A stretch of 24,603 nt of DNA, taken from positions 1-24,603 of the IMG/VR virus record IMGVR_UViG_3300032282_002295; one strand, given 5' to 3'. A model generated the notes under the pieces. It was not told the origin of the DNA. It did no database searches and was given only the letters and a program-made list of their open reading frames with translations. Positions 1-24,603 of the stretch are shown here, one piece after another. This stretch comes from a virus. The first letter of the stretch is position 1. Each line of letters begins with the position of its first letter. Position numbers and translations under genes: made by a program.

Positions 1-1110
1 AATACTTCTGTTTATATTTCTTATAATCCTGCAGGAAATCCTCCTCCATCAACTGCATCAGTAGTTCTTACTGTTACTCAACAAAGTGGTATAATGGCAG
101 GAACAGGGATTACTGCAATTAACTCTTTAACAGGTGCTGCTCAAATAATGGTAACAGGAACTGATTCAAGTGATTTTAAAATAGTTTCTTCAGGTACTAC
201 TCACAAATTTAATATACCAACTGCATCAGCTACTAAAAGAGGTGCTTTATCTTCATCAGATTGGACAACATTTAATAATAAACTTAATGCTACCGATACT
301 GCATCTTTGAGCAATAGGATTAATTTAAAATTAAATTCTTCAGACACATCAAGTTTAAGCAATAGGATTAATTTAAAACTTAATGCTACCGATACTGCTT
401 CTTTATCTACACGTATAAATGCAAAGCAAAATACACTTACAAATCCAGTAACAGGTACAGGAACAACAGGAGCAATATCTAAGTTTACAGGAACATCAAC
501 TATAGGAGATGCTACTGTTGATGTTGATTATCTGCAACAAGATATGTCAATGGTTGCTATGCAAGCTATGGGAAGTTCAATTAAAGGTTATAATTTAACA
601 ATACCTAATATTTCGTCAATAAATACAAGTTATACTAATATTACATCAGGTTTGTTTCTTTTATATCCGATTTATATTCCAAAAACAACAACAATAACAG
701 GAGTGAGATGGTTCCAAACAGTTCAAGGAGTATATACTGCTAATAACTACAACGGAGTTTCTTTATATTCTGTAAGTAGTGGAACATTAACATTAGTTGC
801 ATCATCAACAAATGATGGAACAATTTGGAAAGCAACATCAAATACTTGGGGAAGTAAAGCATTTAGTTCTACATATTCAGCAGCATCAGGAATTTATTAT
901 GTTGGTATGGTTTATTCATCATCCGCACAAACTACTGCTCCTGGATTTGGAGCAACAACAGTTTCTATAGGTGCCATCACTAAAAGTTTTGACTTTACCA
1001 ATTCATTAAAATTAAGTTTATTTCAAAGTTCTGTAACTACATTGCCAAGCACTATAACTGCAAGTGCAACAAGTGCTTCATCAAATAATGTTGCATTATA
1101 TCTTTATTAA
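1..1110 (+). CDS. Tail fibre protein, 5' end outside window
   Basis: The reading frame is open from base 1, so the gene begins upstream; an ATG at 94 is internal to a longer frame. The visible part is a low-complexity Ser/Thr/Asn/Gly-rich fibre. Counting from the ATG at 94, a linker with the SSSDWTTFNNK motif lies at about residues 50-62. Three perfect-length 16-residue repeats of the type KLNATDTASLSNRINL follow at 63-110, then a Gly/Thr-rich stretch to about 140 and a beta-rich C-terminal domain (about 160-338) that could be the receptor-binding tip. Linkers of this kind are, from memory, common in tail fibres of Bacteroidota phages. The lysis cassette downstream fits the end of a tail module. 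The fibre role is confident; the receptor is unknown. Confidence 0.75.
   Translation, partial: NTSVYISYNPAGNPPPSTASVVLTVTQQSGIMAGTGITAINSLTGAAQIMVTGTDSSDFKIVSSGTTHKFNIPTASATKRGALSSSDWTTFNNKLNATDTASLSNRINLKLNSSDTSSLSNRINLKLNATDTASLSTRINAKQNTLTNPVTGTGTTGAISKFTGTSTIGDATVDVDYLQQDMSMVAMQAMGSSIKGYNLTIPNISSINTSYTNITSGLFLLYPIYIPKTTTITGVRWFQTVQGVYTANNYNGVSLYSVSSGTLTLVASSTNDGTIWKATSNTWGSKAFSSTYSAASGIYYVGMVYSSSAQTTAPGFGATTVSIGAITKSFDFTNSLKLSLFQSSVTTLPSTITASATSASSNNVALYLY
280..423 (+). repeat. Three in-frame 48-bp repeats inside fibre gene
   Basis: Three consecutive 48-bp units begin at 280, 328 and 376. Each encodes 16 residues of the form KLN(A/S)(T/S)DT(A/S)SLS(N/T)RIN(L/A). Units 1 and 3 share the start aaacttaatgctaccgatac exactly, while unit 2 differs at many third positions. 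This looks like an amplified segment of fibre shaft, probably a helical or triple-stranded coil segment. Confidence 0.85.
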
Positions 1111-1111
1111 T

Positions 1112-1402
1112 ATGAATACAAGAAACATTCAACCAACACAAATTTGGACTCCTAATGGAGACAAACAAGCAACCATTCTTTCGTTATTTAACTTTAGCGA
1201 TTATCATTTTGATGATGGCGGAGGGAAGGTTAGTTATAAACTAATAGGAATGGAAGCACCTGAAGTAGGTCAGCCTGAAGTGGTAATTGAATATTATATC
1301 GGAGTTGTTGATATTCCTGCTTCAATCATTCAGCAATGGGGAGCATCAGATGATGTGATTTGGACTTATGTATCTAATCAGTTAAATCTTATACTTATAT
1401 GA
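1112..1402 (+). CDS. Small conserved phage protein next to fibre genes
   Basis: A 96-residue protein beginning MNTRNIQPTQIW. I chose the ATG at 1112, one base after the fibre stop. A GTG at 1064 would add 16 residues lying inside the fibre gene. The protein is soluble, acidic and aromatic-rich, with no signal peptide or membrane segment. Its stop overlaps the next start (ATGA at 1399-1402), so the three tail genes are probably translated together. I do not recognise the family. Its position between two fibre genes suggests a tail-fibre accessory or baseplate component, but nothing in the sequence proves this. Confidence 0.7.
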   Translation: MNTRNIQPTQIWTPNGDKQATILSLFNFSDYHFDDGGGKVSYKLIGMEAPEVGQPEVVIEYYIGVVDIPASIIQQWGASDDVIWTYVSNQLNLILI

Positions 1403-2856
1403 AATATTTATTGATTTTATTAATGATTTGTGGGGTTGCTTATGCTCAAGAACCTCCTTATACTCCTATGAAAGGGAATTACAAGTTTAAAGGTATAAAG
1501 GTAGATTCTCTGTTTCTTATTCCTTCATTTGCTGACACTACAGCTGCAAATAGTACTTTCTTAGACTCTGTAGCTGGAGCTATGATTAGAACAGGTAATG
1601 ACTTTTGGATGAGAAATGCTGAGCTTACTAGTTGGTTGCAGAATATAAACATAGGTCCAGGTTCTAATCCTACTACGCAACTTACCTTACAAAATGTGCT
1701 TGATAATAATCACGACTTAGTAAATGGCAATAACTTTCAAGGTACTAATGCTGGAGTAGGAAATTCAGGAAGCGGAAATATTTTATTTGGTGATGGCACA
1801 GGATATAATTCAAATGGAAGTTATAATATATATATGGGACCTTATGCTGGAGAACAAACAGTAGGAGATAATAATATAGCTATGGGTAGTGCTGCTTTAG
1901 CTGATGCTACATATTATGTTGGAAATAGTATTTTTTTAGGTCCTAATGCTGGAAGATTAGGTGCGGCTTCTTTAGCATCAAGCGAAATTGTAGCATTAGG
2001 CAATCAAGCTGCTATGGATTTTGAATGGGGTTATAATGTAAATGCAATAGGTGTAGATGCTTTTCATAGTGGTTATGGAGAACAAATAAATGCTATTGGA
2101 AATCGTGCAGCTTATGATAATCAAGGTAATAATGTTAATGCAATAGGTTATTCATCAGCAGAAACAAATCAAGGTTCTGAAGTTAATGGCATTGGAACAA
2201 ATGCAGCTGGTTCTAATCGTGGGAATAATATAAACGCATTAGGAAATAGTACGGCTTTATTAAATTGGGGAGATGATGTAAATGCTATGGGTTATCACGC
2301 AGCTGATAGCAATATTAAAAGTAATATAAATGCTTTAGGATATACTGCTGGTTTTCATAATTCAGGAGAAGATGTTAATTTTTTTGGTCGTAGAGCTGGA
2401 TATTATAATACTTTTAATGCTGTTAATTTATTTGGCAATCAAGCTCAAGCAACAGCAGATAAACAATTAGTCTTTAGTGATGGAACTTATAATACAAGAA
2501 TTAATTTTGGTGTAGAAGATTCAAGTAGAGAATATACAATACCTCCTAAAGCAGATGGAACATTTGCTTTAACAGGGTATTATGAGGCTGATTTAACTGT
2601 TTCTGGCTATGATGCAATAACTCCAGGAGTATATTTATTAAACAATGGTTATGCGGAATTTTTTAATTTTCCAAATCCAAACAATATGAAAGGACAATTA
2701 ATTACCGTTATTAATTTATCAGGTTCAACAGTTACTTATGGAGCAAATTCTCCAATAAGAGATGTTGGTTTATCCATACAAAGTACTATTCCAAATTCAA
2801 CAACACATATATGTGCAGCAATAAATGGTTATTGGTATTTAATAGGTACAAGATAA
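1399..2856 (+). CDS. Fibre/adhesin-like protein with signal peptide and 16-residue beta-roll repeats
   Basis: 485 residues. Residues 1-16 form a textbook Sec signal peptide (MKYLLILL, hydrophobic core, AYA before Q17), which is odd for a virion protein. Residues 215-342 are eight consecutive repeats of exactly 16 residues of the form NA(I/L/M)G..AA..N.G..(V/I), with degenerate copies back to about residue 125. This resembles the left-handed beta-roll of YadA-type trimeric adhesin heads. A REYTIPPKADGTFALTG segment at about 378-394 matches a linker common in phage fibre proteins, and a beta-rich C-terminal domain follows. The gene overlaps the preceding one by four bases. It is most likely a trimeric tail fibre or appendage protein. 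Alternatively it could be exported and decorate the host surface. Confidence 0.7.
   Translation: MKYLLILLMICGVAYAQEPPYTPMKGNYKFKGIKVDSLFLIPSFADTTAANSTFLDSVAGAMIRTGNDFWMRNAELTSWLQNINIGPGSNPTTQLTLQNVLDNNHDLVNGNNFQGTNAGVGNSGSGNILFGDGTGYNSNGSYNIYMGPYAGEQTVGDNNIAMGSAALADATYYVGNSIFLGPNAGRLGAASLASSEIVALGNQAAMDFEWGYNVNAIGVDAFHSGYGEQINAIGNRAAYDNQGNNVNAIGYSSAETNQGSEVNGIGTNAAGSNRGNNINALGNSTALLNWGDDVNAMGYHAADSNIKSNINALGYTAGFHNSGEDVNFFGRRAGYYNTFNAVNLFGNQAQATADKQLVFSDGTYNTRINFGVEDSSREYTIPPKADGTFALTGYYEADLTVSGYDAITPGVYLLNNGYAEFFNFPNPNNMKGQLITVINLSGSTVTYGANSPIRDVGLSIQSTIPNSTTHICAAINGYWYLIGTR
2041..2424 (+). repeat. Eight in-frame 48-bp repeats (beta-roll)
   Basis: Eight 48-bp units start at 2041 and each encodes 16 residues opening with N-(A/G/F)-(I/L/M/F)-G. 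A ninth partial unit (NLFGNQAQAT) follows. Nucleotide sequence is diverged between units, but the protein period is exact, with Asn at position 1, Gly at position 4 and small residues at 7-8. Confidence 0.85.
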
Positions 2857-2888
2857 AAATTAATTAAACCTATTTATTAATAGATATT

Positions 2889-2896
2889 TATTTTTG
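2889..2896 (+). promoter_or_regulatory. TAnnTTTG box before the lysis cassette
   Basis: TATTTTTG matches the Bacteroidota -7 element and ends five bases before the ATG at 2901, in a 44-base non-coding gap. No clear -33 TTTG is present. A start site a few bases downstream would give an essentially leaderless message for the lysis genes. Such a box is expected by chance in AT-rich DNA, so support comes mainly from its position. Confidence 0.45.
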
Positions 2897-2900
2897 CGAT

Positions 2901-3155
2901 ATGGAATATGTTCTATCTGTAGTATTAACCTTAATAGGTTATCTAGTTGGATCTCGAAGAAGGAATCTCAGGAATGACAAACTAGAGTTTGAGGTGATGG
3001 AAAAAGGGATTCAGGTGTGGGCCAAATTAACCGAAGAACTTACCCTTCAAGTAGAAAATTTAAAAACTGAAATTGAGGATCTTAAAAAAGAAAATCTTCA
3101 ACTTAGACTAGAAGTACAAAAGCTTCAAACAATTATTTTAACCTATAAAAATTAA
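2901..3155 (+). CDS. Membrane-anchored coiled-coil protein of lysis cassette
   Basis: 84 residues. An N-terminal membrane segment (about 3-18) is followed by a positive patch (SRRRNLRN, about 18-25) and a long amphipathic, Leu/Glu/Lys-rich helix (about 40-80) that reads as a coiled coil. This topology is like an inner-membrane spanin or a small structural anchor. It opens the lysis cassette and is followed three bases later by the holin. Since a one-piece spanin is encoded two genes downstream, this protein may instead modulate the holin or be a minor tail component. I do not recognise the family. Confidence 0.7.
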   Translation: MEYVLSVVLTLIGYLVGSRRRNLRNDKLEFEVMEKGIQVWAKLTEELTLQVENLKTEIEDLKKENLQLRLEVQKLQTIILTYKN

Positions 3156-3158
3156 ATT

Positions 3159-3389
3159 ATGACATTTTCAGACTTTTTGAAACTTAACGTACTTGATGTA
3201 ACTAAAGGATTGATAGTTGCTGTTTTTACTGCTGTTTTAGTTATAGTAAATGATACTATTAGTGCTGGTTCTTTTTCTTTTGACTGGATGCACATAGGTC
3301 AAACTGCTTTAGCCGCTGCTGTTGCTTACCTACTGAAACAACTATTTACTAACTCAGCTGGACAATTTTTATCTAGTGAGACTAAGTAG
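3159..3389 (+). CDS. Putative holin
   Basis: 76 residues with two hydrophobic segments (about 17-31 and 46-63) joined by a short Ser/Gly/Asp loop, and a charged tail ending SSETK. This size and two-segment layout fit class II holins, which form inner-membrane lesions that release endolysin. The position between a membrane coiled-coil protein and a spanin plus M15 endolysin strongly supports the role. The last 14 bases overlap the spanin start. No experimentally defined holin family is recognisable from memory, so the call rests on topology and neighbourhood. Confidence 0.75.
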   Translation: MTFSDFLKLNVLDVTKGLIVAVFTAVLVIVNDTISAGSFSFDWMHIGQTALAAAVAYLLKQLFTNSAGQFLSSETK

Positions 3390-3846
3390 TTTAATATTTT
3401 TGGCCCTACTAGCCAGTTGTTACTCACCTAAAAAGGCGGAGCGACAACTCGCTAGGGCCATTAAATATCCGAAGGTAACTTCGGGTTTTTGTGTTAATCT
3501 GTACCCTATTAAAACTAAGACTGACACATTGTTTTTAACTGAATATGACTGGATAGAGCTTGATTGTCCAGGTCAAATGATTAAATATGATACTATCACT
3601 AAAAAAGCTGATACGATATTTATTACTAAAAAAGTTAAGGTTCAACAAGCTTCTAAAACGGTTACAATAACTAAAACAATTATAGATTCGGCTTCTAATA
3701 CCTACTATAAAAGTCTTAATATAGAGATTCAATCTAAATTAACTAAGACAGAATCTAAACTTCATAAAAAAAGCAATTGGATTAATATCTTGCTTTTTGC
3801 TCTAGGATTACTAATACTTCTATTATTACTTATTAAGAGAAAATGA
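3376..3846 (+). CDS. Putative unimolecular spanin (u-spanin)
   Basis: 156 residues with a GTG start at 3376, overlapping the holin by 14 bases. This start is chosen because it alone gives a complete lipoprotein signal: MRLSSLIFLALLASC with lipobox L12-A13-S14-C15. The middle (20-133) is polar, rich in Lys/Thr/Ile and predicted beta and helical. Residues 135-153 are an unbroken hydrophobic segment ending in KRK. A lipidated N-terminus plus a C-terminal membrane anchor is the hallmark of u-spanins such as phage T1 gp11, which tether outer to inner membrane and drive the last step of lysis. The stop overlaps the endolysin start (ATGA). The call is from topology and context. Confidence 0.8.
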   Translation: MRLSSLIFLALLASCYSPKKAERQLARAIKYPKVTSGFCVNLYPIKTKTDTLFLTEYDWIELDCPGQMIKYDTITKKADTIFITKKVKVQQASKTVTITKTIIDSASNTYYKSLNIEIQSKLTKTESKLHKKSNWINILLFALGLLILLLLLIKRK

Positions 3847-4301
3847 GTGCTTCTAGGAACATATTGCAAAAGTATGGTCCTCCAGATGATCATTATTTTG
3901 CCAAATATGGCATGACTTGGAATGTGATAGAAGACTTTAAGTGGTCAGAGAATATCCTTATAATGGACACCGTTAAGCCTTTAAAACGCATCCTAATAAA
4001 TAAAGAGTTCCAATCTAAGCTTAAGACGGCTTTTACAAATTTAGAAAGAGCTGGTTTACATACTGAAATAAAGACCTATGATGGCTGTTATAACAATAGA
4101 TCAGTTAGAGGCAGTGAGTCTAAGAGTCTTCATGCTTGGGCTATGGCTATTGATTTAAATGCTTCTTTAGAAAAATTAGGACAATCAGGAACTAATTGGT
4201 CAGCACAATTTGTAGCCATTATGAAGGCTGCTGGTCTATTTTGGGGTGGTGATTGGAGGGGCAGAAAGGACAATATGCACTTTGCCTTATTCAATGGCTA
4301 A
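3843..4301 (+). CDS. Endolysin, M15-family peptidase
   Basis: 152 residues resembling the M15 metallopeptidases (VanY / L-alanyl-D-glutamate endopeptidase type, as in phage T5 endolysin) that cut peptidoglycan stem peptides. Zinc ligands are visible as H97 and D104 in SLHAWAMAID and H146 in KDNMHF. W134-GGDW138 before the last His is the usual WGGDW signature. There is no signal peptide, so release needs the upstream holin. It is the last gene of the 2901-4301 cassette and is followed by the 380-base control region. Confidence 0.9.
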   Translation: MSASRNILQKYGPPDDHYFAKYGMTWNVIEDFKWSENILIMDTVKPLKRILINKEFQSKLKTAFTNLERAGLHTEIKTYDGCYNNRSVRGSESKSLHAWAMAIDLNASLEKLGQSGTNWSAQFVAIMKAAGLFWGGDWRGRKDNMHFALFNG

Positions 4302-4308
4302 TCTGTTT

Positions 4309-4325
4309 CGTTACAAATTGTAACG
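4309..4325. promoter_or_regulatory. AAT-centred dyad 1 (possible operator)
   Basis: CGTTACA-AAT-TGTAACG has perfect 7-base arms around AAT, eight bases after the endolysin stop. There is no U-run, so a terminator is unlikely. Its core GTTACAAATTGTAAC matches the dyad at 4565-4579 at 13 of 15 bases. Confidence 0.55.
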
Positions 4326-4338
4326 GTTTAATGATTAA

Positions 4339-4376
4339 ATAATGTGGTAAATTTCATTCACTAAGTTGGAAAATAT
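4339..4376 (+). repeat. 38-bp direct repeat, copy 1
   Basis: Starts ataatgtggtaaatttcatt and matches the copy at 4449-4486 at 36 of 38 positions by eye. It contains TAAATTTC, one base off the TAnnTTTG box. Confidence 0.9.
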
Positions 4377-4417
4377 TATCCATTTAATTGCTTTTAGTGA
4401 AAAATATTCTGCGAAAA

Positions 4418-4432
4418 GGTACTAATAGTACC
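4418..4432. promoter_or_regulatory. AAT-centred dyad 2 (possible operator)
   Basis: GGTACT-AAT-AGTACC is a perfect 6-base-arm inverted repeat lying between the two 38-bp repeats. It shares the AAT centre and arm length with the flanking dyads, but not their arm sequence. Confidence 0.45.
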
Positions 4433-4448
4433 AACTTGTCATAACCTT

Positions 4449-4486
4449 ATAATGTGGTAAATTTCATGCACTAAGTCGGAAAATAT
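4449..4486 (+). repeat. 38-bp direct repeat, copy 2
   Basis: Starts ataatgtggtaaatttcatg; the copies are 110 bases apart start to start. A short related core, aatgtgg, recurs at about 4524-4530. Spacing of about ten helical turns puts both copies on the same DNA face. Confidence 0.9.
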
Positions 4487-4564
4487 CCGATAATATCCGC
4501 TATGATACGCAAAATCATACTAAAATGTGGATTATATAACACATTAACATAAGGATAATTTGAA

Positions 4565-4579
4565 GTTGCAAATTGTGAC
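4565..4579. promoter_or_regulatory. AAT-centred dyad 3 (possible operator)
   Basis: GTTGCA-AAT-TGTGAC is an imperfect dyad almost identical to dyad 1 (13 of 15 bases). The differences are symmetrical in position (fourth base of the left arm, fourth base of the right arm). This is as expected for two sites of one dimeric repressor. Confidence 0.5.
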
Positions 4580-4669
4580 ATCAAGTTTACATATATAGAA
4601 ACTTATCAATTTAACATATCTTTAACTAATATTTCTTTATAAATATTTCTTTATTAAGTTTTCTTTGTT

Positions 4670-4677
4670 TACGTTTG
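4670..4677 (+). promoter_or_regulatory. TAnnTTTG box for the early operon
   Basis: TACGTTTG ends five bases before the ATG at 4682, at the downstream edge of the control region. No convincing -33 TTTG is seen at the usual spacing. It is the likely early promoter -7 element, which would give a near-leaderless message. Confidence 0.5.
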
Positions 4678-4681
4678 CTTT

Positions 4682-4867
4682 ATGAAAGAGCAAATGATAG
4701 CCGAAATGAAAAAAATTGCTAAGGTGATTACTACCCAGCAAAAGAGACAGCTGATGGCTGACCTTAACATCTCACAACCTACACTAGAAAAATACCTTAG
4801 AGGTGAAATTGTAAAAATCGATATAGTAGAATCAATCATTAACCAAACCAAAAAAACATGCAACTAA
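4682..4867 (+). CDS. Small helix-turn-helix DNA-binding protein
   Basis: 61 residues, all helical. Residues 22-45 read as a helix-turn-helix, with SQPTLEKYLRG as the recognition helix and turn. This resembles the small HTH proteins that phages encode at the head of early operons. It is the first gene after a region with paired dyads, so it may bind them as autoregulator or early/late switch; that link is inference. It overlaps the next gene by ten bases. The antisense open frame across it is a shadow. Confidence 0.75.
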   Translation: MKEQMIAEMKKIAKVITTQQKRQLMADLNISQPTLEKYLRGEIVKIDIVESIINQTKKTCN

Positions 4868-5130
4868 AACAACAGATCTCTAGAACAGATCTATCAGCCT
4901 TTGAAGCTTGGCAAAGCGAGTACATTGAAATTTCAGTAGACTACGAACCAGGTTCAGATGGTTACATTGACCATCTAAAAATTGAGGTAATATCTGATAA
5001 TGGCAGAAAGACCATTGACATTACTAAAATTCTTAGTCAGAATTGTCCTAAAATAATAGCTGACATATTGGATGATCCGAAATGGGATAACATGTGGGTA
5101 GATGACGCATTTAAAACTGTAGATATATGA
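4858..5130 (+). CDS. Conserved hypothetical early protein
   Basis: 90 residues, acidic, with no signal peptide or membrane segment. A beta-rich middle (about 22-55) is followed by a helical, Asp/Trp-rich C-terminal part (DDPKWDNMWVDDAF). The ATG at 4858 overlaps the HTH gene by ten bases, and its stop overlaps the following small gene by four. I do not recognise the family. Its place in the early operon suggests a DNA-metabolism accessory or host-takeover role, but nothing specific is visible. Confidence 0.7.
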   Translation: MQLKQQISRTDLSAFEAWQSEYIEISVDYEPGSDGYIDHLKIEVISDNGRKTIDITKILSQNCPKIIADILDDPKWDNMWVDDAFKTVDI

Positions 5131-5204
5131 AAAAAGAAACCCTTCAAGTAATTGCTATTGTGGCTATATGCCTACTAGCATGTTTAGCTGATAATATTTT
5201 TTAA
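5127..5204 (+). CDS. 25-residue membrane peptide
   Basis: A very short gene, MKKETLQVIAIVAICLLACL then ADNIF, starting in an ATGA overlap with the previous stop. Residues 6-21 are one hydrophobic segment after two lysines, so it should insert in the inner membrane. LLAC at 16-19 is lipobox-like, but cleavage there would leave only seven residues. The overlap start, the stop just before bet and the clean hydrophobic pattern support a real gene. The function is unknown. Confidence 0.5.
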   Translation: MKKETLQVIAIVAICLLACLADNIF

Positions 5205-5220
5205 CTATAAACCAAATAAC

Positions 5221-5946
5221 ATGGAACTCACATTCAGCAACGATCAAGTTGCATTAATCAAATCTCAGGTAGCTCAAGGAGCTTCAGACTTAGAACTTAA
5301 AATGTTTCTTAACCAATGTCAAAGGACTGGACTAGATCCATTGACTCGACAAATCTATTTTGTTAAACGAGCTGGAAGGATGACCATTCAGACATCAATA
5401 GATGGCTTTAGAGTTATTGCAGAGAGATCAGGTACCTATGCTGGACAAGATGCTCCAATTTGGACCTATGATGAGTCAGGAGAGATTCTAAATTGTTCAG
5501 TAACTGTATTTAGGTTTGGACCAAATGGTGTAAGATATCCAGCTGGTGTAGGAGTAGCTTTCTACAAAGAATACTATCCTAATCCAGTTATGTTACAAAA
5601 GACACTAAAGCATACAATGATAGCTAAAATAAGCGAAGCTTTGGCCCTTAGAAAAGCTTTTCCTCAAGATTTGTCTGGTCTTTATACTGGCGATGAGATG
5701 AAACAAGCTGATCCAATGGAGGATGTACCTACTCAGCAAGATAAAAAAGAACTCATAAGCTTAGTTTATTCGGCTAACATGGAAGAAGATAAAAAAGAGA
5801 TAGCTCTAGAGTCTATTAATAACTGCATGGATTTTTCTACATTAGATAAGATTCGTTATAGACTTGAAACTTTACAGCCAGGTATTGATGAAGTTGTTAA
5901 TCCTAGTCAAACGGACATCAAAAAACATATTAAAAAACTTGTATGA
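5221..5946 (+). CDS. bet: Phage recombination protein Bet (RecT/Red-beta-type annealase)
   Basis: 241 residues. The first about 165 residues match the Bet/RecT single-strand annealing family: the segments FLNQCQRTGLDPLTRQIYFV, QTSIDGFRVIAERSG and AKISEALALRKAFP are characteristic. Such proteins coat 3' single strands and anneal homologous DNA during phage replication and recombination. The C-terminal 70 residues are a charged tail (KKHIKKLV at the end), probably for partner binding. No exonuclease partner is visible in this window; a NinG-like nuclease lies three genes downstream. The stop overlaps the next start by four bases. Confidence 0.9.
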   Translation: MELTFSNDQVALIKSQVAQGASDLELKMFLNQCQRTGLDPLTRQIYFVKRAGRMTIQTSIDGFRVIAERSGTYAGQDAPIWTYDESGEILNCSVTVFRFGPNGVRYPAGVGVAFYKEYYPNPVMLQKTLKHTMIAKISEALALRKAFPQDLSGLYTGDEMKQADPMEDVPTQQDKKELISLVYSANMEEDKKEIALESINNCMDFSTLDKIRYRLETLQPGIDEVVNPSQTDIKKHIKKLV

Positions 5947-6152
5947 TTTTTGAAAGAATAGCAGAAATGCAGAATAAAACTTTGATAGATTGTGAGACTT
6001 GTAATGGTCAAGGCAAAGGATATTTTTCATGCTGTACTGGTGATATCTTAAAAGGATTAGAGGCTGACTATGGAATGTGTCCAGAATGCAGAGAACATCT
6101 GCCAGAGGATATGTGTGGTGATTGTTTTGGAATAGGTAAAGTAGAATTATGA
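5943..6152 (+). CDS. Small zinc-finger protein with DnaJ-like Cys motifs
   Basis: 69 residues with eight cysteines: C17/C20 in CETCNGQGKG, C30/C31, C46/C49 in CPEC and C58/C61 in CGDCFGIGKV. The CxxCxGxG patterns at both ends resemble the zinc-binding repeats of DnaJ, so two zinc sites are likely. The start in the ATGA overlap with bet is preferred over the inner Met at residue 9. It lies between bet and ninG-like genes, so a role in recombination or as a chaperone adaptor is possible but unproven. Confidence 0.7.
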   Translation: MIFERIAEMQNKTLIDCETCNGQGKGYFSCCTGDILKGLEADYGMCPECREHLPEDMCGDCFGIGKVEL

Positions 6153-6508
6153 AAGAACAACTACAACAAAAGGTTAAAGATATGAACGCTTACCTACAGA
6201 CAAGGTCTAGCGATGAACCAGCTGCCATGCTTGAAAAGATGGAACTACTTGAAATTATGATAGCTCAGGCTGGAGAATATCTGGCCTTGAGCAAATCATA
6301 TCAGGATGAAATTATTCAACAAAGTATTCTGGAGCATGATGTTAATAATGACTTGTCGGCTTCGACATTAAATATGTTTATCAAAGCATCGGCTAAGGAC
6401 TGGAATTATTTAGTAACTTCATTTGACAGAATAAACTCAGCAGCAGTCCATCAGCATGATGGATTAAGGACTAGAATATCATACATAAAAACTTTAATGA
6501 ATGGCTAA
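6149..6508 (+). CDS. Hypothetical helical early protein
   Basis: 119 residues, predicted almost entirely alpha-helical, with no cysteine or membrane segment. It starts in an ATGA overlap and ends eight bases into the NinG-like gene. Such small helical proteins beside annealase genes are sometimes single-strand-binding or recombination mediators, but I see no motif to support that. I do not recognise the family. Confidence 0.65.
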   Translation: MKEQLQQKVKDMNAYLQTRSSDEPAAMLEKMELLEIMIAQAGEYLALSKSYQDEIIQQSILEHDVNNDLSASTLNMFIKASAKDWNYLVTSFDRINSAAVHQHDGLRTRISYIKTLMNG

Positions 6509-6893
6509 AACTATGAAAGCTATAAGTCTTCCTAATCAGGTAGCTAAGACTCAAAAAGTATTCAATCAATTCATAAGGCTAAGGGATCAGGATAAGGGCT
6601 GTGTATCTTGTAAGTCACATAAGGTAGATCATGCTTCTCATTATTACTCAGCTGGAAAATATACAGCACTTCGCTTTAATGAATCCAATGTCCATGGAGC
6701 ATGTATATCTTGCAACTACTTCAAGCATGGAAACCTGATTCCTTACCGAGTGAATCTTGAGAAAAGACTAGGGAAAAAGACTCTAGAGCTGCTTGATGGA
6801 GTAGCTAATAGATCAACTAAAAAATGGTCAATTATAGAGCTACAATTAATAGAAAAAGAGTATAAACAAAAAATTAAATCATTAAACGATTAA
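6501..6893 (+). CDS. NinG/Rap-like recombination endonuclease
   Basis: 130 residues. The pattern C34-xx-C37, D43-H44, H47, H65, C68-xx-C71-N72 and H76 matches the NinG (Rap) family: treble-clef HNH-like endonucleases that resolve branched recombination intermediates in lambdoid phages. The segments HASHYYSAGKYTALRFNE and NVHGACISCNYFKHGN are typical. The protein is shorter than lambda NinG (about 200 residues), as in many distant phages. It overlaps the upstream gene by eight bases and is co-operonic with bet, which fits a role after strand annealing. Confidence 0.85.
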   Translation: MAKTMKAISLPNQVAKTQKVFNQFIRLRDQDKGCVSCKSHKVDHASHYYSAGKYTALRFNESNVHGACISCNYFKHGNLIPYRVNLEKRLGKKTLELLDGVANRSTKKWSIIELQLIEKEYKQKIKSLND

Positions 6894-6896
6894 ACT

Positions 6897-7094
6897 ATGC
6901 CAATTCCAAAACCAATACCAGGTGAACATACAGATGCTTTTATTGAGAGATGTATGGGTGATTCTGTTATGGTTAATGATTATCCTGACAATGCTCAAAG
7001 ATATGCTGTATGTCAAAGTCAGGTAAAATCAAATCCTTTACAAGAAGCAATCAATAAATTAATTGATAAATTAAATGAAAAAGGCAATACTTAA
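6897..7094 (+). CDS. Small conserved phage protein (YPDxxQRxAVC motif)
   Basis: 65 residues. GEHTDAFIERCMGD (9-22) and YPDNAQRYAVCQSQ (29-42) form a pattern I recall from small phage proteins and from the start of some head proteins: two Cys, a basic Arg pair and an acidic turn. A short helix follows (about 47-62). No function is established to my knowledge. It lies three bases after the NinG-like gene and overlaps the next gene by 20 bases. Confidence 0.65.
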   Translation: MPIPKPIPGEHTDAFIERCMGDSVMVNDYPDNAQRYAVCQSQVKSNPLQEAINKLIDKLNEKGNT

Positions 7095-7266
7095 AGAGGA
7101 TTATTATTCGTATAACTATAAACTTTATGATAAAAAGGGAGCCGAGCTCACTATAAAGTTTAAGCATGGAAATACTTATATAGTCCAAAATGAAAGAGGT
7201 AATATTTACGCATTAAATAAAGAGAGACTAGATGAGAGTAAAATTCCCAGCACGACTAACACTTGA
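7075..7266 (+). CDS. Hypothetical small beta-rich protein
   Basis: 63 residues, Lys/Tyr-rich, apparently an SH3-like or small beta-barrel protein (strand-like segments about 18-29, 33-38 and 42-47). It overlaps both neighbours, by 20 bases upstream and 35 bases downstream, which is long for this genome. One of the starts may therefore be further in. No family is recognised. Confidence 0.55.
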   Translation: MKKAILKEDYYSYNYKLYDKKGAELTIKFKHGNTYIVQNERGNIYALNKERLDESKIPSTTNT

Positions 7267-7417
7267 ATATTTAAAGGAAAAAGAATGGCTCCAGGTTATT
7301 CAATATACTGTAGGTAATAGAGCCCATTTTAATGAAAGACTAATATCTATGAAATCAAGCTATAAACTTGACAATAGGACCTGGAGGATAGTTTTAACTA
7401 CCTATTCTAGAATGTAG
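7232..7417 (+). CDS. Hypothetical small basic protein
   Basis: 61 residues, basic, with a short N-terminal helix (LTLEYLKEKEWLQVI) and a beta-rich rest ending WRIVLTTYSRM. The ATG at 7232 overlaps the preceding gene by 35 bases. The stop abuts the TATATTTG box at 7418. No family is recognised. A real gene is likely because it fills the space in frame up to the next promoter. Confidence 0.5.
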   Translation: MRVKFPARLTLEYLKEKEWLQVIQYTVGNRAHFNERLISMKSSYKLDNRTWRIVLTTYSRM

Positions 7418-7425
7418 TATATTTG
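7418..7425 (+). promoter_or_regulatory. TAnnTTTG box, promoter for the replication gene
   Basis: TATATTTG begins at the base after the upstream stop codon and is 93 bases before the ATG at 7519. A weak gtttta (7391-7396) lies near the expected -33 position. It would give a leader of about 90 bases that contains the hairpin at 7461-7507. Confidence 0.5.
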
Positions 7426-7460
7426 ATTTGCGATGTAGAAGATCGTATTTATAACTTTTT

Positions 7461-7518
7461 GGCTGAAAGATGAAGGAGTACTTCTACTACTCCGAATTCA
7501 ATCAGCCTATTTTTTTTT
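7461..7518 (+). terminator. Nested hairpin plus U-run directly before a start codon (possible attenuator)
   Basis: The outer stem is GGCTGA (7461-7466) with TCAGCC (7502-7507). The inner stem is GGAGTA (7475-7480) with TACTCC (7488-7493) around a 7-base loop. The outer arm is followed by tat and then an unbroken T-run from 7510 to 7518, after which the next gene's ATG begins at 7519. This has the shape of an intrinsic terminator, yet it sits inside the leader from the 7418 box, so it may attenuate the replication gene or end read-through from upstream. Confidence 0.6.
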
Positions 7519-8190
7519 ATGAAAGATCCAGCATTTTTATTTTATCCAGGTGACTTTTTTATGGGGACTCAATTTTTTTCAAATGAACAAGTAGGTATTT
7601 ATATAAGGTTATTAATAGCCCAGCATCAGCATGGTCATTTATCGAAAGAACAAGTGATTCACATATGTGGAACATATGATTTGGAAGTGATGAAAAAATT
7701 TGCGGAAGATGAATCAGGTTTTTTTAATATACGTTTAGAAAATGAAATACAAAAAAGGATAAAGTACTCAGAATCAAGGAGAAACAATAAGATAGGTAAA
7801 CAACATATGAAAAACATATGTGAAACATATGATAATCATATGGAAAATAGAAATAGAAATATAAATACAGATATTAATTTATTAGAGGAGAGTATGAGAG
7901 GAGACTGGGAAAGTCACCGAAGACAATTCCTAGAAGATGGTTCTTGGCAGATGAGTTTCTGCACTAAAAAAAATATCTCTAAAATTCATCTTGATGAAAA
8001 GCTTAAAGAGTTTATTTCAGACATTGACCTAAAGCAAGATTACAAGCCTAAGAAGGAGCTACAGTCACATTTCACCAATTGGTTTAACAAAAACAAAACT
8101 ATAAAACATGGAAAATCAACTAAGTCAGAGGGAATCTATGAAGCCATCGAAAATCTTCGCAAATCAGGCGGATATTATACTGGCGACTAG
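7519..8190 (+). CDS. DUF1376-like replication protein
   Basis: 223 residues. The N-terminus FLFYPGDFFMGTQFFSNEQVG then IYIRLL (5-33) matches the DUF1376/YdaU family, winged-helix-like proteins at the replication locus of many temperate and virulent phages. A low-complexity linker (about 90-125, Asn/Arg-rich) follows. The C-terminal region (about 140-200) ends with LQSHFTNWFNKN, resembling DnaT-type primosome domains. The likely role is origin recognition or helicase loading. The last 83 bases overlap the next gene's first ATG. Confidence 0.75.
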   Translation: MKDPAFLFYPGDFFMGTQFFSNEQVGIYIRLLIAQHQHGHLSKEQVIHICGTYDLEVMKKFAEDESGFFNIRLENEIQKRIKYSESRRNNKIGKQHMKNICETYDNHMENRNRNINTDINLLEESMRGDWESHRRQFLEDGSWQMSFCTKKNISKIHLDEKLKEFISDIDLKQDYKPKKELQSHFTNWFNKNKTIKHGKSTKSEGIYEAIENLRKSGGYYTGD

Positions 8191-8743
8191 AGATACAGCT
8201 CCAGCAGTACAAAAATTAGATCCTTATCAGCTGAGATCTTCTTTAGCTGGATTATTAATCAGGGCATCGGTGATCACTGGTTGGCCATTACCAAAGTCTG
8301 AGGTATATCAAATTCTTTTAGATGAGTTTGAGAAATTGCTGCTAGAATCTTATCCAATTTTAAACATCAAGGATTTGGAGTATGCTTTTAGACATTTCGG
8401 TGATGAGAAGGAATATGGAAAGGAAATGAATTTAAGCCTCATTAAGGGAGTTTTGATGTCTTATTGGGCAGATAGACAAGAAGCAGTAAGAAATGCCAAG
8501 GATAAGCCTGAAAATGCGTTTAAACAGATTATATACTCTGATGAACAGATGGAAAATGAGATAAGAGGCAAAATAGAGGCTTTTTATCAGCATAAACGCA
8601 AAGGAGTGAAAGCTGCTTTATGGATGGATTATTGGGCTGAAACTTTAATCAAAGATGGATTCATTAAACATATTGACCAGGTAGATGAATTTGTCAAATT
8701 TTGTCTAGACACAAAATGTCCAAATATTTATAAAAAAGATTAA
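8108..8743 (+). CDS. Helical protein following the replication initiator
   Basis: 211 residues from the ATG at 8108, or 201 from the ATG at 8138 (MKPSKIF), which leaves a 53-base instead of an 83-base overlap; I cannot decide. It is mostly helical and Trp/Tyr-rich, with no Walker motif, zinc site or membrane segment. Adjacent position to a DUF1376/DnaT-like gene suggests a helicase loader or replication partner, by context only. No family is recognised. Confidence 0.65.
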   Translation: MENQLSQRESMKPSKIFANQADIILATRDTAPAVQKLDPYQLRSSLAGLLIRASVITGWPLPKSEVYQILLDEFEKLLLESYPILNIKDLEYAFRHFGDEKEYGKEMNLSLIKGVLMSYWADRQEAVRNAKDKPENAFKQIIYSDEQMENEIRGKIEAFYQHKRKGVKAALWMDYWAETLIKDGFIKHIDQVDEFVKFCLDTKCPNIYKKD

Positions 8744-8744
8744 C

Positions 8745-8876
8745 ATGAAACCAGAACAATCAGAAAACAAAACAATAGAGCTTACTGATGATGAAATCTT
8801 CAAAGCAGCCAATAGTCTGCCATTTAATTTTGATCAGGAGGAATGCTTTATTATGGGAGCTCAATGGTATAGATAA
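8745..8876 (+). CDS. 43-residue acidic protein
   Basis: A short gene beginning MKPEQSENKTIELTDDEIFK, one base after the upstream stop. The tail QEECFIMGAQWYR resembles a motif I recall in small proteins of Bacteroidota phages (F-x-x-GA-x-W-x-R). It is compact, acidic and without membrane segment. Coding is supported by tight spacing on both sides and an uninterrupted frame, but its function is unknown. Confidence 0.6.
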   Translation: MKPEQSENKTIELTDDEIFKAANSLPFNFDQEECFIMGAQWYR

Positions 8877-8893
8877 CAATTAAAACAAAGACA

Positions 8894-9184
8894 ATGAACA
8901 CAATTAAAGACAGAGTAAAAGATTTATTAGAAAGATTTCCTCATCTTAAAGATGATGACTTTAAGCTTATTTCTACTTATTGGCTAACTGAGACTGGAGG
9001 AAGATCCTATAACCAAGACAGGACAGCTTATGATTTTTTGCAACAATATGCAGCTGGGAACCTGACAAGTGCCGAATCTATACGAAGAGTAAGACAAAAG
9101 CTCCAGGAGGAAAATGTGAGCTTACGAGGACTCAATTACCAAAATAGGCAAGACCTAGGCGAAGAAATTAGAAAAAGTATATAA
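8894..9184 (+). CDS. Hypothetical small helical protein
   Basis: 96 residues, helical and basic. The first about 60 residues could fold as a small winged-helix-like domain. The C-terminal half is dominated by RRVRQKLQEENVSLRGLNYQ, a basic amphipathic stretch compatible with nucleic-acid binding. It follows the replication genes after a 17-base gap. The family is probably a widespread uncharacterised phage one; I cannot name it. Confidence 0.65.
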   Translation: MNTIKDRVKDLLERFPHLKDDDFKLISTYWLTETGGRSYNQDRTAYDFLQQYAAGNLTSAESIRRVRQKLQEENVSLRGLNYQNRQDLGEEIRKSI

Positions 9185-9190
9185 ATTTCA

Positions 9191-9198
9191 TATATTTG
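9191..9198 (+). promoter_or_regulatory. TAnnTTTG box before membrane protein gene
   Basis: TATATTTG ends nine bases before the ATG at 9207, in a 22-base gap. There is no -33 partner. Positional support only. Confidence 0.35.
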
Positions 9199-9206
9199 AA
9201 AGAAAA

Positions 9207-9416
9207 ATGAAACTTAAAAACATAATAGGAATATTAGCGATTTTAGTTATCATCTACAATGTTTATACTAATTTCAACATTGATCCAGACTTGACTTTAA
9301 CTAAATGGGTTGGATATAAGTTTGGATTTAACTACAATGACAACCTATTACCAAAGGCTATAGCTATTGTTTTAATAGTTATTTATGGATTGTTAGCTCA
9401 AAAAGACTTTGATTAA
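9207..9416 (+). CDS. Small two-segment membrane protein
   Basis: 69 residues. Hydrophobic segments at about 4-18 and 49-64 flank a polar loop with aromatic residues (about 20-48). It is the last plus-strand gene before the minus-strand pair, and its stop overlaps the end of the HExxH gene by four bases (convergent). It might be a second holin-like or superinfection-exclusion protein, but nothing distinguishes these. Confidence 0.65.
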   Translation: MKLKNIIGILAILVIIYNVYTNFNIDPDLTLTKWVGYKFGFNYNDNLLPKAIAIVLIVIYGLLAQKDFD

Positions 9417-9652
9417 TTTTCTATCCTTCTATAGTTTTGCTCCCATAATAACTTACACAATTCTCTACTTTGCTTTACTACCTTGGATTCTGACCATTCA
9501 GGATTAAGAAGATGTAGCATCTCATGAACTAGATATAATAGATGTCTTCTACCTTTAAGCCTACTGTCTAATTCTATATGGTTTAGGCCTAAATGAGCCC
9601 AACCATGAACTCTGTCTTGTCCTAGTTTTCTATGGGTAACTTTTACTTTCAT
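9413..9652 (-). CDS. Small HExxH metalloprotein (SprT-like?)
   Basis: 79 residues. H43-E-M-L-H47 followed by E55 gives the classical HExxH...E zinc-peptidase layout on a short scaffold. The preceding strand LGLNHIELDSRLKGRR resembles SprT/WSS1-type minimal proteases, but the protein is only about half the usual length and lacks a Cys cluster. It starts in an ATGA overlap with the phosphoesterase gene, so the two are translated together. Substrate unknown; the catalytic motif is clear. Confidence 0.7.
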   Translation of the reverse strand: MKVKVTHRKLGQDRVHGWAHLGLNHIELDSRLKGRRHLLYLVHEMLHLLNPEWSESKVVKQSRELCKLLWEQNYRRIEN

Positions 9653-10614
9653 GGTTCAATTTGTTCAACCACAAAGCTATCATCATTGTTTACTTTTATC
9701 CAGGAAAATCCTAGCTGATATTGATTCTTGAATGGGTTATAGTCAGGACTTAACTCTGACAAACAACCATTTATGAAAGTTTTAAATAATCCTTTTTGAT
9801 TCTTAAAAGTTTTTGATTGAGGAACATGAAGATGACCACACATAAAATCTACTCCTGTCATATCAAATAGGGCCTTACATGGATTAGCTGGAGCAAATCT
9901 TGTATTGAATAAATGATGACCATGATGAAGATGTAGATTACCAGCTTTAAGTATAGTCTTATCATCTATTATCTTTATTCTTTCTTCATTTAACCTCAGT
10001 CTTTCCTCTATCGTAAAATATGGATCATTGAAGATTTCTCTGCATTTACTCATGAGGTATTTTTCCCATCTCATGCAATGGTTACCTTTCATCCAGTATA
10101 TATGAGCATCAGGGAAAGCAGCCCTAAGAGATCTAAGGAAATTCTTACATATATCAAACTCTTCTACCTGGTCCCTGCTATTAGGATCACCTCCAAAATG
10201 GCTTATCTGATGATTATCTATTACATCACCTAATAAGATTATAGTATTTATTTTTCTTTCGATACCAAAGTAAATAGCCTCCTCAATAGCTTTGATATTA
10301 TGATAAGGAATGTGAAGGTCAGATAAAACCAAGATATTATCACAACCTTTAGGAAGATGGATAGGTTCTCTTTTCTTCTCATAACTTTGGGGGATATTGA
10401 ATGGATTTCTAGGCCTATCATCTACAAACTTTTCTCGGCTTATTCTATCTCTATTACCTGACTTACCTTCTATATATCTTAAAACTCTTCTCGCATCTTC
10501 CATGTCTTTAAACAATAAAGTATGGTCTTTATACATGATCCTAGCTAATGTTCTGGTAGGGATTTCATAACCGTATGTTTTACGATATAATTCAGCTAAA
10601 GCTGTTTTTTTCAT
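9649..10614 (-). CDS. Calcineurin-like metallophosphoesterase
   Basis: 321 residues. The five signature blocks are present: D99-L-H101, G129-D130-VIDNH, G177-N178-H179, H231-G-H-H and G260-H261-L-H263. These bind the two-metal centre and hydrolyse phosphate esters; the family includes Mre11/SbcD nucleases and nucleotide phosphatases. Residues 1-35 look like a helix-turn-helix (RKTYGYEIPTRTLARIM), which suggests DNA contact. It is transcribed opposite to nearly everything else, with the small HExxH gene behind it, and diverges from the TerS-like gene. It could act as a DNA end-processing nuclease; the substrate is not evident. Confidence 0.85.
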   Translation of the reverse strand: MKKTALAELYRKTYGYEIPTRTLARIMYKDHTLLFKDMEDARRVLRYIEGKSGNRDRISREKFVDDRPRNPFNIPQSYEKKREPIHLPKGCDNILVLSDLHIPYHNIKAIEEAIYFGIERKINTIILLGDVIDNHQISHFGGDPNSRDQVEEFDICKNFLRSLRAAFPDAHIYWMKGNHCMRWEKYLMSKCREIFNDPYFTIEERLRLNEERIKIIDDKTILKAGNLHLHHGHHLFNTRFAPANPCKALFDMTGVDFMCGHLHVPQSKTFKNQKGLFKTFINGCLSELSPDYNPFKNQYQLGFSWIKVNNDDSFVVEQIEP

Positions 10615-10627
10615 GTTAAGGGTTTTC

Positions 10628-10635
10628 CAAATGTA
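10628..10635 (-). promoter_or_regulatory. Minus-strand TAnnTTTG box for the phosphoesterase pair
   Basis: Read on the minus strand, TACATTTG ends 14 bases before the ATG at 10614. It lies in the 81-base divergent gap, so it is the natural promoter element for the two minus-strand genes. Confidence 0.4.
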
Positions 10636-10695
10636 TATTGTTTGTTTTATATTTTATAATTTTACATAATAAAAACATGAATAAAACCTGATGTT

Positions 10696-11028
10696 ATGCC
10701 AAATCCAGAGAATTTAAAACCATTTCTAAAGGGCAATCCTGGAGGACCAGGTAGACCTAAAGGAGTAGAAAACTCTAAAACAAGACTATTAAGACTTCTA
10801 GAGATTGTACAAAAAATAGAAAACCCAATGACTGGAGAAATAGAAGACTTCTCTATCATGGAACAAATGGACATGGCCCAAGTGATTAAAGCTTTAAAGG
10901 GTGATAAGGATGCTTATAAAGAAATACTAGATAGATTAGAAGGCAAGTCTGTAAATACTAATTTGAACGAACATAAAGGTGGAATCGATATCAAGCAAAT
11001 AACTGGAATGAATATTAAGGCTGAATAG
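10696..11028 (+). CDS. Small terminase-like protein (DUF5681-type)
   Basis: 110 residues. The N-terminus [19 protein letters not shown] (8-26) is the DUF5681 signature (Gly/Pro/Arg-rich arm) found on phage proteins at the TerS position. The rest is helical (about 27-90), which suits DNA recognition or oligomerisation. It would recognise the packaging site and feed TerL. TerL itself starts 6.65 kb downstream, after the sugar cassette, instead of next door. There is an alternative ATG at 10691, but it is out of frame. Terminator hairpins follow closely. Confidence 0.65.
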
Positions 11029-11036
11029 TATCTTTG
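11029..11036 (+). promoter_or_regulatory. TAnnTTTG box directly after the TerS-like stop
   Basis: TATCTTTG starts at the base after the stop codon, 27 bases before the first terminator stem. Weak evidence on its own; noted as the first of four such boxes in 164 bases. Confidence 0.3.
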
Positions 11037-11051
11037 CTTTGTTCTCATGTA

Positions 11052-11059
11052 TATATTTG
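11052..11059 (+). promoter_or_regulatory. TAnnTTTG box upstream of terminator 1
   Basis: TATATTTG lies four bases before the terminator 1 stem. A transcript from here would be only about 35 bases. Confidence 0.35.
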
Positions 11060-11062
11060 GTT

Positions 11063-11095
11063 AAAATCCCTATGTTTCTACATGGGGGTTTTTGT
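11063..11095 (+). terminator. Intrinsic terminator 1
   Basis: aaaatccctatg (11063-11074), loop tttcta, catgggggtttt (11081-11092): about 12 pairs including two G-U, running into a T-run (11089-11093). It lies 35 bases after the TerS-like stop and probably ends that transcript. Confidence 0.75.
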
Positions 11096-11096
11096 T

Positions 11097-11104
11097 TATA
11101 TTTG
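11097..11104 (+). promoter_or_regulatory. TAnnTTTG box between the two terminators
   Basis: TATATTTG lies right after terminator 1, 38 bases before terminator 2. It could start a short RNA of about 60 bases ending at terminator 2. Confidence 0.35.
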
Positions 11105-11141
11105 TAAATATTATATCTACTGAATAAGGGAAATTCAAGTC

Positions 11142-11170
11142 AACCTCCATTTCTATGGGGGTTTTTCTTT
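11142..11170 (+). terminator. Intrinsic terminator 2
   Basis: aacctccat (11142-11150), loop ttct, atgggggtt (11155-11163): nine pairs with one G-U, then tttctttttc. It shares tttct..atgggggttttt with terminator 1, so the two look like diverged copies. Confidence 0.75.
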
Positions 11171-11184
11171 TTCATTTATTTAGT

Positions 11185-11192
11185 TATATTTG
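11185..11192 (+). promoter_or_regulatory. TAnnTTTG box upstream of the sugar cassette
   Basis: TATATTTG lies 20 bases before the small gene at 11212 and downstream of both terminators. It is the best candidate promoter for the 11212-17706 cassette and, by read-through, TerL. Confidence 0.5.
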
Positions 11193-11211
11193 ATTCACTA
11201 AACCAAATTAT

Positions 11212-11325
11212 ATGCAAATTCTAATCATCTCAACAATTATTGTATTCTGTCTTTTTGCAGCTTTTAATGCTTTACTAGGTACTATAGATCTTCTCTTACA
11301 GTTATTTAATAAGGATAAGAAATAG
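11212..11325 (+). CDS. 37-residue single-pass membrane peptide
   Basis: MQILIISTIIVFCLFAAFNA followed by LLGTIDLLLQLFNKDKK. One long hydrophobic stretch (2-30) ends in a positive tail (KDKK), so it should be an inner-membrane peptide. It is the first gene after the candidate promoter at 11185 and precedes the cassette by 53 bases. A clean ATG, an uninterrupted frame and the membrane pattern support it, but so short a gene remains uncertain. A membrane tether for the glycosyltransferases is a speculation only. Confidence 0.45.
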   Translation: MQILIISTIIVFCLFAAFNALLGTIDLLLQLFNKDKK

Positions 11326-11378
11326 AAGTAATTATCCGAATGCTTGTATAATTCAAACAAACCTTTTACCTTAGTTTC

Positions 11379-11915
11379 ATGAAAGTTTGGATAAGGACTC
11401 CATATTCTATTGAAAAGAATCTAGGCAAAGCTTATAATGAAGAGATGGACCTTATACCTGATGGTGATTCAGCTTGTTTTCACGATGGAGATACTATGTT
11501 TTTAACTCCTGATTATGGTCATATCATTGACCAATATGCTAACGCTAATCCTGATGCTGTTCTTACTTGCTGGACCAATAGGATTCATCAACTGGCAGTA
11601 GGTCAGCTTTATAATATCAACAGCTCAGATGTCAAGGATCACTTGACAGTTCAACAAGGATTCACTACAACTACTGAGATTAGTGGTCCAGTATCAGGAT
11701 TTCTTTTAGTTATACCTAAACACATATGGTTAATATATCCTTTCGCTGAAGAAAATATCTATAGACCTGGAGAGCTTAATCTCTTGGGTGTAGATAATGA
11801 ATGGACCAATAAGATAAGGAGGAATGGTATTCAAGTACTACGAATGGATGGTTTATATGTTTGGCATACTTACAGACTACTGAGCAATGGCTTAGATAAA
11901 TCACATCTTAAATGA
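11379..11915 (+). CDS. GT-A-like glycosyltransferase
   Basis: 178 residues. HDGDTMFL (35-42) holds a D36-G-D38 DxD motif, which in GT-A enzymes binds the metal and nucleotide-sugar. The C-terminal GVDNEWTNKIRRNG then IQVLRMDGLYVWHTYRL places acidic and His residues as in GT-A families that end with an active-site His. It is shorter than usual (about 240), so it is a minimal catalytic domain. It is the first enzyme of a tightly overlapping cassette. The donor could be the GDP-sugar made by the cassette's Gmd; that is inference. Confidence 0.75.
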   Translation: MKVWIRTPYSIEKNLGKAYNEEMDLIPDGDSACFHDGDTMFLTPDYGHIIDQYANANPDAVLTCWTNRIHQLAVGQLYNINSSDVKDHLTVQQGFTTTTEISGPVSGFLLVIPKHIWLIYPFAEENIYRPGELNLLGVDNEWTNKIRRNGIQVLRMDGLYVWHTYRLLSNGLDKSHLK

Positions 11916-12649
11916 ATAGAGAACAAGTATATAGCAGAATAAAGGAAGGAGAACCATTAAGTCTAATAAGATGTGGTGATGGAGAAAAGATAGTCCTAGA
12001 AGGTTTTGAAAGCTATGGTAATTATAACTCTGTACTCAAAAGACAATTAGGCTATTCACCAGCTATAGAAGAAGCTGAAAGAATAAGAGAGAATCTTATC
12101 ATGGCTATCAATGGATGCGATATAATTGGAGTTCCAAAGCATAAGAACTTAGATAGTATGCACAAACATTGGAAAGATGTAGAGATGACAATAGATATAT
12201 ATTGCCAAGCTCCATCATTAAGATGCTCTACAAATATTCATTATGATTTGTTAGAAAATAAAGATTATGAATCCTTATTAACTTCAAAACCTATTTCATA
12301 TATTGGATGCAGAGACTTAGTTACTAAGATGAGCGAAAGGTTTAAGACTCATAAAGTAGATTGGTATCAGATAGCTCCAGAGGCTAAGTACACATCAGGA
12401 TGGGAAGGACCTAAACATTATCCTGATCAGTTTAATAAGGTGGAGCGATGGATGGATGTAGTTAAAGCTCATGGTAAGATTCTTTTAGTAGGAGCTGGAT
12501 TCATTGGAAAGATATATTGTAACTGGTGGAGGGATAGGGGAGGGATAGCTTTAGACATTGGATCTATAATGGATGAGTGGGCTGGAAGAGTAACGAGGGG
12601 AGCTGATAGGGAGCTAGATAAGATTGAACTAACTAAATGGACTTTATGA
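11912..12649 (+). CDS. GT-D-fold glycosyltransferase-like protein (DUF1792)
   Basis: 245 residues. LSLIRCGDGE (16-25) and the C-terminal ILLVGAGFIGKIYCNWWRDR with GGIALDIGSIMDEWAG (190-225) are the two hallmark blocks of the GT-D/DUF1792 family. The founder, from a streptococcal serine-rich adhesin locus, adds glucose to protein-linked glycan. The RxGDGE block replaces the DxD of GT-A folds. It overlaps the previous gene (ATGA) and the cupin gene (ATGA). A role in extending a glycan on a phage or host protein is plausible. Confidence 0.8.
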   Translation: MNREQVYSRIKEGEPLSLIRCGDGEKIVLEGFESYGNYNSVLKRQLGYSPAIEEAERIRENLIMAINGCDIIGVPKHKNLDSMHKHWKDVEMTIDIYCQAPSLRCSTNIHYDLLENKDYESLLTSKPISYIGCRDLVTKMSERFKTHKVDWYQIAPEAKYTSGWEGPKHYPDQFNKVERWMDVVKAHGKILLVGAGFIGKIYCNWWRDRGGIALDIGSIMDEWAGRVTRGADRELDKIELTKWTL

Positions 12650-13062
12650 TACAAGTTATTTATAGCAAGATTGAGCCGACTAGAGTCCTTCATGGTATAG
12701 TAAGAAAGTCAGACCTATCAGCTAAAAGAACAGACTTAGTAGATCCTGATGAGTTCTTACAATGTGCAGCAATAAGACTTGACAGAGGAGAAACATTTAA
12801 AGCCCATCAGCATAGATGGAACATAAAGCAAAGTCATAACTATATAGCTCAGGAGTCATGGGTAGTAATATCAGGCAACGTTAAAGTCTTTTATTATGAT
12901 ACTGATGGGACTTTATTACATGAGGATGTGATTACTCCAGGTGATGCTTCATTTACATTTGAGGGTGGACATAACTACGAATGCATGACTGATGGAACTT
13001 TTGTATATGAATTTAAGACTGGTCCTTACCTAGGTCAAGAAATGGATAAAATATTCTTATGA
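12646..13062 (+). CDS. Cupin-fold protein, probable sugar-modifying
   Basis: 138 residues from the ATG at 12646, whose ATGA overlap with the GT-D stop fits the cassette's pattern. An ATG at 12637 would add three residues. Single-domain cupin: H54-x-H56, E70 and H109 are placed like the 3-His/1-Glu metal site. SWVVISGNVKVFYYD and DASFTFEGGHNY mark the barrel strands, and the C-terminus reads EFKTGPYLGQEMDK. In sugar clusters such cupins are epimerases, ketoisomerases or WbuC-like proteins. Which one is not decidable here. Confidence 0.75.
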   Translation: MIQVIYSKIEPTRVLHGIVRKSDLSAKRTDLVDPDEFLQCAAIRLDRGETFKAHQHRWNIKQSHNYIAQESWVVISGNVKVFYYDTDGTLLHEDVITPGDASFTFEGGHNYECMTDGTFVYEFKTGPYLGQEMDKIFL

Positions 13063-13694
13063 AAATAATCATAACAACATCTGATAAGTATCAGCATTTA
13101 TTGCCAGTATTTTTCTACCTTTTTAATAAGCATTGGAACAAATCAGCTGAGTTAGTAGGATACACCAAGCCAGACAATTTACCTGATAATATTTCATTTC
13201 ATTCTATGGGTGAAGATAGGGGACCGAAGTATTGGAGTACTGACTTGAGGAAGTACTTTGAGTCTCAGGAAGATTGGTTTATTTGGATTATGGAAGATAC
13301 ATTCATTAAGGAGGAAGTAAACGAGAACAAGATGAATGATTGCTTTGCTATGAATTACAATGGCATAGGTAGAGTAGACTTAACTAAGGATGTGCAGAAA
13401 AGAGAACATACTGTTAACAATGGATATGCTTGGGCTCATCCAAAGTCTAGGTACAGACTAAGTACTCAGCCATCAATTTGGAATAAGCAGTTCTTACTTA
13501 ATTATCTTCATGAAGGAATGGATCCATGGGAATTTGAAACTCAGGATCCTGCTGATGATGGATGGCAGATTGTGTCAGCTATTGACTATCCGATTGTGCA
13601 TAATGAAGGAGTTCGAAGACATAATATTTTTAAATTAGATCTTAACGGAATTGAAGATCCTGAAGTAAAACAGCTATGCTCAAACTTCATTTAG
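13059..13694 (+). CDS. Putative glycosyltransferase
   Basis: 211 residues. An N-terminal MKIIITTSDKYQHLLPVFFY strand-helix, then DWFIWIMEDTF (72-82) with an acidic ED pair in a DxD-like position. The block YRLSTQPSIWNKQFLLNYL (132-150) followed by DPWEFE is typical of a glycosyltransferase family seen in phage and capsule loci. W-N-(K/R)-x-x-L-L and P-W-x-F-E are its signatures. It overlaps the cupin by four bases and the next gene by 19. Donor and acceptor are unknown. Confidence 0.7.
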   Translation: MKIIITTSDKYQHLLPVFFYLFNKHWNKSAELVGYTKPDNLPDNISFHSMGEDRGPKYWSTDLRKYFESQEDWFIWIMEDTFIKEEVNENKMNDCFAMNYNGIGRVDLTKDVQKREHTVNNGYAWAHPKSRYRLSTQPSIWNKQFLLNYLHEGMDPWEFETQDPADDGWQIVSAIDYPIVHNEGVRRHNIFKLDLNGIEDPEVKQLCSNFI

Positions 13695-14194
13695 GTTGCG
13701 GAAAGAGGGATTTTGGAAAGACTTGGAAGCATATAGATGCAGCCAACTTTGACCATATAGACTCTAAGAATGTAAAGAAACTACCTTATAAGGACCAGAC
13801 TGTAGATGTAATATATGCTTGTCATTTGATTGCTTACTTTGATAGGCAAGAGATAATCCCTATACTCGCTGAATGGAATAGAGTATTAAAGCCAGGTGGG
13901 ATACTTAGATTAGCTACTCCTGATTTTTGGAGACTCAGTCAGCTGTATTTAAACTCTATGATTAGAATAGACTTAATCCTCGGTCCCTTGTATGGCAAGA
14001 TGGACAATGGAACTAAAATATATCATAAGACTGTCTGGGACTTTCAGAGCTTACAATTCACATTACTACTTGCTGGATTTAAAAATGTAAAGAGATACGA
14101 ACATACAGAGACAGATCATGCTCAATTTGATGATCATTCTGCTGCCTATATCAGGCAGACTTTAATAAGCTTAAATGTACAATGCAATGCCTGA
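13676..14194 (+). CDS. SAM-dependent methyltransferase, class I
   Basis: 172 residues. LHLGCGKRDF (4-13) is the glycine-rich SAM-binding motif I. LPYKDQTVDVIYACHLI (36-52) and EWNRVLKPGGILRLATPDFW (66-85) are motifs II and III of Methyltransf_11-type enzymes. It overlaps the upstream glycosyltransferase by 19 bases. Its presence among glycan genes suggests O- or N-methylation of a sugar, but the acceptor cannot be read from sequence. Confidence 0.8.
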   Translation: MLKLHLGCGKRDFGKTWKHIDAANFDHIDSKNVKKLPYKDQTVDVIYACHLIAYFDRQEIIPILAEWNRVLKPGGILRLATPDFWRLSQLYLNSMIRIDLILGPLYGKMDNGTKIYHKTVWDFQSLQFTLLLAGFKNVKRYEHTETDHAQFDDHSAAYIRQTLISLNVQCNA

Positions 14195-14870
14195 GTGGAT
14201 AGTTAAAGGTCAATTAATGTCAGATTACTTGCAAGGTTGCAAAGATGCTGATATAGACAACTTTAAGAATGATCCTAGATTGACTGCTATTTGGGAGCAT
14301 TGCTCAACTACTATAGCTAATCAGTACTTGATTAATATTAAAGAAGACAATCCTTGGTTGTTAGATAAGATATTTACTAATGACATTAAGGGAGGATCTA
14401 AAATTGTAGACTTTTCTGACTTTATTGGATCATCTTCTACTTTGCAATACATTGGAGTATTAAGTAACTTAATAAGAGAATTTGGTCCATTGACTGGGAT
14501 GAATATACTAGAGATAGGTGGTGGATATGGTGGTCAGGCCTTAACTATAATGGATGTTTATAATCCAGGCTCTTATGATATGTTAGACCTACCTGAAGTA
14601 TTAGATTTACAAAGAAGGTATCTGAATAATGTTTTAATTACTAATAAGACTAAATATTACTCATCTATTCAATTTAAGAAATATGATTTAGTGATAAGCA
14701 ATTATGCTGTTTCTGAGATAGCCAATAATGAAAAATATATTGAGCAAATGAAGTTATGTAAACATGGATATATAACATGCAATACAGATTTAGTTAACCT
14801 TCCATTTGAACATAAGAAGATTAGAGATGTTAAAGGAGAAAGAGATACTAATTACATTTTAATATGGTAA
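14175..14870 (+). CDS. Putative sugar O-methyltransferase
   Basis: 231 residues from the ATG at 14175, or 227 from 14187 (MPEWIV), both overlapping the previous gene. NILEIGGGYGGQA (110-122) is motif I, and MLDLPEVLDLQRRYL (136-150) is typical of the family annotated as putative sugar O-methyltransferase. An N-terminal helical region (about 1-105) covers the active site. The stop overlaps the DegT gene start. It is unrelated in sequence to the two other methyltransferases of the cassette, so three different positions or substrates may be methylated. Confidence 0.75.
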   Translation: MYNAMPEWIVKGQLMSDYLQGCKDADIDNFKNDPRLTAIWEHCSTTIANQYLINIKEDNPWLLDKIFTNDIKGGSKIVDFSDFIGSSSTLQYIGVLSNLIREFGPLTGMNILEIGGGYGGQALTIMDVYNPGSYDMLDLPEVLDLQRRYLNNVLITNKTKYYSSIQFKKYDLVISNYAVSEIANNEKYIEQMKLCKHGYITCNTDLVNLPFEHKKIRDVKGERDTNYILIW

Positions 14871-15574
14871 TATATAATCCATGGCCTATTGGGAATGTTC
14901 CTGATTATTTAAGGAGGCCAGAGTTAGAAATACTTAAAACTAAAGGTTATGTTTTTAATGATGCTCGGGATGTTGTTGATTTATTCGAAGGTAAAGTTAA
15001 AGAGTTTACGGGTTCTAGATATGCTTTGGCTGTTGATTGCTGCACTCATGCTCTAGAGCTTTGTCTTAGATATAAGATAGCAATAGGAGAGATAGACTAT
15101 GGTTCATCAATTGGAATACCTGAAAACACTTATATATCTGTTCCAATGACTATAACTAAACTAGGATTAAGATATAAGCTTATGCCTAATAAATGGTCTG
15201 GTATATATCCTTTAATTTGCTCTGGTTTAGAGGTAATAGATGCAGCTGTAAGATGGAAAGAAGGAATGTATTTAAATCATTCTATGATGTGCCTTAGTTT
15301 TCAAATAAAGAAGAGAATACCAATAGGAAGGGGAGGCATGATATTACTTGACAATCTTAAAGCTTATGAAGCTATTAAGCTTATGAGATATGATGGCAGA
15401 GATTTAGATACAGCTTACGATTCTGATGATCATATTAAGTCTTTTGGATATCATTACTACATGACTCCTGAAGATGCAGCTAGAGGGATTTTGCTAATGG
15501 ATGAGATTAAAGAGCAAGGGGATTCAGCATCTTATTTAAATTACCCAAACTTAAACAAATGGCTAAAGCTTTAA
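14864..15574 (+). CDS. Compact DegT/DnrJ/EryC1/StrS-type aminotransferase
   Basis: 236 residues, against about 370 for the family. The large PLP domain is recognisable: KEFTGSRYALAVDCCTHALEL (46-66, where the family has a G-T-A-L turn), VIDAAVRW with D126 at the pyridine-binding position, LSFQIKKRIPIGRGGMILL (144-162) with K149 or K150 as Schiff-base lysine, and YHYYMTPEDAARGILLMDEI (197-216). The C-terminal domain is largely missing and the middle is shortened. In sugar pathways these enzymes transaminate 4-keto sugars. The next gene, gmd, makes exactly such a keto sugar (GDP-4-keto-6-deoxymannose), so a perosamine-synthase role is likely by context. Confidence 0.75.
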   Translation: MVIYNPWPIGNVPDYLRRPELEILKTKGYVFNDARDVVDLFEGKVKEFTGSRYALAVDCCTHALELCLRYKIAIGEIDYGSSIGIPENTYISVPMTITKLGLRYKLMPNKWSGIYPLICSGLEVIDAAVRWKEGMYLNHSMMCLSFQIKKRIPIGRGGMILLDNLKAYEAIKLMRYDGRDLDTAYDSDDHIKSFGYHYYMTPEDAARGILLMDEIKEQGDSASYLNYPNLNKWLKL

Positions 15575-16512
15575 TAACTGGAATAAGTGGTCAGGATGGA
15601 TCTTATCTATCTGAATATCTATTAAGTTTAGGATATGAAGTGCATGGAATTTTAAGAAGAAATTCAGTCCCTGAACACCAGGAGAGCCGAATCTCTAGGC
15701 TTAATGTAAAGACTTACTATGGTGATCTTTTAGATCAGTCAAGCTTAGAGAAGGTAATTAAGGAGGTTCAGCCTGATGAGATTTATAATCTAGCTGCTCA
15801 AAGTCATGTAAGGATTTCTTTCGATGTCCCTCAGTTTACAGCTCAATCCAATGCTTTAGGAGTTTTAAATATATTAGAAGCTTATAAGACTCAATGTCCT
15901 GATGCTAAGTTTTATCAGGCTTCTTCTTCAGAGATGTTTGGTAATAGTGTAGATGCTGACAACTATCAAAGGGAATCAACACCAATGAAACCAGTAAGTC
16001 CATATGGTTGCTCTAAGTTGTTTGGATATAACATAACTAGGACTTATCGTGAATCTTTTGAATTAAAGATATCTAATGGAATTTTGTTCAATCATGAGTC
16101 ACCTAGGAGAGGTTCTAACTTCGTAACAAATAAGGTTATTAAAGCAGCTGTAAGGATTAAACTTCATCTTCAGGATTTCATAGAGTTAGGCAATATAAAG
16201 TCTTATAGAGATTGGGGACATTCTAAAGACTATGTACGAGCTATGCACTTAATATTACAGCAAGATCCAGGGGACTATGTTGTAAGTACTGGAGAGACTC
16301 ATAGTGTTGAAGAAATGATTCATTATGTAGCTAAGAAATTAAATATTGACATACCAGTCAAGATTTTAGATAAGCATAAAAGACCGAATGAATTAGACTA
16401 TCTTAGGGGTGACAGCTCAAGAATAAGGGCTTTAGGATGGAAGCCTGAATATAATTTTTATTTATTAATGGATGAGATGATAGAACATTGGCTTAAAGTA
16501 TATGGAAAATAA
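15559..16512 (+). CDS. gmd: GDP-mannose 4,6-dehydratase
   Basis: 317 residues, slightly shorter than the usual 340-370. This extended SDR enzyme converts GDP-mannose to GDP-4-keto-6-deoxymannose. It shows the NADP-binding TGISGQDGSYL (7-17), the RRNSV loop, S123/E125 in QASSSEMFG, the catalytic Y149-x-x-x-K153 in PVSPYGCSK, and the GDP-binding FNHESPRRGSNFVT (177-190). The active-site Thr of the E. coli enzyme is replaced by Ser, which is conservative. It overlaps the DegT gene by 16 bases and the DUF616 gene by 11, so it is firmly part of the cassette. The missing length is near the C-terminal substrate domain. Confidence 0.95.
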   Translation: MAKALITGISGQDGSYLSEYLLSLGYEVHGILRRNSVPEHQESRISRLNVKTYYGDLLDQSSLEKVIKEVQPDEIYNLAAQSHVRISFDVPQFTAQSNALGVLNILEAYKTQCPDAKFYQASSSEMFGNSVDADNYQRESTPMKPVSPYGCSKLFGYNITRTYRESFELKISNGILFNHESPRRGSNFVTNKVIKAAVRIKLHLQDFIELGNIKSYRDWGHSKDYVRAMHLILQQDPGDYVVSTGETHSVEEMIHYVAKKLNIDIPVKILDKHKRPNELDYLRGDSSRIRALGWKPEYNFYLLMDEMIEHWLKVYGK

Positions 16513-17146
16513 AGTAGTTTATACAGCGATTATAGGCGATTATGACGAACTTAATGAACCGACCATAGTATCGGAAGGTTGGGATTATTGGTGCTTTACA
16601 GACCAACCATTGAGGTCTGATGTATGGAAGATAATTCATGTAGGCTACGATGATGATGCTCAGAGAACAGCCAGAAAGATTAAAATATTATTTGACAAGT
16701 TTGTCCCTCATACTTATTCATTATGGTTAGATGCTTCCTTTCACATTAAATGTGATCTTAATCAGTTTTGGATGGACCATTATAGTGAGCCATTCTCAGT
16801 CCCAAGTCATCCAATAAGAGATTGTGTATTCAGAGAAATAGATAGTTGCATAGCTAATCAAAGAGGAAATGAGGATGAATTACTACTTCAAAGACACCAG
16901 TACAAAACTGAAGGAGTTCCAGCTTTCAATGGCATAATAACGTCTGGCGTTATGATGAGAAGGAACTGTGACTTTGTCAAAGACTTTTGTGCTGATTGGT
17001 GGGATGAGTTAAGCAAAAACTCAGTAAGGGATCAGATAGCTTTTGCCTATGTAGCATGGAAATGGAACTGGTTGTATAATACTTACAAATGGGACTATTC
17101 TAAATCTAATGAACTTAAATATCTAAAACATAAAAAGTACAAATGA
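16502..17146 (+). CDS. DUF616 (TOD1/MUCI70-like) glycosyltransferase
   Basis: 214 residues. VVYTAIIGDYDELNEPTIV (5-23), WDYWCFTDQPL (27-37), the D77 of SLWLDASFHI and the HPIRDCVFREIDSCI block (103-117) match DUF616, the domain of plant TOD1 and MUCI70 and of many bacterial glycosyltransferases. R176-D177-Q178 in the C-terminal helix is also typical. It starts 11 bases inside gmd and ends in an ATGA overlap. Acceptor unknown; placement next to gmd suggests use of a GDP-sugar. Confidence 0.8.
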   Translation: MENKVVYTAIIGDYDELNEPTIVSEGWDYWCFTDQPLRSDVWKIIHVGYDDDAQRTARKIKILFDKFVPHTYSLWLDASFHIKCDLNQFWMDHYSEPFSVPSHPIRDCVFREIDSCIANQRGNEDELLLQRHQYKTEGVPAFNGIITSGVMMRRNCDFVKDFCADWWDELSKNSVRDQIAFAYVAWKWNWLYNTYKWDYSKSNELKYLKHKKYK

Positions 17147-17706
17147 CACGTACACATATACTAAATTTTTTAGTAAATAGCAAAGGGTTTAAGTCTTATT
17201 TAGAAATAGGAATTCAGAATGTGCGCAATAATTTCAATAGGATTCAATGTAGTAACAAACTAGGAGTAGATCCAGCTGTTGATGATATTAATGTCATTCC
17301 AATGACTAGTGATCAGTTCTTTGATTGCAATCAGCGAACATTTGATTTAATATTTATTGATGGCATGCATGAATATAATCAGGTAAAAAAGGACCTAGAC
17401 AATAGCTTAAAGATTTTAAATGATGGTGGAATTATAATGCTTCATGATACTTTACCTGAAGAAGAGATAACTACGATGGTACCAAGACAAACTCAGCAAT
17501 GGCATGGGGATGTATATAAACTTGTATTAGATTTAAACAGCTATGAAAATGTAAATTTCTATACTATTGATTCAGATTGTGGATGCACAATAGTTTGGAA
17601 ATCAGTTAATAAAGCTAAAAAATACCCATTAACTTGGGAAAGTTATTTAAAGAATAAAAAAGCAATGAACATAATAGGACCACATGACTTCCTTAAACAC
17701 ATCTGA
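17143..17706 (+). CDS. SAM-dependent methyltransferase (Methyltransf_24-like)
   Basis: 187 residues. YLEIGIQNVRNNF (19-31) is motif I and GVDPA (41-45) holds the ribose-binding Asp. FDLIFIDGMHEYNQVKKDLD (67-86) and GGIIMLHDTLP (95-105) are the family signatures; D73, H76, H101 and D102 could bind a metal, as in catechol- or sugar-type O-methyltransferases. It closes the cassette and overlaps TerL by 23 bases, so cassette and packaging genes are one transcript. Confidence 0.8.
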   Translation: MTRTHILNFLVNSKGFKSYLEIGIQNVRNNFNRIQCSNKLGVDPAVDDINVIPMTSDQFFDCNQRTFDLIFIDGMHEYNQVKKDLDNSLKILNDGGIIMLHDTLPEEEITTMVPRQTQQWHGDVYKLVLDLNSYENVNFYTIDSDCGCTIVWKSVNKAKKYPLTWESYLKNKKAMNIIGPHDFLKHI

Positions 17707-19066
17707 GGTTTGGCAACCTGACTTATTGTACTATCACAATGAGAAGCAAAGGCAATGCTTTGAAGCTTGGAAATCATCTGAGGTGAGAGATATTGTGTAT
17801 GGAGGAGCCAAGGGAGGAGCTAAGTCTTATACTGGAGCTGCTTGTATCTTTCATGATGCTTTAGTTTATCCTGAGACTCATTACTTCATAGCTAGAGATT
17901 CTTTGTCAGACCTTCGTAAATATACTATCCCGACAATTATAGAGTTCTTAAACAACATAGGAGTAGACCAAAAGTATTATTCATTCAATGGTCAGGATAA
18001 CTTTTTTAAGTTATACAATGACTCAAAAGTCTTTTTAATAGATGCAGCTTATCAGCCAAGGGATCCTTTGTATCAAAGGTTTGGTTCTATGCAAATGACT
18101 AGGGGATGGATAGAAGAAGCTGGACAGTTTAAATTAGCTGCTAAGAACAATCTATTTGCTTCTATTGGTAGATGGAAAAACGACATTTATAACTTGGTAC
18201 CTAAGCTTCTACAGACTTGCAATCCTTCTAAAAACTACCTTTATTCTGATTACTACAGGCCTTATAAAGAGGGTAGATTAGCTTCAGATATTGTTTTCAT
18301 TCAGGCTTTCCCTCAAGACAACAAGAAGCTTCCAGCTGGATATATTGAAAATCTGCATAGGATATTAAGTTCAAATGAAAAGGAAAGGCTATTGATGGGC
18401 AACTGGGAGTACGATGATGATCCTTCTACTTTGATAAACTTTGACAAGATATTGGATTGCTTTACTAATCATGTGCAACCAGGTAATAAATATATTACAG
18501 CTGATATAGCCCGACTAGGAGGTGATAAGATAGTGATAATAGAATGGGATGGATTTAGAGCTACTATAAAATACTATCAAAAGCAAACTCTAGATGTTAC
18601 TTTGAATCTTATAGAAGAAGCCAGAAAAAGACTAGGAATAGGAGTGAGTGATGTATTAGTAGATGAGGATGGTATGGGTGGAGGTATTGTTGACTTCGGA
18701 AAGTATCGGGGGTTTGTTAATAATTCTAGTCCGTTTGAATCACCGACAGCTCCATATGATGAGCAAGGGAAAAGAACTAAAGAAAACTATGACAACTTAA
18801 AAAGTCAATGTTACTTTAGATTATCTGAGCGGATTAATAATAATGATTTATTTTTACAATGTGAAGAGAATGTGAAATCATGGGTTATTGAAGAACTAGA
18901 ACTTGTAAAACAAAAATCTTTAGACTCAGATTTAAAAAAGGGAGTAATTTCTAAGGACAAAATAAAAGAAGTTTTAGGAAGATCACCAGATTTTGCAGAT
19001 GCTTTAATGATGAGGGAATATTTTGAACTCAAACCTAAGAAGAGTTTTATAGCTGCTACTTATTAA
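17684..19066 (+). CDS. terL: Terminase large subunit
   Basis: 460 residues. ATPase half: Walker A-like VYGGAKGGAKSYTG (38-51) and Walker B WIEEAG (142-147) with catalytic E145. Nuclease half, RNase H fold: D274 in ITADIARLGG, D327/D329 in VLVDEDGMGGG and D436/D439 in GRSPDFADALMM. It powers packaging into the prohead and cuts the concatemer. The GGAKGGAKS loop is a common deviant P-loop in Terminase_6-type enzymes. The only useful start is the ATG at 17684, inside the upstream methyltransferase. The portal follows after nine bases. Confidence 0.95.
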   Translation: MTSLNTSEVWQPDLLYYHNEKQRQCFEAWKSSEVRDIVYGGAKGGAKSYTGAACIFHDALVYPETHYFIARDSLSDLRKYTIPTIIEFLNNIGVDQKYYSFNGQDNFFKLYNDSKVFLIDAAYQPRDPLYQRFGSMQMTRGWIEEAGQFKLAAKNNLFASIGRWKNDIYNLVPKLLQTCNPSKNYLYSDYYRPYKEGRLASDIVFIQAFPQDNKKLPAGYIENLHRILSSNEKERLLMGNWEYDDDPSTLINFDKILDCFTNHVQPGNKYITADIARLGGDKIVIIEWDGFRATIKYYQKQTLDVTLNLIEEARKRLGIGVSDVLVDEDGMGGGIVDFGKYRGFVNNSSPFESPTAPYDEQGKRTKENYDNLKSQCYFRLSERINNNDLFLQCEENVKSWVIEELELVKQKSLDSDLKKGVISKDKIKEVLGRSPDFADALMMREYFELKPKKSFIAATY

Positions 19067-19075
19067 ACTAACAAT

Positions 19076-20335
19076 ATGGATTTTTTTGGACGCAAGAAAT
19101 TCGACAAACTGATTGAAAATATTAAGCAGATAAATGATCAGCGAATGGCTGCATTTATGGCTAATTTCAATACTAATATTTTTCCTCATTACAAGGCCCT
19201 TAAAGAACAAGCCATCTACCAGAATATGGATGATGTCTATTCTATTGTGTCTAGACTGGCCATGACTTCAGCTATGATTCCATTTTATGGGGAAGACAAA
19301 GAAGGTGTAGAACTTCAGCCTAATGACAGAATAAATGGAATATTAGATCAGTTGACTTTTGAGTTTAAAGAGAAAATGTATCTAAATCTTCTCATATCAG
19401 GAGAGATTTTCTTATATAAGCAAAGAACTGAATTAGGAGTAAATGCTGGAACCATTAAATTGATAAATATCAATCCAGTTAATATGGTTGTTGTCATATC
19501 TGAATACTTCCCATATGAAGTAGTCGGCTATAGATATGAGAATGTGAATGGAGGACAATCTTTTGATTTAAAGCTTGAAGATATTGTATATATCAAGTTA
19601 GAGAATCCAGGAGCTAATGAGCAAGATACTAGAGGTCTTAGTCCGATTAAAGTACTTACTAATAGATTGGCTAGGGTTCAATCAAATCTAGATGTATCTG
19701 TAGCACAGATGCAGAATGGAGGTATCCCTGGAGTTCTATTCGATAAGAGTCCAGCTTTCTCAGCTGAATTAGCAAATCAACATAAAGAGAATTTCAGTAG
19801 GTTTTTAAATAATTCATCTAATAAGTCGGCTCCTTACATAATGGGTGGAGAGATGGGATATATTCCTATCGGTTCAACATTGGCTGATTTAGAACTTGCT
19901 TCTTTGGCTGACTTAGACTTTGATAAGATATGTAATGCTTATGGTGTTTCTTCTACATGGTTTAATAATCATTCTGCTGCTACTGAATCTAATGTAGCTC
20001 AAATGATTCGTTTGATTTATACTAATGCCATTCTTCCTAACATCATGAGGGTTCAGGATGCTATAAATACTCAGGTAGTTAATGAATTAAATACTCCTGG
20101 AATAATAATGTATGACTTATCTGATGTCATTGAGTTGCAAGATGACATGAATGCTAAGGCAAATACTTATGCAGCTATGCCTATTATAGTCCCTAATGAA
20201 GTAAGGGAAGGAATGGGCCTAGATAGAATAGATGATCCTATGTATGACATGCCATTAATTAAACAAGGCTATCAATTATTAGGTGATTTAGTCATACCAA
20301 CCGATTTACCTATAACTCAAGATTATTCTAAATGA
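19076..20335 (+). CDS. Portal protein (HK97 family)
   Basis: 419 residues. The family pattern is clear: an N-terminal helical segment, DVYSIVSRLAMTSAMIPFYG (55-74), a wing/clip region with DIVYIKLENPG, RGLSPIKVLTNRL (about 184-198), the SSNKSAPYIMGGEMGYIPIG region and the C-terminal helix rich in Met/Asp. It forms the dodecameric ring at one vertex through which TerL pumps DNA and to which the connector attaches. Length is normal for the HK97 type. The stop overlaps the next start (ATGA). Confidence 0.92.
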   Translation: MDFFGRKKFDKLIENIKQINDQRMAAFMANFNTNIFPHYKALKEQAIYQNMDDVYSIVSRLAMTSAMIPFYGEDKEGVELQPNDRINGILDQLTFEFKEKMYLNLLISGEIFLYKQRTELGVNAGTIKLININPVNMVVVISEYFPYEVVGYRYENVNGGQSFDLKLEDIVYIKLENPGANEQDTRGLSPIKVLTNRLARVQSNLDVSVAQMQNGGIPGVLFDKSPAFSAELANQHKENFSRFLNNSSNKSAPYIMGGEMGYIPIGSTLADLELASLADLDFDKICNAYGVSSTWFNNHSAATESNVAQMIRLIYTNAILPNIMRVQDAINTQVVNELNTPGIIMYDLSDVIELQDDMNAKANTYAAMPIIVPNEVREGMGLDRIDDPMYDMPLIKQGYQLLGDLVIPTDLPITQDYSK

Positions 20336-20517
20336 GCCTAGAGCTTATGTCAGAAAATATATTAAAAGCTTTAGAAAAAGCAATAAGAAAAGAAATCCCT
20401 ATAGAATCTTGTCCAGTTAAGGAAGCTAAAAACAAATGGATGAGGGATAAGGTGAAAGAATTGGTAGTTTTTAAACTTAATGTTCATTCTCAAAACGGTC
20501 CATCACTTGTCAAATAG
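20332..20517 (+). CDS. Small unknown gene between portal and MuF
   Basis: 61 residues, helical and basic, starting in the ATGA overlap with the portal stop (which supports its reality). It carries a single Cys (27). The last 38 bases overlap the next gene's ATG. It has no recognisable family. The position suggests a capsid cofactor or head-assembly helper, but this is context only. Confidence 0.6.
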   Translation: MSLELMSENILKALEKAIRKEIPIESCPVKEAKNKWMRDKVKELVVFKLNVHSQNGPSLVK

Positions 20518-21232
20518 GAGTCAATATTGGAATGATTTCAATCGATTTGCTAAACGCAATGAGATTCTTTATGCTAAGGTTTTAAATAGAGCTTTAAGGA
20601 GTCAGATAGATGATTACATTAAGTCAGGAACAGTCTCTTCTATAAGTTCAGAGCCAATAGTAAATGCTTTAGAAAAGCTTGTAAATGATGTATCTGTTCA
20701 ATGGGCTTGGACATCAGGTAAGTTTCTACCATCTAAAAAGGCCAGGATGCCTTTAGGTTTCAGCAAAAGAATAATAGATTTAATGAGATCTTTATATGGT
20801 CCTGACTTACTTAATATGAGTGAGAATATTACTCAGACTACAATTGACCAGATACGAACAGTATTAGATATGGGGACTGTTAACGGGTGGAGTTTTGAAG
20901 AAATAGTTAAAAGATTAAAGAGTCCTGAATTAACATCAAGCCGAGCTTTATTAATAGCTAGGACAGAGGTAATAAGTTCAGCCAATTCAGCAGCTGTTGC
21001 TAATGCTAAAGACTTAAATATAGAAGTTAAGAAGGAATGGATATCTACAAATGATAGTAGAACTAGAAGAGATCACATAATTTTAGATGGTCAAATAGTT
21101 GGAATGAATGAGCTTTTCCATGTTGTAGATCAAAAAGGAATTACTAGAAGATTGAGTCAACCTGGAGACAGAACTCATGGAGCTGGTCCTGGAGAAGTTT
21201 GCAATTGCCGATGTGTTGTAGCTTTTGTCTAA
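20480..21232 (+). CDS. MuF-like minor head protein
   Basis: 250 residues. The C-terminal half carries the phage-Mu gpF signature: LLIARTEVISSANSAAVANA (155-174), then KEWISTNDSRTRRDHIILDG (184-203), and the end AGPGEVCNCRCVVAFV with its Cys pair. The N-terminal half is helical. MuF-type proteins sit inside the portal vertex and help head assembly. The ATG at 20480 is the only near start but overlaps the 61-residue gene by 38 bases; a non-ATG start further in cannot be excluded. The stop lies in a 14-bp tandem duplication. Confidence 0.88.
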   Translation: MFILKTVHHLSNRSQYWNDFNRFAKRNEILYAKVLNRALRSQIDDYIKSGTVSSISSEPIVNALEKLVNDVSVQWAWTSGKFLPSKKARMPLGFSKRIIDLMRSLYGPDLLNMSENITQTTIDQIRTVLDMGTVNGWSFEEIVKRLKSPELTSSRALLIARTEVISSANSAAVANAKDLNIEVKKEWISTNDSRTRRDHIILDGQIVGMNELFHVVDQKGITRRLSQPGDRTHGAGPGEVCNCRCVVAFV

Positions 21233-21254
21233 ATAATTTAGTCTAAATAATTTA
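21227..21254 (+). repeat. 14-bp tandem duplication at MuF stop
   Basis: gtctaaataattta occurs twice in direct succession (21227-21240, 21241-21254). The first copy contains the MuF stop codon (taa); the second lies in the 5' region of the protease gene. It looks like a recent slippage or small duplication. Confidence 0.9.
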
Positions 21255-21261
21255 GTATTAT

Positions 21262-21269
21262 TAATTTTG
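21262..21269 (+). promoter_or_regulatory. TAnnTTTG box upstream of the protease
   Basis: TAATTTTG ends seven bases before the ATG at 21276, in a 43-base gap. Could start a separate transcript for protease and capsid genes, which are needed in large amounts. Confidence 0.4.
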
Positions 21270-21275
21270 TATAGA

Positions 21276-21938
21276 ATGTTTAAAAACTTTAAGTCACAAA
21301 TCAAGGATGTAAGCCAAAAAGGGCAAGTAGTAATTGCTGCTAATGCTTTTGGGAATATAGATTCTCAAGGTGATATATCAATGCAAGGATCATTTTCTAA
21401 GACCTTATCAGAGAACTTTGATAGGTTAAAATGGTTTCTTAATCACGATACTACTCAGCTTCTAGGTGTTCCAATTCAAGGGGTAGAAACTCCGCAATAT
21501 CTTCAAATTACTGGACAATTGAATCTTAACAAGGATTTAGGTCGCAATATTTATGAAGATTATAAACTTTATGCAGAATATGGAAAGACCTTGGAGCATA
21601 GTATCGGTGTAGATCCTATTAAGTTCACAATAGAAAATAGTGTTCGCAAAGTAACTGAATGGAAGCTTTGGGAGTTTTCTACATTGACAGCATGGGGAGC
21701 TAATCCTGATACTCCTATGTTAGCGATTAAATCTGAAAATGATTTACTTGATCAATTGGAATGGTTAAATCTTTCTTTAATTAAAGGAAATTTTACCGAT
21801 GAGAAGTTTAAAGAAATAGAGTCACAGATAATCAACATAAAATCACTCATTGAGGAGCCAGGTAAACCTACTCAATCAACCGAGCCGATAGATTGGAAAG
21901 GACTAAGCAATCAATTTTTAAAAACCCTAAAACACTAA
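21276..21938 (+). CDS. Prohead protease (S78 family)
   Basis: About 220 residues from the ATG at 21276 (MFKNFKSQI). A TTG at 21267 would add three residues but overlaps the TAATTTTG box. Numbered from the ATG, the HK97-type protease triad is recognisable: H57 in FLNHDTTQLLGVP, S109 in LEHSIGVDP and E133 in WKLWEFSTLTAWGANP. It digests the scaffold (delta) domain of the capsid protein during maturation. The C-terminal about 60 residues are a charged helical tail, likely self-cleaved. The capsid gene follows directly. Confidence 0.88.
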   Translation: MFKNFKSQIKDVSQKGQVVIAANAFGNIDSQGDISMQGSFSKTLSENFDRLKWFLNHDTTQLLGVPIQGVETPQYLQITGQLNLNKDLGRNIYEDYKLYAEYGKTLEHSIGVDPIKFTIENSVRKVTEWKLWEFSTLTAWGANPDTPMLAIKSENDLLDQLEWLNLSLIKGNFTDEKFKEIESQIINIKSLIEEPGKPTQSTEPIDWKGLSNQFLKTLKH

Positions 21939-21940
21939 AC

Positions 21941-23149
21941 GTGGAAATTACTAAAGAAGGTATCCTCGGAGAGCTAAACAATATAAAAGCTGCTCTAGAG
22001 ACTAACCTAAACGAAAAAGCCGAAGCTCAAGGCAAAAACTTAGATGAGAAATTATCTGAAGTAAATAAGAGCATTGAATCAGTTAAGAACATGAAGCCTG
22101 AAGTAACTGCTGAAGACTTTAAGTCTGTAAAAGAGAATCTTGATGTAACTATCAAAGCTTTTGATCTTATGCAGTCTAGAGTTAAAGCCGATAGCTTCAA
22201 AGGTTTTAAGTCTAATCCAGCTACTCTTGCCGATGTTATTGTAAAGACTATGGATGACAATAAGGCTGAAATCATGAAAGATGGCAAAAACAAAATGTCT
22301 AAGTTTGACATCAAAGCTGTTGGTGATTTCTCTATTGCTAATTCATTGACTGGAGCTATTCCTAATACTTACAGAGATGGTTTGATACCAGCTCCAATTG
22401 AGATGGTTCACGTTAGAAACATCTTCGCTATAACTCCATCTGATAGCGATTCTTATCATTTCTATCGTCATAGCCAAGGAGAAGGTACTATCGACTTTCA
22501 AAAGTATGAGTACGTTTCTAAAGCTCAAATTGATGAGGATTTGACTGAGGTTACAGTTAACCTTGACTACCTTGCTGGTTTCATGAAGATTTCTCGCAAG
22601 ATGTTAAGAAACTTCCCAGCTGTTAGAGCTTATCTTGGTCGTTGGTTGCCTGAGCGTTATTACAACAGAGAAGATACAAAAGCGTATCAAGCTCTTATAG
22701 CTGCTGCAACTGGTCTTACTGATACTTCAGGAACTGATATTCTTACAAATATCATCCGTACTATCGGAGCTCAGAGAAAAGCTAAATACAATGTAAATGC
22801 TATCGTGGTTGATGGTGCTGTTTGGGCTAAAATCCTTACTTACAAAGCATCTACTAGCGGAGAGTTCACTATGCCAATGGGTGTGGTTACTATTTCTCCA
22901 ATAGGTCAGCTTATAGTATGTGGTGTTCCAGTTTATGTTGCATCTTGGGTTGGTGGAGATGAGGCTATCATATGTGATACTCGTTTCTTTGAAATCATCC
23001 AGTCTGAAGGTTTATCTCTTCAGTTCTTTGATCAAGATGATAACAATGTTCAGGTTAACAAAATCACTGCTCGTATCGAGGCATCAGTAGGTTTTGCTGT
23101 ACTTGATCCAGCTGCTATATCTGTTCTATCTTTAGAATCAGTTAGCTAA
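21941..23149 (+). CDS. Major capsid protein (HK97 fold)
   Basis: 402 residues from a GTG at 21941, two bases after the protease stop; no in-frame ATG fits, and a TTG at 21893 would lie within the protease. Residues 1-85 are a Glu/Lys-rich coiled-coil delta domain, expected to be cut off on maturation. Then the HK97 fold: N-arm and E-loop with IPAPIEMVHVRNIF, spine helix near AYLGRWLPERYYNREDTKAY, and the A-domain with INKITARIEASVGFAVLDPAA at the end. It is followed by a strong terminator, as usual for high-output capsid genes. Confidence 0.93.
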   Translation: MEITKEGILGELNNIKAALETNLNEKAEAQGKNLDEKLSEVNKSIESVKNMKPEVTAEDFKSVKENLDVTIKAFDLMQSRVKADSFKGFKSNPATLADVIVKTMDDNKAEIMKDGKNKMSKFDIKAVGDFSIANSLTGAIPNTYRDGLIPAPIEMVHVRNIFAITPSDSDSYHFYRHSQGEGTIDFQKYEYVSKAQIDEDLTEVTVNLDYLAGFMKISRKMLRNFPAVRAYLGRWLPERYYNREDTKAYQALIAAATGLTDTSGTDILTNIIRTIGAQRKAKYNVNAIVVDGAVWAKILTYKASTSGEFTMPMGVVTISPIGQLIVCGVPVYVASWVGGDEAIICDTRFFEIIQSEGLSLQFFDQDDNNVQVNKITARIEASVGFAVLDPAAISVLSLESVS

Positions 23150-23167
23150 TTTGGTTTATCAATAATT

Positions 23168-23199
23168 AAGGCCCTACCTATTGTGGGTAGGGCTTTTTT
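23168..23199 (+). terminator. Strong intrinsic terminator after major capsid gene
   Basis: A GC-rich stem, GCCCTACC (23171-23178) with GGTAGGGC (23186-23193), extends inward to about ten pairs around a TTG loop and outward over AAG/TTT. A run of seven T follows. It would cap the capsid transcript just before the connector gene. Confidence 0.9.
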
Positions 23200-23210
23200 A
23201 AATTCTAGTT

Positions 23211-23756
23211 ATGGACTTTTACAAAAATGTAGATAAGCTTTCAGACATCTTTACTGGAGTTAGTTATAATCAAATTACTGATGTACAAAGAGAAGCTGTA
23301 GTAACGGAGCCAGTTAGCTTAAGTGAACTCAAAGAATTTGCTAAAGTTTCAGGATCTACAGATGATGCTATTCTTACAGCTTTAATCTCAGCAGCCAGAG
23401 AAATATGTGAATTGTATATAGGTCAAAGCTTAGTACAAAGAGAAATTACTGCATGGTTCAATAACTATAACGGAGGTACTTATTTACCTTATGGTCCAAT
23501 AGGAACGATTACTGGCTTCTTTAATCACGAAGATGAAGCAATTGACTGCGAAGTACAAGGAACACAATTTAAGCAAGTCTTGAGTCCCTTTATGCCCTTA
23601 AAAGCGATTTATCAAGGAGGTTATGCTGATTGTCCAGAAAACTTTAAGACAGCCATAAAATGTCAGGCTTTATATTTATTTGAAAATAGGGGAGATAGCC
23701 AAGAGGCAATGAGTCCAATTGCAGTACAAATCCTTCAACCATTTAAACGTGTATAA
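23211..23756 (+). CDS. Head-tail connector protein (gp6-like)
   Basis: 181 residues. EPVSLSELKEFAKVSGSTDD through LTALISAAREICELYIGQSL (33-75) is the typical first half of HK97 gp6-type/QLRG connector proteins, and PYGPIGTITGFF (about 93-104) the conserved central strand. A C-terminal helix with ALYLFENRG follows. It forms the ring below the portal. About 30 residues at the N-terminus precede the family core. It follows the terminator with a normal ATG and overlaps the adaptor gene. Confidence 0.85.
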   Translation: MDFYKNVDKLSDIFTGVSYNQITDVQREAVVTEPVSLSELKEFAKVSGSTDDAILTALISAAREICELYIGQSLVQREITAWFNNYNGGTYLPYGPIGTITGFFNHEDEAIDCEVQGTQFKQVLSPFMPLKAIYQGGYADCPENFKTAIKCQALYLFENRGDSQEAMSPIAVQILQPFKRV

Positions 23757-24348
23757 AGAAGTTTATCAAATTGGGGAATTAAATGCTAGGCCAATTTTTG
23801 AGAATTGGACATATAGTCAAGATGCTGGAGGTGGAAATATGAAGACTTTAAGTTCTTCATTTTTTGCTTGGGCTAAGGTTTTTGGTGGATCTGGTGGACT
23901 TCAGTTAGTAGAATCTAAAATAGACTGGAAGTATGATATCCAGGTAGTGGTTAGATATGATGCTTCGATAACTTCTCAAACTACATTTGTATTTGAAAAT
24001 CAACGATATATAATTAAGAGTCTAGGTCCTGATGATATAATCAAGAAAAGATTCTTAATAATTTTAGCTGAGGTTTCTGATTTGCAATTAGTTCAGGGTG
24101 GAATAATAACTCCTAATGGACCAGCTTATTTGTTCAATTATATTGGTGTTGGAGGGGAATATTTCTTTCAGGATAATTCATTAATCAATAAGACTGTTTT
24201 TGGAGTGTTTAAGGATGGAGCTGCTAAGGCTTTGTTGTTTAGTGGAAGTCCTGAACCTGATGAGGTTCTTTATGAGCCATCTTTAGGAAAGTTTACTTTT
24301 GGATCACCTTTTTATTTAGATGAAAAAGCTATAATTCAATATGTCTGA
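23749..24348 (+). CDS. Head-tail adaptor with extra C-terminal domain
   Basis: 199 residues from a GTG at 23749, eight bases inside the connector gene; a TTG at 23719 would add ten residues, and the first ATG (23839) would cut off the conserved start. Residues about 1-110 match the SPP1 gp16/HK97-type head-tail joining family: WTYSQDAGGGNMKTL, AWAKVFGG, IQVVVRYDASIT, RYIIKSLGPDD and LIILAEV. The remaining about 85 residues (from GPAYLFNYIGVGGEYFF to the end) form a separate beta-rich domain ending FTFGSPFYLDEKAIIQYV, which the usual single-domain adaptors lack. Its role may be in binding or decorating the neck. Confidence 0.8.
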   Translation: MYKEVYQIGELNARPIFENWTYSQDAGGGNMKTLSSSFFAWAKVFGGSGGLQLVESKIDWKYDIQVVVRYDASITSQTTFVFENQRYIIKSLGPDDIIKKRFLIILAEVSDLQLVQGGIITPNGPAYLFNYIGVGGEYFFQDNSLINKTVFGVFKDGAAKALLFSGSPEPDEVLYEPSLGKFTFGSPFYLDEKAIIQYV

Positions 24349-24603
24349 TATTCAAGGTATAGAGGTAGCTTTAAAGCAAGTAAGTCCAGCTAGATTTAAA
24401 AAAGCTGCTTCTTATGCTCTTCAAAAGTATGCTGTCAAAGTTGATAATGATGCTAAGAGATTGGCTCCAGTTAATTTTGGAAGACTTAGATCAGCTATTG
24501 GATTTGATGCTAGTCAAATTGTGACTAGTCAAGTTGTGACATTTTTTTGCAATGTGGACTATGCTGCTTATATGGAATTCGGAACTGGTCCTTATGCTGC
24601 TAA
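24341..24603 (+). CDS. HK97 gp10-like protein, 3' end outside window
   Basis: The visible 87 codons begin MSDIQGIEVALKQVSPARFK, in an eight-base overlap with the adaptor stop. DAKRLAPVNFGRLRSAIGFD and the closing YAAYMEFGTGPYAA are the two signatures of the HK97 gp10 family of head-tail/tail-completion proteins. The reading frame is open to the window end, so the gene is incomplete. It continues the usual order of connector, adaptor and tail-completion protein. Confidence 0.88.
   Translation, partial: MSDIQGIEVALKQVSPARFKKAASYALQKYAVKVDNDAKRLAPVNFGRLRSAIGFDASQIVTSQVVTFFCNVDYAAYMEFGTGPYAA

Follow-up and report, generated by a model that had tools for sequence, protein, structure and literature searches.

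On balance, the gene at 1399-2856 of the phage DNA analysed here probably encodes a Sec-exported, processed, trimeric-fibre-like protein of a Bacteroidota tailed phage, which would join virions at or after lysis. What is new here is that four Cellulophaga phages have peptide-bearing fibre genes in the same place, whose products are listed in the records as virion proteins on MS/MS evidence. By analogy, these records suggest that some phages add fibres outside the cell interior. Tailed-phage assembly is taught as a cytoplasmic process.

The DNA (the window, in full a linear virus record of 24.6 kb that carries no completeness estimate) is a fragment of a Bacteroidota phage. It encodes a large terminase, a portal and a major capsid protein, and most tail genes are missing from it. 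The terminase matched 24 phage records, 12 of them at a query coverage of at least 80% (some phages entered in two copies). All 12 are Bacteroidota or human-faecal phages, namely Flavobacterium 11b, Bacteroides Versailles and BS-TP3, Cellulophaga phi10:1, Polaribacter P12002L/S and two human-faecal phages. Ahead of the gene studied here lie a small gene and, before it, a truncated fibre gene; behind it come genes for small membrane proteins, a candidate spanin and an M15 endolysin:

1..1110, + strand: truncated fibre gene at the contig end, its frame open to base 1 and its N-terminus cut off
1112..1402, + strand: small gene separating two fibres (ORF list, by eye), with similar genes at L002 7747-8004 and L009 6582-6890
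1399..2856, + strand: fibre-like gene, 485 aa (ORF list and sequence), with an in-frame stop 7 codons upstream
1399..1446, + strand: type I (Sec) signal peptide, residues 1-16, cleavage AYA↓Q (rule-based call)
1447..1668, + strand: conserved N-terminal domain, residues 17-90 (alignment), common to five signal-peptide fibre genes on three contigs
2041..2424, + strand: eight 16-residue repeats, residues 215-342 (autocorrelation), within a beta-solenoid modelled by AlphaFold2 over 1687-2478
2569..2853, + strand: C-terminal domain, residues 391-485, resembling a small tailspike domain (VIA-align, low-confidence model)
2901..3389, + strand: two small membrane proteins, holin candidates (weak PHROG matches)
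3376..3846, + strand: candidate unimolecular spanin (lipobox rule, C-terminal membrane segment, weak PHROG Rz-like match)
3843..4301, + strand: M15 peptidase endolysin (Pfam PF13539, E 4.8e-14)

The frame reported in the first-pass annotation is correct, running from ATG at 1399 to a stop at 2856 and giving 485 residues. Its start codon overlaps the stop of the preceding gene (ATGA), and the in-frame stop 7 codons upstream leaves little room for a longer N-terminus. The clean AYA↓Q signal peptide claimed in the same annotation was likewise recovered. The protein begins MKYLLILLMICGVAYA followed by QEP, with Lys at position 2, a hydrophobic core, A-Y-A at -3 to -1 and Gln at +1, and was called type I by a home-made rule, which is other than SignalP and was loosened once after missing two test sequences. 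A lipoprotein (SPII) reading was rejected, with no lipobox present, Ile at -1 before Cys11, and the Cys absent in relatives. The window protein thus has the type I peptide with Gln at +1 of Bacteroidota Sec/SPI substrates; according to the available text of two reports, most signal peptidase I substrates in this phylum carry Gln at +1, the 'Q-rule' (PMC5837995, PMC10653852).

Two related IMG/VR contigs, L002 and L009, carry fibre-like genes in the corresponding place, of 564, 306 and 303 aa in L002 (where a small gene precedes the last) and of 547 and 679 aa in L009. On both, tail proteins lie on one side of these genes and a lysis cassette on the other, and spanin candidates are alike on all three contigs (window 3376-3846, L002 9111-9593, L009 7549-8004). 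Six fibre-like genes of the group have their start in view (one in the window, three in L002, two in L009), and each encodes an SPI peptide with +1 Gln by our rule. The truncated window gene at 1..1110 is 43% identical over 290 aa to a signal-peptide gene, L009 4541-6580, and by this similarity probably had a signal peptide as well.

Conservation within the group is concentrated at the start of the proteins. A stretch of about 90 residues (peptide plus next domain) is 38-80% identical between the window gene and four of the five L002 and L009 genes; the exception, L002 f2, lacks the conserved N-domain beyond a YVPM stretch. A Met in a YTPM, YVPM or WVPM stretch is present in all six signal-peptide fibres (window residue 24, nt 1468-1470). 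Behind the conserved residues the proteins differ, carrying other repeats or domains, and the last domain can be aligned in three. Most codon change between the window gene and L002 f3 is synonymous: of the 16 signal-peptide codons, 5 are identical, 8 synonymous and 3 non-synonymous, and of the next 74, 19 are identical, 40 synonymous and 15 non-synonymous. The peptide therefore looks to have been kept as protein despite drift of the DNA, and is apparently maintained by selection. Together, the contig group presents the features of phage tail fibres, with a position in the tail-to-lysis interval, a conserved N-domain and variable C-termini. From its sequence conservation, we infer that the N-terminal domain (residues 17-90) is a virion-attachment or trimerisation module.

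Relatives beyond these contigs were scarce. In tblastn searches of the phage collection, the N-domain, the 798-aa tail protein of L002 and the first L002 fibre found no match, further viral contig scans returned just L002 and L009 again or phages without a Q-rule fibre, and two genome contig scans gave no relative. The whole window protein matched 7 records of the phage collection, among them PTm5 and two copies each of pT24 and PTm1, through its repeat region alone. No signal peptide was found in the four repeat-bearing proteins checked, which come from MW202545, a Halorubrum virus and one copy each of pT24 and PTm1.

The eight exact 16-residue NA.G..AA repeats of the first-pass annotation are exact in spacing and degenerate in letters, the literal motif occurring in 2 of the 8 units by eye. 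The motif Gly falls at residues 218, 234, 250, 266, 282, 298, 314, 330 and 346, which makes eight units followed by the beginning of a ninth. Identity at lag 16 is 38.7% over residues 216-350 against a shuffle maximum of 21.0% (0 of 20,000 shuffles reach 38.7%), and 30.1% against 17.4% over residues 116-350. An AlphaFold2 monomer model of the repeat region, of middling confidence (ma335e6ebfc4d; mean pLDDT 69.5, pTM 0.72), is predicted as a beta-solenoid, and VIA-align superposed it on the head of BpaC (Z 13.5, rmsd 9.3, 227 aligned), as well as on a curli subunit (Z 15.4) and GlmU (Z about 11). The proposed YadA-like beta-roll is supported as a likeness of fold between a monomer model and the BpaC head, and not as membership of the YadA family: YadA_head (PF05658) had no match at E 10 in the window record and none by Pfam scan, the C-terminal YadA anchor (PF03895) had none in the window protein, and YadA itself is absent among the matches listed by VIA-align for the whole-protein and repeat-region models. 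At E 0.001 the repeat-region model had no PDB match in Foldseek, and a fold search with the whole-protein model (mean pLDDT 52) gave none at that threshold and two matches in viral models. Pfam, PHROGs and NCBIfam assign no family to the protein, and a single phmmer match against the PDB, VirB8 at E 0.59, was taken as chance. In a low-confidence region of the model, the C-terminal domain aligned with phage tailspike parts (Z 7.4-8.7, rmsd 2.5-2.9), among them Solidus gp83 (24qj; Z 8.7, rmsd 2.5, 81 aligned). An established phage module is favoured by the shared N-domain, the swapped C-termini and the likeness of the C-terminal fold to tailspikes.

Because the window terminase pointed to Cellulophaga phage phi10:1, we examined the tail region of that phage. 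For gp091-094 of phi10:1 the record gives a structural role by MS/MS proteomics, and their signal peptides end LSA↓Q, SFG↓Q, VSA↓Q and LNA↓Q, respectively. The gp094 sequence matched 25 phage records, including two of phi10:1. MS/MS-noted proteins with rule-called peptides also occur in phi19:1 (gp101-104, where the rule gave type II for gp101, which has INA↓Q farther along) and phi18:3 (gp085-087), and phi39:1, which was not picked by similarity, has MS/MS-noted gp025 (peptide by eye, MAA↓Q) and gp026 (by rule). Among the other gp094 matches, phi46:3 and phi19:3 (both annotated by likeness to a different phage) and Ingeline_1 and Nekkels_1 have peptides, with no MS note seen. The Cellulophaga MS notes reportedly go back to a 2013 PNAS paper.

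We counted peptides in five phages under a strict rule (SPI, +1 Gln, score at least 3.5), and found them in 10 of 44 MS-labelled CDS against 4 of 193 others (Fisher p = 1.1e-5), a count in which the share of phi19:1 and phi18:3 is not independent because both were chosen as gp094 matches. Without these two phages the figures are 5 of 35 and 4 of 155. The counts cover phi10:1 (106 CDS) and phi39:1 (48 CDS) whole and the other three phages over the retrieved region; CDS cut at stretch ends, including MS-labelled phi19:1 gp096 and phi18:3 gp099, were left out, and phi18:1 gp052, whose record note was seen in part, was entered as not MS-labelled. Not among the strict 10 are phi19:1 gp101, called SPII, phi19:1 gp104, which has Lys at +1, and phi39:1 gp025, which the rule missed. 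Such peptides are lacking from the MS-labelled proteins of head, tail tube and tape measure, apart from two low-scoring calls on portal proteins that were taken as false.

Several of these virion-labelled proteins have no evident peptide-free start. In phi10:1 gp094 there is no internal Met and no GTG or TTG in the first 60 codons, and a stop lies 3 codons upstream. As no alternative start is available, a correct MS label would mean that gp094 is a virion protein necessarily synthesised with its signal peptide. Likewise, phi10:1 gp091, phi18:3 gp087 and phi39:1 gp026 have no GTG or TTG in the first 60 codons, and their first internal Met comes not before 77, 166 and 176, respectively. The first 42 residues of gp094, comprising the peptide and the mature start, are 88-93% identical in three other phages, with no match beyond. 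The Cellulophaga fibres and the window N-domain share no sequence match in the phage collection. Separately, a short KNQ-LIYWRY-like ending is nearly the same in five Cellulophaga phage fibre-like proteins with differing starts (L015 12954-14258, L016 10944-12194, L017 7615-8955 and 10956-12080, L018 12914-14254), four of which have a signal peptide by rule.

The Q-rule fibre peptide is not general among Bacteroidota phages, since eight others examined were without it. Among the CDS tested in 11b (8), P12002L (8), Versailles (6), phi38:1 (8), B40-8 (12), 6H (13) and FCL-2 (18), no fibre or large tail gene had it, and it was absent from the phi18:1 tail region. The open-licence literature that we searched holds no statement that Q-rule signal-peptide phage proteins are virion fibres. 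The available text of one survey describes phage DGR target proteins as lacking detectable signal peptides (PMC6199706).

For the window protein, periplasmic export would be the simplest fate, given a predicted cleavable peptide and no anchor found. Late in infection, the fibre chain would pass the inner membrane via Sec, signal peptidase I would cleave before Gln17, and a host glutaminyl cyclase would convert Gln17 to pyroglutamate. Once in the periplasm, the mature chain may fold as a beta-solenoid fibre whose N-terminal domain is conserved and whose C-terminal parts can be exchanged. Virions, put together in the cytoplasm, would reach these fibres when the cell is lysed by holin, endolysin and spanin, and docking of the fibres would be through the N-terminal domain. 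We infer export, cleavage, trimerisation and docking at lysis, and with them that the window protein behaves like its Cellulophaga counterparts. One of three options in the first-pass annotation was export of the protein, with joining to the virion taking place outside the cytoplasm; the MS/MS-recorded peptide fibres of four Cellulophaga phages, several lacking a peptide-free start, support this route, which would extend to the window protein by analogy. More broadly, a set of Bacteroidota tailed phages may build two-compartment virions, in which heads and tails form in the cytoplasm and Sec-exported, host-processed, periplasm-matured fibres are added as compartments mix at lysis, a proposal that we regard as evenly poised.

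An unlikely alternative, and the best surviving one, is that the exported protein works on the infected cell or close to it and merely sticks to virions or co-purifies with envelope fragments. The 'MS/MS' of the Cellulophaga entries is an annotation in the records, a label that envelope fragments carried along in purification could also produce. Receptor masking, exclusion of other phages and trimming of host surface polysaccharide are the proposed roles, and are jointly as improbable. Some signal-peptide neighbours do look like enzymes: L002 f2 (306 aa) has an arabinofuranosidase-type domain (Pfam E 3e-9), which other phages have in proteins annotated as tail or virion components, and pectate lyases are annotated in phi10:1, Ingeline and Nekkels. 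In Porphyromonas gingivalis phages, five Q-rule genes of unknown function are discussed, in the available text of the report, as possible outer-membrane modifiers (PMC10367356). Against this, the window protein has no lipobox and no YadA anchor match, and NCBIfam detected no type IX secretion domain at E 0.1 in it or in nine other signal-peptide fibres; the cassette also occupies a tail-fibre position, and proteins of four phages bear MS labels. Decoration of the host surface, which the first-pass annotation had raised, is weakened by the missing outer-membrane anchors and is retained as a rival.

It is more doubtful still that the hydrophobic N-terminus stays uncleaved and serves within the virion for anchoring or assembly, the protein remaining cytoplasmic throughout. 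Known siphophage tails assemble in the cytoplasm, and some of these N-termini are extremely conserved. Yet small -1 residues and Gln at +1 recur before many unrelated mature N-termini, as at Bacteroidota SPI sites, and the core varies in sequence yet remains hydrophobic. We think it very improbable that the window group uses a second start at the conserved Met24 to make a cytoplasmic virion form beside the exported one. A Met (PM) does stand at this position in all six group fibres, but it may merely belong to the conserved YTPM motif, and phi10:1 gp094, a virion protein per its record, has no internal Met, so this cannot be a general route. Least probable is a phage-captured host adhesin gene with the signal peptide a leftover relic: the monomer model of the repeats resembles adhesin heads, but the N-domain is common to tandem phage genes whose C-termini differ, the C-terminal domain aligns with tailspike parts, selection apparently maintains the peptide, and the two genome contig scans yielded no relative and hence no host-adhesin tree.

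If export followed by joining to virions is correct, fibres of Bacteroidota phages would undergo an assembly step outside the cytoplasm and be added at lysis, some signal-peptide phage genes that annotators leave as unknown would be accounted for, and host periplasmic enzymes would get a chance to modify fibres. Export could keep receptor-binding or polysaccharide-degrading fibres out of the cytoplasm, and pyroglutamate would shield the new N-terminus, a protection described for exported proteins in the available text of PMC10653852. An SPI peptide with Gln at +1 behind tail genes may also serve as a simple sign of receptor-binding proteins in poorly annotated gut and marine phages.

Host glycosylation could reach periplasmic fibres. 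The motif D[ST][AILMVT], which we take to be the Bacteroides O-glycosylation site, was counted in six window-group and 14 Cellulophaga proteins. It is enriched in the former (39 against 13.8 expected) and not in the latter, all 20 together giving 57 against 55.7. D-[ST]-x motifs resembling this site are abundant in window 1-1110 and L009 4541-6580, and L009 f2 has 17 against 3.7 expected, partly due to repeats. Elsewhere in the window, 11379-17706 holds a run of sugar and methyl-transfer genes flanked by DNA-metabolism genes and the terminase, with a GT-D-like domain, a DegT aminotransferase, a TOD1/MUCI70-type domain, three methyltransferases and a GDP-mannose 4,6-dehydratase (E 4e-106). This run may modify host or virion glycans.

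Among known systems, YadA-type trimeric autotransporter heads (BpaC, PDB 7o23) share with the window protein a hydrophobic-x-Gly repeat core, regular spacing, a beta-solenoid (modelled for the window) and a signal peptide, but the window protein has no Pfam YadA_head or YadA_anchor match and lies in a phage gene context. Flavobacterium phage 11b gp46 and Polaribacter phage P12002L gp29 occupy a similar genomic place in phages with a related terminase, but lack a signal peptide. The Q-rule genes of Porphyromonas gingivalis phages likewise combine Bacteroidota-type signal peptides with phage genes, but in the available text are read as host-surface modifiers (PMC10367356), unlike the virion part proposed here. 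A further counterpart is the fibre cassette of Cellulophaga phages phi10:1, phi19:1, phi18:3 and phi39:1 (KC821618, KC821607, KC821620, NC_021804). Its products are recorded as virion proteins by MS/MS; its N-domain has no detectable similarity to that of the window, and no YadA-like repeat was noticed in it. Like the window group, it consists of consecutive long genes behind tail genes, encoding proteins with a peptide that mostly has Gln at +1, a conserved start and variable C-termini.
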